From the NCBI GenBank assembly GCA_020833225.1, contig JAJHQS010000001.1, positions 1 through 64,000 on the forward strand: a DNA stretch of 64,000 nt, in the 5' to 3' direction. Position 1 is the stretch's first letter; each line of letters starts with the position of its first letter. Of the stretch, positions 1-64,000 are shown piece by piece. The notes below the pieces were generated by a model. The model was given only the letters and a program-made list of their open reading frames with translations, searched no databases and was not told the DNA's origin. The position numbers were made by a program, and so were the translations under genes. This DNA comes from Desulfurococcaceae archaeon (GTDB lineage Archaea; Thermoproteota; Thermoprotei_A; Sulfolobales; Desulfurococcaceae).

Positions 1-82
1 TCACAGCTTCACTATTTAACTTAAAGACCTCACTTAAAGCAGCTATTAACGTTTCAATAATGCAATCTCTCACACTACTCAT
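1..82 (-). CDS. N-terminal fragment of a CDS running off the left edge (MSSVRDCIIETLIAALSEVFKLNSEAV...)
   Basis: ATG at 82-80 on the minus strand, preceded by a GGAGTG RBS-like stretch, open to the window edge; product unknown. Confidence 0.4.
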   Translation of the reverse strand, partial: MSSVRDCIIETLIAALSEVFKLNSEAV

Positions 83-158
83 AAACACACTCCTAACATA
101 ATTCCCTCTACCTAGTTTAAAAACAATAAAAGTATAGAATGCTTAAGGAATGTCTATT

Positions 159-2120
159 TCACTCCTTAAGAAGTTTTTCAAGCATATTGTAGAATCTGTT
201 CCACCATTCCATGGCAGCTTTTTCAGCGTTCTCTTTAAATAGCTTAGTCCACCTAGTATTTCCATATTCCTCTGCAGCTTTTGCCATGAAGTCTATAATT
301 CTACTAGAATCCCATGGTGTAGGATAAGCTCCTGCTAGCTTCTGGTATTTTACTATTAGTTTATAGATACTCTTAGCTCTATCTAAGGGTTTCTCAATGT
401 TAAAAAACCTCTCCATAAGTATAGGTAGCAGCTTCTCTGCCCATCCTCGATGAAATCTGCAAAAACCAGCGTTCTCTATTAATAACTCATAAACTGCTCT
501 CTCAAAGCACTTGATGGCGAAATCTTCTGGTTCTATAAAGATGCCAGAGTAGAAAGTCCAATACTTGCCTAGTATATAGAGGGGAGCTACAAGTCCAGGT
601 GTCCAGTAGTAATTTGGCCCTATATGTCCTCTATCACCAAATGGAGCATAAACTAAGAGATCAGAGAATTTTACTCCAAGGGTATTACATCTCTCATTGT
701 ACAATATATTTAAAATTCTTGCAGCATCTCTCAAACCTCTCTCACCAATAAGTCTGACTATTGGATTTGTTCCAAATGCTAGGTGTTCTACGAGTTCTAT
801 AGCCAATTTCGAGTTTACCATAGATGACTTCTCACTCAGACTTGAAGGTTCAAATTCAGGAACGCCAGAGATTCCAACATCTTCTGGTTTAAGAAGACCC
901 CTTGAAACAGCTTCTAAAATGAATCCTATAATATAGCCAAGCTCAATAGCATCTATTCCATATGCATCTGCTAACTCGACAACTTTTTCTGCTTCATGTA
1001 TGTGAAATACTCCTATAAAAGGTCCTAATCCATTGTAAGGTTCATAATCACTCTTAAACTTGTTTTTACGCACTTTTTTACATGCTAGTGGACAAGGTTC
1101 ACCGCATGTTTTCCAACTTCGGGTCTCGATAGCCTCTTTATTAAATATCTCCCACATATACTTCATTATAAGGTCGTGTAGTTTCTTTCTAACTTCTTTA
1201 CTCTCATATATAGTTTTCCAGTTAAGCATGGGGGTTGTAATTCCTAATTGTGGATAATTCCCACCAAAAGTACCACCACTATTGATCTTAGGGTCATATC
1301 TATACTTAACACCAGCATCAATAACCGCTTGTATATAGGGCTTACCTAAAATCTCCACTGATATTTTATTTAAAGCTGAGATATCTACGAGTTCTCTTGG
1401 GAGTTTAGAAGATCTATCGTGTTTACCACCATATACTATGGCTGCAACATTGTGAGCTCTCAAAAGAACACTACCACCCCCAGCTCTCGCGGCGAAGTCC
1501 TCACTTCCATAGTCTATTTTATTTTTAACTATGGTTAAAGATACTAATGCACCGACATTGGTGTGTAGAGATCCAGGACCCACTAAAATACTCCTAGCAT
1601 TATATTTCTCGTAAAAATCCCTAAAAACGTCTAGAAGATATTCTTGAAGTGCATAAACACCTTTAAGACCTCTATAATCACGCCATATATGAACAAGCTC
1701 TTTTAACTCTATTTCATAGAATTCTACTTTTAAATAATCCTCATGATTACATATTATTTTTAAAACAGTAGGCTTTTCACTCATGCCACTAATTACTAGA
1801 GAATCTGCATTTAAATTAAATTGATAAGCTGCACCTCCAAGAGCACAAATATGTAACCCTGTTGTTAATGGGCTTCTAAAAACCGCAATAAGTCTATGAG
1901 CTCCATACAGCTTTGAGCCTGCAAAAATACCTCTACCAATAACTAGCACATTATCAGGGTGATATATTGGCTTACGCCAAGACTCAAATCTCTCCAAGTG
2001 CAATTTTACTCCTAATTCTACGGGACCACAGACCTCTCTAAGCGGGTATTCCTCTCTCCAATATCTTCTCTCTTTAACATCTACAAATAAACTAGTATAG
2101 TGCATTAAAACCATCACCAA
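159..2120 (-). CDS. Aldehyde ferredoxin oxidoreductase (AOR) family tungsten/molybdopterin enzyme
   Basis: 653 aa; AOR-type N-terminal domain, FAARAGGGSVLLRAHNVAAIV segment, CGEPCPLAC cluster-binding motif and GFCRFHRGWAEK C-terminal segment. Confidence 0.9.
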   Translation of the reverse strand: MVMVLMHYTSLFVDVKERRYWREEYPLREVCGPVELGVKLHLERFESWRKPIYHPDNVLVIGRGIFAGSKLYGAHRLIAVFRSPLTTGLHICALGGAAYQFNLNADSLVISGMSEKPTVLKIICNHEDYLKVEFYEIELKELVHIWRDYRGLKGVYALQEYLLDVFRDFYEKYNARSILVGPGSLHTNVGALVSLTIVKNKIDYGSEDFAARAGGGSVLLRAHNVAAIVYGGKHDRSSKLPRELVDISALNKISVEILGKPYIQAVIDAGVKYRYDPKINSGGTFGGNYPQLGITTPMLNWKTIYESKEVRKKLHDLIMKYMWEIFNKEAIETRSWKTCGEPCPLACKKVRKNKFKSDYEPYNGLGPFIGVFHIHEAEKVVELADAYGIDAIELGYIIGFILEAVSRGLLKPEDVGISGVPEFEPSSLSEKSSMVNSKLAIELVEHLAFGTNPIVRLIGERGLRDAARILNILYNERCNTLGVKFSDLLVYAPFGDRGHIGPNYYWTPGLVAPLYILGKYWTFYSGIFIEPEDFAIKCFERAVYELLIENAGFCRFHRGWAEKLLPILMERFFNIEKPLDRAKSIYKLIVKYQKLAGAYPTPWDSSRIIDFMAKAAEEYGNTRWTKLFKENAEKAAMEWWNRFYNMLEKLLKE

Positions 2121-2549
2121 TTATTTTTACTATTAACACCTTAAAAATATCTTTAGTACGAAAAGATGGTAAAAAAGGTATTTTAAAATAAATGTTTAAA
2201 TATAGCTACATGTAGAAGTAACTGTTCGAATTATGAAAGCCCTTATATTACTACTTTTACTAAACCCGCTACACGATTTTTATATATTTAAACAGTTGAA
2301 TAGAGTCTCTTTCTATCCTAAGAGGCGAAGATCTCCTCAGAACAGTTTACTAATTCTTTAAGTTTATTTAAATTCACACTTGTTCTCTGTGAAATACTTA
2401 GAGTAATTAAAAATCCCTATTTAGCTTCTATTTAAGTACTGTTATGAGGAATTATGGTACGTTGTAGAGGAGGTTAAATAATTTTTCTTCGGGGACAACC
2501 TTAAAAACTCAAATAATGTTAGCTTTTCACGAAGAGGGAACTTGTCAAG

Positions 2550-4172
2550 TTGAAACCGCTAAGAACAATATATATTGTGTTATTAGCGGTATTTATCTTA
2601 GTGATAATTCTAATAGCTCTGTTAACTATGCTGCATCAGCCTCCGAGATCAAAGATTGTCGTTTACGCTTACAACGATGATATTACTGGGATAGATCCTA
2701 GTTTAGAAGATGACACAGGTCTTGTAGTTCTAGGCTCTATATATGAGACTTTAACATATTACAATTATACTACGGGTAAAGTAGAGCCTAGATTAGCATT
2801 AAGCTGGGAGAGCAGCGAAGATGGTAAAGAGTGGATCTTTCATTTAAGAAGAGATGTAGTATTTCACGATGGAACACCATTTAATGCTACTGCGGTAAAA
2901 ATGAGTATAGAGAGGGCGAGAGATATTTATAGAGAGACAGGTAGAGGTGCAGGCTATATTTGGGATGCTGTAGACGAGATTATAGTAGTAGATGAGTATA
3001 CTGTAAAATTCAAGCTAAAATATCCTCAGAAACTCGACTTGCTAGCTTCTGCATCATATGCTGCTTACATATTTTCGCCAAGTGCTCTTGAGAAAAGCGG
3101 TGCAAGTAGCATTTACGATAAAGCACTCGAAGACTGGTTTAATAAGGGAAACGCTATTGGTACAGGACCCTATAAGCTAATAAGCTATGATCCTACTAGA
3201 GAAATACGCCTTGAAAAGTTTAACAAGTGGTGGGGTTGGAGCGTTGTTAACAATCCATATGCACCAGATGTGGTAATTATAAAGATTGTCAAAGAGCCGC
3301 CAGCTCAATATCATGGTCTATTAGCAGGCGAAATAGATATAGCGTGTAGTGTTCCACGTACTACTATCAGAGATCTTGTAGAAAAAGGTTTCAAGGTAAT
3401 TAATGTAAGTACCTTTCATAATTTTGTACTTTTCTTTAATACTAAGAGATATCCTACAAACATATCCTACTTCAGGCTCGCAATAGCATATGCACTAAAC
3501 TTAACAGAAATAGTACAAGTAGCCGTATATGGATTTGCACTTGAAGCTAGTGGAGTAATTCCACACGGTTTTCCTGGACATGTAGAAGGATTAAAGTACA
3601 ATCATAATCTCGAGACATCGAAAAAATACCTTGAATTTTCCGGCGTGAAGATGCCAATAAAGATCGAACTACTATATCAAGTAGACTATGAAGAAACACG
3701 TAAATTTGCTGAGTTATTTAAATCAAGAATGAGTGAGCTTGGAATTGAAGTAGAGCTAAATCCACAAGACTGGGCTAGATTAAAAGATATTGCTAAGGGT
3801 GTATGGACTAGTCCAGAGAGCACTCCACACTTGATCCTTGCAGACTGGTGGCCAACAATGCCCTCGCCATTTGACTATCTATATGCAATGTTTCATAGTG
3901 AATCAAAAGAGTGGAATTTTGCCGGATATGAGAACCCGGAATTTGATAGTCTTATTGAAGAAGCATTGACATTAGAAGGGGTTAATTATACGCGTGCATT
4001 AGAACTCTACAAGGATGCTCAGATATTATTATTTGAAGAAGCTGTAGCTGTAGGGCTTTGGGATGAAATTAGACCATTTACATATTCTAGTAGAATTGAA
4101 ATGCCGCAGGAAGCTCTAAACCCAATGTACACATTTGTTATAAGATTTGAGCTTGTATCTGTGAGGTCTTAG
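2550..4172 (+). CDS. ABC transporter substrate-binding protein, family 5 (oligopeptide/dipeptide type)
   Basis: N-terminal TM/signal; LALSWESSEDGKEWIFHLRRDVVFHDGTPFNA signature; first gene of a five-gene ABC operon. Confidence 0.92.
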   Translation: MKPLRTIYIVLLAVFILVIILIALLTMLHQPPRSKIVVYAYNDDITGIDPSLEDDTGLVVLGSIYETLTYYNYTTGKVEPRLALSWESSEDGKEWIFHLRRDVVFHDGTPFNATAVKMSIERARDIYRETGRGAGYIWDAVDEIIVVDEYTVKFKLKYPQKLDLLASASYAAYIFSPSALEKSGASSIYDKALEDWFNKGNAIGTGPYKLISYDPTREIRLEKFNKWWGWSVVNNPYAPDVVIIKIVKEPPAQYHGLLAGEIDIACSVPRTTIRDLVEKGFKVINVSTFHNFVLFFNTKRYPTNISYFRLAIAYALNLTEIVQVAVYGFALEASGVIPHGFPGHVEGLKYNHNLETSKKYLEFSGVKMPIKIELLYQVDYEETRKFAELFKSRMSELGIEVELNPQDWARLKDIAKGVWTSPESTPHLILADWWPTMPSPFDYLYAMFHSESKEWNFAGYENPEFDSLIEEALTLEGVNYTRALELYKDAQILLFEEAVAVGLWDEIRPFTYSSRIEMPQEALNPMYTFVIRFELVSVRS

Positions 4173-4174
4173 AA

Positions 4175-5203
4175 TTGACTATTAGTCTAAATTATATTTT
4201 TAAACGAATAATCCTCGCACTCTGCGTTATAGTTGGGATTGTAGTGTTCTCTTATGTGTTGATCTTAGCTACCCCCGGAGACCCTGCTGTAAAGTGGGCT
4301 GGTAATCCGAGAGGACCTGGAGCAACTAGAGCTGTTCAACTAGCTAGAGAAGAATTAGGACTAGATAAACCCATATATGTGCAAGTAGCGATATTCATGT
4401 ATAATTTCTTTACAGGTAATCTTGGTTTTAGTATTGCTTATAAAGGGTTACCGGTAGTCCAGGCGATTATTACTAGTTTTATGAGTACATTTGAACTTAC
4501 ATTAATAGCGTATATTATCTCAGTACCAATTGCACTTTATCTAGGACTATACTCGGCTCTAAAGCGCGGCGGTATCTTTGATAGTATTATTCAACCAGCT
4601 AGTGTAGTGCTTGCTAGCACACCTACATATTGGCTAGCGACGCTACTTCTACTAGCTTTTACTATTTCGAAAATATCTGTATATGGTACAGCATCTCCGA
4701 GACTAATAGCTGAAACAGAATTTAACACTATTACAGGCTCTTATCTACTTGATAGCATACTTCAGGGAAATGTACGTGTATTCGTAGATTCTCTTCTAAG
4801 GATGATTCCTCCTGCACTAGCCATATCTGTATATCCTATTGGTGCACTTACAAGGCTTGTTAGAGTATTAGTTGCAGAGAGTTTACTAGAAGACTATGTT
4901 AAAGCCTCTATTGCGCTAGGTGTAGAGAGAGGTATTATAATTAGACACTTCGTGGTGAGATCTATAATTCCCTCGCTTGTGCAGATATCTGGGCTTTCAT
5001 TCACATATAGCCTTATTGACGCAATGGTCGTAGAGTCCATATTTGGTAGGAGGGGTTTAGGTAGTTTATTGATAAGCGCCTTAAATACAGCTGATTTCAA
5101 AATAGCAATTACGTTGATAGCTTTTATCGCGATTTTTTACATTATCGTAAATACTCTTGTTGATATTTTACAAGCAATAATAGATCCGCGAGTGAGGCTG
5201 TGA
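4175..5203 (+). CDS. ABC transporter permease, DppB/OppB type
   Basis: Multi-TM; N-terminal LATPGDPAV and C-terminal ESIFGRRGLGSLLISA permease signature; TTG start. Confidence 0.92.
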   Translation: MTISLNYIFKRIILALCVIVGIVVFSYVLILATPGDPAVKWAGNPRGPGATRAVQLAREELGLDKPIYVQVAIFMYNFFTGNLGFSIAYKGLPVVQAIITSFMSTFELTLIAYIISVPIALYLGLYSALKRGGIFDSIIQPASVVLASTPTYWLATLLLLAFTISKISVYGTASPRLIAETEFNTITGSYLLDSILQGNVRVFVDSLLRMIPPALAISVYPIGALTRLVRVLVAESLLEDYVKASIALGVERGIIIRHFVVRSIIPSLVQISGLSFTYSLIDAMVVESIFGRRGLGSLLISALNTADFKIAITLIAFIAIFYIIVNTLVDILQAIIDPRVRL

Positions 5204-5206
5204 GCG

Positions 5207-6103
5207 TTGATACGAAGATCTTTCATTATACTGCGCAGGAGTCTTAGAAAAATTCGATTTAAAATAGGTATAGTGATATCGCTCGTCGCAATCTTCTTAG
5301 CTATACTTGCGCCATATATAGTACCACGTCCTCAAGAAGGATTAGGATATGTTCCTCGAGATGTTGAGGCGAGAAGGCTTTTGCCACCATCTATAGAGCA
5401 TATTTTTGGAACAGACTCGTTAGGTAGAGATCTCTTCTCAAGAGTAATAATGGGTACTAGAACGGCATTATTACAAGTCTTTATTGTAATAACTATAAGT
5501 TTCTTACTTGGATTACTCCTGGGAGCTATAGCAGCATATTTAAGAGGCCTGGTGGAAGTTTTACTTAACTATTTTACTGAGATATTCATGGCTATGCCAA
5601 CTATAGTTATAGCATTAGTATTAAGATTAACACTAGGCCATGGCATACATGTGACAATATCGTCTCTTATAATGACATGGTGGGCTTGGTATGCCAGAAT
5701 AGCATATGTTTACGCAAGAGGCGTGGTAGAATTAGACTATGTAATATTAGCGAGACTAGCGGGATTACATAGCCTTAAGATACTACATCGTCATATAGTA
5801 CCTAATATTATTCAGCCACTTATAGCACAAGCTATCACAGATCTCGGAAGCGTCCTCTTAGAAGCTGCAGCAATAAACTTTCTAGGCCTTGGTGTACAGC
5901 CGGGATATCCCGAGTGGGGTGTAATACTTTATGAGAGTGTTTTCTATGGTGGTGGAGTTGAAGTATTTACACAAGCCCCCTGGCTTATAGTGTTTCCCGG
6001 AGTATTTCTCTTATTGGTTACTCTAGGTTTTAGCCTGATAGGTGACTGTTTAAGAGAAGAAATAGATCCACGGTTGAGACGCAGGTGGAGGTTGTGGTTT
6101 TAG
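5207..6103 (+). CDS. ABC transporter permease, DppC/OppC type
   Basis: HIFGTDSLGRDLFSRVIMGTRTAL signature; GLGVQPGYPEWG motif. Confidence 0.92.
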   Translation: MIRRSFIILRRSLRKIRFKIGIVISLVAIFLAILAPYIVPRPQEGLGYVPRDVEARRLLPPSIEHIFGTDSLGRDLFSRVIMGTRTALLQVFIVITISFLLGLLLGAIAAYLRGLVEVLLNYFTEIFMAMPTIVIALVLRLTLGHGIHVTISSLIMTWWAWYARIAYVYARGVVELDYVILARLAGLHSLKILHRHIVPNIIQPLIAQAITDLGSVLLEAAAINFLGLGVQPGYPEWGVILYESVFYGGGVEVFTQAPWLIVFPGVFLLLVTLGFSLIGDCLREEIDPRLRRRWRLWF

Positions 6104-7056
6104 CTATAGTAATGGAGAATTTAAAAGTAGGCTATATAATTGAGGATGAAGTGTTTTGGGCTGTAAAAGGTGTAGACTTAGTAGTTGAAGAAGGAACTAC
6201 GCTGTGTATCATAGGTGAAAGTGGTTGTGGTAAATCAACGCTTGCTAGTGCTATTACAGGTATATTACCGCCATATGCTTTAACAGATGGTAAGCTGAAA
6301 TTATTTGATCATGTTGTGATTAATGGTCAGTTGAGAAATTACAATGGTATTCGTGGTAAAATAACTGCATATATACCACAAAACCCTGGCACAAGTTTAA
6401 ATCCCTTTTTAACAGTCGAAGAGCATTTCTATTACGTGCTTAGAAGCAATTTTAAAAGTGATAGAGAATTTTCTAAGAAAATAGCTATGGAGATTCTTCC
6501 GAAAGTTAATCTTGACTCTAGTGTGCTCGAGAAATATCCACATGAACTTAGTGGCGGTATGCAACAGAGAGTAATAATAGCCTTAGCCTTAGCAACAAAC
6601 GCTCAGATATTAGTAGCAGATGAACCCACATCGTTTATCGATGCACATTTGCGACTCCAAATAATAGAGCTCTTAGGTAGACTTCAAAGAGAATTTAAGA
6701 AAACACTGATAGTTATAACACACGATCTTCTAACTACAAGCACCATATGTGATTATATAGCTATTATGTATGCTGGCAAGATCATGGAAGTGGGGCCTCG
6801 TGAAAAGGTACTGAGAAATCCGAGACACCCATATACAAAGATGCTCTTGGAAACTACACCCATTCTCGGTGTTAAAAAGCGACTTAAACCCATACCGGGA
6901 GAACCTCCTAGCCTAGGTAAGGAATATCAGGCATGTCTTTTCCTCGATAGGTGTCCTTATAAGAGTAAAGAGTGCTATTCTGATCCACAAATTCAGGTAA
7001 TTGAAAACTCGCATTTTTCAAAGTGTTGGAAAGCTCTGGAGGCACCATGGTTATGA
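6085..7056 (+). CDS. Oligopeptide ABC transporter ATP-binding protein, DppD/OppD type (start may be ATG at 6112)
   Basis: Walker A GESGCGKST, LSGGMQQR signature, C-terminal oligopeptide-type PGEPPSLG...C...C region. Confidence 0.93.
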   Translation: MEVVVLAIVMENLKVGYIIEDEVFWAVKGVDLVVEEGTTLCIIGESGCGKSTLASAITGILPPYALTDGKLKLFDHVVINGQLRNYNGIRGKITAYIPQNPGTSLNPFLTVEEHFYYVLRSNFKSDREFSKKIAMEILPKVNLDSSVLEKYPHELSGGMQQRVIIALALATNAQILVADEPTSFIDAHLRLQIIELLGRLQREFKKTLIVITHDLLTTSTICDYIAIMYAGKIMEVGPREKVLRNPRHPYTKMLLETTPILGVKKRLKPIPGEPPSLGKEYQACLFLDRCPYKSKECYSDPQIQVIENSHFSKCWKALEAPWL

Positions 7057-7880
7057 AAAACCCTGAATACATTATAAAGCTAGAAAATGTAACAGCAGGC
7101 TATCTTATAACGCCGCCAGGCATTAGATCATTGATAAAGACCAGATATATAGTACTTAAAAACATAAATCTCAGTGTAAATAAAAGTGAGAGAATCGCTA
7201 TTGTGGGGAGCAGTGGTTCTGGAAAGACAACTCTACTTAAAGTCATCCTAGGCTTATTAAAACCATTTAGTGGTAGGGTTTTTATCTACGAGTACGACAT
7301 ATATAGACTTCCATGGAGAGAAAGAGTAAAAATTCTCAAGAAGATAGGTTATGTTCCACAAGACCCCTTTAAATCTCTTAATCCAATGCTAAGAGTAAAA
7401 GATATTTTAAGAGAACCTCTAGAAGCACATGTGATTAGAGGATATAAGGAGTCTAAGATCGAGTCTAAAGTTAAATCTATAGTAAAACTTGTAGGTTTAC
7501 CTGAAAAGGTCTTAGAAATGTATCCTGAAGAGCTTAGCGGGGGTATGAGGCAGAGAGTTCTAATTGCGAGAGCTTTAGTATCAGAACCAGAGGTGCTTAT
7601 ATTAGATGAACCTACATCGGCGCTAGACGTCTCTGTACAAGCCCAAATAATAAATTTAATTAATGATATATATGAACAGTTTAAACCTGCGATTTTACTG
7701 GTAACACACGATCTCTCCATAGCACAATATATCGCCGATAGAATTATAGTAATTGAAAATAAGGAAATAGTTGAAGAAGGTCTTATTGACAATGTTCTAA
7801 GTAATCCCCAAAGCCACTTTATGAAAATGGCTGTTTCAAGTTATAAAGACAACAAAAACAAATTGAAACTAGAATTTTAA
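7047..7880 (+). CDS. Oligopeptide ABC transporter ATP-binding protein, DppF/OppF type
   Basis: Walker A GSSGSGKTT, LSGGMRQR, LDEPTSALD; overlaps the upstream gene. Confidence 0.93.
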   Translation: MVMKNPEYIIKLENVTAGYLITPPGIRSLIKTRYIVLKNINLSVNKSERIAIVGSSGSGKTTLLKVILGLLKPFSGRVFIYEYDIYRLPWRERVKILKKIGYVPQDPFKSLNPMLRVKDILREPLEAHVIRGYKESKIESKVKSIVKLVGLPEKVLEMYPEELSGGMRQRVLIARALVSEPEVLILDEPTSALDVSVQAQIINLINDIYEQFKPAILLVTHDLSIAQYIADRIIVIENKEIVEEGLIDNVLSNPQSHFMKMAVSSYKDNKNKLKLEF

Positions 7881-7921
7881 GCTTTAAGAGATAAAACTAC
7901 ATAGTATAGGTGGTTAATTAA

Positions 7922-9469
7922 TTGATAAGCAATAATATTTACATTACTCCCAAGCAATATGGAATTGTAAAGCTCTTAGTGGAAAGGCTAGAGGTTGATG
8001 TAGAGGAGTTAACAAGAGCTCTCGGAATTAAACGTGAAGACCTAATGAGAGATCTAGCTGAGCTTGAACGTAAAGAACTTATTCGAATTGAGCGCTATAA
8101 AACTGTAGAATATGTTCTTAGCGAGACTGGCAAGAAATATATTGAAAAGGGGTTACCAGAAGAGCAGGTATATGGTGTAGTAGAGAAGTGTATTGGGTTA
8201 CTCTTAGAAGAGTTCTTAAAATGTGTAGAAAATCAAGGTGTGTTAAGTGAAGATGCCCGTATAGGACTTCAATACTTAATAAAATCAAGGTGTGTGAGTA
8301 TTGAAAACGACAAGCTCTTTGTGAAAGATGTTTCTAAATGCCTAGAAACTATTAGTAAAGCTCGTGAAATACGTGAATTAATCCTAAATCTCGTGAATGG
8401 TGGAAGTGTGAAAGAAGAGGTTATAGTATTAGCTAAGAGGAGAAGGATTATTGAAACACGTGAAAGAAGCGTTTTAAAAGTGAGAGCACTTAATAAACTC
8501 CTTGATGCATGGCGTAATGGTCTAATAAGAGAAAAAGAACTAGTTACCGTTATAAGACCAGAAATAGCTAAAGAGCCAGATAAATATATAATTAAAGAAT
8601 TCGATCTTACAGTAGAATTACCAGATCTACCTGTTCCAAAGAAACATCCCTTTATGCAATTCATTGATGAGCTAAGAGAGATCATGTTGAGTATGGGATT
8701 CGAAGAAGTTAAAGGTCCACATGTTGAAGCAGAACTCTGGAATTTCGATGTTCTCTTCCAAGCTCAAGATCACCCGGCACGTGAAATACATGATACATTC
8801 TTCTTGAAAACAACACTAACGGCTCAAATAACCCCTAATCTCCTAGACTCTGTTAAGAGAGTTCATGAGGCTGGGTGGGGTTACGTTTGGAACCCAGCTA
8901 GAGCTCTAAAATTAGTCCTTAGGAGTCAAACGACAGCAGTTACGGCTAGGGCTCTCTACGAGCGTGGTGGAGGAGAGTATAGGGTGTTTACTATTGACAG
9001 GAATTTTAGACCTGAGAATCTTGATGCTAAGCACAGTATGGAGTTTTATCAACTAGATGGTGTTATTGTTGGTAAAAACGTGAATTTTAAACACTTGCTC
9101 TTCTTCTTTAAAGAGCTCGCGGCAGCACTTGGCTTAAAAGAAGTCTGGTTTAAGCCAGGTTACTTCCCATTCACAGAGCCTAGTGTAGAGGGGTATGTTA
9201 AACATCCTAAATTGGGTTGGATAGAGGTATTTCCCGGCGGTATGTTTAGGCCAGAAGTTATGGAAATGTTGAGGTGTTCAGGCTATAATGCCGCGGCCTG
9301 GGGAATTGGTGTAGATAGACTTGCCATGATTATTCTCGGAATAGATGATATAAGGTTGTTATTTACTAATAACGTGACAGAGCTCTCTAATATGAAGTAC
9401 AGAGGATTAGAATACACGTGGAAGAAAACCACGGGGAGGAATATTAGAGTTGTCGAGACACCATATTAA
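7922..9469 (+). CDS. pheS: Phenylalanyl-tRNA synthetase alpha subunit
   Basis: N-terminal winged-helix segment; class II aaRS motifs (GFEEVKGPHVEAELWNFDVLFQAQDHPARE; GGMFRPEV; WGIGVDRLAMI). Confidence 0.96.
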   Translation: MISNNIYITPKQYGIVKLLVERLEVDVEELTRALGIKREDLMRDLAELERKELIRIERYKTVEYVLSETGKKYIEKGLPEEQVYGVVEKCIGLLLEEFLKCVENQGVLSEDARIGLQYLIKSRCVSIENDKLFVKDVSKCLETISKAREIRELILNLVNGGSVKEEVIVLAKRRRIIETRERSVLKVRALNKLLDAWRNGLIREKELVTVIRPEIAKEPDKYIIKEFDLTVELPDLPVPKKHPFMQFIDELREIMLSMGFEEVKGPHVEAELWNFDVLFQAQDHPAREIHDTFFLKTTLTAQITPNLLDSVKRVHEAGWGYVWNPARALKLVLRSQTTAVTARALYERGGGEYRVFTIDRNFRPENLDAKHSMEFYQLDGVIVGKNVNFKHLLFFFKELAAALGLKEVWFKPGYFPFTEPSVEGYVKHPKLGWIEVFPGGMFRPEVMEMLRCSGYNAAAWGIGVDRLAMIILGIDDIRLLFTNNVTELSNMKYRGLEYTWKKTTGRNIRVVETPY

Positions 9470-9503
9470 TAAACGCTTGCTCTGCATTCTTACAGGGTAA
9501 TTA

Positions 9504-10730
9504 GTGTTGGTAATTAACCTGGAAAAAGCGAGATTTCTTACCACTATGATTTTAAAGTCTGTAGTTATTAAGAAACAAGGGTTTAATAGCACATACAGAA
9601 GTATTGTGAGAAAATATAGACTTAGTGAGCGAGAAGCCGAACAATATTATCGACTCCTCTACAATATTGTAATGTATTATCATAGTTTAAAGTTCTTAGC
9701 GGGATATTTTGGATTTAAATCCAGCATTCAAGGTATTGTAGAATATCTCTATAAGAGGGGTTTTACATGGCAATTAATTAAAGAAGACATAGAAAACACC
9801 GCTAAAAATTTCTCAAAATTAACGAAGATCTCCCTTCTTTATAGTTATCCTCTATGGCTAATAAAAGATCTATCTAGTAAAATATCATTAGTTGATTTAG
9901 AGTTGATGTTTAAATCCCTCAATACCAGGAAGAGATGGCTAAGGGCTAATTTGTCTAGATATGCGCTTGAAGAAGTAATAGCCTGCCTAGAGAGCTCTAA
10001 ATTAGATGTTAAACGCCACGACGTGTTTCACGATATTTTTCAATTAAAAGATCCTTTTGAGAAGATCGGTAAAAACCCATGTATTCTTAAAGGAGTCGTA
10101 ATACCACAAGATATAAGCTCTTACATTGTAGGACTAATTGCACAGAGCTATGCGCTAGGTGATTTTCTTGACGCGTGTAGTTCTCCTGGTCTAAAACTCG
10201 TCCAGGTAGCAAGTAACTGCAAGGTAAAACGTTTAGTAGCCGTTGATTTAAGCGAGAGAAGAGTAAGAATTATACCAAAAACATTTTCATTAATAACGTT
10301 TCAAGTAAATCCAATAGTACTAATAATTCAGGGAGATTCGAGAAGAATTAATTACAATATTAAATTTGATATGGTATTACTAGATGCTCCATGTAGTAAT
10401 AGTGGAGCGATATATGATGATCCAGCATTTAAAATACGCTTAAGTAGAAATTTAATTAAACGTGCACACATAATACAGTACTCGTTACTTTCAAATCTCC
10501 TTAAACAAGGTAAACTAGTTCTATACGCCACTTGTAGTATACATCCGCTTGAAGGTGAAGAGATTATAGAGAGAGTACTAGTAGAACACGACGTTGACCT
10601 TGTGAAGATAAATTATCCATATTTAGAAAGTGGTTATGGAAAATATGCTTTTTCACATAGTGTATATAGAATATATCCTCATAGAATACAAGGTCAAGGT
10701 TTTTTTATAGCGTTGCTTAAACCGAGGTAG
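9504..10730 (+). CDS. NOL1/NOP2/Sun-family RNA m5C methyltransferase
   Basis: DAPCSNSGAI (motif IV) and LYATCSIHPLEGEEII (motif VI) catalytic cysteines; SAM-binding segment. Confidence 0.9.
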   Translation: MLVINLEKARFLTTMILKSVVIKKQGFNSTYRSIVRKYRLSEREAEQYYRLLYNIVMYYHSLKFLAGYFGFKSSIQGIVEYLYKRGFTWQLIKEDIENTAKNFSKLTKISLLYSYPLWLIKDLSSKISLVDLELMFKSLNTRKRWLRANLSRYALEEVIACLESSKLDVKRHDVFHDIFQLKDPFEKIGKNPCILKGVVIPQDISSYIVGLIAQSYALGDFLDACSSPGLKLVQVASNCKVKRLVAVDLSERRVRIIPKTFSLITFQVNPIVLIIQGDSRRINYNIKFDMVLLDAPCSNSGAIYDDPAFKIRLSRNLIKRAHIIQYSLLSNLLKQGKLVLYATCSIHPLEGEEIIERVLVEHDVDLVKINYPYLESGYGKYAFSHSVYRIYPHRIQGQGFFIALLKPR

Positions 10731-10735
10731 ACTCT

Positions 10736-11710
10736 ATGAATATTCAATTACTACATGTATATGGATTTTACTTTAGTAATATAATTGGCAACGTAATCCT
10801 CGCGGATCCTCTCTTACCGCCTAAAAAATGCCCGCTCGACTGCATTTCATGTCCTCTTGGTGTAACTAAGAGATTTGAGCGAGAAGTAGAACAAAGAGTT
10901 GATGTTAATAGTATAATTAGCGAGCTTCAAGAAATTGTAGAAGTATTTAAACAGATTTTTTTAAACATAGATGCTATTTACATGTGGGGTTTCGGCGATC
11001 CATTGGTATTAAGCAATTTAGATAGCGTTGTGAAAGCCGTAAGTCAATTTGTTAACGATCGTGGATTAAAGACAAAAATACTTCTTCATGCAAGTAGTGT
11101 TAATATAGGAAGACTTGTAAAACACAGAGAAATCCTAGATTACGTAGATGATGTAATAGTACCTTATATGTGGTATGGTGAAGACAAAGTCTCTCTGGGG
11201 TGGAATTTAGAGCATAACTTTAACCTGTTCCTAGAAATGATGAAGAGCGTTAACATGTTAAATAAGAATAAGATTACGGTAGAATTACATGTCTTCAGAA
11301 TAGGGGATTTAATATATCCAGATCAACATCACTTAGCAGAAACCATAGCACACTTGAGAAACACGAAAATAGAAAACATAGTAATTAAACGTGTAGATAG
11401 GCCTTCGGAAGGTCATGTGCTAAAACCAGCACCTGAAGGCTATGTTAATAGAGTTAAAGAGGAATTGATAAATTCAGGCTTTAGAGTAAGTGTAGACGTG
11501 TTCACACCGATTAAGAGGAGAATAGCGTGGAGAAACACTATAACAGCACTTTATAATTACATTGTGAGGATACCTTTAAAATATAGTGAAATAAAAGAGA
11601 TGTATGGTGATCTAGGGGTGGAGGCTTTAAATAATTTAATCGCGAAGAACTTAGCTGTGAGAAGAGCGTGGAGTGGAAATATATATTTTAAAGGCCTAGT
11701 TGCTCGGTAA
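10736..11710 (+). CDS. Radical SAM domain protein
   Basis: CPLDCISC matches CxxxCxxC; radical-SAM barrel-like sequence (YMWGFGDPLVLSNLDSV). Confidence 0.8.
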   Translation: MNIQLLHVYGFYFSNIIGNVILADPLLPPKKCPLDCISCPLGVTKRFEREVEQRVDVNSIISELQEIVEVFKQIFLNIDAIYMWGFGDPLVLSNLDSVVKAVSQFVNDRGLKTKILLHASSVNIGRLVKHREILDYVDDVIVPYMWYGEDKVSLGWNLEHNFNLFLEMMKSVNMLNKNKITVELHVFRIGDLIYPDQHHLAETIAHLRNTKIENIVIKRVDRPSEGHVLKPAPEGYVNRVKEELINSGFRVSVDVFTPIKRRIAWRNTITALYNYIVRIPLKYSEIKEMYGDLGVEALNNLIAKNLAVRRAWSGNIYFKGLVAR

Positions 11711-11821
11711 AGAGCTCTTCTTAGATCTTTTAGTTCTTATATATTTTATTATACTAATAACGAGTGCTATAAGTGAGAGTAATAGAGGGTAAGTAAAAAG
11801 TAATATGAGCTCAATATTCAA
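11696..11821 (-). CDS. Possible 41-aa single-pass membrane microprotein (MNIELILLFTYPLLLSLIALVISIIKYIRTKRSKKSSLPSN)
   Basis: TTG start 15 nt after the gamma-glutamyltransferase stop; hydrophobic segment then Lys/Arg-rich tail; not in the ORF track. Confidence 0.35.
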   Translation of the reverse strand: MNIELILLFTYPLLLSLIALVISIIKYIRTKRSKKSSLPSN

Positions 11822-11836
11822 GGTTTTCGCACGCCT

Positions 11837-13348
11837 TTAAATAGCTAATGCTATTCCTTCACTCCTCGGATCATTTGTGAGCTCAACCTTACCTTCACGT
11901 AGTACTCCCACGTGTACATAGCCTGGTGCAGAGTAATAGTCTATGCTCTTAATTTTTACAATGCCATTACTTTGAGGAGGAGTAAGGGGTTTCTCAACTA
12001 CGACTTCTTGAGTATCATAGAATTCGGTGTAAATAAATCGAGGTGCTTCAATAGCTTTTGCTATTGGCATTTTATACACAAAGATGTTCTCATAAATTCT
12101 CAGGTGAAGTTGAGGTCTATAGTCTCCGCCAACACACCCGATTATATATTTTTCTTTATCATCACTAATAGCTAGTATTGAGAGCGTGTGCAATGGTACT
12201 TTTTTAGGTGCAGGGCTATTTGGCAACCCTTCTCTCCTAGCGAATCCTATTGCCCTATTTTGAACAGGAAAACCCTTGGCTATGAGCCCCGAGCCGAATG
12301 GATAGAAGAGACTTTGAATAAAGCCTAATATGGACTCATTATCTGAAACTATAAAGAAAGTAGTGTCAGAAGATGTGTGCTTGTGTGTAATATTCATCTG
12401 TGGTTTTTTTAACATAGTCTCTGCGGCTGAGTAGTTTACATATATTTGAGGATCTATACTCATGTAGTCTGGATCTCCAATGAATAAGTCTCTGAACATG
12501 TAAGAGTTCTTAGTAGGCTCAGACCACTTTATAATTCTAATAGGAGAGTCAAAGGGCTCCTTGTAGAGGCCTTGCTCATAAAGCGCACTAATTAACTGGA
12601 GTGTTGTTACTCCCTGAGTGCTGGGAGGTAGCTCATAGAGAACTTTACCATCTACTTCTAATTTTAAAGGCTTTAATTTAATGCTCTCATGTTCCATGAA
12701 ATCATCTAAACCTAAGTTCACTCCTTGTTCTTGTAATTCTTCTACGAGTTGTTCGGCGAGGTCTCCATAGTAGAACTCTTCATAACCTCGAGAAGCAATT
12801 AATCTAAGTGTACTAGCCATATCTCTGTTAACCACATACGATCCTGTCTTAACACCCTTAAAATACCGTGCCCACTTATATCCTTCTAAGTCTTTCTCAT
12901 ATGTAGAGCTTGCAAGGCCTAAAAACCATCCGGCGTAAAACCCTCTATAGGCAAGATCTATAGCGGGCTTTAAAAGCTCTTCAAGCGGAAGTGTGGCATA
13001 TTCTTCATATATAGTCCCCCACAAGTAAACTAGTCCTGGAATAGTTACAGTTAGTGGACCACGTAAAGGGTTGAGTTTTAAAAAGTCATTCACAGGAAAA
13101 CCGCTTGGAGATCTACCTGCTGACGCGTATGCCACTACTTCGTCTCCAATAAAACCCAGTAAAAATGCGTCACCACCAGGACCACCCATTTGTGGTTGTA
13201 TAACTGATAGTACAGCACTAATTGCTATTATAGCGTCAAATGCATTGCCACCTTTTTCTAGAACTTCAACTCCAATTTTAGTGGCTACCGGGTGATCGCT
13301 CGTAACACCTCTCCTTCCGATGGCGATTTTGATTGGCAAAATGTTCAC
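11837..13348 (-). CDS. Gamma-glutamyltransferase (Ntn hydrolase) family protein
   Basis: VTSDHPVATKIGVEVLEKGGNAFDAIIA N-terminus; HTSSDTTFFIVSD (catalytic Thr region); FGSGL motif. Confidence 0.93.
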   Translation of the reverse strand: MNILPIKIAIGRRGVTSDHPVATKIGVEVLEKGGNAFDAIIAISAVLSVIQPQMGGPGGDAFLLGFIGDEVVAYASAGRSPSGFPVNDFLKLNPLRGPLTVTIPGLVYLWGTIYEEYATLPLEELLKPAIDLAYRGFYAGWFLGLASSTYEKDLEGYKWARYFKGVKTGSYVVNRDMASTLRLIASRGYEEFYYGDLAEQLVEELQEQGVNLGLDDFMEHESIKLKPLKLEVDGKVLYELPPSTQGVTTLQLISALYEQGLYKEPFDSPIRIIKWSEPTKNSYMFRDLFIGDPDYMSIDPQIYVNYSAAETMLKKPQMNITHKHTSSDTTFFIVSDNESILGFIQSLFYPFGSGLIAKGFPVQNRAIGFARREGLPNSPAPKKVPLHTLSILAISDDKEKYIIGCVGGDYRPQLHLRIYENIFVYKMPIAKAIEAPRFIYTEFYDTQEVVVEKPLTPPQSNGIVKIKSIDYYSAPGYVHVGVLREGKVELTNDPRSEGIALAI

Positions 13349-13354
13349 CTGTTT

Positions 13355-14635
13355 TCACGTACAGATAGATTTACTAATTTCATCTGAGTAGTATACGACA
13401 CCTTCTCTCTTTAACTTGCAAATATCTTCAAGGGAGTAGCCAAGCTCTCTTAAAATTTCCACAGTGTGTTCTCCTAGGAGTGGTGGGTGAAGTCTGTTTA
13501 CGTATCTATTATTATTAATGTAAATAGGTGTGCTTAAATGTGAGATTTCACCTAGTTTGGGGTGTTTAATTTTAATTACAAGGTCACTTGTCTTAATATA
13601 TGGGTCTTCGAACACCTCATTAATATCATAAACTGGTGCAGAGGGAACACCGCTCTCCTCTAAGAGCTTAATCCAGTAGTCTCTACTATTTGTAGCAAAA
13701 ATATTCTGCAGTATTTTTACTAACTCGTCTCTATTTACAACTCGGTCAGCGTTAGTTCTAAATCTAGGATCCTCAGCTAGGTCTTCTCTACCTAGTGCTT
13801 TACACATCGCTTGCCAGAGTTTATCATTAGCAGCAGCGATAATAAACCATTTTCCCTCACTATCCTGAAAAGCCTGGTATGGAGCTATTGAGGGGTGTGC
13901 GTGACCCATTCTTTTAACTATCACGCCTGTGAGAAGATACATTATTGGGACATAGCACATTGAGAACACAGCTGTATCAAACATAGGGACTTCTATTTTA
14001 ACCGGCTTAATATTAGCGTGAAGTGTTGCTAATACATAGATAACAGCCATCATACCTGTTATTACGTCGAAGAGCGCAAAACTAACTCTAACGGGAGGCC
14101 TATTCTCCTCGCCTGTGGTCGCCATTAAACCCGACATAGCTTGTATTATAATGTCATATGCTGCCTTATACTCGTAAATGCTATTACGCCTAAACCCCTT
14201 AATACTAACATATATGACCTCTGGATTAACTTTCACAATGTTTTCGTAGTCGACACCAAGTTTTTCAGGAACGCCGGGTCTAAAATTCTCTACCACAATG
14301 TGAGATCTCTTGGCGATCTCGTAGGCTATTTTTCGCCCCCTCTCATCTTTTAAATTCACAGCTATGCTCTTTTTACCTCTGTTAATAGCCATGTAGTAAG
14401 CACTCTCACCATTTATGAAAGGAGCCCATGTCCTGGTTTCATCGCCTTGAAGAGGTTCAAGTTTTATTATTTCAGCACCTAGGTCAGCTAAGACCATTGT
14501 TGCAAAAGGCCCTGCTAATGCATGGCTAAGATCCAGGACTCTTATATCACGTAGTAACATCATATATCCCCAAACATGTAATTTTTCACAGTTATTTTTA
14601 AATAGAATCAATAAATATGTATGTTGTAATACCAC
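13355..14635 (-). CDS. CaiB/BaiF family (family III) CoA-transferase; likely start ATG within first 27 codons (MMLLRDIRVLDLSHALAGP)
   Basis: RVLDLSHALAGPFATMVLADLGAEIIKLEP and VVENFRPGVPEKLGVDYE signatures. Confidence 0.95.
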   Translation of the reverse strand: MVLQHTYLLILFKNNCEKLHVWGYMMLLRDIRVLDLSHALAGPFATMVLADLGAEIIKLEPLQGDETRTWAPFINGESAYYMAINRGKKSIAVNLKDERGRKIAYEIAKRSHIVVENFRPGVPEKLGVDYENIVKVNPEVIYVSIKGFRRNSIYEYKAAYDIIIQAMSGLMATTGEENRPPVRVSFALFDVITGMMAVIYVLATLHANIKPVKIEVPMFDTAVFSMCYVPIMYLLTGVIVKRMGHAHPSIAPYQAFQDSEGKWFIIAAANDKLWQAMCKALGREDLAEDPRFRTNADRVVNRDELVKILQNIFATNSRDYWIKLLEESGVPSAPVYDINEVFEDPYIKTSDLVIKIKHPKLGEISHLSTPIYINNNRYVNRLHPPLLGEHTVEILRELGYSLEDICKLKREGVVYYSDEISKSICT

Positions 14636-14744
14636 GCTAAAAATCCTAATAGTAGAGTACTATAGTTTACAAAGATCACGGTATTACAGCAATATCACTA
14701 TCTCCGCCCTTTAAAAGACTACTCCACAGCGATTTTATAGTGGC

Positions 14745-15638
14745 GTGAAGGTGGGTAGAGTGTCGATTTCTAGTATTAGAGAAGGGTTAGGAGGAATTTT
14801 CTCGACATTTAGAATAAAAGACCCTGTTAAACGTGGGATAGTTGAATCTACCACGCTAATAGAGAAGATGTTAAGGACTCTTGAATCATCTAGAAGGAGC
14901 TTAGAAACACTGGCTGAAGAGTATAAAAAACGAGTAAAAACACCAGGACAAGAGAGTGAAATAGCTAGAATTATTGATGAAGAGGTAAAAAACATATATG
15001 CATATCTCTCTCTAATAACAAAAACAATACATGATTTGACAAGGGTTAAGTACAGATTAGAGACATTATTCTATATTGAAGAGCCTCTGAAAGTTATCCC
15101 AGAAATACTCACTGAATTAAAGAACATTGAGCCCGAGTTAGAAAAGATAAATCCACAACTCTTAACACACATTAGAGCATTAGAGCAGAGAGTAGCAAGC
15201 ATCTTAGCCGTAACATCTCCTGTCAATAATATTGGGGTAACATTACAGTTGCCACCTAGTAGAGAGAGTGAAACTTCACAACAGACAGTACCCACTAAAT
15301 TACAGAGTACTAATAATATAGTTTCAAGTAGTAAAATTGCTGAGAAAGAAAGCAGAGTGGAAAGGGGTATTATAAAACCTCTTGAAGCTCAAAACACACC
15401 CATTGATATAAGGCAACAAGTATTAGAACCTACACAAAAACATGTAGAAGTAGAGGCATCACTTATTGAAATACCTCTACATGTCCTTGAACAATGGGTT
15501 TTAAACGAGTTGAAAATAACTGCAGGCATACTAGATCTAGGTGTTTTTGAGAAGAAGTATGGAGTATCTAGAAAAAGAGTGTTAGAAGCACTCGCTTCTT
15601 TAGAGGCAAAGGGATTAGTAAAGATCAGACGTAGATAA
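14745..15638 (+). CDS. cdvB: ESCRT-III-like cell division protein CdvB
   Basis: Snf7-like helical domain; C-terminal winged-helix segment (ITAGILDLGVFEKKYGVSRKRVLEALASLEAKGLVKI); directly followed by CdvC. Confidence 0.88.
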   Translation: MKVGRVSISSIREGLGGIFSTFRIKDPVKRGIVESTTLIEKMLRTLESSRRSLETLAEEYKKRVKTPGQESEIARIIDEEVKNIYAYLSLITKTIHDLTRVKYRLETLFYIEEPLKVIPEILTELKNIEPELEKINPQLLTHIRALEQRVASILAVTSPVNNIGVTLQLPPSRESETSQQTVPTKLQSTNNIVSSSKIAEKESRVERGIIKPLEAQNTPIDIRQQVLEPTQKHVEVEASLIEIPLHVLEQWVLNELKITAGILDLGVFEKKYGVSRKRVLEALASLEAKGLVKIRRR

Positions 15639-15681
15639 AGCGATCTTCAAAAACAACATACTACAAGAAGGGATAGTAGAC

Positions 15682-16830
15682 ATGAGCATGCAGTATCTTG
15701 CAGATAAGGGTATGGAATATGCTCAGAGAGCTATAACGGCTGATCGTGGGGGAGATTACGAGAACGCTATTAAATACTATAAAATAGCGATAGAATTCTT
15801 CACAAAATACCTAACACTTTATCCTGACTCTCCTCTATCAGATCTCTATAGGGAACTCATTTCTAAGTATAAAAGCAGGGTTAAGATACTTGAAAATAAA
15901 ATGGAAAGTTCAAATAGGATACAGGATTCTCAAATACAAGAGCCTGAAAACGCTTTCGAAGTGCTTTATCCGGGTAAAAGACCCTCTAGGAAATTTTCAG
16001 ACCTCGTGGACCTCGAGGAGGTTAAGAGAGCACTTAAGAGGGCCATTATATATCCCGTTATAAATCCAAGCCTATATCCTTTAGGGTGGCCGAGGGCTGT
16101 TCTACTATTTGGACCTCCTGGATGCGGTAAAACAGAACTCGCCATCGCGCTGTCTAATGAAATTAATGCTACGTTAATTCACGTAACACCTGCTACGGTT
16201 ATGAGTAAGTGGCTTGGGGACGCTGAGAAAAACGTAAAAAAACTCTTCGAGACGGCTAGAAAGTTGTCTTCGACGGGAACGCCAGTTATAATATTTATTG
16301 ACGAGGTAGATGGACTCTTCCAGCAATATTCTGCGGAAGTAGGTGGTGAGAAGAGAGCCAGGAACCAGTTTTTAATAGAAATGGATGGATTAAGTGGTAA
16401 GGAATATAGTAATGTACATGTATTTGTTATAGGTGCTACAAATAAGCCTTGGGCTCTTGACATAGGATTTATTAGAAGGTTTGAAAGGAGAATTTTTGTT
16501 CCAGCACCAAGTAAAGAAGTTAGAAAAATGCTATTTGAACACTATATATCTAAACTCGCTAAAACATATAAAATCGGAAACCTCAACTACGATCTCCTCG
16601 CAGACCTCACGGAGAACTATAGTTCAGCAGACATAGTAGCTATAGTTAAAGAAGTTCAAAGTAATATAGTAGAGGAAATCAGCGAGAAGAAAATAAACCC
16701 CCAAGAAAGAGTAATATCGACAGAAGACTTCGTAAATGTAATTAAAAAACATAAACCCAGCATAGACTCTTCCCTATTAGAAGCATATAAAGAGTGGAGC
16801 AAACAATACGGAACACTAGACGTGTTTTAA
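15682..16830 (+). CDS. cdvC: Vps4-like AAA ATPase CdvC with N-terminal MIT domain
   Basis: MIT-like N-terminus, Walker A GPPGCGKTE, IIFIDEVDGLF, AAA second region of homology. Confidence 0.95.
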   Translation: MSMQYLADKGMEYAQRAITADRGGDYENAIKYYKIAIEFFTKYLTLYPDSPLSDLYRELISKYKSRVKILENKMESSNRIQDSQIQEPENAFEVLYPGKRPSRKFSDLVDLEEVKRALKRAIIYPVINPSLYPLGWPRAVLLFGPPGCGKTELAIALSNEINATLIHVTPATVMSKWLGDAEKNVKKLFETARKLSSTGTPVIIFIDEVDGLFQQYSAEVGGEKRARNQFLIEMDGLSGKEYSNVHVFVIGATNKPWALDIGFIRRFERRIFVPAPSKEVRKMLFEHYISKLAKTYKIGNLNYDLLADLTENYSSADIVAIVKEVQSNIVEEISEKKINPQERVISTEDFVNVIKKHKPSIDSSLLEAYKEWSKQYGTLDVF

Positions 16831-16886
16831 CAGCAAATCTACCTTATTATTTGTCGTTAAAAATTTCTTTCGCGACTCACAAGAAA

Positions 16887-16897
16887 AATTTATAATA
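16887..16897 (+). promoter_or_regulatory. Archaeal TATA-like element upstream of candidate C/D-box sRNA
   Basis: AATTTATAATA about 25-30 nt before the RNA start. Confidence 0.4.
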
Positions 16898-16919
16898 CTA
16901 AGAGACAATCTCTTAGCTA

Positions 16920-16982
16920 ATGAATGATGAGAGTCGTGCCTAGAGACATATCATGATCTAAGACCCTGGGGTAGCTGAGAAT
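16920..16982 (+). ncRNA. Candidate C/D-box methylation-guide sRNA
   Basis: Perfect C box ATGATGA (16924-16930), D' TAGA-like, C' ATGATCT-like, D box CTGA (16975-16978); about 55 nt C-to-D span; TATA-like element upstream; guide CCCTGGGGTAG next to D. Confidence 0.6.
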
Positions 16983-17165
16983 TATTTTACATGTAGAGAT
17001 GTAATTGCATTCAAGCTTCTTCTAGTGGATAAAGTAGCTCAAATTAATAGTGTCTTTATGTAACACCACGACGAGTTTCCATGAACAGTGCATGATGAAA
17101 TATAGTTGTTACTTAAAATAAGACAAAAAGGTAATACCTGCACACAACTCTACAAGTTAGTGTGG

Positions 17166-17180
17166 AAAAAGTATATAAAT
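17166..17180 (+). promoter_or_regulatory. TATA box/BRE for cren7
   Basis: AAAAAGTATATAAAT located about 35-45 nt upstream of the likely ATG at 17213. Confidence 0.6.
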
Positions 17181-17212
17181 CCTATAATGTGTATTTAGTA
17201 TTGGTGAGAAAT

Positions 17213-17398
17213 ATGCCCTGTACTGAGAAAGTTAAGGTAAAAACACCATCTGGTAAAGAGCTAGAGCTAATTCCAGTTAAAGTTTGGCAACTAGCCCCTG
17301 CTGGCAGAAAAGGTGTCAAGATAGGGTTATTCCAAGATCCAGAAACAGGCAGATTCTTCAGAGTCAAAGTACCTGACGAATACCCAGTATGTGGATAA
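17213..17398 (+). CDS. cren7: Chromatin protein Cren7 (ORF-track start at 17162 lies in the promoter; likely ATG at 17213)
   Basis: [53 protein letters not shown] matches Cren7 as recalled. Confidence 0.95.
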
Positions 17399-17690
17399 CA
17401 ACTCCAAAAGTTTCTTTCTAAATACTTTTTTAATTTTAATACTCTCACCTTTTTATCTTAACTAAGATAAATAAAGATCATACAAGTATTCGTACATGAA
17501 CTCATTGAGCATGATCCTATATTTTTAAAGTTTCATTAATTGATTAAAAATTATACCAGCAGAACATTTTCAACAAATACTTTAAAAACTATCTTGTTTC
17601 ATATACTACAGTACATTAGTATATGCTTTAAACCTGTAAACTATAGGTTAAATAACTGTTAACCTTAGTAAATCTTTGAGGTGATGTCAT

Positions 17691-18932
17691 ATGAGTGTTT
17701 GGACCATCCCTAAGTTACCTACTATAAGAGATCTTAACTTAAGAGAGAGAAAAGTATTTATGCGAATTGATATAAACGTACCTATAGAACCAGAGGAGGG
17801 AAAGATTCTTGACGATAGAAGAATTAGAGTACACGCGCAATACATTAGAAAAATAGTAGAAGAGTATAATCCAGCGCTTGTACTTGGATCCCATCAGAGT
17901 AGACCGGGCCAAGCGGATTTTACTACCTTAGAAAAACACGCAGAGCTTCTCATTAAATACTCTGGTCTTAATATAGAATTTGTACATGACGTGATAGGGC
18001 CAACTGCCCTTGAGAAAATAAGATCTCTAAAACCCGGCGAAATACTACTTCTAGATAACTTAAGATTAGTCTCAGAAGAGATATTAGAAGCGTCGCCAGA
18101 GCGACAGGCGTTAACCATTTTCGCTAGGAGGATAGCGTCGGTGGTAGAGTTTTACGTTAATGATGCTTTTGCAACTGCACATAGAAGTCAGCCAAGTATT
18201 GTTGGTTTACCCCTACTACTTCCCAGCGCTATTGGACCTGTCTTCGAGAAGGAGATAAATGCATTGAGTAGAGTTCTCTCGGAGAACGAGCCTCCGAGGA
18301 TATATGTTCTAGGGGGGAAGAAGGTTATAGAGCTTTTAAGGGTTATTGAGACTTTAGTGAGGAATAAAGCTGTTGATAGAATATTAACAGGTGGCTTACT
18401 AGCTCAACTTTTCCTCTTAGCTAAAGGTGTTGATATAGGTAGAGAAAATATAAAAGTGCTTGAAGAAAACGGAATATTACCTTACGTTTCAAGAGCCAGA
18501 TACTTGCTTATGCGGGGAGCCCCTATTGAAACTCCCATAGACTTTATAGTTAAAAGTGAGAGGGGTGTCGAAAACAAATATATAGGTAACATAGATGGAG
18601 TGATCATGGATATAGGTATACAGACAGCTAAAATATATGAAGAGCTAGTGAGAGAGTCAAAAGTAATAGTTCTTAGGGGACCATTAGGTGTCATAGAAGA
18701 AGAGGAGTTCAGACAGGGAACATTACGTATATTAGAAGCATCTTATCAATCTAAGGGCTTTGTACTCGTTGCTGGAGGACATCTGGCTTCAATGCTTACT
18801 AGTGATTGGGAAAGTTCAAATAAAGTTCACGTATCACTAGGAGGTAATGCTACATTACTCTTTATGAGTGGAGAAGAGTTGCCAGCTATTAAAGCAATGG
18901 AGTTATCGGCAAAGATGTTTCTTGGGTGGTAA
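17691..18932 (+). CDS. pgk: Phosphoglycerate kinase
   Basis: RKVFMRIDINVPIE..., GSHQSRPG, LLDNLRL, VNDAFATAHRSQPSIVG motifs. Confidence 0.96.
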   Translation: MSVWTIPKLPTIRDLNLRERKVFMRIDINVPIEPEEGKILDDRRIRVHAQYIRKIVEEYNPALVLGSHQSRPGQADFTTLEKHAELLIKYSGLNIEFVHDVIGPTALEKIRSLKPGEILLLDNLRLVSEEILEASPERQALTIFARRIASVVEFYVNDAFATAHRSQPSIVGLPLLLPSAIGPVFEKEINALSRVLSENEPPRIYVLGGKKVIELLRVIETLVRNKAVDRILTGGLLAQLFLLAKGVDIGRENIKVLEENGILPYVSRARYLLMRGAPIETPIDFIVKSERGVENKYIGNIDGVIMDIGIQTAKIYEELVRESKVIVLRGPLGVIEEEEFRQGTLRILEASYQSKGFVLVAGGHLASMLTSDWESSNKVHVSLGGNATLLFMSGEELPAIKAMELSAKMFLGW

Positions 18933-19975
18933 AGATACCGGTAAAAGTAGCTGTCAATGGCTATGGGACCATCGGCAAGCGTATTGCTACAAGTATATTG
19001 AGAAACGACGACTTCAAGCTTGTAGGGGTAGCAAAGTACACACCTGATTATAGAGCTTTAATAGCGGCTAGACAGGGGATAAAAATATATGTTCCCAGGG
19101 AGAAAGTAGAGGCATTTAAAGCTATAGGTATAGAGCCAGAGGGCTATATAGACTATTTACTAGAAGAGGCAGAACTCATATATGATGCTTCACCAGCTGG
19201 ACAAGGTGTTAAAAATAAAAAACTTTATGATAAGTTAAAGAAGCCGGTAGTGTTTCAAGGTGGAGAAGATCCTAGTATAGTAGAGGTGAGCTATAGTACT
19301 CTTTGTAACTACAGTAGCGTTCAGGGCAAAAGATATGTACGTGTTGTTAGTTGTAATACTACAGGACTACTTAGAATAATTTGTTCTCTAGGAGTAGAGA
19401 ATGTTAAGAGAGTTTTTGCAACAATTATCCGTAGAGCTAGTGACCCAGGTGAAGACCTTAAAGGACCCATTAACTCAATAAAACTAGATCTCGAGCAGAT
19501 TCCAAGTCATCATGCACTAGACGCAAAAACCGTGGTAAGGGACCTTAATATAGAAACTGTAGCAGTAGCAGTGCCATCTACATTAATGCATGTACATGTT
19601 CTCGAAGTATTCTTAAAAGACAAGTGCATTGATGTTGCTACACTTGAAAAATCAAGTCAAGGACGTGTTGTTGCCATACACTCAAAGCTTGCAGACACGA
19701 CGGGTAAGCTGATTGAAATTGCACGTGATCTTGGAAGATTTAGGAACGACCTCTACGAGAACATAGTGTTTACTAATACTTTTACATGTCGTAATAACGT
19801 GTTAACTTTAATTCAAGCAGTACATCAAGAAGCAATTGTGATACCAGAAAACATTGACGTGGCATATGGTATCATGAACCTTGAAACAGATGTCTATAGA
19901 GTTATTAGTAAAGTAAATAGTCTTTTTAGTATAGGAATAATTAAACAAATATTTTCTGGTGAAGGCTCTATATAA
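18926..19975 (+). CDS. gap: Archaeal-type glyceraldehyde-3-phosphate dehydrogenase
   Basis: VNGYGTIGKRIA Rossmann motif; VSCNTTGL catalytic Cys; overlaps pgk. Confidence 0.96.
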   Translation: MVKIPVKVAVNGYGTIGKRIATSILRNDDFKLVGVAKYTPDYRALIAARQGIKIYVPREKVEAFKAIGIEPEGYIDYLLEEAELIYDASPAGQGVKNKKLYDKLKKPVVFQGGEDPSIVEVSYSTLCNYSSVQGKRYVRVVSCNTTGLLRIICSLGVENVKRVFATIIRRASDPGEDLKGPINSIKLDLEQIPSHHALDAKTVVRDLNIETVAVAVPSTLMHVHVLEVFLKDKCIDVATLEKSSQGRVVAIHSKLADTTGKLIEIARDLGRFRNDLYENIVFTNTFTCRNNVLTLIQAVHQEAIVIPENIDVAYGIMNLETDVYRVISKVNSLFSIGIIKQIFSGEGSI

Positions 19976-19980
19976 ACTAG

Positions 19981-20418
19981 GTGTGTGCTATGAATAGCGA
20001 GGCACCATCATATATAGTAAGTTTTTACTTTAGAAAAATACTTGTACCTATCGATGGAAGCGAGTCTAGTTATAGGGCGTTACAAGTTGCAGTAGATCTG
20101 GCGCAACACTATGGATCAAAAATAGTAGTTGTACATGTAAAGCCTAAAGGTACTAGCCTAATAGGTGAAAGAGATCCTATTACTAAGGCCAAAGAAAGGT
20201 TAAAGGGGACCTCGATCAGTATAGTGTATAAATATTTAGAATATGATCCTTTAAGCGATAGCCCCTCCTCTATGTTAGTAAGAGAGATCACTAGTGAAGG
20301 ATACGACCTAGTAGTAATAGGTGCTAGAGGCAAGAGCTTATTACCAGATCTTCATATAGGTAGTACAACACTATCACTTATAGTAAACACAGCTACTTCA
20401 ATATTTATTATTAGGTGA
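19981..20418 (+). CDS. Universal stress protein (UspA) family
   Basis: ILVPIDGSESSYRALQVAVDLAQHYGSKIVVVHV; VVIGARGKSLLPDLHIGSTTLSLI. Confidence 0.9.
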   Translation: MCAMNSEAPSYIVSFYFRKILVPIDGSESSYRALQVAVDLAQHYGSKIVVVHVKPKGTSLIGERDPITKAKERLKGTSISIVYKYLEYDPLSDSPSSMLVREITSEGYDLVVIGARGKSLLPDLHIGSTTLSLIVNTATSIFIIR

Positions 20419-20494
20419 TACCTAGTATTATTATGCTAGCTAGTAGAGGGGTCTAAGAAGACTTTTTAGCTTCATTATTGCCTCTATTATCATT

Positions 20495-22132
20495 GTGAGA
20501 AAAATGCCAATAATGGATATGGATTTAGTGGATAAGTTTAAGAAGCTCGGACACCCTGGACTCGCTAGAGATTATCTCAAGAAGCTAACAGTACATCACC
20601 GTGTTCAAGGCTCAATAGGCTTAATTGAGGCCTTAAAAGCTGTTAAAGAAATTATAGACGAGTTCGGTTTAGAGACTAAGATGATCGAAGTACCTGCTGA
20701 TAGTGAAAGAGGTTTTATGGAGAGCCCGATTTCATGGGATGTTAAAGGTGGATTTCTAGAGTTTAAACGTGGTAATACTTTGCTTGCTAGATACGACTAC
20801 AATGATCACCCCACTCTCATAGCAGCGCACTCACCCAAAGGCGAGGGTTGTGGTACTCTTAAATTATGTGTTAGTCTTGATAAATGTGAAGGAGAGAGCG
20901 TATTAGTAGAGGCACCAGCATATATTGCTTATAGAGAGCTAGATGCAGACTTATTAGTGCTATATGACAGTAATAGGTATCCAGAAGCAGTTCCCTATAC
21001 AGGGCTATTTCTAAGAAGTATTGAGGTGAAAAAGAAGCCCGCTGTCTTCAATATACCAGCTTCAATAGCTACTAAGCTTATTTCGCAGATTCAAAAAGGA
21101 TTAGAAATAGAAGTTTGTTGGAGTTCTAATACAGTGTATGTAGAGAGACCTCACTATATGCTCTTAGCTCATAGAGGTGATTCTCAAGGAGTTCTCTATA
21201 TTAGCCATATTTGTCACCCTAAACCAGGAGGACATGATAATGCAAGTGGCAGTGTTGCAAATATTCTCGTAGCTTATATTTTATCTCAAATGCGTGAAAT
21301 AAGTCATACTCACGTATGGGTCCCTGAATATACAGGAACAATATTTTTAAGGGAGCATCTGCCTGGAGAGCCTCTCGGGGTAATTAACTTAGACATGGTT
21401 GGATCTAAGCAGTGGATAACTGATTCAACACTAAATATAATTATATCCCCGCTCTTCATTAAGCAGAAGATCTCAGCATATACGTTCTTAGCTTCTAAAG
21501 CCATACTAGATGAGGCGCCTTCGTTTGGGGGGTTTAAGTTACCGCGATATAGATACTCTTTCTCGCCTTATAGTGCTGGAAGCGATCATGACGTTACTAT
21601 TGGGTGGGGGTTAGATAGTGTAATGCTGAATGAATGGCCTAGTAAATACTATCACACAGACATGGATGATATAGACTCGATCTCACCTAAAAATCTTACT
21701 AATATAGCCATTATAACATCACTTGCGGGAGTATTAACACATAAACTACATAGAGAGGACAGCGTTCTTGAAGCTTTTAATAGTCATTTGAAGTCTTGGT
21801 ATGCTATTGAGGCGTTAAAATATGGAATTGATATTAGCATATTGAGTAAAGTATTAGAGAACGGACTTAACCCAAGTAGTATTAATAAACTTATAACACC
21901 ATTGGCGTTAAAAATATTCTACAAGAAGTTTGGTAGAGAGTTATATATGAAGATCAGGGAGTTAAAAGGGGCATATAGCTTTTTCACATTATATGCGCCA
22001 CTAGCATATATAAATAATATTCAAGATCCAGTCACGTTATTTCAGGTAGAGAACTTATTAGCGTGGAATACTGAGGAGAGAAAATTTATAGAGGATGTAT
22101 GGGATAAGATCAGGGAAGACATTTTAAAGTGA
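20495..22132 (+). CDS. DUF4910/M28-like aminopeptidase-family protein
   Basis: HICHPKPGGHDNASGSVAN metal-binding-like motif; AGSDHDVTIGWGLDSVML; conserved N-terminal VHHRVQGS region. Confidence 0.8.
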   Translation: MRKMPIMDMDLVDKFKKLGHPGLARDYLKKLTVHHRVQGSIGLIEALKAVKEIIDEFGLETKMIEVPADSERGFMESPISWDVKGGFLEFKRGNTLLARYDYNDHPTLIAAHSPKGEGCGTLKLCVSLDKCEGESVLVEAPAYIAYRELDADLLVLYDSNRYPEAVPYTGLFLRSIEVKKKPAVFNIPASIATKLISQIQKGLEIEVCWSSNTVYVERPHYMLLAHRGDSQGVLYISHICHPKPGGHDNASGSVANILVAYILSQMREISHTHVWVPEYTGTIFLREHLPGEPLGVINLDMVGSKQWITDSTLNIIISPLFIKQKISAYTFLASKAILDEAPSFGGFKLPRYRYSFSPYSAGSDHDVTIGWGLDSVMLNEWPSKYYHTDMDDIDSISPKNLTNIAIITSLAGVLTHKLHREDSVLEAFNSHLKSWYAIEALKYGIDISILSKVLENGLNPSSINKLITPLALKIFYKKFGRELYMKIRELKGAYSFFTLYAPLAYINNIQDPVTLFQVENLLAWNTEERKFIEDVWDKIREDILK

Positions 22133-22138
22133 TGTAAT

Positions 22139-23812
22139 GTGCCTGTAATAAGAGTTAGTAGGCGTGAACTTGAAAGCTTACTAGAAGTAAAACTCACTAT
22201 AAGTGACATTTATAAGGTATTAACGAGACTCAAGTGTGAGGTTGAACGTGTAGAGAATGATGAAATAGAGTATGAAGCTACGAGCGATAGACCAGATCTC
22301 TACAGTGTAGAGGGGCTTTCCAGGGCTATGAGGCCATGGTTAGGATTAGCATGGAAACCCCATACTATTATAAGATCCGGCGTTACTGGGTATGCAGAGA
22401 ATATACCGGAAAGACCCTATGTAGCTTTAGCTATAGTTAAAGACCTCGAATTATCTTCCGAAGCCATATCTCAGATAATGGGGTTGCAAGAAAAAATAGC
22501 TCAGACATATGGGCGTTCGCGTAGAAAAGTTAGTATAGGCCTTTACGACCTAGATATACTTAAACCGCCAATATTCTATAAGCTCGTAGATCCCTATAAA
22601 ACCAAGTTTAGACCTCTCGGCGAGAAAGAATTAATGAGTTTAAGAGAGATTTTAAAAAGAACTGAGAAGGGTTTAATTTACGGCCATATAATTGAAAAAA
22701 TGGATAAATTTCCTGTTTTACAGGATTCAGAGGAAAAAATATTGAGTCTAGTGCCTGTGATTAATAACGAGGAGTGTAAGATAACTGAGAATACTCGGCA
22801 TGTTTTAATAGATGCTACAGGTACAAGTCTAGAAGACGTAGTGAACGCTGTTACAATAATGGCTACTAGTATTGCTGAGAGATCTAAGACGCGATTAATA
22901 GAGCAAGTGTTAGTGGCTTATTCCACAGGATTAGTAATTGGAGCACCACGTGTGAAAGGCGCTGTTATCGATGTAAATGTTACAGATGTAAATAACTTAT
23001 TAGGAATATCTCTTACAGTAAATGATATCAAGGACTTTCTTGAAAAATATCACTATTACAAAATTTTACGTATAGGCAACGATATACTTACTGTTGAAGC
23101 ACCCATATATAGAATTGACGTTAAATCTTGGGTCGATATAGCTGAAGATGTAGCAATAGCCTATGGATACGATAAGCTTGGTTTTGAAGCACAAAGCCTA
23201 GCTCCTTCTACTTCAATAGGCCGTATACACCCCGTAGAATATTTCTCAAGGATTATAAGAGATATAATGGTGGGATTAGGCTTCCACGAGGTAGCGAACT
23301 ATATTATGAGTAATAGATATGTGCAATTAGAGTTATTAGGAGCACCATGGGAGATGTTCCTCGTAGAGAATCCTAGATCAGAGAGATTTGAAGGCTTAAG
23401 AATATGGTTAACTCCAGGTCTACTTCTCACACTCCTTGAAAATGCCGATAAATATAGTAGGTTAAAAATATTCGAAATAGGAGATGTTGTAATACCTGAT
23501 GAAACCTTTGAGACAAGAGCTAGAGTTGATAGAAGGCTTTCTTTGCTTATTTACCATGAAAAAGCCACTTTGACAGATGGTCTCATACATATAAAAGCCT
23601 TAATGAAAGAACTTGGACTTGAAGTATCTTTTAGTAAAGGATTAATGCCTGGATTTTTACCAGAAAGGACAGCACTAATAAATAGTTGTGGTGAAAATAT
23701 AGGATTCGTAGGTGAAGTGCATCCCAAAATACTACTTAAATTAGAACTTAAAAACCCGGTAGTCATAGCAGAGATCTCTCTTAGTAAAATTTTAAGTAAC
23801 TGTTTTAAATAA
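22139..23812 (+). CDS. pheT: Phenylalanyl-tRNA synthetase beta subunit
   Basis: YEATSDRPDLYSVEGLSRAMRPWLG; B3/B4 and B5 domain segments; GTG start. Confidence 0.95.
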   Translation: MPVIRVSRRELESLLEVKLTISDIYKVLTRLKCEVERVENDEIEYEATSDRPDLYSVEGLSRAMRPWLGLAWKPHTIIRSGVTGYAENIPERPYVALAIVKDLELSSEAISQIMGLQEKIAQTYGRSRRKVSIGLYDLDILKPPIFYKLVDPYKTKFRPLGEKELMSLREILKRTEKGLIYGHIIEKMDKFPVLQDSEEKILSLVPVINNEECKITENTRHVLIDATGTSLEDVVNAVTIMATSIAERSKTRLIEQVLVAYSTGLVIGAPRVKGAVIDVNVTDVNNLLGISLTVNDIKDFLEKYHYYKILRIGNDILTVEAPIYRIDVKSWVDIAEDVAIAYGYDKLGFEAQSLAPSTSIGRIHPVEYFSRIIRDIMVGLGFHEVANYIMSNRYVQLELLGAPWEMFLVENPRSERFEGLRIWLTPGLLLTLLENADKYSRLKIFEIGDVVIPDETFETRARVDRRLSLLIYHEKATLTDGLIHIKALMKELGLEVSFSKGLMPGFLPERTALINSCGENIGFVGEVHPKILLKLELKNPVVIAEISLSKILSNCFK

Positions 23813-23821
23813 GTAGTTAAC

Positions 23822-23882
23822 AGAGGATGAAGCTTGGAAGGGATGACCTTTAAAGGGATGAATTGACGGGCCTTGCTGATTA
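23822..23882 (+). ncRNA. Candidate C/D-box sRNA (weaker)
   Basis: C AGGATGA (23824-23830), D' ATGA-like (23843-23846), C' GGGATGA (23855-23861), D CTGA (23876-23879); 56-nt C-to-D span in an intergenic gap. Confidence 0.4.
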
Positions 23883-24005
23883 ACTAGGGAGAAATGTCAT
23901 AGCCGCTTCTTTATCAGTAGGTTTTAGACAGGAACTATTGTACTAATAAGAGCTTTTCAGCGATTAATGCGATCTTTTCTGTTTCGCACACTTAGCAGAG
24001 GTTAA

Positions 24006-24530
24006 TTATTTGTCAATGTAATTATGCGCTTGGTCTTCGTGTATGTGAACACCCTCAAATCTATTTACTTCTTCAAGGAGATGGTTGACTATGTTTACGA
24101 GTATTTCAAGGCCTAATATTACTCCTTGTGGAGAACCAGGTAGCACTGTGGAGATTTTACCGTCGTGGAGTATGCAGAGCGCTGTCCTAGAGAGTATAGC
24201 TCTATATCCTATTCTCTGCATTGAGAGAGCTCTAAAGAGCTCTCCAAATCCAGGCATACATCTCCATGCAATATTCTCGACAACGTCGACTGTAATGTCT
24301 CGAGGACTTGGCCCTGTACCTCCTAAGAGCACTAATACTTTGCCATTAGCCTCTCTAATAGCTCTCAAGATCTCTCTATAATTATTTCTAATAATCTTTT
24401 TTCTACTAATGCAATATCCCCTCTCCTCTAAAAATTTCTTTGCAATTTCGCCACTAACATCTTCTTGAGGATTCTCTGCTACCCTATCACTAACAACAAT
24501 AATTTCAAAGCACGATGTAGTAGTATTCAC
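24006..24530 (-). CDS. moaB: MoaB/Mog-family molybdenum cofactor biosynthesis protein
   Basis: VLLGGTGPSPRDITVDVVENI and TVLPGSPQGVILGLE signatures. Confidence 0.93.
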   Translation of the reverse strand: MNTTTSCFEIIVVSDRVAENPQEDVSGEIAKKFLEERGYCISRKKIIRNNYREILRAIREANGKVLVLLGGTGPSPRDITVDVVENIAWRCMPGFGELFRALSMQRIGYRAILSRTALCILHDGKISTVLPGSPQGVILGLEILVNIVNHLLEEVNRFEGVHIHEDQAHNYIDK

Positions 24531-24580
24531 TTTTTAACACCACGTAGGAGTATACAACTATCAAATTTAATTATTATTTT

Positions 24581-24952
24581 CTAATCTAGAGCTTTAATTA
24601 GTTCTGAGAGTTCTATAAAATGCTCTTTTGAGACATGATCGTCTTTAACTTGTACACCTTCAAGTGCTAAAAGCTTCTTTTTGAACTCTTTACCGAGGAC
24701 ACGGTAACCTCCTATACGCATATCCCTATGTATAACTCTGTGACACGGTATGATGATGATATCCTGGTTCTTAGCTAGGCACTGTGCAACAATACGTGGA
24801 TGTATATTAAGTAATTTAGCTATACTTAAATAGCTTGTTACAAATCCTTGAGGTATAAGCTGTACTAATATGTAAATGGCTTGACAGAGGTCATTAAGCG
24901 AGGCTCTTTTAAACACTATTTTTTCTCCCCTAGCTTTAGCTACAATAAGCAC
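24581..24952 (-). CDS. ogt: Methylated-DNA--protein-cysteine methyltransferase
   Basis: IPCHRVIHRDMRIGGYRVLGKEFKKKLLALEGV active-site region. Confidence 0.94.
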   Translation of the reverse strand: MLIVAKARGEKIVFKRASLNDLCQAIYILVQLIPQGFVTSYLSIAKLLNIHPRIVAQCLAKNQDIIIIPCHRVIHRDMRIGGYRVLGKEFKKKLLALEGVQVKDDHVSKEHFIELSELIKALD

Positions 24953-25861
24953 TCAAAGCTCACCAGTCTTTCTGAAGAGACAAATAATTTTGCCTCTGGA
25001 GCCGGCACCTATTGTGCTGGCCACAGGATCACATTTAGCTACAAGTATAAACACTACAGGTTTATCTAAAAATTGCTCACTGAGATATTCATAATGGCTC
25101 ATGCCCTTAGCGACTATTAAATCAGCTTTTTCTATACTTTTCAATGCTTCTTCACTTAAATTCTCAATGTGTATAGTTGAACCCTGATAAGCTACAACTC
25201 CATCTAGAGCGCTAGTTAGTCCGCTAGATACAGCATCATAGATGGTTACATCGTTTTGGAAGCCTGGATCCTCTTTTACAAAGCCATATACGCTATTGCC
25301 CATATACCTGATCTCTCTGATTAGTAACATGTCGTAAATAGATTCACCAGCATTATCAAACAACCATAATACATTTAACCCCCCTTTTCTTACTACCTCG
25401 TAAAATTCACGTACATGGTCAATAAATAACTCGGCCTTCTCAACCTTTAAAGGATCTATACTTACTATATTAGCGCTGTGTTCAGCTACACCATAGTCAA
25501 TAATATTAGCAATGCCTGAGAGCTTAACGAGATATCTAAATCTCTCGTAATTGTTTATTAGTCTAGCTGAGTATTCTTCGTGAACATGTAGATCACGTAG
25601 TGCTTGTAGATTAGATATTGACTTAATTTTCTCATAGTAAGTAATTACTTCAGGTAGTTTTAAAATCACATACCTAAATGTAATTGTAGCAAGTTGTGTC
25701 AGCTCTTTGTCTAATGAAAACTCTTCAATCAATAGCTTAAGTAGCTCTTTAGCCACTTGAATTTTAAGCTTGTCAGGAATACTTGTACTTTCTATTTCTC
25801 GTAATCTCACAGATAGAATACATCTTAAACACTCAGGCTCAGGCTTCATTGCAATAATCAC
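24953..25861 (-). CDS. DUF89/ARMT1-like damage-control phosphatase family protein
   Basis: CLRCILSVRLRE N-terminus; LWLFDNAGESIYDMLLIREI; DLIVAKGMSHYEYLSE; KCDPVASTIG. Confidence 0.88.
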   Translation of the reverse strand: MIIAMKPEPECLRCILSVRLREIESTSIPDKLKIQVAKELLKLLIEEFSLDKELTQLATITFRYVILKLPEVITYYEKIKSISNLQALRDLHVHEEYSARLINNYERFRYLVKLSGIANIIDYGVAEHSANIVSIDPLKVEKAELFIDHVREFYEVVRKGGLNVLWLFDNAGESIYDMLLIREIRYMGNSVYGFVKEDPGFQNDVTIYDAVSSGLTSALDGVVAYQGSTIHIENLSEEALKSIEKADLIVAKGMSHYEYLSEQFLDKPVVFILVAKCDPVASTIGAGSRGKIICLFRKTGEL

Positions 25862-25985
25862 CTATGCTATTACAATTCAGAGTTTACTAGAAAGAAGTTA
25901 TTTAATTTAGCTATTTAGCAACTATATTGCAGATGTATATTTACCCTAGGTGTTTTAAGATAAGTTAGATGAGAGGTAATGTTTT

Positions 25986-26930
25986 TTGAGTATTAATGTT
26001 AAAGACATGCCTCTACGTGATAATTATGGTAGACCAGTAGATAGTTTAAGGCTAATAATTACGACTAGATGTAATTATCAGTGTATTTTTTGTCATAGAG
26101 AAGGTTTAGAGAAGTCTAGTGGAAATATTGAGGAGAGATTAAGGCCTAAAGATTATGGGTTTTTAGCAAGTATTGCTAGGAAGATAAATATTAAATTTTA
26201 CAAAATAACTGGCGGAGAGCCGCTGTTGAGGAGAGATGTACATGAGATTGTGAGAGAAATTAGACCTTACGCAGAGGAGGTTTCAATTACAACTAATGGT
26301 TCACTGCTTTGCGAAAAGGCTGAATTACTAGCTGAGAGCGGGGTTGATAGAGTAAATGTAAGTTTACATTCTCTTAGAGAAGACACGTATAGATATTTAA
26401 CAGGCGGGGTTAACCTACTTGATAGTGTTCTTAAGGGATTAGAGACTTCTCTAGAGTATGGATTAAAAGTAAAGTTGAATTTCCTTGCTATGAAGTCGAA
26501 TATCAGTGAATTTCCTCAAATATTACAACTAGCTGAGAAATATGGTTTTGATTTAAATGTGATAGAGTTAATACCTTTAGGCACTCCTATAGGCGTGTAT
26601 AAAAGTGAACATGTTAAATTAGATCCTATAGTGGAGTTTTTAGAGAAGATCGCTGTTAAGAAAACAGTTAGGATTTTTCAGAGTAGACCTATATATGTGC
26701 TTCCAAGTGGTATTAAAGTAGAAGTTGTTATTGGATATGGCAATCCACACTTATGTAGTTCTTGCACTAGGTTAAGGTTTACGCCAGAAGGCTATTTAAA
26801 AACCTGTCTCTACGTGGAGTACCCGTTTGTAGATGTATATAACGCCATTATTGCTAGAGATGAAATAGGTGTTTTAGAAGGATTTAAGAGAGCTATTAGC
26901 TTAAGAAAACCGTTTTTTAAATCTAGGTGA
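25986..26930 (+). CDS. moaA: GTP 3',8-cyclase MoaA (radical SAM)
   Basis: TTRCNYQCIFCHREG; GGEPLLRRD; C-terminal LCSSCTRLRFTPEGYLKTCL cluster. Confidence 0.95.
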   Translation: MSINVKDMPLRDNYGRPVDSLRLIITTRCNYQCIFCHREGLEKSSGNIEERLRPKDYGFLASIARKINIKFYKITGGEPLLRRDVHEIVREIRPYAEEVSITTNGSLLCEKAELLAESGVDRVNVSLHSLREDTYRYLTGGVNLLDSVLKGLETSLEYGLKVKLNFLAMKSNISEFPQILQLAEKYGFDLNVIELIPLGTPIGVYKSEHVKLDPIVEFLEKIAVKKTVRIFQSRPIYVLPSGIKVEVVIGYGNPHLCSSCTRLRFTPEGYLKTCLYVEYPFVDVYNAIIARDEIGVLEGFKRAISLRKPFFKSR

Positions 26931-27391
26931 TTATTATGGTTAAAATGATTGATATTACCGAGAAGGCAGAAGTTTATAGAGAAGCTACTGCAACAGGGTT
27001 TATTAAATTAAGACCTGAAACCATTAAGAGGATAAGAGAGGGGCTTGTAGAGAAAGGAGACGTGTTTACAGTAAGTACTATAGCTGCCATAAATGCCGTG
27101 AAAAATGTACCTCATTTACTACCACTAACACATAATATACCAATAACGACTGTCGATGTTCAATACGTGGTAGAGGAGGATGGAGTGAGAGTATATGTTA
27201 AAGTTAAAACAACAGCTAAAACTGGCGTTGAAATGGAGGCCCTCACAGGTGCTACTATCGCGTTATTAAACATATGGGATATGGTTAAGAAATATGAAAA
27301 AGATGAGAAAGGCCAATATCCTTATACTGTAATAAGTGATGTGAGAATTATTGAAAAAATTAAGGGAAGTATAAGTGAGAGTCGTAGTTAA
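26927..27391 (+). CDS. moaC: Cyclic pyranopterin monophosphate synthase MoaC
   Basis: MIDITEKAEVYREATATGFIKL; LTHNIPITTV; VKTTAKTGVEMEALTG. Confidence 0.96.
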   Translation: MIIMVKMIDITEKAEVYREATATGFIKLRPETIKRIREGLVEKGDVFTVSTIAAINAVKNVPHLLPLTHNIPITTVDVQYVVEEDGVRVYVKVKTTAKTGVEMEALTGATIALLNIWDMVKKYEKDEKGQYPYTVISDVRIIEKIKGSISESRS

Positions 27392-27620
27392 GCCTTACTC
27401 TGTATTTAAAGATAGACTTGGAGATGAAGTTATTTTAGAATTTAACGAGAGTAAAGTTGTAGTTAAAGATATTTTATTGAGATTAAGGTCTCTTTATGAT
27501 ATTAATAGTATTGGTGTAAAACCCATTATTATAGTTGGAAGTAGTGTTGTAAGCGAAGATTATATTATAGAAGGAGATCTTGTAGAGATCTATTTAGTAC
27601 CACCATTTTCAGGTGGATAG
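27375..27620 (+). CDS. moaD: Molybdopterin synthase small subunit MoaD
   Basis: Ubiquitin-like protein ending VEIYLVPPFSGG (C-terminal GG). Confidence 0.93.
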   Translation: MRVVVKPYSVFKDRLGDEVILEFNESKVVVKDILLRLRSLYDINSIGVKPIIIVGSSVVSEDYIIEGDLVEIYLVPPFSGG

Positions 27621-28077
27621 CGTGTTAATTGATGTTAGAATACTCGATAAGAGTGAACAATTAGACTTAAACTCCTTAGTAAATACCATGTTAAAACTCG
27701 ATGAACACTGCGGAGCCATCACATTATTCATAGGCTTAGTGAAGGGACTTGTTGAAGGAGATAAGAAAGTCTATGAACTCGAGTATACAATAGTAAAAAA
27801 TGCTGCTTTAAAAATAATGGAGAAAATTGCGCGTGAAGAAGCAGAAAAATATAAGCTATCTCACGTTGTTATATGGCATAGAATAGGATCGTTAAAGCCC
27901 GGTGAGGTAACAATAGTAATAGCTGTCCTCGCTGAGAATAGAAAAAGTTCTTTCGCGGCAGCTGAAGAAATACTAGAGAGAGTTAAGAGCGAGGTGCCTA
28001 TTTTCAAGTTAGAAAAGAGATCTGATGGAGAATACTGGGTTATTGGAAGCGAGTTGAGAGTTAAAAGGGAGAAGTAA
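27613..28077 (+). CDS. moaE: Molybdopterin synthase catalytic subunit MoaE
   Basis: HCGAITLFIGLVKG; HRIGSLKPGEVTIVIAVLAENR. Confidence 0.94.
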   Translation: MDSVLIDVRILDKSEQLDLNSLVNTMLKLDEHCGAITLFIGLVKGLVEGDKKVYELEYTIVKNAALKIMEKIAREEAEKYKLSHVVIWHRIGSLKPGEVTIVIAVLAENRKSSFAAAEEILERVKSEVPIFKLEKRSDGEYWVIGSELRVKREK

Positions 28078-28110
28078 AAATAACAATGTTATAGATTAGG
28101 CGAGGAAAAC

Positions 28111-30441
28111 GTGACAAACTCAAATAGAGCATTACGTATTATTATAACTGGACTTGTTCAAGGCGTTGGTTTTAGACCATTTATAAGTAGACTTGCAAAA
28201 GAGTTTAAACTAAGAGGATATGTGAGGAATATCGGTGGCGGTGAGGTAGAATTATGGATTGAAGGCCCTGAGAACGTCCTCTACGAGTTTATTGCCGAGT
28301 TATTCTATGAGAAGCCACCGCCTGCAATTATAGAGTATGTTTTCTCCGAAGAGGAGCATATATGTGGTTATACAGACTTTAACATAGAAGTTAGCGGTGA
28401 GAAAACATATGTAAGATCTAATATACCACCTGACTTAGCTATGTGTAAAAATTGTCTCGAGGAAATTCTTGACAAAGAGAATAAGAGATATATGTATCCA
28501 TTTAATTCTTGTGCGTGGTGTGGACCTAGATTTTCAATGATCTATAAGATACCGTATGATAGGGAGAACACTTCGATGAATAAATATAAGCTATGTAGCG
28601 ATTGCATGAGAGAATATACGGATCCTGCAAATACTAGGAGATATCATGCTCAGGGCATTAGTTGCCCTCGTGATGGTCCGCGAATTATGCTTTTAGATAA
28701 AAATTTTGAGAGAGTAGACTGTAATGATCCCATTTTAATGGCGGCGAAACTTATCGATGAAGGCTATATTGTTGGTGTTAAAGGCCTAGGGGGTTATCAT
28801 ATTGCAGCTCTCGCAACAGACGATGAAGTAGTACTTGAACTTAGGAGGAGGAAGAGAAGACCTAATAAGCCCTTCGCAATCATGGGCCTAGATACCACTG
28901 TTTTAAGTAAACTTGTTTATATAGATTATGAAGATGAAGTGTTATTAAATTCTCCTCAAGCTCCAATACTATTGTTGCCTAAGCGCCCTGAAAGCCCTGT
29001 TTCTAAGTATGTATCACCTGGACTTGCCCATGAAGGAGTATTTGTGGCTTATACGCCGCTTCACTACATCCTTCTACTTAATACCAGGGATAAATTTTTG
29101 ATCATGACAAGTGGCAACGTTTCAGGAGAGCCTATGTGTAAAGATGAAGATTGTGCTAAAATAAAATTATCTAAAATAGCAGATTACTTCTTAGTTCACG
29201 ATAGAGAGATAGTGAATAGAGTAGATGATAGCGTAATACGGAAAACTGGAGGTAATTATGTTATACTTAGAAGGAGTAGAGGTTTTGCACCAGCTTGGAT
29301 AACAATACCATTTAACTTGAGCAGAGAGTACATAGCATTCGGAGGCGACCTTGACAATGTAGGGGGGATAGGTTTTGAGAACAGAGTGGTTTTAACACAA
29401 TATATTGGTGATCTAGATAGTTTAGAAGCCCAGGAGGATCTGGTAAAATACTTAGAGTTCTTAGTGAAAAATTATCATATAGGTATGAACAATAAACCCA
29501 TTGTTGTGGTAGATAAACATCCAAGATTATATTCGAGAACATTAGGCTTACTTTATTCTAATGTAAATAGACTAGGCTTTATAGAGGTACAACATCATTA
29601 CGCACATGTGTTATCAACGGCAATTGACCTAGAAATTAAAGGTGAATTAGTAGGTCTTGCTATAGATGGCTTGGGCTGGGGCGATGATAATACCATTTGG
29701 GGAGGCGAGGTCTTATTATTTAACACAGAAAAATATGGCTATAAAAGAATTGCTTCACTAAAACAATTACCATTAACAAGTGACAGAGATACTTATATAC
29801 CAATACGTATATTCTCATCTTATCTTACTATGGAAGGATATGAGTGGATAGAGATCAAGAAGCTCTTAGAGTCTATGGGAACCCCTACGAGTAAATTATA
29901 TGAGGCGTTTGCATCGCACATCCTTATAACGCAGAAAAAATATACACTAGCTTCAAGTACCGGTAGACTTATTGATATGGTAATGGCGATTATAGACCCA
30001 AATATAGAGAGAACGTATGAAGGAGAGCCAGCGATAAAACTAGAAGCTCTTGGAAGTAGTGGAGGGCTGATTGATGTGAATGATTACGTGGTTATCAGCG
30101 ATAATGGCATTTTAAAACTAGACTATAGAGGACTAGTTAACTGGGTTTTAGAGAGTCGAACGAAATACGATCCTCACACACTTGCAAAGAGCTTTCTATA
30201 TAGTTTTGGTCTAGCATTAGGCGACTTAATAACATGTTCTATTAAGGGGTTTAGAATAGATGGGGTCGTATTGGGTGGAGGAGCAGCTGTTAACGAATTC
30301 ATATATATGGGTTTATATGAGAGATTGAGAGAAGAAGATTTAATGCCTAATTTACCCAGAAAAATACCTCTAGGAGATGGAGGATTAGCACTTGGACAAA
30401 TAATAGCGGCAGATCTGTTGATTAAAAGTGGAAAAGTTTAA
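28111..30441 (+). CDS. hypF: Carbamoyltransferase HypF ([NiFe]-hydrogenase maturation)
   Basis: Acylphosphatase domain GLVQGVGFRPFI; zinc-finger cysteines; VGVKGLGGYHIAALA; VQHHYAHVLS. Confidence 0.96.
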   Translation: MTNSNRALRIIITGLVQGVGFRPFISRLAKEFKLRGYVRNIGGGEVELWIEGPENVLYEFIAELFYEKPPPAIIEYVFSEEEHICGYTDFNIEVSGEKTYVRSNIPPDLAMCKNCLEEILDKENKRYMYPFNSCAWCGPRFSMIYKIPYDRENTSMNKYKLCSDCMREYTDPANTRRYHAQGISCPRDGPRIMLLDKNFERVDCNDPILMAAKLIDEGYIVGVKGLGGYHIAALATDDEVVLELRRRKRRPNKPFAIMGLDTTVLSKLVYIDYEDEVLLNSPQAPILLLPKRPESPVSKYVSPGLAHEGVFVAYTPLHYILLLNTRDKFLIMTSGNVSGEPMCKDEDCAKIKLSKIADYFLVHDREIVNRVDDSVIRKTGGNYVILRRSRGFAPAWITIPFNLSREYIAFGGDLDNVGGIGFENRVVLTQYIGDLDSLEAQEDLVKYLEFLVKNYHIGMNNKPIVVVDKHPRLYSRTLGLLYSNVNRLGFIEVQHHYAHVLSTAIDLEIKGELVGLAIDGLGWGDDNTIWGGEVLLFNTEKYGYKRIASLKQLPLTSDRDTYIPIRIFSSYLTMEGYEWIEIKKLLESMGTPTSKLYEAFASHILITQKKYTLASSTGRLIDMVMAIIDPNIERTYEGEPAIKLEALGSSGGLIDVNDYVVISDNGILKLDYRGLVNWVLESRTKYDPHTLAKSFLYSFGLALGDLITCSIKGFRIDGVVLGGGAAVNEFIYMGLYERLREEDLMPNLPRKIPLGDGGLALGQIIAADLLIKSGKV

Positions 30442-30970
30442 AAATGTCATCAGTTGGTTTAGAATTAAATCAGAGGCGATAATCGTGCTTTCACGCGTAG
30501 AGAGCGCTGAGAGGAGTATAAAAGCTCGTGGAGATTATAGATTGATTAGATATAGTCCTTGGCTTCTTCACTTTAATACTGGTGCTTGTAATGGCTGTGA
30601 TATAGAAGTTTTAGCAGCTATAACTCCACTATATGATCCTGAGAGATTCGGTGTTAAGCTTGCACCTAGTATTAGGCACGGGGATATCTTAGTTGTGACT
30701 GGAGCTGTAACTAAAAAAGCGGGTGAAAGACTTAGAAGACTCTATAATCAGATGCCATGTCCAAAATTCGTTATAGCCGTAGGTGCTTGTGCCTGTAGTG
30801 GTGGCGTCTTCGCAAAATCTTATAATGTCATAGCTGGAGCTGATAAGGTCATACCAGTAGATATTTACATACCTGGGTGCCCCCCGAGACCTGAGGCAAT
30901 TCTCGACGGTATAGTGAAGTTGTTAAAGTTGCTTAGTGAGGCTCGTGTAGGGGATAAATGTGAGCAGTAA
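30428..30970 (+). CDS. [NiFe]-hydrogenase small subunit / NuoB-like (MbhJ-type)
   Basis: GACNGCDIE, GACACSGG, YIPGCPPRPEAI cluster ligands. Confidence 0.93.
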   Translation: MEKFKNVISWFRIKSEAIIVLSRVESAERSIKARGDYRLIRYSPWLLHFNTGACNGCDIEVLAAITPLYDPERFGVKLAPSIRHGDILVVTGAVTKKAGERLRRLYNQMPCPKFVIAVGACACSGGVFAKSYNVIAGADKVIPVDIYIPGCPPRPEAILDGIVKLLKLLSEARVGDKCEQ

Positions 30971-31403
30971 ACGAGATCTCTTTTCAAAATATGCTGTTAA
31001 AGTCGACTTAGTAAAGCCTAAGAGAACAGTTTTTATAATTAGACCTGAAAACGTGAGACCTCTTTTTAAAGATTTAATTGAGCAGCATGGATATGAATCT
31101 TTTTACATCTCAACTATCGTTGGAACAGATCTTCCAGGCGAGGGGAAAATTAGATTAGATTATTATGTGGTATTATTGCCGGAAGAAGAGACCATTGTAG
31201 TTAGAACATATCTGGATAGAAATAACCCTGTAATAGATACGTTAGTAGACATAGTGCCAGGAGTTTTTAATGGGGAGTGTGAAACCCACGACTTACTCGG
31301 TATCTTTTTTAGAGGAAATCCATACTTAAAACGCGGCTTTTTTGTGTCTTTAGATATTGCTGAAAAAGGTATATATCCGCTTAGAAAAGATAGTGGTGTG
31401 TAA
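30960..31403 (+). CDS. NuoC-like 30 kDa subunit (MbhK-type)
   Basis: ISTIVGTDLPGEGKIRLDYYVVLL; position between small and large subunits. Confidence 0.88.
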   Translation: MSSKRDLFSKYAVKVDLVKPKRTVFIIRPENVRPLFKDLIEQHGYESFYISTIVGTDLPGEGKIRLDYYVVLLPEEETIVVRTYLDRNNPVIDTLVDIVPGVFNGECETHDLLGIFFRGNPYLKRGFFVSLDIAEKGIYPLRKDSGV

Positions 31404-31404
31404 T

Positions 31405-32604
31405 ATGACTGTGACGAAGGTAGTTGAAATACCATTAGTCACAACAGAAGTACCCATAGGTCCTCAACACCCAGCATTACACGAACCATTACTACTCAAA
31501 GTTTATGCTGATGGAGAAGAAGTTGTTAAAGTAGAAGTAAATACCGGATATAATCACAGGGGTGTTGAAAAGCTTTGTGAGAAAAATACATTTTACAGAG
31601 ATATATTTATAGCTGGACGTGTATGTGGCATTTGTAATACTGTTCATGCTAATTGTTATGTTAGGGCTTTAGAGTATTTACTTGATATTAAACCAAATAA
31701 TAGAGCAAGATATCTTCGCGTATTAGCAATGGAACTTGAGAGAATTCACAGCCATATGATAATAAACGCCATTATGGCGGAAATTGTTGGTTTTGAAACA
31801 CTCTTTATGCAAATTATGCTTGATAGAGAGAGAGTTATGAAAGCTAAGGAAATATTAACTGGAAATAGAGTGTTAGGGGATTATATGATGATTGGAGGTG
31901 TTAGGAGAGATATAGATGAGGTTAAAAGAGCGAGAATAAGGGATCTACTAGTCAAGTTAAAACCTAGAATAGAGTTTTATAAGAAGGTTTTCGAAGAAGA
32001 TGAGACTATAATTAAGAGACTTGTTGAAGTTGGCTTGTTAAAGCCCGTTGACGTCACAAGTCACAGTCTCGTAGGACCTGTAGCTAGAGGTTCTGGTGTG
32101 AGGATAGATAGTAGAGCTAGCGACAAATATGACGCATATGACGAAATACCATTTAATGTTATCACTAGGACTGAAGGTGACTCATGGGCTAGGATGATGG
32201 TTAGATGGGATGAGACATTAGAGGCTCTAAATATGTGTCTCTACATTTTAGAGAAATTGCCAGCTGATGGTAATCCCGTTCCAGATGAAAAAAGACTTCC
32301 ACGCGTAATACCACAAGGTGAGTCTTATGCTAGAGTTGAAGCTCAGAGAGGTGAGTTAACATATTATGTTATGAGTGATGGTAAGAGTACATATCCTTAT
32401 AGAGTAAAGATTAGAACTCCTAGTTTTAATAATATTATAAATTCGGCATTCATGTATGTAGGTCTTAGTCTAGCAGATGTTCCTGTAGCTCTTACCTCGC
32501 TAGACCCATGTATATCATGCATGGAGAGAGTTATAGTCATAGATTTAGAAAAGAACACTAAGTACAAGTTGACGCTAAAAGAACTTGCAGGTGGTAGAGT
32601 ATGA
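31405..32604 (+). CDS. [NiFe]-hydrogenase large subunit / NuoD-like (MbhL-type)
   Basis: GPQHPALHEP; RVCGICNTVH (L1) and DPCISC (L2) CxxC pairs expected for a NiFe site; ATG at 31405. Confidence 0.95.
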   Translation: MTVTKVVEIPLVTTEVPIGPQHPALHEPLLLKVYADGEEVVKVEVNTGYNHRGVEKLCEKNTFYRDIFIAGRVCGICNTVHANCYVRALEYLLDIKPNNRARYLRVLAMELERIHSHMIINAIMAEIVGFETLFMQIMLDRERVMKAKEILTGNRVLGDYMMIGGVRRDIDEVKRARIRDLLVKLKPRIEFYKKVFEEDETIIKRLVEVGLLKPVDVTSHSLVGPVARGSGVRIDSRASDKYDAYDEIPFNVITRTEGDSWARMMVRWDETLEALNMCLYILEKLPADGNPVPDEKRLPRVIPQGESYARVEAQRGELTYYVMSDGKSTYPYRVKIRTPSFNNIINSAFMYVGLSLADVPVALTSLDPCISCMERVIVIDLEKNTKYKLTLKELAGGRV

Positions 32605-32999
32605 AGAGACCTAAACTAGTAGAGTTAGTTCTTCAAAATTTATTGAGAAAACCAGCAACTATTCAATATCCTCGTGAAAAAACGCCTGTAGAAGAGGATT
32701 CACGCGGTATCCAATATGCTGACCTTACAAAATGTACAGGCTGCACTCTCTGTGCACTGGAGTGTCCTGCTGATGCTATCAAAATGACACCAATACCTCA
32801 AGGTTATGAAATCCCTGCTAAAAACCCGAAGAAGATATATCCATTAATAGACTATTTAAAATGCGTATTCTGCTATAGGTGTGTTAAAATATGCCCTGTA
32901 AATGCTTTTATTGTCACTAGTAAATATGATATTGCTGGGCCTATACAAATAAACTCAGAAGAGTACTCTTTAAGCACTGTGAAAAAGGTGAGTGGATAG
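32601..32999 (+). CDS. 2x[4Fe-4S] ferredoxin-like subunit (NuoI/MbhN-type)
   Basis: CTGCTLCALECP and CVFCYRCVKICP. Confidence 0.94.
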   Translation: MKRPKLVELVLQNLLRKPATIQYPREKTPVEEDSRGIQYADLTKCTGCTLCALECPADAIKMTPIPQGYEIPAKNPKKIYPLIDYLKCVFCYRCVKICPVNAFIVTSKYDIAGPIQINSEEYSLSTVKKVSG

Positions 33000-33268
33000 T
33001 GTTAATGGAGTTAATATTGATTGTAATGTTCATTTATGCCATTGCGATTTTACTACTCTCTATAATAGCTTTAAAAGGTCCTACAATTGGTGATCAGGTC
33101 TTGGCGATTGACGTATTAACATATATATCTCTAGTTCTTTTTACTCTGTTAAGTATATATCTAAAACAGCCATTACTTATAGTCTTAGTTATACCTTTAG
33201 CTCTCTGGGTTTACTCTCTAGACATTTATATAGCAAAATATCTTGAGCATGGTGATCTCGGTGCTTGA
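32999..33268 (+). CDS. MrpF-like antiporter subunit (MbhB-type)
   Basis: 89 aa, three-TM protein, ALKGPTIGDQVLAIDVLT motif. Confidence 0.85.
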   Translation: MLMELILIVMFIYAIAILLLSIIALKGPTIGDQVLAIDVLTYISLVLFTLLSIYLKQPLLIVLVIPLALWVYSLDIYIAKYLEHGDLGA

Positions 33269-33632
33269 AACCCCAATTATATTGAGAGTAATAGGATCAG
33301 CTCTATTGTGTCTAGGTGCGTTTGCAGCCTTAGTCTCTGCGATTGGATTTCATAGATTTAAGAATTTCTATTTGAGATTACATGCTGCAACAATAGGTTC
33401 TATATGGGGATCTGTCTATCCACTAGTAGGATCAGCTATTTTAGCAATCACGGTTGAGGAACTTGGAGTTTATAGATGGTTTGTGGCTGGAGCAAGCATT
33501 GTGGCAGCTTTTATAGTACTTATACTAGCTCCAGCAGGTTCTCATGCGCTAGCAAGGGGTGTTCATAAAGCTAAGGTTGCTCGTGTAAAACCATGTATAG
33601 CAGATAAACTAGATCCTGAACTCTGTGGGTGA
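33243..33632 (+). CDS. MrpG-like antiporter subunit (MbhC-type)
   Basis: GFHRFKNFYLRLHAATIGSIWG motif. Confidence 0.88.
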   Translation: MSMVISVLETPIILRVIGSALLCLGAFAALVSAIGFHRFKNFYLRLHAATIGSIWGSVYPLVGSAILAITVEELGVYRWFVAGASIVAAFIVLILAPAGSHALARGVHKAKVARVKPCIADKLDPELCG

Positions 33633-33904
33633 GAGTATCTATGTTGTCTGGTGAAACAGGAATATATATATTAATGGCCGTTGTAAGTCTTATATCAACA
33701 TTAGCTGTTTACATGGCTGTAGTAGAAAAAGATCTGGTAAAAGCAGTGATTTATAGCGCTCTTCAAAGCGGGCTTTATACCATACTCTACTTCTTATTGC
33801 TAGCCCCAGATATAGGTTTAGTGTATATTCCTGTAGCTGTCGGACTTATACCTGGAGTACTCTTGATCTTAATTAGTAAAACAGAGAGGTGGGAGAAAGA
33901 ATGA
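33629..33904 (+). CDS. DUF4040/MbhD-type subunit
   Basis: AVVEKDLVKAVIYSALQSGLYTILYFLLLAPDI motif and operon position. Confidence 0.85.
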   Translation: MRVSMLSGETGIYILMAVVSLISTLAVYMAVVEKDLVKAVIYSALQSGLYTILYFLLLAPDIGLVYIPVAVGLIPGVLLILISKTERWEKE

Positions 33905-34689
33905 AGACTGTAGAAGTAGTTGTATTAATAATTCTAATATTAGCACTAGCATTACTAATCACGGTGGGATTTGAACACATTATGCCGTCGACAGCTGTGA
34001 GACCTCCAGCAGAATTCTACTTATATGCTACTTATAATCCATATAAATTAAGAGAATACACAGTAATGTCACCAGAAGCAGTTACAGCTATCGTATGGGA
34101 TTTTAGAGGCTTAGATACTCTTTTTGAGACATCGGTTTTCTATTTAGCGTTAATAGCAGGGTTAGCACTAACGCGCAGGCTTCTTAGTGAGCGTGCCGAG
34201 AAACCTGGTCATGGGCTTTCACTAATAGTTAAGACAGTTACAAGAATTACGGCGCCAATGATCATAGTAGTAGGAGCTTCTATTGCCCTACACGGTCATT
34301 TAACGCCTGGCGGCGGCTTTCAAGGCGGCTCAGTTATAGCGGTATTGCCTATGGTGATTATAGTAGTGTTTTCAGTGTCTTTTCTAATAATGAGGGGCTT
34401 TACAACGTCAAAAATGATTATTATGAGGAGTCTAGGTCTCTTCGGTATTGGATTAACTGCTATAGCATTGTTCTTGGTGAGTTTAATACAGGGTACACAT
34501 GCCTATGTGTTTCAGAACATGATTAAACCTGATGCACAGACATCTATGCCCATATATATCGCGGGAGCCCTGATCAGCGGTACATTGTGGTTTTTTAATC
34601 TCTTTGAGATGTTTGCGGTTGCTGCAGGATTCTCTATTGCATTTATAGTCTTAATGTTAGCGAGAACACTACAAGTCGAAGAGAGGTGA
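33889..34689 (+). CDS. MbhE-MbhF (MrpB-like) fusion subunit
   Basis: TAIVWDFRGLDTLFETSVFY (MbhE) followed in one ORF by HGHLTPGGGFQGGSVIA (MrpB/MbhF). Confidence 0.87.
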   Translation: MGERMKTVEVVVLIILILALALLITVGFEHIMPSTAVRPPAEFYLYATYNPYKLREYTVMSPEAVTAIVWDFRGLDTLFETSVFYLALIAGLALTRRLLSERAEKPGHGLSLIVKTVTRITAPMIIVVGASIALHGHLTPGGGFQGGSVIAVLPMVIIVVFSVSFLIMRGFTTSKMIIMRSLGLFGIGLTAIALFLVSLIQGTHAYVFQNMIKPDAQTSMPIYIAGALISGTLWFFNLFEMFAVAAGFSIAFIVLMLARTLQVEER

Positions 34690-35093
34690 TTAGCTTGGAG
34701 ATTATAAATACGTATCTTTTATCAGTAGTTCTTGCCTCACTACTAGCAAACTTCGTTATCTCATTATATGCAATATTCTTTAAACCACATTATATTAAGA
34801 AGATAATTGCATTGACTATTTTTAGTGATACAGCAAATACATTTGCGATATTTATTGGCTATAGAAGGTGGATTAATCAAAATCCATCAAAAGTACCTGT
34901 ATTAACAGACTTAAATCCTAGAGCTGTAGAGGAATTCGCAAAGCTAGCTGTAGACCCGCTACCACAAGCTCTTGTATTAACAGCAATAGTCATAGGGTTA
35001 GCAGTCATACTCTTCCTCGTATTTCTCGGCTGGATTCTCTACTCTCACTATAAGACACTTGACATGAGAGAGATCAGGAGGCTTAGAGGGTGA
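34686..35093 (+). CDS. MrpC/NuoK-like subunit (MbhG-type)
   Basis: Three-TM protein; DPLPQALVLTAIVIGLA motif. Confidence 0.88.
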   Translation: MISLEIINTYLLSVVLASLLANFVISLYAIFFKPHYIKKIIALTIFSDTANTFAIFIGYRRWINQNPSKVPVLTDLNPRAVEEFAKLAVDPLPQALVLTAIVIGLAVILFLVFLGWILYSHYKTLDMREIRRLRG

Positions 35094-35605
35094 GTTCTTT
35101 GAAGAGTATTTTACGTGTTTTTCTCATATTTCTTCTGGCTTTTGCAATATATACAATATATACTGGTAGTCTTACTGGTTATGATATTGTAACAGGAGTA
35201 TTAGTTTCTATAGTTGTTAGTGTGGTATTTTCAGGTATGATTATTAAAAATCCATTGAAACCATTAAATGCTATACGCTGGTTTTATTTAATCACATATG
35301 CTATACTATACTTTACATATTATGAGACAAAGGCTCATGTAGATGTTATCAAAAGAATATTACACCCGAAAACACCTGTTAACCCAGCAATTATAGAGAC
35401 CTATTATAATGCAAACTCAGATTACGCAATTACAACAATAGCTAACAGTATAACCAATACACCTGGAACAGTTGTAGTGGAGATCGATGAGACTAGGAAA
35501 GCTTTTTATATCCACTGGATTGATGCTAAAACATTAGACCCGCTAGAGGCTAAGAGGGAGATATTTGAGTCTTTTGAAAAGTTCGCGAGAAGAATATTTG
35601 ATTAA
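35090..35605 (+). CDS. MrpE-like subunit (MbhA-type)
   Basis: ITTIANSITNTPGTVVVEID; FYIHWID motif. Confidence 0.9.
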   Translation: MSSLKSILRVFLIFLLAFAIYTIYTGSLTGYDIVTGVLVSIVVSVVFSGMIIKNPLKPLNAIRWFYLITYAILYFTYYETKAHVDVIKRILHPKTPVNPAIIETYYNANSDYAITTIANSITNTPGTVVVEIDETRKAFYIHWIDAKTLDPLEAKREIFESFEKFARRIFD

Positions 35606-35608
35606 GAG

Positions 35609-37219
35609 GTGAATTTAATGGAGCTGGACACGTTAGTCACGAATATGATTGGGCCACTAACACCTATCTTAGTCACGCTAGCTTTTATAACGCCACTTGT
35701 CTCTAAGTTGACTAAGAGTGAGAAAAAAGCACCTTTTATACTAGCGACTATTGGAGGTCTTTATGCAACTCTCACTACGACGACGGTACTATATTATGTA
35801 ATTCTAGAAGAAAAGCCATTAATTTATAAATATGGTGGATGGCCACCGCACTTTGGAATAGTCTATGAGATCGATTTATTTAACGCTCTTCTAGCAGCTC
35901 TAGTAGCGTGGTTAATGCTCTCAATAATCTTGTACTCAAATTGGTATAGTCGCTACTTAGATGAAGCTTCATGGTATTATACTCTACTACTAGGTCTTGA
36001 AACAGGCATTTTAGGGTGTCTTTACACGGGAGACGCCTTTAACTTATTTGTTATGCTAGAAGTTTTAAGTATATCAACATATGGACTTGTCACTTATCAT
36101 AGAAGTAGAGCTGAAGCTGTGGAGGCAGCAGCTAAATACGCGTTAATAGGGGCGGTAGCTACTACAATGTATTTTGTAGCGGTAGTTTTACTCTACTCTG
36201 GTTTTAGCACAGTTAACATGGCTTATTTAGCACTACTATCCTCGATGCTTGAGACTCCAAGTCTTAAATATCTCTCATTGATCGCGGTATCTCTTGCACT
36301 GTGGACATTTACATTTAAATCTGCTATTTTCCCTAATCACTTCTGGCTAGTTGATGCTAACCCAGAAGCCCCAACTCCTATATCAGCAGCTCTTTCGGGT
36401 TTAGTTGAAAGTGTTGGTATTTATGCAGTTATGAGATTTCTCTACACGATATTTGGAGAGAAAAGCGTTTTAGTAGAGTATCGCGAGGTAATTCTAATAG
36501 TTCTGCTCACACTCGGGGCAATTAGTGGAGTCGTGTGTGCATTAATGATGATGTATCAGCGTGATATTAAGAGACTTTTAGCTTATAGTGCTATTAGTCA
36601 TACTGGTATAATCTATATGGGGTTATCTGCTGGTTTTCTAATTAGCGAGGATGTAGTGAAAATTGCTATAACTGGTACACTAGTACATATAGTATCTCAT
36701 TGTATAGCTAAAGTAGTGCTCTTCATGGCTAGTGGTGTATTTATTGAAACTGCTGGTTCAAGAGACCTTGATGAAATAGGTGGTGTCGGCAAGATTTACC
36801 CATTAACATCAGCAGCGGTGATTATTAGTATTCTTAGCCTTGCAGGTCTCATACCATTTATAGGATTTTATTCTAAACTACTAATAGCACTTGGCTATAT
36901 TTCTGCTGGTTTTGTACTAGTACCAGTACTTATAATCATAATAACAGCTCTATCGATACCAGGTTACATGAAAATAATATCGTCCGTGATCTTTAATGTC
37001 CCTAGAAAAACCTATGAGAAGCTTAGTAGAAGTTCATGGATAGAAGTAATGTTATTACTAATGGCAATGTCTCTTCTAGTACTCGGCGTAATATTCTGGT
37101 ATCTCATGCCTATATTTGAGAAAACAACTTTAAGTCTAATTAAGGGCGTAGATATTTATGTGCAGGTGGCATGTGAGAAAATACCGGGTGAGCTTTGGAG
37201 ATGGTTACCCTTAAAGTAG
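35609..37219 (+). CDS. MrpD/NuoN-like proton/sodium translocating subunit (MbhH-type)
   Basis: Multi-TM; GDAFNLFVMLEVLSISTYGL; YQRDIKRLLAYSAISHTG; HWFWL-equivalent NHFWLVDANPEAPTPISA. Confidence 0.94.
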   Translation: MNLMELDTLVTNMIGPLTPILVTLAFITPLVSKLTKSEKKAPFILATIGGLYATLTTTTVLYYVILEEKPLIYKYGGWPPHFGIVYEIDLFNALLAALVAWLMLSIILYSNWYSRYLDEASWYYTLLLGLETGILGCLYTGDAFNLFVMLEVLSISTYGLVTYHRSRAEAVEAAAKYALIGAVATTMYFVAVVLLYSGFSTVNMAYLALLSSMLETPSLKYLSLIAVSLALWTFTFKSAIFPNHFWLVDANPEAPTPISAALSGLVESVGIYAVMRFLYTIFGEKSVLVEYREVILIVLLTLGAISGVVCALMMMYQRDIKRLLAYSAISHTGIIYMGLSAGFLISEDVVKIAITGTLVHIVSHCIAKVVLFMASGVFIETAGSRDLDEIGGVGKIYPLTSAAVIISILSLAGLIPFIGFYSKLLIALGYISAGFVLVPVLIIIITALSIPGYMKIISSVIFNVPRKTYEKLSRSSWIEVMLLLMAMSLLVLGVIFWYLMPIFEKTTLSLIKGVDIYVQVACEKIPGELWRWLPLK

Positions 37220-37557
37220 ACCCTTACATGGCGGTTGCCATTTCAATTGGAGCAGTAGCTCTCTTACTAGCAATTACACTACTGCTCTACTATATGTTAA
37301 AATCACGCATTACTCGTATTTCAGACGTATACTTATCAGGTGAGCCTGAGAGCGTAGTGTCCTCAATATCTCCAAGCATAGCTTCACTGTACTGGGGATT
37401 TATAAGGAGATTTGCGAGATCGATCTTTAATATACTTGTCACAAAAGTTCACACAGGGAGCCTACATGACTGGTACAAGTTTATATCATCATGGTATGGA
37501 ATACTCCTTCTAATCTCTATAGTAGTTTTTACGACATTGATGCTTATAGGGTGGTAG
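37195..37557 (+). CDS. MbhI-type small membrane subunit
   Basis: 120 aa, two hydrophobic segments, YLSGEPE, WYGILLLISIVVFTTLMLIGW C-terminus; position between MbhH- and MbhM-type genes. Confidence 0.75.
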   Translation: MEMVTLKVDPYMAVAISIGAVALLLAITLLLYYMLKSRITRISDVYLSGEPESVVSSISPSIASLYWGFIRRFARSIFNILVTKVHTGSLHDWYKFISSWYGILLLISIVVFTTLMLIGW

Positions 37558-37559
37558 AT

Positions 37560-38546
37560 GTGACCATTGATCAAACCATGTTACTAATACTTTCAACTAT
37601 AATATTCCCAGGATTATTTTTTATAATATCACTTGCACTCTTCACACAGTACATGGTAAGAAAGATTAGTGCTAGGTATCAGAATAGAATGGGTCCAAGC
37701 TATGTTGGGGCTTTTGGTGTTCTTCAGCCATTTTATGATTTCTGGAAACTTCTCCGCGTCAAGGAAACCGTTAAAACAAGGTTTAGCATGGTTAAGACAG
37801 CAGAGCTGTTCTTTTTAATGGGTTTAACATTCTCTATTGGTGCACTCGTGTTCCTACCTCTTAGCCCATTTAGGGTGTGCTCTGAGTTTGATGTATTAAT
37901 ATTTTTCTATATGGCAAGTGTTATACCATTTATATCAACGGTCATGGCTTCAATGGCAATGCCGGGTCCATATACAAGCATAGGTATTTCAAGGATGTTA
38001 AGTATTGCCACGATAGCTGAGCCAGCATTTTTTGCAAGCATTATTATCCCAGTCTATTTAACGACTAGGGGAGGTGATGTGTTATTTATGAGTTTAAGCG
38101 GCTATGTGAATGTTCCAAGAACATGGTTAAACCCTCTCTACGTCGTGATAATGCTTCTCTGCTTTATAGCTTATATTGTAAGTTTACAAGCTAAAGTTAT
38201 GTATCAACCATTCAATATTCCTGAAGCAGAACAGGAGATAATTGCAGGATTTGAAACAGAATTCTCAGGTCCACTTCTAGCTTTATTTAGACTTTTACAT
38301 GACGTTGAACTAGCCATATCACTACTCCTCGGTGTATACATATTTCTTGGTGGCCCACTACCATTTAGACACCTCTCTATAGGGGGAGTATTATTGCTTA
38401 TAGTGAAATACGTAGTACTCGTAATTGTAATTACGCTCGTGAAGAATGTAATGGGGCGTTATAGAATAGATCAAGCACTAATACAATTATTTAAATACAG
38501 TTTAATTCCAGCAATTATATCATCTATACTTGTTTCTATAGTTTAA
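37560..38546 (+). CDS. NuoH-like membrane subunit (MbhM-type); ORF-track start 37491 overlaps mbhI
   Basis: ISARYQNRMGPSYVGAFGVLQPFYDFWKLL; QPFNIPEAEQEIIAGFETEFSGPLLALF; GTG start in frame at 37560. Confidence 0.93.
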   Translation: MTIDQTMLLILSTIIFPGLFFIISLALFTQYMVRKISARYQNRMGPSYVGAFGVLQPFYDFWKLLRVKETVKTRFSMVKTAELFFLMGLTFSIGALVFLPLSPFRVCSEFDVLIFFYMASVIPFISTVMASMAMPGPYTSIGISRMLSIATIAEPAFFASIIIPVYLTTRGGDVLFMSLSGYVNVPRTWLNPLYVVIMLLCFIAYIVSLQAKVMYQPFNIPEAEQEIIAGFETEFSGPLLALFRLLHDVELAISLLLGVYIFLGGPLPFRHLSIGGVLLLIVKYVVLVIVITLVKNVMGRYRIDQALIQLFKYSLIPAIISSILVSIV

Positions 38547-38822
38547 AAGAGGAATCTCTGAATAAATTCTATTAGATTTCCTGGGAGGATTACTTACAAA
38601 TAGCCTTAATTAAATATCATGCTCTTATCTAAGATTTCATACCTTACTATGAGGGCCTTTAAGACTTCACCTAACTAAATCTTATATCGCCTCGGATCGA
38701 GTAGAGTTAATTTCTTGTTGTTAAATTATCCCTTAGCTGAATAAATTTAATCCGGGCTTCTTGTCATTAGATTTTTGAATGTTAGTTTTAAATGTTCTTG
38801 TCTGATTCATGAATTATAGCTC

Positions 38823-40064
38823 TTAAGTTTGAATATAGATTTCAATATAGCCAGTCATACTAGATACTTTTAATAATTCTAGGCCTACGAGTATGACAGC
38901 TGATGTAATACCAACTTCGTGTGGAGATATTGTCACAGTGTATGTTTTACTCCAGAATGATAAACTATTAGTACTTATATAAGATGATTCGAGTGGTATT
39001 CTCTTAAGCCATGGTTTAAATGTATCTGAGGATCCTCTTCCAAGTGAGACAGGTGTTAGTGGTGATGTAGTAGCATCGTAAATATAGACGACTGGGATGA
39101 AGTCTAGTGTTAATGGGTATTGTGTTGAACCCAAGTAATAGTATCCTCTAACTTTTATCGTGACATTGAATTGAATAGGCGTATTACCTGTGTATTTTAG
39201 GAGCCTGTAGACCTGGAAGTAGTTATAAGTCCATGTTAAATCTGTCCCAATGATTAGTAGACTTGAGTTTTGCACGAAGTAGAAGTTTTCTCCTATAATT
39301 GGTCTTGGGGGATATGGGTTTGTTGTATATTTACCATATAGCCCATAGGTTAACCAGTGAAATCTACTAGACATATTACAATTACAAACCATATCCCAAT
39401 ATGGTCCACCATAAGCATCAAACCTAACTCTACTACAATCGATAGGTCCTACTAAATATAAGAATTCTTTAAATCCTGGTTGATTGTAAATATCCATGTT
39501 GATATTTCCGACATGTAACTTATATCCATAGCTTAATATCGGGATAAGCTCCGAGTTGTATGTAGAATTACTATTACTACTAGACAAGTACTCTATTAAC
39601 TCTGAATCTATATAACCTTTACTTCTCAAATAGTCTGGTGCTGTGGCTAATCCGGGGTCATCACGTGGATTATAGTAGTAAATGACACCGTCATTAGATA
39701 CTAGTAAAATGTGAAATGGTGTATTTATGATTGGAATTTCTACGGAGTAAGAGTTATTCACGAGAATATCTAAGTACTTGTAATGTAAGAGATTTCCTCC
39801 AAGATCTCTTAATATAATCTCCCTAACATAAACTGGTATACGCGGATATATAGTGAGCAATAGCACACTCTCATTAACATATCTTAGTGTTAAAATAGGT
39901 GGGTAAAGTATATACTGAAACCTAGTACTAGCGGTACTTATGTCCTCCTTAAGATATAGTATTGAATGTTTACTCCAAATAAAGAGTCCTAATACTGCTC
40001 CAGTTATTAGAATTAATGCTAAATACGCTCCTACTATAGACTCTATACCCTTCACTGTAAACAC
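38823..40064 (-). CDS. Type IV pilin-like/secreted protein with single N-terminal TM segment
   Basis: KGIESIVGAYLALILITGAVLGLFIW class III signal-peptide-like N-terminus followed by a large polar, Tyr/Asn/Ser-rich domain. Confidence 0.55.
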   Translation of the reverse strand: MFTVKGIESIVGAYLALILITGAVLGLFIWSKHSILYLKEDISTASTRFQYILYPPILTLRYVNESVLLLTIYPRIPVYVREIILRDLGGNLLHYKYLDILVNNSYSVEIPIINTPFHILLVSNDGVIYYYNPRDDPGLATAPDYLRSKGYIDSELIEYLSSSNSNSTYNSELIPILSYGYKLHVGNINMDIYNQPGFKEFLYLVGPIDCSRVRFDAYGGPYWDMVCNCNMSSRFHWLTYGLYGKYTTNPYPPRPIIGENFYFVQNSSLLIIGTDLTWTYNYFQVYRLLKYTGNTPIQFNVTIKVRGYYYLGSTQYPLTLDFIPVVYIYDATTSPLTPVSLGRGSSDTFKPWLKRIPLESSYISTNSLSFWSKTYTVTISPHEVGITSAVILVGLELLKVSSMTGYIEIYIQT

Positions 40065-40168
40065 CTATTTATCATAGAGTACTTTTAGAGGAGGGCACAG
40101 TGAAACTAACTCTTCTTATAGAGAATATTACTTAACTGTGGTAAAACTCTATGAGAATTAGGTCTTTA

Positions 40169-41303
40169 CTACTCAAAATAACTCATTTTGGTTTTAAGTA
40201 TACCCGCTAAGCCGTTAAATGTCTTATAGAACCATTCAGCTTCGGGCACAGATTTACTTATAGTTACAGCTTTAACACCGTATTGTGAAGCTTTTTCAAG
40301 CCACTCTAGTAGGTCATCTCTATTTTCTCCAAGGAGTAATACTTTTAGTAGGCCTCTCTCAAGAGTTAATTTTACTTCTTCTTCACCATATACGGCCAGA
40401 CCATTATCTTTAGCTATGTGATATTTGAACTCTTCTAAATACTTAAGTGACTCGGCGAACTCTTGTTCTTGTAGGAGATCTCCTGCTTTAAGTATGAGTT
40501 CTCTTAAGCCGGCTTCGCCTTGATATGATACGTCTATAAGCTCTGGGGCGATAATCTGCTTTAGTCTATAGTCAATGTAATCTCCTTGTATAAAATCATG
40601 TTTAGCGTAAGCTGGTCCGCCAATAATTATAGTTTTTAATTTACCTTGTTCAAGTAGTGGTAAAAACACTTTATTTACGTGTTCACCAACTCTCTTGTAA
40701 AATTCCTCAGCTAATTGCTCAATTATCCTATCAAATCTCCTCTGACTTTGCCCACCTTTGTGATGTTTACTTGGTACATAACCTTCGATTTCCTCTACAA
40801 CTTCAAGTCTATTTCCCTTGAGTAACCCAATAGTGGCGTAATCTCTCTCAATTATTAATAATCCAATGATGTTAGACTCCGACACCATTTCCTCTAAAAA
40901 CTCTACGTGAAAGTGCTTGTCTGTTCTGTAGAAGAATAGTGGCACTTTCTCGGGAGGTATGAACATAACTACAACGTTATCACCTGTATCTGGGTTTAAG
41001 CCAGCAAATAATACAAGCCCGTTCTCAGGGATCTTAGGGACTTTGCTCAACCTATCATAAGCAACATTTAAAGCCCACTCTACAGAGTTCCTGGTTTTCT
41101 TTAATTTAATGTTCTCAGCTACAGAGATCTCTTGTCTAAGCAATGCCAGCACATCACTTACAGGTCTACCAGGTGGAATATAGAGGCTTAGTAATATTGT
41201 TGCATGTGCTCTCCACATAGACAACTCTTTTATAATCTCGCGGAGTCTTTGCTTATCAACTCTTAACTTCTCTAATTGCTCTTCACTATAACTAAAAACT
41301 CAT
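40169..41303 (-). CDS. prf1: Peptide chain release factor aRF1, with apparent +1 frameshift near the 5' end (continuous ORF from TTG at 41224; conserved N-terminus extends to ATG at 41303 only after a +1 shift)
   Basis: LLSLYIPPGRPVSDVL; KHHKGGQSQRR GGQ motif; YGVKAVTISK; upstream in-frame SYSEEQLEKLRVDKQRLREIIKEL matches the family N-terminal helix. Confidence 0.92.
41291..41303 (-). promoter_or_regulatory. Candidate +1 programmed frameshift site (ATG-AGT-TTT-TAG-T) or sequencing indel
   Basis: 0-frame ATG AGT TTT TAG; skipping one T restores ATG AGT TTT AGT TAT AGT GAA GAG into the aRF1 frame. Confidence 0.4.
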
Positions 41304-41394
41304 AACCACTCAACCCTCTATATTCAGGTATATTTTACAGCCAAGTTTTTAGAGGTAAGGATAAAACCCCTTTTAAATTTTTCCTCTTGAGTCT

Positions 41395-42630
41395 TTATTG
41401 TGAAAACTGCGCCTCCATCTTGATCAAGTTCTTCACTTGTCTAATAACATCTAATAGTTGACTGGGTGTAGTTTCATAGCAATAAACTTCACTACATCCT
41501 AGGTTTTTAAGTATATTCTTCAACTCAGTGGTCTTACCGCTCCACCCATATGTACCTATAATAATAGTCTTCTTACATCCTACCTTGTGAACTAATAGTT
41601 TAATAGTGTATTCAACGAGTGGAAATGTTTTGTTCTCATATGTTGATACACCTACAATGAGTATACTTGCATCTATTGCGTCGCCAATGATCTCGCTAAT
41701 TAAAGGCCTTTTATTCCACGTAAAGGCGTAAGTCGATATATTATAGCCAGTGTCTTTAAGGCTTTCTACTAGTTTATTTATTAGTTTCTCAATAAACCCA
41801 TACATAGAGTTGTATATAACTAGTATTTTAAAATCTTTAAGATCAGTACCCTTAGCCCACTTCTCGTAGAGTTTAGCCATGTAGAGAGTTTCGTCTCTTT
41901 CAAGTATGAGTCCATGTGCTGGTGCAATATATTCTGATCTCTCTACTAACTCAAGTAGTTTATTGAGAGATTTTAACACAAAATCTCTATAGTGTCCTAC
42001 AACATTTGCAAAATATTTGCGTGCTAATTTGAAATAACGAGATCTCTCTTCACTATTGAGGACACTTAATAATTTCTCTCTGTACGCTCCATAAGAGCCA
42101 AAGACATCACATGTGAAAAATACTTTATCGTTATGTAGGTAGCTAACTATAGTCTCAGGCCAGTGGAGCCATGGTGTGTAATAGAAGCTAAAATGTAAAT
42201 TACTTAGTTTTAATTCTTCTTTATCTCTCACGGGTTTAAAGTTGACTCTAATACCATATTGTGATTCAATTAGTTTGGCTGATAATGGATGTCCCACCAC
42301 GATGATATCTGGCTTAGCTTTAATTAGCTCAACAAGTGAGCCACTGTGATCTGGCTCTAAGTGGTGAGTTATAATGTGAGTTAACCTGTCTAAAGCACCA
42401 ATCTTGTCAAGAAGTTCTACAAGCTTATCGCCATACCCAATTTTCCAGGTATCAACTAGGACAACGCTATCATAGCTCTTTACAATGTAAGAATTATACG
42501 CAATACCTTCAGGGATCTCCCACAATGCTTCAAAATACTTTGTCTCATAATCTAGTAGTCTTAAAACTTCAACATTCTCTGTGAGTTGATAGTGCACATA
42601 GTTCTCAATCAAAAAATACACCTCTTCCAA
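41395..42630 (-). CDS. FprA-type flavodiiron protein (MBL fold + flavodoxin)
   Basis: HHLEPDHSGS metal motif; FTCDVFGSYG; VIYNSMYGFIEKL flavodoxin; IIGTYGWSG. Confidence 0.93.
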   Translation of the reverse strand: MEEVYFLIENYVHYQLTENVEVLRLLDYETKYFEALWEIPEGIAYNSYIVKSYDSVVLVDTWKIGYGDKLVELLDKIGALDRLTHIITHHLEPDHSGSLVELIKAKPDIIVVGHPLSAKLIESQYGIRVNFKPVRDKEELKLSNLHFSFYYTPWLHWPETIVSYLHNDKVFFTCDVFGSYGAYREKLLSVLNSEERSRYFKLARKYFANVVGHYRDFVLKSLNKLLELVERSEYIAPAHGLILERDETLYMAKLYEKWAKGTDLKDFKILVIYNSMYGFIEKLINKLVESLKDTGYNISTYAFTWNKRPLISEIIGDAIDASILIVGVSTYENKTFPLVEYTIKLLVHKVGCKKTIIIGTYGWSGKTTELKNILKNLGCSEVYCYETTPSQLLDVIRQVKNLIKMEAQFSQ

Positions 42631-42828
42631 ACGTTGAGTATAAACACAAGTTAAAAACTTTATTGCCTCTTCTTCACAGGACTAAGAAATCTAATATTTT
42701 TAGCTCAAGGCGTTACAAGTGTTCATATATTACTTAGTAATTATTTCTCTGTGTAAATCTTAAAATACATTTTAAGGTAAATGACACCTCTGTTCAATCC
42801 TATGCAATTAAAATACTTAAAGGAGGCG

Positions 42829-42903
42829 CGGGCCCGCCGGGATTTGAACCCGGGACCTCCGGCTCCGAAGGCCGGCGCCCTATCCTAGCTAGGCGACGGG
42901 CCC
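42829..42903 (-). tRNA. tRNA-Arg(TCG)
   Basis: 75-nt cloverleaf: GGGCCCG/CGGGCCC acceptor, GCCT/GGGC D stem, CCGGC-CTTCGGA-GCCGG anticodon arm (anticodon TCG), CCGGG-TTCAAAT-CCCGG T arm; no intron; CCA not encoded. Confidence 0.96.
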
Positions 42904-42929
42904 TTGAACCTAATTTTCACTGGGGTTTC

Positions 42930-43541
42930 TTATTTTTCAGGTAGTGTTTTAAAGAGATATGTTTTTTCACTATAACCTTCTTTAGTTATTATCACTACGT
43001 CTACTCCATCTCCTGATAACACGTCTCTCTCAATAACGGTTTTTATGGCTTCTACCGCTATTTTTTCAGCTTCTTCTACTTTTAGGTCTTCGCGGTATTT
43101 AGGTTCAATATAGCCTAGTGCTAGTTGTGAACCTGAACCCACAGCAGCATATTTCTCCTCTATTAGGCTTCCTACAGGATCTAAGACAAATAGTGCAGGG
43201 CCTTCTTCATCATAGCCTCCTACAATTGTTTCTGTAAACATTGGAATTAACTTGTAATTGTAAAGTACTAGTGAGAGTATTTTAGCTAGACTACGTGTCT
43301 TAATATCTCTGCCCACTCTTAACTCGTAAGACTTAGATTCTAACTTTAACAACTTCGTTAAATAACCAACATCACCCATTAGTCCAGCAAAGGCTACACC
43401 AATTCTCCCAGTAATCATGTAGACTTTCTTAGCCTGCTTACTTAGAACAAAACCCTCATATGTAACTCTCTTATCAGTGGCTAATACAACGCCTTCCCTA
43501 GTTTTTAAACCAACGGCTGTTCCCGGTAACAAATAAGCCAC
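42930..43541 (-). CDS. psmB: Proteasome beta subunit (paralogue 1)
   Basis: LPGTAVGLKTREGVVLATDKR with catalytic Thr after Gly; AVGSGSQLALGYIEPKY. Confidence 0.95.
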   Translation of the reverse strand: MAYLLPGTAVGLKTREGVVLATDKRVTYEGFVLSKQAKKVYMITGRIGVAFAGLMGDVGYLTKLLKLESKSYELRVGRDIKTRSLAKILSLVLYNYKLIPMFTETIVGGYDEEGPALFVLDPVGSLIEEKYAAVGSGSQLALGYIEPKYREDLKVEEAEKIAVEAIKTVIERDVLSGDGVDVVIITKEGYSEKTYLFKTLPEK

Positions 43542-43688
43542 CTCTATTAGACTCTAAGAGTACTAGAGGTATTTATATGAATAAATCAGATGTGTAGAAA
43601 ACACTTTCACCAATCCCTCTGAGTCTAGTTACGTGAACACTCTACATAAAACAAGCTAGTGCAGAGCATTATTAGTAGAGGGTAAATT

Positions 43689-44297
43689 ATGAAGTGTGAG
43701 TTTTGTGGCGGCATACTCGTCTGGGACTATGAACGTGGAGAAGTAGTATGCTCTCACTGTGGTATTGTTCAAGATAAATTAACCTCAAATGATATTCCTG
43801 GATACGCTGTAAGTGAGAAAGTAGAGCATATGGACTTAAGAGAAAATAGATTTGAAGATAATAGAATAAAAGTATATTCACCTAGATATAGGAGAATTTT
43901 AAGACTATACTTAACTGCGAGTAGAAAGATTAATGGTAAACCATGGCTAGAAGTAGACTATAACAAGTTATTTACAACTGGAAAATTTGTTAAGACAATA
44001 GTGTCATCAGCTTCTATAAAGGCTCGTGAGAGTATTGAGAAATACGGTTACTGGGAACTCGTGAACAGAGGACTCAGAGTACTAGAGAAAGTAAATCCAG
44101 CTCTCTTAGCTAGGAGTGAAAGGTGTAAATACGCACTCGCATACATGGTGACTAAGTTTATAGAGACTGGTAAAATACCCAGTGAAGAGGAGATAGTCTC
44201 GGTATTTAATGTTAGTGGAACTAGTTATAGAAGACTCAGAACAGTAGTTTTAAATATTCAAAATCAACATGTCTTTATGCACTTTAAAAACATGTAA
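43689..44297 (+). CDS. TFB-like zinc-ribbon protein, short/divergent
   Basis: CEFCGGILVWDYERGEVVCSHCGIV zinc ribbon; divergent cyclin-fold-like helical body; 202 aa. Confidence 0.7.
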   Translation: MKCEFCGGILVWDYERGEVVCSHCGIVQDKLTSNDIPGYAVSEKVEHMDLRENRFEDNRIKVYSPRYRRILRLYLTASRKINGKPWLEVDYNKLFTTGKFVKTIVSSASIKARESIEKYGYWELVNRGLRVLEKVNPALLARSERCKYALAYMVTKFIETGKIPSEEEIVSVFNVSGTSYRRLRTVVLNIQNQHVFMHFKNM

Positions 44298-44338
44298 ATA
44301 AAATAAATTATTTAGGAGTGTAATTATGAAGTGTTAAT

Positions 44339-45334
44339 GTGGCTGTGAAATTTACATATATTAGGAGTTATAGTGAACTTTATGAGTTTATTAATAGAAG
44401 ATTAAAGAAGCTTAAACCTCAACTAGGAGAGCAATTTTCTAGTCTAATGAAGAGAAAACTCAATTACACATATACTACTATACACGTGGAACTTACTAGA
44501 ATACTTAAAGTTTTAAGTGAATTAAAATCTCAGAGAGCATTTTACATAGAATTATACAGAGTTTTCACAGGAGAAAATATAAGTGTATTTGAAAATATAC
44601 TTAAGAAATCTATTAAGCAGCTGAGATCAATATATAACGATATTCTATGCGAAATTGATAAGAGTAAGGATAGATCCCACGAGGCTTATGTAATGAGAAT
44701 TGGCGTAGCAAGAATGCTCTCAATATATAGGAGAATTAATAGGCGTGTTTTAAAACTACGAGAATTTCTCAGCGAGTTAGCTAAAATGCCTGATGTTAGA
44801 GGTGACTACGTTGTCGTTATTGCCGGCTTACCCCAAGTGGGTAAATCAACATTACTCTCTAAATTGACTAATACTAAGCCTGAGATAGGGGTATATCCGT
44901 TCACCACGAAGACTCTAATAGCTGGACACATCAACGTAGAACACTATGGTAAAATAGTATTATTAGATTCTCCAGGCGTATTAGACTCGCCAATTGAGGA
45001 GAAAAACATAATAGAATATAAGACCATCCTAGCTTTGAGGTACCTCGCAGATCACATGATCTACGTGTTCGATTTCACCGAGAACTTTTATTATACACCA
45101 AGAGAACAATTTAACGTGTTTTTCTCGCTTAAGAGTGTTCTTGGGGATAAACCTATAACAGTCGTGTTAAACAAGGTTGATCAATTAATACGTGAACAAA
45201 TTAATAATACTGTTAAATTAATTTATGAAGTAACAGGACTAGAGCCAATACCGATCTCGGCACTTAGCGGAGTGAATTTAGATGTGGTTAAGAAAATACT
45301 AGTAGAGAGCTTTATAAAGAAAACCCAGCATTAG
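44339..45334 (+). CDS. NOG1-like (Obg-related) GTPase
   Basis: AGLPQVGKSTLLSKLTNTKPEIGVYPFTTK; DSPGVLD; NKVDQ. Confidence 0.92.
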   Translation: MAVKFTYIRSYSELYEFINRRLKKLKPQLGEQFSSLMKRKLNYTYTTIHVELTRILKVLSELKSQRAFYIELYRVFTGENISVFENILKKSIKQLRSIYNDILCEIDKSKDRSHEAYVMRIGVARMLSIYRRINRRVLKLREFLSELAKMPDVRGDYVVVIAGLPQVGKSTLLSKLTNTKPEIGVYPFTTKTLIAGHINVEHYGKIVLLDSPGVLDSPIEEKNIIEYKTILALRYLADHMIYVFDFTENFYYTPREQFNVFFSLKSVLGDKPITVVLNKVDQLIREQINNTVKLIYEVTGLEPIPISALSGVNLDVVKKILVESFIKKTQH

Positions 45335-46388
45335 TTACTGTGATTACTCCTGGTTTATCGAGATCTCCCTGAATATTGATACTCGTATTAGGTATAAACG
45401 CCTTCGCTACCTCAATAGCTGTTATTGCGTGTAGGGTTACTCGGGCAACTCCTACACTACTAGTACCTCTAGCCAGGAACATGTATGGAATTAGCATATC
45501 AGCCATGTGTCTGTCAAAGGCCATCCCGGTCTCGTAGTCTTCGAGTAGCGTGCGCGCAGCTTCTTCGCCGACAGTTTCAGCGGGTTTACCCTTCTCTCCT
45601 ACAGAGTCTCCTCCTAGCCTAGTACCACTACTTGTATCTAGGTAAACTAATACACCGCTACCTGGACCTAGATGGGGGTCTCTTTCTGGAGGATATGTTT
45701 CTAATTCAACATTATACTCTACATTTATAGTGTTACGTAAAACTCTCAATACGGCATCAGCCTGTCTCTTAGCTACGTGATGTGGGAGTTTCACAGCATG
45801 ACTTATAATGTGTAGTGAAAGAGGTCTACCTCGACTTATGATATTTATTGGTCTCATAGGCTCCTTTAACGGCGTGACTGTGAGTTCTACTATTCCACCA
45901 CCACGTGGATAATGTCCTCTTCTCTTAATCTTGATATCTATGCCTATATTGAATAGTTTTAAGTTATGTTTAAAGACGTGAATCATGTAGTCTATTGGTG
46001 GACTCCACGGTACATTGGTACCTCCACGTAGTATTACTTTAGATCTGCAGTCGGCGTATAGAAGTACTGGCAATATTGCCTGTATTACCAATGAGATGCT
46101 TCCGGCAGTTCCAATGTTAAAATCAAATTCTCCACATAGTCTTTCACGTGGTTTAAATATTAGTGAGGTACTTCCAACATAAGCATTTTCTACCTCACCA
46201 TTTGTGAGCTCGGCAATAGCCTTCACTGCTGTTAAGTGTTGTGGTCTTAGACCTGGATTGTCGCGTTTAGCTCTAATGTTATATATTCTGAGAGGTTTAA
46301 GTGTTAATGCTGAGAACGCCAGAGCATATCTTAATATTTGACCTCCACCTTCACCAAAACTACCATCTATTTCCACTATGCTCATCAA
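45312..46388 (-). CDS. rtcA: RNA 3'-terminal phosphate cyclase
   Basis: IDGSFGEGGGQILRYALAFSALT; RGGTNVPWSPPIDY; DRHMADMLIPYMFLARG. Confidence 0.96.
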   Translation of the reverse strand: MMSIVEIDGSFGEGGGQILRYALAFSALTLKPLRIYNIRAKRDNPGLRPQHLTAVKAIAELTNGEVENAYVGSTSLIFKPRERLCGEFDFNIGTAGSISLVIQAILPVLLYADCRSKVILRGGTNVPWSPPIDYMIHVFKHNLKLFNIGIDIKIKRRGHYPRGGGIVELTVTPLKEPMRPINIISRGRPLSLHIISHAVKLPHHVAKRQADAVLRVLRNTINVEYNVELETYPPERDPHLGPGSGVLVYLDTSSGTRLGGDSVGEKGKPAETVGEEAARTLLEDYETGMAFDRHMADMLIPYMFLARGTSSVGVARVTLHAITAIEVAKAFIPNTSINIQGDLDKPGVITVTNAGFSL

Positions 46389-46911
46389 GACACAGCCTCC
46401 TAACTCTCTCTACACCCCTTATACTGTCAATATATTCTGCTATTTCTGGGGGCACTAGTTCTCTCCACTCATCCCTACCCTGTACTATTAACTCCCGTAC
46501 TCTAGAACCTTGATACTTCTCCGGCTCTACGAGCTTTATTCTCTTAACTTTAAATCCAAGCCACTCATAGAGGTAAAGAACTTGCGGGTTACCAGAAGCA
46601 ACAGCTTCTACTCGTGGAACCATAGATAGCGAGTAAGCTGTCCATGCTGGAGGCATGTTTATGTCTGGTATTGCAATTATCCAAACCCTATTACGCAGAT
46701 TTCTGCGACGTAGTAACTGATCTATCATTTCCATTCGCTCACCAGCTGTAAATGGGTTTTTACAAGTATAGCCCTCCTGCGCGCTTCCAATTGCAATTAT
46801 AACTTCATCATATTCTCCTAGTAGTTGTAATAGGGCTTCGAAATGCCCATTGTGAAAAGGCTGGAATCTCCCTGGAAAAAGCACTCTTCTAATATTCACA
46901 GCAACCACCAC
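46360..46911 (-). CDS. nadM: Nicotinamide-nucleotide adenylyltransferase (paralogue 1)
   Basis: LFPGRFQPFHNGH; GSAQEGYTCKNPFTAGERMEMI. Confidence 0.94.
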   Translation of the reverse strand: MVVAVNIRRVLFPGRFQPFHNGHFEALLQLLGEYDEVIIAIGSAQEGYTCKNPFTAGERMEMIDQLLRRRNLRNRVWIIAIPDINMPPAWTAYSLSMVPRVEAVASGNPQVLYLYEWLGFKVKRIKLVEPEKYQGSRVRELIVQGRDEWRELVPPEIAEYIDSIRGVERVRRLCLDEHSGNRW

Positions 46912-46960
46912 TTATGTTAAAAAATGCATAGTACTATTATTAACTACATGTAATTATCTA

Positions 46961-48898
46961 CTATGATGCTGTAAGATTTAATGAATCTAGGTTTGAAGGA
47001 ACATATATAGCAGAGGCGAATTGCCGTATTTCTTTAGATGTCTTTAATAACATGTAGAGTGCTTGTAGCGCTGATGGTTCGCCATGGTTTATTATGATTT
47101 TCTTTGGTTTTGGAGTAATGCTCTTAACATAGGACACTAGTTCCCTTTGATCACTATGACCACTAAATCCATCAATGCTATGTACTTCTAACTGTACATT
47201 TAGAACTTCTACTTTACCCTCAATAACTACTGGAACCTCCCGAGCACCATCTCTAATTCTTCTACCGAGAGTACCCTCGGCTTGATATCCAACAAATACT
47301 AAGGCACTTCTTGGATCACTCGCTATTAGCCTGAAATAGTCTACAGCAGGTCCGCCATTAAGCATGCCATTTGTAGCGAGTATCACACACGGTCGATCCT
47401 CAACGATGTCTGGCCTCGGAGCCTCTCCCTCTATTAACTTCACGTTTTCAGTGATGAACGGATTTTCGCCTTCAAGTATGAGATCTCTTACACGTTTACT
47501 TAAGTATTCTGGATATTGAAGATGAACAGCTGTAACCTCATTGATAAGGCCTTCAACATATATAGGTATTTCTGGGATCTTTTTCTCCTTCATAGCTTCA
47601 TTTAGAACTAGTAATATTTCTTGTCCTCTACCAACAGAGAATACTGGTATTAATACGACACCTTTCTTCTCGGCGACTTTACTGGTTATTTCAATAAGTC
47701 TCTGCTCGGCTTTTTGACGTTCTTCTTGTAAAGTGGCGCCATATGTACCTTCCATTATGAGAGCCTCTACTCTCGGAAATACTGTGTGTGATTTTGAAAG
47801 CAATCTTGTATCAGCGTATTTAAAGTCGCCAGTATAAACTATATTGTAAAGGCCTGGTCCTATATGTAAATGTGCTATTGCAGAGCCTAGAATATGTCCT
47901 GCATTATACATAGTAAGTTTTATGTCGGGAGCAACATCTGTTACCTCCTCATAGCTAACCGTAATAGTGTGTATTAATGCTGTTGCGAGATCTTTTTCTC
48001 CAAATGGAACACATCTACCAGATCTTTTTGCCACATCTATGAGATCCTTGATCATTATTGCCATAAGCTCTCTCGTAGGCTCTGTAACATATAATGGTCC
48101 ACGATAACCGTATTTATATAGAAAGGGGACTAACCCAGCATGATCTAGGTGTGCGTGTGTTACAATTACAGCATCGAGTTCATCTATCTTAAGAGATTCT
48201 ATATCTACGATTGGATAAGCTCTACTAGGATCTCCGAGCATTCCAATGTTTATTCCAAAATCTAGTAGAACTCTGCTTTCTCTAGTCTCTACTAATATAG
48301 CAGATCTACCCACCTCTTTAAACCCTCCAAGAGCAGTAATTCTAACATAGTTGTTTTTCACTACTACGTCTCTGTGTATTCGTTCACCAAGTTTTCTCAA
48401 AAACTCTAACCTATAAGGTGCTTGTTTCAATATGAGGCTAGTCACCTCTCTCAGCGTTTTTGACTCCAACGGTGAGATCCTCTGAGGCACTATTCTCCAA
48501 CCAGTCTCTGCAAGTATAGATGCCTTAACTTTACCTCCAAGATAGCCTGGTCTAAGAGCTTTAACCCAGACTTCTCCTAGCGCTTCATCAAAAAACATGC
48601 TACTAGGATCTACACCGGCCTCTTTAGGTGATAGCTCTAGTATTTTAGACTTCGCCTCTTCGGGTTTAAGTCTCATATCACTAGTTACTCTTACAACAAT
48701 TCGTTTTCTCACTTTTTTAGCAATGTTTTGTGCTAATGTCTGATTTTCTGCTAATGCCTTTCTATTTCTAACATAAATAGTTATAAATGGACCTTCAAAC
48801 TCTATACTTGCTAACTCGAGCTCAGGGCCTATTTCATCTAAAATATTCTTAAGTAACACTAACTTATTTTTATCTAGCTGTAATCTGCCCGCTTCCAC
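46961..48898 (-). CDS. KH-domain beta-CASP ribonuclease aCPSF1 (FttA) family
   Basis: N-terminal KH-like region, VTHAHLDHAGLVPFL, EGTYGATLQEER beta-CASP, HSIDGFSGHSDQRELVSYV. Confidence 0.95.
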   Translation of the reverse strand: MEAGRLQLDKNKLVLLKNILDEIGPELELASIEFEGPFITIYVRNRKALAENQTLAQNIAKKVRKRIVVRVTSDMRLKPEEAKSKILELSPKEAGVDPSSMFFDEALGEVWVKALRPGYLGGKVKASILAETGWRIVPQRISPLESKTLREVTSLILKQAPYRLEFLRKLGERIHRDVVVKNNYVRITALGGFKEVGRSAILVETRESRVLLDFGINIGMLGDPSRAYPIVDIESLKIDELDAVIVTHAHLDHAGLVPFLYKYGYRGPLYVTEPTRELMAIMIKDLIDVAKRSGRCVPFGEKDLATALIHTITVSYEEVTDVAPDIKLTMYNAGHILGSAIAHLHIGPGLYNIVYTGDFKYADTRLLSKSHTVFPRVEALIMEGTYGATLQEERQKAEQRLIEITSKVAEKKGVVLIPVFSVGRGQEILLVLNEAMKEKKIPEIPIYVEGLINEVTAVHLQYPEYLSKRVRDLILEGENPFITENVKLIEGEAPRPDIVEDRPCVILATNGMLNGGPAVDYFRLIASDPRSALVFVGYQAEGTLGRRIRDGAREVPVVIEGKVEVLNVQLEVHSIDGFSGHSDQRELVSYVKSITPKPKKIIINHGEPSALQALYMLLKTSKEIRQFASAIYVPSNLDSLNLTAS

Positions 48899-49039
48899 AT
48901 TAAACCCCTATAACTATTTTTAATGCTATACTCGAGGAGCACAAAGCTCTATAAGTCTAAATCCATATATATGGGTTTTTAAATTTAAAGCTTTTTATAG
49001 GTTTTTTACTTTTAGTTGAGACTATTAAATGAGAGTTGA

Positions 49040-49654
49040 TTATGATAGTGTTTTTCTAAGTTGGATGGATTCCTCTCTTATACCGTCTTTACTTATAACT
49101 ACTACGTCTACTCCTTCACCACTAAAGCCGTCTCTAGAGAGCGCGCTTATAACTGCTTTTACAGCGAGTTTTTTAGCTTCTTCGAGATCCATATTTTCAC
49201 GATAAGAGGATTCAAGGACGCCGAGAGCTATGGGTGAGCCGCTTCCAGTAGACATATATTTCTCGCGGGTTAATGTACCGTAGAGGTCTAGGTAGTATAA
49301 GCTTGGACCATTAGAATCATATCCTCCTAGTAGTAATTGTACTAGAAACGGATATGCTCTTAAGTATATTGATAATAATAGTGATAAGTAGTTTGCTAGG
49401 CTTTTAATTTCAATAGGCTTTTTTAATTGAAGTTCATATCTCCTCGACAAGGCCCTTGCATTTTCAACTAGAAATTGTGCATCAGCGACGAGCCCCGAGA
49501 TCGTCATTGCAGAGTAATTGTTTATTTTAAGGATTTTCTTGACAGTCTTGTGATAGACGGCTGTACCTGCAGTAGCTCTCTTATCTGCCGCCAGTATAAC
49601 AGTGTCTCCTACAACAAGCCCCACGGTTGTGGTCTTTGACTCTACATTATTCAT
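49040..49654 (-). CDS. psmB: Proteasome beta subunit (paralogue 2)
   Basis: MNNVESK propeptide then TTTVGLVVGDTVILAADKRAT; TGSGSPIALGVLE. Confidence 0.95.
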   Translation of the reverse strand: MNNVESKTTTVGLVVGDTVILAADKRATAGTAVYHKTVKKILKINNYSAMTISGLVADAQFLVENARALSRRYELQLKKPIEIKSLANYLSLLLSIYLRAYPFLVQLLLGGYDSNGPSLYYLDLYGTLTREKYMSTGSGSPIALGVLESSYRENMDLEEAKKLAVKAVISALSRDGFSGEGVDVVVISKDGIREESIQLRKTLS

Positions 49655-49724
49655 TCTAATACACCTAAGACTAAAACCACAGTTTTTAGACGCGTCAAGA
49701 CTCTTATTAAGCTTAGGGGTATTA

Positions 49725-50792
49725 GTGAGTACACTGAGTACTCACGATATAGAGTTGCCGAAGAAAGTTATTATCGGTAACGGAGCTATTATTAGGATAC
49801 GAGACATCATAGAAGAGATCATTAATTGCGAGGATAACAGTGTTGGAATTGTTACAGGTGAAAACACCTATAGGGTTGGAGGAGTAATTGTAGAAAAAAA
49901 TGTGCGTGAGTGTGCTAAGCCAAAAATACTGATTACTAAGACCTCTACACTAGTTGAGGCTGAAGAGATTAGTGAGGTGGCGAGGAAAGAACAAGTGAAC
50001 TTGGTTATAGGTGTTGGTGGAGGCAAGGTTGTAGATATTGCTAAATACGTGGGGTATAAACTAGGAATACCAGTTATAAGTGTACCACTAGCACCCAGTC
50101 ACGATGGTATAGCAAGCCCTTTTGCTAGTTTAAGGGGTACTAATAAACCCTACAGTATACATGTAGTAACGCCACATGCTATTATAGCAGACATAGATTT
50201 AATATCAAAAGCGCCGAGAAAACTAATACTTTCAGGTATAGGAGATCTACTAGGTAAACTCGTCTCTGTAAGAGATTGGAGGCTTGCACACAGACTCAAA
50301 GGGGAGTATTATGGAGATTATGCAGCTCAATTAGCATTATTAAGTGCTAAACATGTCCTTAAATATCACGAAGTTATTGCTAGTGGTGCACCTGAAGGAG
50401 TACGAATACTTGTTGAAGCACTTATTAGTAGTGGCGTTTCAATGTGTATTGCAGGTTCAAGTAGACCTGCTAGTGGAAGTGAGCATTTATTTAGCCATGC
50501 ACTTGAACTAGTGGCGCCGGGAAAAGCCCTCCACGGAGAAGGAGTAGCCCTCGGCACGATAATAATGCTATACATATATGGAGACCCATTATGGAGGAAA
50601 ATTAGGAGTATTATGAAGAAAATAGGCTTGCCAACTACAGCGAGAGAACTCGGAGTTGATAATGAAGATATTATAAGAGCGCTCACAATTGCTCATACAA
50701 TAAGACCTGAAAGATATACTATTTTAGGTGAAAGTGGGTTAAGCCGAGAGGCAGCTATAAGAGTTTTACGAGAAACAGGTATAATTGAATAG
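49725..50792 (+). CDS. egsA: sn-Glycerol-1-phosphate dehydrogenase (GTG start at 49725 likely; ORF-track start overlaps psmB)
   Basis: IELPKKVIIGNGAIIRI; GVGGGKVVDIAKYVGYKLGIPVISVPLAPSHDGIASPFASL. Confidence 0.95.
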   Translation: MSTLSTHDIELPKKVIIGNGAIIRIRDIIEEIINCEDNSVGIVTGENTYRVGGVIVEKNVRECAKPKILITKTSTLVEAEEISEVARKEQVNLVIGVGGGKVVDIAKYVGYKLGIPVISVPLAPSHDGIASPFASLRGTNKPYSIHVVTPHAIIADIDLISKAPRKLILSGIGDLLGKLVSVRDWRLAHRLKGEYYGDYAAQLALLSAKHVLKYHEVIASGAPEGVRILVEALISSGVSMCIAGSSRPASGSEHLFSHALELVAPGKALHGEGVALGTIIMLYIYGDPLWRKIRSIMKKIGLPTTARELGVDNEDIIRALTIAHTIRPERYTILGESGLSREAAIRVLRETGIIE

Positions 50793-50867
50793 TTGAATAG
50801 TCCTATAATCTCCGATATCTATAAAAATTCTCACTATTATCATAGTCAAGAACACTCATTAGGTTAT

Positions 50868-51569
50868 TTATGGTCGTTTAAATACTTCACTAAATACTAA
50901 AGCTTGGATCTCGTCTTTGAAGAGCTCGAAGAGGTCAGCTGCAAGGGCTAGTTTAGCGTAATTGATGTTTTCACGTGAAACATATTTACCTGGTATGTTA
51001 ATTGAGAGTTTTTTCTCACTAGAATTATAGTCTATAGTTATGTCCTCTTGAGGTATTTTTAAATGCCTCGAGATCAGGGCTTTCACCTTATCCTCGAAGC
51101 TTTCAAGTTTCTTGATAATTTTAACCTTATATATTAGAGTTTTACCTGCAAGAGGATGGTTAAAATCAATAATAACACGTCCACCGCCAATTTGTTTAAC
51201 AATACCCTGAGAGCCATTTATTTCAACAATATCACCTATGCGTGGTGTGTAGCCTCGTCTTTGTAATTCACGTAGACTATAAATTCTTACTTTCTCAGGA
51301 TTTCTCTCACCAAAAGCCTTGCTTGGAGGTACTTCTACTTCTCCTTCAACGTTTTCACTTGAATTTAAAATCCACTCTTCTACCACGCTGTTTATCCAGT
51401 TCTTGCCGAGAACTATTAATGTTGGCCCATACAGCTTACTTGCATCATATACGTTTTCCTGCTTTGCAAGGTCAGCGTTAGTGGTGTCTAGCAGAGCCCC
51501 TGTTTCTTTAATTCTCACAGTGTATTCTACTAGTATAAAGTCACCCTTATTAAACGGCATATGTGGCAC
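50868..51569 (-). CDS. FKBP/SlyD-type peptidyl-prolyl cis-trans isomerase
   Basis: FILVEYTVRIKETGALLDTT; PPSKAFGERNPEKV; IIDFNHPLAGKTLIYKVKI. Confidence 0.93.
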   Translation of the reverse strand: MPHMPFNKGDFILVEYTVRIKETGALLDTTNADLAKQENVYDASKLYGPTLIVLGKNWINSVVEEWILNSSENVEGEVEVPPSKAFGERNPEKVRIYSLRELQRRGYTPRIGDIVEINGSQGIVKQIGGGRVIIDFNHPLAGKTLIYKVKIIKKLESFEDKVKALISRHLKIPQEDITIDYNSSEKKLSINIPGKYVSRENINYAKLALAADLFELFKDEIQALVFSEVFKRP

Positions 51570-51715
51570 CTCTAGTTACTCTAACCCGCATATTTACAGT
51601 ACACCATGAATACCTCCACTACAATCTAAGCTTATAAACCTATAACAGACTACTATCTTAGCAGAACATTTAACTACAAATCTACTGGTATGTTACAATT
51701 ACGAGGTGTATAGGA

Positions 51716-51946
51716 GTGAGTGAGACTGCGCATAAAATACTCGAAGAGAACTTAGGTAATAGCGTATTAATAAAGACTAGAGAAGGCGTGTTAATAAGAG
51801 GTAGATTAAAGAGCTTTGATCAACACTTAAACGTGGTTTTAGAAGAAGCAGAAGAGTTATTAAAAGATGGCTCAACTAGGAAACTAGGAGTAGTAATTAT
51901 ACGAGGAGACACTATTATCCTTGTCTCGCCTACAGCAAGTAGCTAG
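51716..51946 (+). CDS. Sm-like (LSm/SmAP) RNA-binding protein
   Basis: Sm1 VLIKTREGVLIRGRLKSFDQHLNVVLEEAEE and Sm2 VIIRGDTIILVSP. Confidence 0.95.
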   Translation: MSETAHKILEENLGNSVLIKTREGVLIRGRLKSFDQHLNVVLEEAEELLKDGSTRKLGVVIIRGDTIILVSPTASS

Positions 51947-51956
51947 GTGAGTATAG

Positions 51957-52145
51957 TTGGTTAAAGGAACTACTAGTTTTGGTAAACATGGCAGGAGTAA
52001 GACTCACATTAGATGTAGAAGGTGTGGTAGACATAGTTTTAATGTGGCTAAAGGTTATTGTGCGGCTTGCGGGTTTGGTAGAAGTAAGAGAATTAGACGC
52101 TATAGTTGGCAAAATAAAAAAGTTAATAGAATACGTGTTGTTTAG
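51957..52145 (+). CDS. rpl37e: 50S ribosomal protein L37e
   Basis: [39 protein letters not shown]. Confidence 0.97.
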
Positions 52146-52201
52146 AGTTAATTAGGTGGTATGCAAGGGACTCTAATTCTTTATACATAGAGTCTTACTC
52201 A

Positions 52202-53410
52202 ATGGGTGAGCTTATGGCAAAGTACTTGATTAAAGCCTCTATTACAGTTAACGGTATTGTAGAGAAACACGATATTATAGGAGCTATATTTGGGCAGACT
52301 GAAGGGCTTTTTGGAGACGAGTTTGATCTGCAAACTCTACAAGATAAAGGTAGAGTGGGTAGAATCCAGGTAACTGTGAAAATACAGGGTGGAAAAACGC
52401 TAGGCGAGGTATTAATACCATGTAATTTAGACAGAGTAGAAACAGCTTTATTGGCAGCCATGGTGGAGTCTGTAGATAGAGTTGGCCCTTACGATGCAGA
52501 GGTAAAAATAGTGGATATATCTGATTTAAGATTAGAGAAAATAAAGAAGATCACTCAGCGGGCGGTAGAGTTACTTAAAGCGTGGAGTAAGGAGAAAACA
52601 CCTGATTTAAAAGAAGTTGTTAAGAGAATAGAAGATCTTATGAGAGTTCCGGAGCCAATAAGTTATGGTCCTGAAAGCCTCCCAGCAGGGCCTGGTATAG
52701 ATGAAAGTGACACAGTTATAGTTGTAGAGGGTAGAGCAGATGTTATAAACCTTTTGAGATATGGATATAGAAATGTAATAGCATTGGGAGGTGCGAAAAA
52801 AGTACCTAATACCATAAAAGAACTTTCTAGCAAGAAGAAGATTATTCTCCTAGTAGATGGTGATCATGGAGGCGACCTCGTGTTAAAAGAGGTGTTGAGG
52901 ACGCTGAGAGTAGACTATGTAGCCAGAGCTCCGCCTAATAGAGAAATCGAGGATCTAACTGGAAAAGAACTAGAAGAAGTCCTTAGTAAAGTTCAGCCTG
53001 TATTTGAGTACTTAGAAAACCTAGTAAAACAAGGCAATAAAGATGCACAAGTACTTCTAGAGTTCCAGAGGAAACTACATGGAATATCAAAAGAAGTAGT
53101 AGAGGAAACTCTTACTATACCCTCGGGTATAGCTGAAGTAGTTAAAACACTACAGGGAACGCTAGAAGCTGTCTTATACTCTAAAGACTGGAAGGAAATT
53201 AAGAGAATCCCGGTTAGAGACCTAGTTAACGAAATTAGTAATGTTAATAAAGATTCTATATACGCTATAGTAATGGATGGTATTATAACACAGAGGCTAT
53301 TAGAAGCTTCTTCAGAGAAAAATATAAAGATTTTAATAGGAGCTAGAATTGGTAAAATAGATTTTAAAGTACCAGGAATAGTCATGTTGACATTTAATGA
53401 GCTTATCTAA
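52202..53410 (+). CDS. dnaG: Archaeal DnaG-like primase
   Basis: YLIKASITVNGIVEKHDIIGAIFGQTEGLFGDEFDL; Toprim VVEGRADVINLLRYGYRNVIALGG, DGDHGGD. Confidence 0.96.
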   Translation: MGELMAKYLIKASITVNGIVEKHDIIGAIFGQTEGLFGDEFDLQTLQDKGRVGRIQVTVKIQGGKTLGEVLIPCNLDRVETALLAAMVESVDRVGPYDAEVKIVDISDLRLEKIKKITQRAVELLKAWSKEKTPDLKEVVKRIEDLMRVPEPISYGPESLPAGPGIDESDTVIVVEGRADVINLLRYGYRNVIALGGAKKVPNTIKELSSKKKIILLVDGDHGGDLVLKEVLRTLRVDYVARAPPNREIEDLTGKELEEVLSKVQPVFEYLENLVKQGNKDAQVLLEFQRKLHGISKEVVEETLTIPSGIAEVVKTLQGTLEAVLYSKDWKEIKRIPVRDLVNEISNVNKDSIYAIVMDGIITQRLLEASSEKNIKILIGARIGKIDFKVPGIVMLTFNELI

Positions 53411-53433
53411 TGAACTAAAGTAATATTTTTATA

Positions 53434-55833
53434 TTACTTTTTACCCAAATAGTCAAATAGACTCTTTCTCCCTGCAGAGACTTTTTTTAATTGCACCTCA
53501 GTGACGCCGAAATATCCAAGTATTCTCAGTGCTGCTGGAATAATTTGTCGATCTATGTAATAGTCTACATCAATTAAGCGTGGATCTCTTATAACCATGT
53601 ATGGTTCAGCTCTTTCAGACACTTTACCAGAGCCTTTAATGATGACGAAGCCTATTTTATCGCCGATCTCGACTTTATAGCCAAGTCTTGTGAGCTTTTT
53701 AGCTGCCATTACGTGAGGCGCTTCTGCCTCATATTCTTCTATAGACTTTGTAAGAGTTTTCCATATTACAAGTTTCTCTAATGGTATTTTTCCTTGAATA
53801 AGGTCACTAATAACCCTTTTCACGTAGTCTACGGCTTCCTCGACGCTACCTTTTTTCAATAATATCTCGACGACTTTCTCTTGAACATCTTTAGCTATTT
53901 CAGCCCAATCTCCTCTAACAGCCTCAAAACCAACAATATCAATTCTACCGTCTTCTAGTAGACCAGCATATCTCTTCTTAGCTTCACTGAAAAATATGCG
54001 GGTGTAAACCTTGTCTATCTTGATCTCAAAACCTAAGTTCTCCTCGACAAAGCTAGCGAGTAGTTTGATTTTCTCTGGGTCATAAGTTGTAAATAGAGAG
54101 TCTGTATCTCCATATATAACCTTTAACCCTATAGATGAGGCTTTCTCAATGACGTTCTTTATTAATTGTCTACCCCATGCTGTAACAGCTTCTGCACACT
54201 CGCGACAATACCATCGGGCTTGTACCCACCCCATATAACCATAGGTTGCATTGGCTAGAATTTTTACAGCTCTTTGCCTCTCGTCTAGTAATATATATTC
54301 TGGCGAGCCTGGAGTATACTTCTTCATCTCTTCTCTAATCTTTTTCCTAATCTCTAATAGCCTGGTGAGCACGTTCTTGAAAAAGCCTTCTGGCTCTCTT
54401 CTAAAGCAGTGTCTTACTTCGGGGGCTATAATATGAGTTTCCTCGTTACATAAGGCTTCTCTCTCAATAGTGTCAGGGCCCACGTTATATTTGATCATTA
54501 TGTTAGGATACATGCTCGTAAAGTCTAATACAGCAATATTATTATGGATTCCAGGAGCGGGTTTTAACACAATAGCACCCTTATATGGTTCAGCTTCTTT
54601 TTCAATTCTGTTTGGTATTAGCTCTCCCCTAGTAAGAGCTTCGTACATTAAAAACCACTCAAGTCTGTAACCTACACTTGCAGCTCCAACCTGGTCTAAG
54701 GGGAGCCTTGTGATATAAGAGAGTTGCATAGCGAACGGTAAGAATTTCTCTCCAAGTTTTAATGTCGAGACGACATCGTCTAAATTGTATTTTAAAAGGA
54801 TTTTTTTACCTTCAGGAGTCTTCCAGTATTTTGGGAACTCTGCATAGTCTACTAAGACTCTCTCAGAACGCTTCATGACGCCGAGGTACTCAGCTACTAC
54901 ATCTAGACTTTTTAATTTAACTTCAGGGATTTCTTCAGCGTAGTTTAACAAGTCTACGTGGAGTCTCCCTGGAATAGAGATGTGTCCATAAGTGCTCTGA
55001 GATGGTAAAGCACCCTTTCTCCTACCAACATCTAGCTTTACTCCTAAATGCTCTGATCTCTCAAGCAGGTATGGCCAGTCAAAGTTATTACTGTTATAGC
55101 CTAACACTATGTCGGGATCGTATTTTAAAACATAATCTATAAACTCGTAAATAGTATTCTTGTCTATTAAGTCCTCAGCTGTGAACTGCTTTACTTCTCC
55201 ATTGATAGTAGCTGTGCCAATAATAATGACGGGATCTCGGTGTGGTCTTGGAGAGCCGTGCTCTGTGTAAACTTCTATATCTATAGCCAATATTCTTAAG
55301 TCCTTAGGTGGTGTAGAGTCTTCAAGAGAGGTGATCTCACCACTTACTTCATATTCTCCTTGAACCCTGAAACTTTGTGTAGGTTTAAGCTCATTCACCT
55401 TTGCAGTATGCCATCCACAAGGTCTTAAACTCTTATCTAATATGTACCTCATACTAAATCTTATGTCAGCTTCTACTGCGTCTATTATACCGTGGATTTG
55501 TTTAACTTTTTCTCTATATTTCCTCACATATTCGGGAATAAGTGTTGTTACTTTAAGCGCTTGTACAGGTTTACCTAAAAATCTTTTATTAACAAGCTCT
55601 ACGCTTAATACCGGCGAACTAGATTCTCCAAGAGTTTTTATTTTACTAATAATGCTCTGTGGGTTCACACGATCTTCTAATATAACATAGAAGTATGGTC
55701 TAAAGTTCCTATCACGTATAACTACTCTTCTACCGTCACGTGTAATGGCCCAAATGATAATGTGAGGCTCGCCACCTACAATTTCATAAGTCGTGTCTAA
55801 AACGTAGAATTCAAGCTCCATAATTACGCTCAC
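53434..55833 (-). CDS. Family B DNA polymerase
   Basis: Exo motifs ILAIDIEVYTEHG, GYNSNNFDWPYL; polymerase motifs DFTSMYPNIM, KILANATYGYMGW, YGDTDSLF. Confidence 0.96.
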   Translation of the reverse strand: MSVIMELEFYVLDTTYEIVGGEPHIIIWAITRDGRRVVIRDRNFRPYFYVILEDRVNPQSIISKIKTLGESSSPVLSVELVNKRFLGKPVQALKVTTLIPEYVRKYREKVKQIHGIIDAVEADIRFSMRYILDKSLRPCGWHTAKVNELKPTQSFRVQGEYEVSGEITSLEDSTPPKDLRILAIDIEVYTEHGSPRPHRDPVIIIGTATINGEVKQFTAEDLIDKNTIYEFIDYVLKYDPDIVLGYNSNNFDWPYLLERSEHLGVKLDVGRRKGALPSQSTYGHISIPGRLHVDLLNYAEEIPEVKLKSLDVVAEYLGVMKRSERVLVDYAEFPKYWKTPEGKKILLKYNLDDVVSTLKLGEKFLPFAMQLSYITRLPLDQVGAASVGYRLEWFLMYEALTRGELIPNRIEKEAEPYKGAIVLKPAPGIHNNIAVLDFTSMYPNIMIKYNVGPDTIEREALCNEETHIIAPEVRHCFRREPEGFFKNVLTRLLEIRKKIREEMKKYTPGSPEYILLDERQRAVKILANATYGYMGWVQARWYCRECAEAVTAWGRQLIKNVIEKASSIGLKVIYGDTDSLFTTYDPEKIKLLASFVEENLGFEIKIDKVYTRIFFSEAKKRYAGLLEDGRIDIVGFEAVRGDWAEIAKDVQEKVVEILLKKGSVEEAVDYVKRVISDLIQGKIPLEKLVIWKTLTKSIEEYEAEAPHVMAAKKLTRLGYKVEIGDKIGFVIIKGSGKVSERAEPYMVIRDPRLIDVDYYIDRQIIPAALRILGYFGVTEVQLKKVSAGRKSLFDYLGKK

Positions 55834-55911
55834 TAGATTCTTTAGCTCTATTAAGTAATATTGTTAAAAACCCAATAAAATGTTAGGGTATTAGGGTGAG
55901 GTTAGAGCTAC

Positions 55912-56973
55912 GTGAGGATTATCGAAGAAGATCTTAAGAGGGGATATTTAAAAATACAGTGCGAAACTCTAGATGACTTATGGGTGCTTTATAATGTAAT
56001 TAGAGAGGGAGATATTATTTACGCTAAGACAACACGTGAAGTGAAATTTCATGAAAGTGGCGAGGGCAGCAGAATTCCTATGGTGATTGGTATATTCGTG
56101 AAAAAAGTTGAGTTTCAACAATTTACTGATAAGCTTAGGGTTAATGGGATTATCGTAGATGGTCCTGAGGAGTTTGGTGTCAAAGGAAAACATCACACTG
56201 TAGCTATAGGTGTAGGAGATGTTATTGCCATTATCAGGGATAAGTGGGATGAATATGAATTAGCTTTTATTAAAAAATTTACTACGCGTAGACCTAAAGT
56301 AGCAGTTGTTGCAGTGGATTATGAGGAGGCGTGTGTTGCCCTCATCTTAGAGCAAGGTGTAAAGTATGTCTGGGACTCTGTGAATAACCTGCCAAGTAAG
56401 GCTTATAGTGTAGACTATGAGAGTACTTTAAAAAAATACATATTACATATTGCAAATAGCGTTACTGAGATTGCTAAGGGGGAGAGAGTTGACGCGATCG
56501 TAGTTGTGGGTCCAGGTGAGATTAAAGATCGGGTTGCAAACGTCGTTAGAGGGTCGCTTAATTTACCGGTATATGTGGATTCTACTTCTAGTGGAGGGTG
56601 TCATGGTGTGCGAGAGGCGCTTAACAGAGATATCGTGAAAAAAATCACTGGAGAGTTTCTGCTTATTAAAGCTCAAAATATACTCGAATATTTCAAGGAG
56701 CTTTTGAGTAGAGATCCTAGTATGGTTGTATATGGGTTAGAAGACGTATTTTCAGCTTGCCAAATAGGTGCAGTGAAAGTAGTACTTATAGTTGACGACA
56801 TGCTGAAGTCTAGTAGTGATGAGGAGAGGAGAAGAGTCTATGAGCTCTTGAAATTCGCCTATGAGCAAGGAACAGAAATTATAATTGTTCCAAGTAGAAG
56901 TGATCTGGGGCTTGAAGTTCAAGGCTTTGGAGGCGTAATCGGTATTTTAAGGTTTAGAATTCAAATCTTATAG
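55912..56973 (+). CDS. pelA: Pelota/Dom34-family mRNA surveillance protein
   Basis: MRIIEEDLKRGYLKIQCETLDDLWVLYNVIREGDIIYAKTTREVK; eRF1-like domains 2/3 without GGQ. Confidence 0.94.
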   Translation: MRIIEEDLKRGYLKIQCETLDDLWVLYNVIREGDIIYAKTTREVKFHESGEGSRIPMVIGIFVKKVEFQQFTDKLRVNGIIVDGPEEFGVKGKHHTVAIGVGDVIAIIRDKWDEYELAFIKKFTTRRPKVAVVAVDYEEACVALILEQGVKYVWDSVNNLPSKAYSVDYESTLKKYILHIANSVTEIAKGERVDAIVVVGPGEIKDRVANVVRGSLNLPVYVDSTSSGGCHGVREALNRDIVKKITGEFLLIKAQNILEYFKELLSRDPSMVVYGLEDVFSACQIGAVKVVLIVDDMLKSSSDEERRRVYELLKFAYEQGTEIIIVPSRSDLGLEVQGFGGVIGILRFRIQIL

Positions 56974-57001
56974 GATCTTTAGCTTTAAAACAAGGTACTA
57001 A

Positions 57002-57724
57002 TTATTCTTCTAATGTCATAAATTTCCTGTATAGTAGTTGTCTCTCTTTAAGTAACCTTTCTAATGCTTCTTCAAAGCTCTCGTCGGGTAAAAGTGCTAT
57101 TTTTGCATATATACCTGTTCTTCCAATTTCATCTCTCCTCGTCAAGATCTTAACGCGCTCTGTAACCGTCTCTATACTTACACCCAGCAATTTTGCAACA
57201 TAGTCTTCCCAACCTATAACTGGGAGCTCTTCATGCCCTCTCTTAGTCGGCTTAATTAACACAAGACTTTTATTTACACCTGGTACACGTTTATCTTCAA
57301 GTAGGTCTGTGTACTTCACGTAGCCGCCGAACTTGTAGAATTCTAGTTCTCGTGGTTTAAAGTCGAGTAGAGGGAAGCTAACGATTAAGCGCTCGTAGTC
57401 GTCTAATACGATAACAGCTTTTGGGGTTGTTGTTGGTGTAGCTACTACTATGTAACGTGTACGTGGCTTATAGTTGTTTTTCTCAAGTAGATATTCTACT
57501 AGATAACCCTGAATTTTCATGGGTATTACGATGTCAACATCGCTATCACCACTAACATCGCCGCGAGCCACACTTCCATGTAACCACACTTCAATACCGC
57601 TGCTCGTGAAAACACTCATAACTCTGAGTGCTAATAACCTGAGCTCACGTAAAAGCTTCCAATGCTCTTCACTATAAATAACCTCTCTAAACTCAGGTAT
57701 CCTCCTAATTTTAACTCGAGGCAT
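57002..57724 (-). CDS. Minimal nucleotidyltransferase-domain protein
   Basis: WLHGSVARGDVSGDSDVDIVI (GS...DxD motif). Confidence 0.85.
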   Translation of the reverse strand: MPRVKIRRIPEFREVIYSEEHWKLLRELRLLALRVMSVFTSSGIEVWLHGSVARGDVSGDSDVDIVIPMKIQGYLVEYLLEKNNYKPRTRYIVVATPTTTPKAVIVLDDYERLIVSFPLLDFKPRELEFYKFGGYVKYTDLLEDKRVPGVNKSLVLIKPTKRGHEELPVIGWEDYVAKLLGVSIETVTERVKILTRRDEIGRTGIYAKIALLPDESFEEALERLLKERQLLYRKFMTLEE

Positions 57725-57754
57725 CTATGATTAAACACCAAGCTATAGGGAGAT

Positions 57755-58050
57755 AGCCCGCGGACACAGCCCCATATAGGTGTATAGAAACACACACCAG
57801 AGCCTTTCCACGCGGGCTCATCCCCGGTGACCCATGAACGCCCGTGTCCGGGGTTAGGTTGCTCCCTTCCGGGCCTGGCCTGGTTTCCCCGGCTAAGGCG
57901 GTTTTCCCTCTTCCTCCGAAGAGGGCTCCGCCTCCACGGGCCCCATGGGGCGGGGTTCATTGCCACACGTGGGGGATGGTGTGTGTTTCTATACACCTAT
58001 ATAGTTATCTGCCCCAGTAGATTACTGGGGCCTACCTGTGTCCGCGGGCC
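57755..58050 (-). ncRNA. Signal recognition particle 7S RNA
   Basis: GC-rich island of about 296 nt; perfect 14-bp terminal pairing GCCCGCGGACACAG/CTGTGTCCGCGGGC; domain IV motif CCAGGCCCGGAAGGGAGCAACC on the minus strand; inner pairing of GGTGTATAGAAACACACACC with its complement. Confidence 0.95.
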
Positions 58051-58073
58051 TTTACTAAATAGTAACTTCGTGC

Positions 58074-58089
58074 TTTTTATATATTTTAA
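58074..58089 (-). promoter_or_regulatory. TATA box for SRP RNA
   Basis: TTAAAATATATAAAAA on the minus strand about 25-35 nt upstream of the RNA 5' end. Confidence 0.6.
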
Positions 58090-58107
58090 ATTGATATTTT
58101 TCATATC

Positions 58108-59184
58108 TCATAGTGTTTTTAGACCTGAACCTGTAAGCACTAGAAGTATGCTGCTTTTCTCCGGTATTTTTCTAGAGAACTTCTCGTAGGCAGCATATAC
58201 GACTGCTGATGTCGGCTCAACTGTAAAACCCCACTCCCAGAGCGTCTTATGTGCTCTTATGATCTCACTATTACCTACAAGCACTATATCTCCGCCTGTG
58301 CTCTTAATAGCTGAGACTATTTCACTTATTCTAGGTGGATTTAAGACCATTATTCCATCTGCAAGTGTGGAGGGTTCTCCTTCTAAAGACCTACCATACA
58401 TAGCTGTGTACAATGGCTGAACACTATATCCCTGAACAGCAATTACCCGTGGTACTTTATCCGAGAAGCCATGCTCTCTCAGTTTTTCAAAACCATAAAT
58501 TAAGCCTAGTAAGAGACCTCCAGAGCCCACAGGTACAATAATGTAATCTGGTACACCATATTCTTCATATACTTCATATGAAATTGAAGCGTGACCTACA
58601 ATATACAGTGGATTCCACAAGTGTGCCACGTAGTATGTGTCTGGCTCGTTAACATAGTTATAAACGAGTTTACTAGCACCAACACGCCCTTCGCCTTCTA
58701 CTACTACTCCGCCGAGTTGTCTAATAACCTTTTTCTTGCCTTCAGGAGCTTCTCTTGGCATGATAATAATTGGATTTAAGCCATAAAGCTTAGAATAAAG
58801 TGTTACAGAGATACCGGTGTTACCGCTAGTATCAACAACACTTCTCTTAAACATCATTTTAAAACCATAATACACGGCAAGAGCTGTACCGCGGTCTTTA
58901 AAACTACCACCGGGATTTAAATATTCTAATTTAAATAGTAGTTTGTGAGAACTAGTACTCTCTATAATTAGTGGTGTAAAACCCTCACCTCTATATTTCT
59001 CTGGCCTAAACGGCATAAACCCTCTATAATGCTCCCATATATTCCTAGACGCAATAATCTCTCCAGTTGTAGTAAATGCTAAACTAAGGGGATTACCACA
59101 CATAGGGCACTTCCAATAGTATTGTGAAAAGATATCTGCTTCGAAATTACAGTAATTACACTTCCACTTAGTCAACAAAGCCAC
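58108..59184 (-). CDS. thrC: Threonine synthase
   Basis: N-terminal zinc ribbon; YLNPGGSFKDRGTALA PLP-Lys motif; DTSGNTGISV; VPVGSGGLLLG. Confidence 0.93.
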   Translation of the reverse strand: MALLTKWKCNYCNFEADIFSQYYWKCPMCGNPLSLAFTTTGEIIASRNIWEHYRGFMPFRPEKYRGEGFTPLIIESTSSHKLLFKLEYLNPGGSFKDRGTALAVYYGFKMMFKRSVVDTSGNTGISVTLYSKLYGLNPIIIMPREAPEGKKKVIRQLGGVVVEGEGRVGASKLVYNYVNEPDTYYVAHLWNPLYIVGHASISYEVYEEYGVPDYIIVPVGSGGLLLGLIYGFEKLREHGFSDKVPRVIAVQGYSVQPLYTAMYGRSLEGEPSTLADGIMVLNPPRISEIVSAIKSTGGDIVLVGNSEIIRAHKTLWEWGFTVEPTSAVVYAAYEKFSRKIPEKSSILLVLTGSGLKTL

Positions 59185-59262
59185 CTTCTAGAAACACGTT
59201 TCAAATACGATTATTAAAATTTCAAGATAACTATTAAACTCTCTCATTATGATAAAGAGTGC

Positions 59263-60798
59263 TTACTTTTTCGAGGATCTGTTTAAGTATGTTACCACTT
59301 TGAGGTAATATGGACTAATTTTCTCTATGAATAAGCCTATGTAGTCAAGCCTAGAAGCTATGTCTACAACGTTCTTGATTACACTGTTCTCTAAAAATAC
59401 TGGTAAGAGTAGTAGGTATGCAATAATATATGTGGCAAAACCTACTAAAATATTGAGTAATTGATTACTAGTTATGTTGATTAACGTATAGGCTATTGTG
59501 AAAGCTATAAATGCAGGTATAGAGGCATTGATCGACTTTTTTAAATCTATGTGTACACAATACACAATTACTAATATATAGTAGCCAATTAATGTCGAAA
59601 TAACATTACCAATTAAAAGAGCTAGAGCAACGCCATAAACGCCGAGTATCGGTATGCTCACGTATGATGTGATCAACGTAGTGATCACCTTAATAACGCC
59701 AACAATAGCATTCCAACGAGTTGCTTTTATAGTAACAAAATAATTCCCAATTACAAGAGAACCTAGAATAGTTGGCACTACAGTACTGGCTGAAATAGCT
59801 ATAGCGTATTTAGGTGCGCTTAAATACTCAACACCATAAAGTATATTAACTAGAGGCTTAAGTATAGAGAGATAGAGAAGTGCTAATCCATTAAACACGA
59901 TAGTAGTGTAAAAAACTAACTCACCCGTATTTTTCTTCAAAGACTCACTATCTTCAATTAGGAGTGGTAGAGATGTTAAAGTGGCTGTTACTATAGCTCC
60001 CGAGAAAACACCAATAGGCATTAAGACATTAAATGCTACACTATAATTTCCCCATTCATAGTTAGAGATGTATTTAGAGAGAGTAGTATCTAGAGTAGGT
60101 TTCAAAAATACATCACATACAACAGCTACATATAGTGGTAATGCAACTTTAAGTGTTTCTATGCCCTCACTTAGTGATATAGCCGGTTTAAGATCTCTTA
60201 CAAGTAAGATCAAGAATATTGGTACTAGTATAGTATAGGCAATAGAATACGAGAGAACAACACCATATATATGTAATCCTGTAAATAAGAAAGTAACAGC
60301 TAACACGCCTTTTAGAAAATACTGGAGAATAAGTATGAAAGCGCTTACTTTATATCTCCCAAGCCCGGCGAACGCTGAGTAGAGCGTACTAAGAATAGAA
60401 GACGACGCCGTATATAGGGCCAGGATCCTTATTAGAGGCTCTATATATAATCTCCCAAGTAGAGAAGCAAAAATATTAGCCATAAAGTAGATTACTACGC
60501 CACCAATAACTGCTAGTATAGTTCTTATAGCAATACCACTCCACACGTATACTTCTCTACGAGTTGATGGCGCTGTAGAATACCTAGATATGACAGCATT
60601 TAATCCAAGGTCTGTGAGACTTATAAACATAGACGGATAAATTAGAGCAATACCAATTAAGCCATAGTTGTCTGGTCCTAAGATACGGGCAAGAATTATG
60701 CTAAAAACAAGACCTAAAAGAAGAGCTAACGCCTGTCCCACTGTAAGATAAAAACTCCCACTGCTAATTCTCTCCGCTATTTTCATGTTTAACTCCAT
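59263..60798 (-). CDS. Polysaccharide biosynthesis flippase (Wzx/MATE-like)
   Basis: 511 aa, 12+ hydrophobic segments, LGLVFSIILARILGPDNYGLIGIALIYP signature. Confidence 0.88.
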   Translation of the reverse strand: MELNMKIAERISSGSFYLTVGQALALLLGLVFSIILARILGPDNYGLIGIALIYPSMFISLTDLGLNAVISRYSTAPSTRREVYVWSGIAIRTILAVIGGVVIYFMANIFASLLGRLYIEPLIRILALYTASSSILSTLYSAFAGLGRYKVSAFILILQYFLKGVLAVTFLFTGLHIYGVVLSYSIAYTILVPIFLILLVRDLKPAISLSEGIETLKVALPLYVAVVCDVFLKPTLDTTLSKYISNYEWGNYSVAFNVLMPIGVFSGAIVTATLTSLPLLIEDSESLKKNTGELVFYTTIVFNGLALLYLSILKPLVNILYGVEYLSAPKYAIAISASTVVPTILGSLVIGNYFVTIKATRWNAIVGVIKVITTLITSYVSIPILGVYGVALALLIGNVISTLIGYYILVIVYCVHIDLKKSINASIPAFIAFTIAYTLINITSNQLLNILVGFATYIIAYLLLLPVFLENSVIKNVVDIASRLDYIGLFIEKISPYYLKVVTYLNRSSKK

Positions 60799-60879
60799 AA
60801 TATAGGTTTTCCTCTCAATAGTTTTACTCTAAGAGCCGTAGACTAAACACTCCTAAAATATATTTAAACATTTATATAC

Positions 60880-61464
60880 ATGAAAACGCCGTTTAAAATA
60901 GCTACTTTAATACGCGTTCTCTTATGGGGAGGGTTTAGTAGTGTAATTAGCACTTTGGCTTTTAACTCGACCCTAGTGGAATCTGTGTTAGGGTTTTTAA
61001 TGGGAGCTGTATGTACTAACCCAATGGTTCTCGGCGAAGTGCTTTTAGAAGATGAGAGAATAAGAAACATAATCGATGTCGTGATTTTTTACTATGAACT
61101 CTACATGGAGACTTGGAGTGATGATGCATATAGTGGTTTTATTAAAGCTATGAATAGGTTTCTCGAAGAGATATCACACATGGTTCAATATGTACCTGGC
61201 TTAGCGTGTAAAGTGAGCAGAACTATTATAATGAGTTTATGGGACGCTAGGATAGAACCCTCTCGCTTAAGAAAGATACTACAAGATCTCTACAATACCT
61301 TGAAAAACCCTAATGACTCTGAAGAGCTTAAAAAGAGTCTTTATGAACTTGTAAGTCTTATTGGAGATAATAATGTTGTGAGAGACTTTTTAGAAGAAAA
61401 TATGCAAGTTGAACGCCTTATAAGCACAGCTACTTTAATACTGGTCATAGCTACAAATCCTTAA
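60880..61464 (+). CDS. Hypothetical protein with N-terminal hydrophobic segment
   Basis: 194 aa ORF with TATA-like ATATATTTAAACAT just upstream; no recognised motif. Confidence 0.65.
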   Translation: MKTPFKIATLIRVLLWGGFSSVISTLAFNSTLVESVLGFLMGAVCTNPMVLGEVLLEDERIRNIIDVVIFYYELYMETWSDDAYSGFIKAMNRFLEEISHMVQYVPGLACKVSRTIIMSLWDARIEPSRLRKILQDLYNTLKNPNDSEELKKSLYELVSLIGDNNVVRDFLEENMQVERLISTATLILVIATNP

Positions 61465-61654
61465 TGGATTATGAAAAAGAAAATTTATAGCTAAATAGTT
61501 TGAAGACATTATAGATACATTCGAATGTAATGCAGAAATTAATGATCCCTTTAAGAAAAACCCCACTTCTTTGAGACAGAGAGAAGATCGGAGTATTAAC
61601 TTGGAGTGAATATTAATTAAGCTATTTAAATAGCAGAATAAGGGGTTAAGAGCT

Positions 61655-62197
61655 ATGTCTAGGTGTTTAATGATAGCTAGATTTCAGCCACTCCACTACG
61701 GTCATTTAAACGTAATGGAGCATTGCCTTTTAAATTACACTGAGCTAATAGTCGTTGTTGGCATGGCTAGTCAAAGTCACACCCCTGAGAATCCTTTTAC
61801 AGCTGGGGAGAGAATAGAGATGATTCGTAGAAGCCTTAAGTGGAGGGGTTATGACTTATCAAGGGTAATAACGGTCACTTTGCCAACATTGGAAGTGAGT
61901 AGAGTTGCAGTCCACTATGTGAAGCTGTATAGTCCTAGTTTTGAAGCTGTTGTAACATTAAACCCTATTATTAGTAGAATATTTGCTGAGGAAGGATATA
62001 AAGTAATTGAACCCCCGTCTTTTAATAGAGAAGTACTTAGGGGTAGTGTAATAAGGAGATTAATAGCTAGTGGGAGTGATGAGTGGAAGAAATACGTACC
62101 ACCACCAATTGTGGAATATATTGAAGAAATTGATGGAGTTAAGAGAATAAGAGCACTTTATACTGAAAAACTCCCAGGATACTATGTGACAGTTTAG
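61655..62197 (+). CDS. Nicotinamide-nucleotide adenylyltransferase-like protein (paralogue 2)
   Basis: MIARFQPLHYGHLNVMEHC; ENPFTAGERIEMIRRSL; RGSVIRRLI. Confidence 0.9.
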   Translation: MSRCLMIARFQPLHYGHLNVMEHCLLNYTELIVVVGMASQSHTPENPFTAGERIEMIRRSLKWRGYDLSRVITVTLPTLEVSRVAVHYVKLYSPSFEAVVTLNPIISRIFAEEGYKVIEPPSFNREVLRGSVIRRLIASGSDEWKKYVPPPIVEYIEEIDGVKRIRALYTEKLPGYYVTV

Positions 62198-62222
62198 TGG
62201 AGGAGAAAGGTGTAAATAGGCT

Positions 62223-62897
62223 TTGGTCGAATTATCTATTTTTCGCTGTGATATGTGTGGAGAATGTTGCAAAATGTCTCCTATATCAATTTTACCACAT
62301 GAGGAGATAGTGTTAAGAGAACTAAGTAAGATCATGGGGGTAAACATTACAACTTCTCCGGGGTACACAGTGTATGATGTCATTAGCGGTGTTAACATAG
62401 CATTTAGCTATGTCCTCCACCTTAATGAAAAGTCTACATGTCCTTTCCTAGTTGATAACAAGTGCTCAATACATTATATTTATAAGCCATATATATGTAG
62501 ATCTTTCCCTTATATACCACGCCATGTAAAATACAGTATTGATGACGTTAACAAGTATATTATAGCATCCACTGATTATGGGTTAAGTCTTGCATGTCAT
62601 ATTATTAGGAGAGATAAAGACATCCTAGAAAAGTATGGCGGTAAACCAAGCGTTCTTATACATTATTTACGAGACGAGTACTTAGCATCTGTTGAGGCAG
62701 AAAATGTAAGGCTACTTCTACTATATTTACTTTCGCTTTTATGGAGAGAAGGTGTTGTAGAGATAAAGCCTAGTGTTCAAGGTGTTCAAGTGGTAAACCT
62801 CTATGAATTTCTGAGAAGATATTTTCCTGAATTACCAACAAAACTAAATATCGATAAAGTCTTAATTAAGGTGAAAAAGTGGAGCAAAAATTACTAA
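62223..62897 (+). CDS. YkgJ-family cysteine cluster (Fe-S) protein
   Basis: CDMCGECCKMSP; CPFLVDNKCSIHYIYKPYICRSFPYIP. Confidence 0.9.
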   Translation: MVELSIFRCDMCGECCKMSPISILPHEEIVLRELSKIMGVNITTSPGYTVYDVISGVNIAFSYVLHLNEKSTCPFLVDNKCSIHYIYKPYICRSFPYIPRHVKYSIDDVNKYIIASTDYGLSLACHIIRRDKDILEKYGGKPSVLIHYLRDEYLASVEAENVRLLLLYLLSLLWREGVVEIKPSVQGVQVVNLYEFLRRYFPELPTKLNIDKVLIKVKKWSKNY

Positions 62898-63286
62898 ACT
62901 CACTCTAAGACCTTTTAAGCTCAAAGTATTTGAAAAGTTGAGTAAATAGGAAGAAGTACTTAGCTCAGCATTCTTGTACGAGTTAAAGTTAGGTGAAAAA
63001 GAGACGAGTTGAAATTCCATATAAAAGTAGAAACTTAAATACGGTTTAAACGAGGTATTTAGATCTTCTAGAGATATTTAAAAGAAACATTATGTTAATG
63101 TAATGTTAAATAAAAATGTAATTGTAAGAGGGCAAGTAACATAGTGGGGAATTATTATAGATGCAGGATCAGAGCGATTAGAATATTAACATACAAGATA
63201 TTGAGGTAAGATGCCCTTGCACCATATTAAAAATAGGAGAAGATTCTTTAAACTTATATACTTATATATGGAGTAAGGTAAGTAGC

Positions 63287-64000
63287 TTGTTTAAGGACGC
63301 TGTTACCTTAGATTTAAATGAATATTTAAAACAGGTTTACGGCGATCCCGAGATCAGAGTTATATATGAGAGAATTGAAGAGAGAGGAGAACCGGAACAT
63401 GGACCAGATATTTATAGTATTGAATTACCACAGCCTCTCATTAATGTTCTTGAAAAACGTGGTATAAGGAGACTATATAGGTTTCAATATGAAGCCTACA
63501 GGAGAATTTTAAGCGGTGAAAATGTAATAATAACTGCGGGAACAGGAACTGGTAAGACAGAGGCTTTTTTTATACCTCTAGCTAAGATCATATTGTCTAG
63601 CAGGGAAAAGCAATATCCTTACGCCATAATCACTTACCCTACTAAAGCCCTTGCCAGAGATCAAGTAAAAAGGTTTTCAGAGTATTTAGTATACAAGGCT
63701 TTAAGTATAGGGATATATGATGGTGATACACCTACTCAACAACGTAAAAGATTAGCTCTAATGCCTCCATCGATTATAGTGTCAAATCCCGATATGATAC
63801 ATATAGGGCTTATTTATAGTCCACACATTAGAAAATTTGTTGAGAACACCCAGTCCCTAGTATTTGATGAGCTACATATATATGAAGGCGTTCTCGGCTC
63901 TCATCTCCACCACTTAATTCATAGGATCAAGTTATTTAAGAAGTCTAAACCTCAATTCATAGCGTCTTCAGCTACGATTGCAAATCCAAAAGAGTTTGCT
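63287..64000 (+). CDS. DEAD/DEAH-box helicase, 3' truncated by window edge (resembles DUF1998-type/YprA-like SF2 helicases)
   Basis: RFQYEAYRRILSGENVIITAGTGTGKTEAFFIP (Q motif and Walker A), FDELHIYEGVLGSHLHHLIHRI (motif II), SSATIANP (motif III); putative TTG start with TATA-like upstream; absent from ORF track because it runs off the edge. Confidence 0.88.
   Translation, partial: MFKDAVTLDLNEYLKQVYGDPEIRVIYERIEERGEPEHGPDIYSIELPQPLINVLEKRGIRRLYRFQYEAYRRILSGENVIITAGTGTGKTEAFFIPLAKIILSSREKQYPYAIITYPTKALARDQVKRFSEYLVYKALSIGIYDGDTPTQQRKRLALMPPSIIVSNPDMIHIGLIYSPHIRKFVENTQSLVFDELHIYEGVLGSHLHHLIHRIKLFKKSKPQFIASSATIANPKEFA

Follow-up and report, generated by a model that had tools for sequence, protein, structure and literature searches.

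How is the archaeal release factor aRF1 made from a gene whose own frame lacks a usable start codon at its 5' end? The question is raised by a locus on the minus strand of the window, by which we mean the whole stretch analysed here, 64,000 nucleotides of the Desulfurococcaceae archaeon contig JAJHQS010000001.1. Comparison with relatives leads us to regard an ancient +1 frameshift that depends on a stop codon, and that would let aRF1 limit its own synthesis, as very probably the best explanation.

The aRF1 locus in the window

Listed mechanically, the aRF1 ORF runs from 41224 to 40169 (minus strand) from a TTG start. A profile search identified the gene as aRF1 (TIGR03676, 416 bits against a cut-off of 234.7) and matched its protein to eRF1 domains 1-3 (PF03463, PF03464 and PF03465); directly downstream, at 38823-40064 on the same strand, is a 413-aa protein with no Pfam match. 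On the 5' side of 41224 the aRF1 frame continues as VFSYSEEQLEKLRVDKQRLREIIKEL back to a TGA at 41302-41300, and between that stop and TTG 41224 it contains no ATG, GTG or TTG. One base out of this frame we observe ATG AGT TTT TAG (41303-41292, minus strand), a zero-frame mini-ORF (M-S-F-stop) that is preceded by GAGGGTTGAGTGG and whose final codon is offset by +1 from the aRF1 frame that it overlaps. A previous sequence-only reading had taken TTG 41224 as the sole start of the continuous ORF, had noted that its frame reaches TGA before any start codon, and had pointed to the ATG AGT TTT TAG in the neighbouring frame with an RBS-like sequence 5' of it. Our frame reading agrees on all of these statements, and adds a zero-frame start which that reading had missed, a GTG two codons 5' of the ATG (41307-41309). 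From GTG 41309 the zero frame translates as V-V-M-S-F-stop, and both starts reach the same shift site.

The putative slippery site, UUU_U, occupies 41294-41297 (minus strand), where the P-site codon UUU (41297-41295) could re-pair with UUU at 41296-41294, and is closed by a zero-frame UAG stop (41292-41294), itself a codon read by aRF1. The +1-frame aRF1 CDS extends from AGT 41293 to its stop codon (40169-41293, minus strand), as indicated by the TIGR03676 match, the eRF1 domains and purifying selection from just after the site, and the predicted full-length protein is MSF plus 374 residues, or 377 aa. Upstream, GAGGG at 41314-41318 (minus strand) is a probable Shine-Dalgarno (SD) element for initiation on the mini-ORF, near the register of the pairing peak of family f1. 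A second, internal SD-like position at -10 to -7 of the shift codon (41304-41307, minus strand) carries GGTT in the window, which is weak compared to the AGGG or GGTG of most relatives.

Conservation of the aRF1 5' end

A survey of 197 aRF1 5' ends from across the phylum reveals the same architecture in 98 of the 105 aRF1 genes of eight families (that of the window, Sulfolobaceae and relatives). In these an ATG, GTG or TTG begins a mini-ORF of usually 3-4 codons ending in NUU and followed by a stop (start, 1-4 codons, NTT, stop), and aRF1 is read in the +1 frame. By family the counts were f1 38/38, f2 16/20, f3 15/15, f4 4/4, f5 3/4, f10 1/3, f11 20/20 and f12 1/1. Most sampled relatives within the window's order share the architecture, Sulfolobus acidocaldarius among them. 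The 92 aRF1 genes of the remaining families gave no clear case and one doubtful one, the motif being absent from aRF1 genes of the other orders and classes surveyed and from all 37 genes of f6, f8 and f9, nearly all of which have an in-frame start at the expected place. We did not count the f7 gene G045 (TTG CCC CAT TTT TGA), since three of its relatives lack the motif, two of them with an in-frame ATG.

The window's family itself comprises 38 aRF1 genes from 16 genera (named members include Desulfurococcaceae archaeon Bin S25 and Thermogladius), and in every one of them a start codon is followed by a single codon, YTT and TAG, with aRF1 lying in +1, for example ATG AGT TTT TAG, ATG GGT TTT TAG, ATG GGC TTT TAG, ATG GTT TTT TAG and ATG AGT CTT TAG. 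The sequence-only reading had suggested asking whether the 5' end is conserved and whether relatives carry an uninterrupted ATG-AGT-TTT-AGT ORF; start, NUU and TAG lie out of the aRF1 frame in 38/38 family genes, and none of them has the uninterrupted ORF. Outside the window's family the site persists with another P-site codon; in Sulfolobaceae the stop differs too (CUU_UGA). We assign f11 to Sulfolobaceae because the proteins of its members G068 and G077 match the aRF1 chain of S. acidocaldarius (PDB ID 8hku) without a difference over 229 residues. Their 5' end reads AAGGG ATG AGT CTT TGA C, and the S. acidocaldarius-type shift region, with its SD-like AGGG and its CTT, is ATGAGTCTTTGAC. Exceptions within the eight families take several forms. 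G069 and G086 (L115, L118) read ATG AAG TAT TAG C with the same +1 offset, and no ATG, GTG or TTG was found in their aRF1 frame near the start; unlike NUU, their P-site codon UAU does not allow re-pairing in +1. In G080, ATA replaces the ATG of other genes, G078 has a zero frame with no canonical start, and G050 and G058/G067, which have an in-frame GTG or TTG, are apparent losses of the shift site.

This conservation decides between several readings of the window's T run. A one-base sequencing or assembly error in a run of five Ts was among the alternatives raised by the sequence-only reading, but the same offset in 98 genes, several of them on single-contig genomes, and a run that is just T3 at 66 of 94 distinct sites (CUUUGA, AUUUAG) refute it, and we regard such an error as in effect excluded. 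RNA polymerase slippage, which would give mRNAs one base shorter, could likewise draw on the T5 found in the window and in many genes of its family. Three Ts, all that those 66 sites offer, are too short for it, and it would not require a stop codon at a fixed place, which makes it hardly credible.

Nor does the arrangement appear to be due to chance, given its recurrence at the same gene in 98/105 cases. As a control we took 521 open frames from the window and two relatives, with genome stretches as control DNA, and asked for sites without a usable in-frame start upstream or nearby downstream. Such sites feeding a long ORF were almost absent. A genome-wide scan for the motif alone was uninformative, as ATGNNNYTTTAGYT occurs several times per genome.

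Two other frames deserve mention in their own right. At L225:16564-17685 (minus strand; G144, f11) TTG TTT TGA is the zero-frame sequence at an FtsY/SRP54-type GTPase frame whose next 25 codons contain no in-frame start; this frame probably starts further in. In the window, at 6049-7050 (plus strand), GTG ACT GTT TAA feeds +1 into the frame of an ABC transporter ATPase (oligopeptide type), an arrangement that is probably due to chance because in-frame GTG/ATG codons lie nearby.

Variation and constraint at the shift site

Nearly every component of the site varies. Across 96 distinct sites the slippery codon is ATT (37), TTT (30), CTT (27) or GTT (2) and the zero-frame stop TAG (76), TGA (18) or TAA (2); the mini-ORF has 3, 4 or 5 codons, and the zero-frame start may be ATG, GTG or TTG. 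An out-of-frame start is nevertheless universal in the 98 genes, the offset is always +1 despite all of this variation, and some stop is always kept while its identity changes between families. NTTT is invariant, and at every site (96/96) the aRF1 frame reads TTT; the TTT share of Phe codons in the control DNA is 70% in the window, 15% in G009 and 68% in G144. The aRF1-frame codon that follows is AGC (56), AGT (20), GAC (10), GAT (6), AAT (2), GAG (1) or GAA (1), each of which (AGY, GAY, GAR, AAY) completes a zero-frame stop with the preceding T. Serine at this codon is encoded by AGY in 76 of 76 cases and never by TCN, against an AGY share of Ser codons of 50% in the window, 42% in G009 and 34% in G144. 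The 96 sites are related sequences, and a simple P value is therefore not given. The base 3' of the stop is C in 66 of the 96.

Over codons 3-25 after the site, pN/pS in the aRF1 frame is 0.06 in the window's genus and 0.12 in two other genera, and in the other two frames it is 1.25-4.7. Comparative sequence thus documents constraint on both stop and slippery site together with coding selection downstream, and purifying selection confined to the aRF1 frame indicates that the N-terminus is translated in this frame directly after the site. These data bear on initiation at a downstream in-frame codon, which in the window would be TTG 41224, an alternative kept by the sequence-only reading. The TTG does exist in the window, but neither the position nor the kind of such a codon is conserved across relatives, and the codons 5' of TTG 41224 are themselves under purifying selection in the aRF1 frame alone. 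Moreover, in 70 of the 98 genes the aRF1 frame offers no start anywhere from its last upstream stop to the site, and in 44 genes there is none upstream or within 15 codons downstream; the in-frame starts of the remaining genes differ in place and kind. Downstream initiation is thus very unlikely indeed, and joins sequencing error and T-run slippage among the explanations that are excluded or very unlikely. Production of full-length aRF1 via a conserved +1 frameshift is, on this comparative evidence, strongly supported.

Shine-Dalgarno-like elements and RNA context

For SD pairing we used the 16S 3' end (GGATCACCTCC in G009). In ordinary genes of the f1-family control, pairing peaks at register -13 from the start codon, with GAGG at about -12 and GGTG at about -10; in ordinary genes of G144 the peak is weaker and broader. 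The aRF1 genes show two peaks with respect to the shift codon, one at about -20 (in f1, f3 and f11) that would serve the ATG, and one at -12/-13, the register of the shift codon itself. Positions -10 to -7 relative to the shift codon carry an SD-like tetramer in 84 of 94 relatives, in 3-codon and 4-codon mini-ORFs alike, and in the 4-codon class this tetramer is an invariant GGTG that doubles as the start. In three-codon aRF1 cases it adjoins the start in 67/77, as opposed to the ATG in only 13/358 control ORFs. Considering that the element lies at -12, one base closer than the optimum of -13, a +1 slip would restore the optimal distance. In f2, TATA-like boxes about 32-37 bases 5' of the start suggest that the mRNAs are leaderless or nearly so, and that the SD-like element can hardly serve initiation there. 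We found no sign of a stimulatory RNA structure in the 111 nt around the site, which fold no better than shuffles (z 0.15), and no Rfam family match for the site region.

The same register is what could favor direct initiation at a non-canonical codon of the aRF1 frame (UUU or a neighbour), directed by the SD-like element and involving no frameshift: the element sits at the normal initiation register of NUU, one base short in most families and exact in f2. Such initiation would however leave the conserved out-of-frame start and the zero-frame stop (TAG, TGA or TAA) unexplained and would give the initiator tRNA a single base pair with UUU, at position 2; we hold it to be decidedly improbable.

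Proposed mechanism

We infer the slip, its dependence on the level of aRF1 and the role of the SD-like element from this arrangement as follows. Ribosomes would initiate at ATG 41303 (or GTG 41309), read AGT and UUU, and meet UAG. Where aRF1 is plentiful they would terminate there; where it is scarce, slow reading of the stop would let the P-site tRNA slip one base 3' from UUU onto the UUU that overlaps it, after which translation in the +1 frame would yield full-length aRF1. The SD-like element 5' of the shift codon probably favours the slip, and the net effect would be that aRF1 limits its own synthesis. Since aRF1 reads all three stop codons, any of those found at the site would be its own substrate. 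By analogy with bacteria, self-regulation is most likely the natural function. The sequence-only reading had proposed a prfB-like autoregulatory +1 frameshift at UUU_UAG; comparative sequence supports this proposal, and from it we infer the feedback.

Constitutive +1 frameshifting at a set ratio, with no aRF1 feedback, would use the same well-supported shift site, and regulation cannot be read from sequence alone. Yet a set ratio should need no stop codon, and a zero-frame stop has been kept through changes of identity in the gene for the very product that reads stops, so that we consider this alternative unlikely. Other observations speak against the feedback frameshift itself. After the slip an AUU or GUU tRNA would be paired at positions 2-3 only, and the 6-nt gap from the SD-like element to the shift codon is the spacing of ordinary initiation. 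A stop as early as codon 4 would leave peptidyl-tRNAs so short that they may drop off; the internal SD-like element of the window itself, GGTT, is weak; in some members an in-frame upstream GTG or ATG could be used as the start; and f6, f8 and f9, in the same clade, use an ordinary start, which means that the device is dispensable.

Evolutionary history and relation to known recoding systems

In a tree of 76 aRF1 genes all shift-bearing families fall in one clade (support 98/94), with f7 outside. Mapped onto this tree, the shift takes six changes, such as a single gain followed by losses in f6, f8, f9, G050 and G058. An ancient gain is the simplest reading, and several gains are also possible, as this is a single-gene tree with some weak inner branches. 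A fuller scenario, which we put forward tentatively as somewhat less than an even prospect, is that a start-proximal autoregulatory +1 frameshift had a single origin before the clade that includes both Sulfolobaceae and the window's family radiated, with two tandem SD elements, a few bases apart, handing the ribosome from the initiation to the shift register and the +1 slip restoring the optimal SD distance.

The bacterial prfB gene for RF2 undergoes a +1 programmed frameshift (PMC12421855), reportedly described by Craigen and Caskey in 1986, and the aRF1 circuit looks like an independently evolved counterpart of this feedback switch. Both concern a release factor gene with an early zero-frame stop read by its own product, a shift in the +1 direction, an upstream SD-like element and a YUU_U slippery site (UUU_U in the window; CUU or UUU at 57/96 sites), and the Sulfolobaceae-type CUU_UGA_C is the E. 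coli prfB shift site. A C is favoured after the stop in prfB as well (PMC12421855). However aRF1 (TIGR03676) is not homologous to RF2, making the gene prfB-like in its working and not a prfB member, and it belongs to the domain Archaea. Its stop is UAG in most genes, otherwise UGA or UAA, while in prfB it is UGA in over 99% and UAA in the rest; the aRF1 shift would occur at codon 3-5 as opposed to codon 25 (stop codon 26), its SD-like gap is 6 nt as opposed to 3 nt, and its sites also use AUU (37) and GUU (2).

Mimivirus and Megavirus share with aRF1 an eRF1-type release factor, recoding at internal stops including frameshifting, and a proposed autoregulation, but they are viral and combine readthrough with frameshifting at internal sites (PMC3521657). 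The aRF1 gene here has a single frame transition with the rest of its ORF open, which sets it outside the Mimivirus type. According to the Mimivirus eRF1 paper, archaeal and eukaryotic homologues lack autoregulatory recoding (PMC3521657). A 2021 review names a single verified frameshift in archaea, that of Saccharolobus solfataricus fucA1 (PMC8211752); it is likewise a programmed frameshift in a crenarchaeon and differs in its -1 direction, its A-rich slippery sequence, its metabolic gene and in not being widely conserved. Among release factors, the part of the GeneTack survey available to us names only bacterial prfB (PMC3711429), and a 2025 prfB survey makes no mention of archaea (PMC12421855). 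We found no published report of aRF1 frameshifting in a search that lay outside most subscription journals and all preprints, and its novelty is likely but not certain.

If true, the aRF1 shift would become the first known case of a +1 programmed frameshift that is conserved across a large group of archaea. It would also be the first feedback of a release factor through frameshifting in cellular organisms whose factor is of the eRF1/aRF1 type. The same circuit would then have been reached twice, by unrelated release factors, in Sulfolobaceae even at the same site, CUU_UGA, and aRF1 start sites may by implication be mis-annotated across Sulfolobales genomes.
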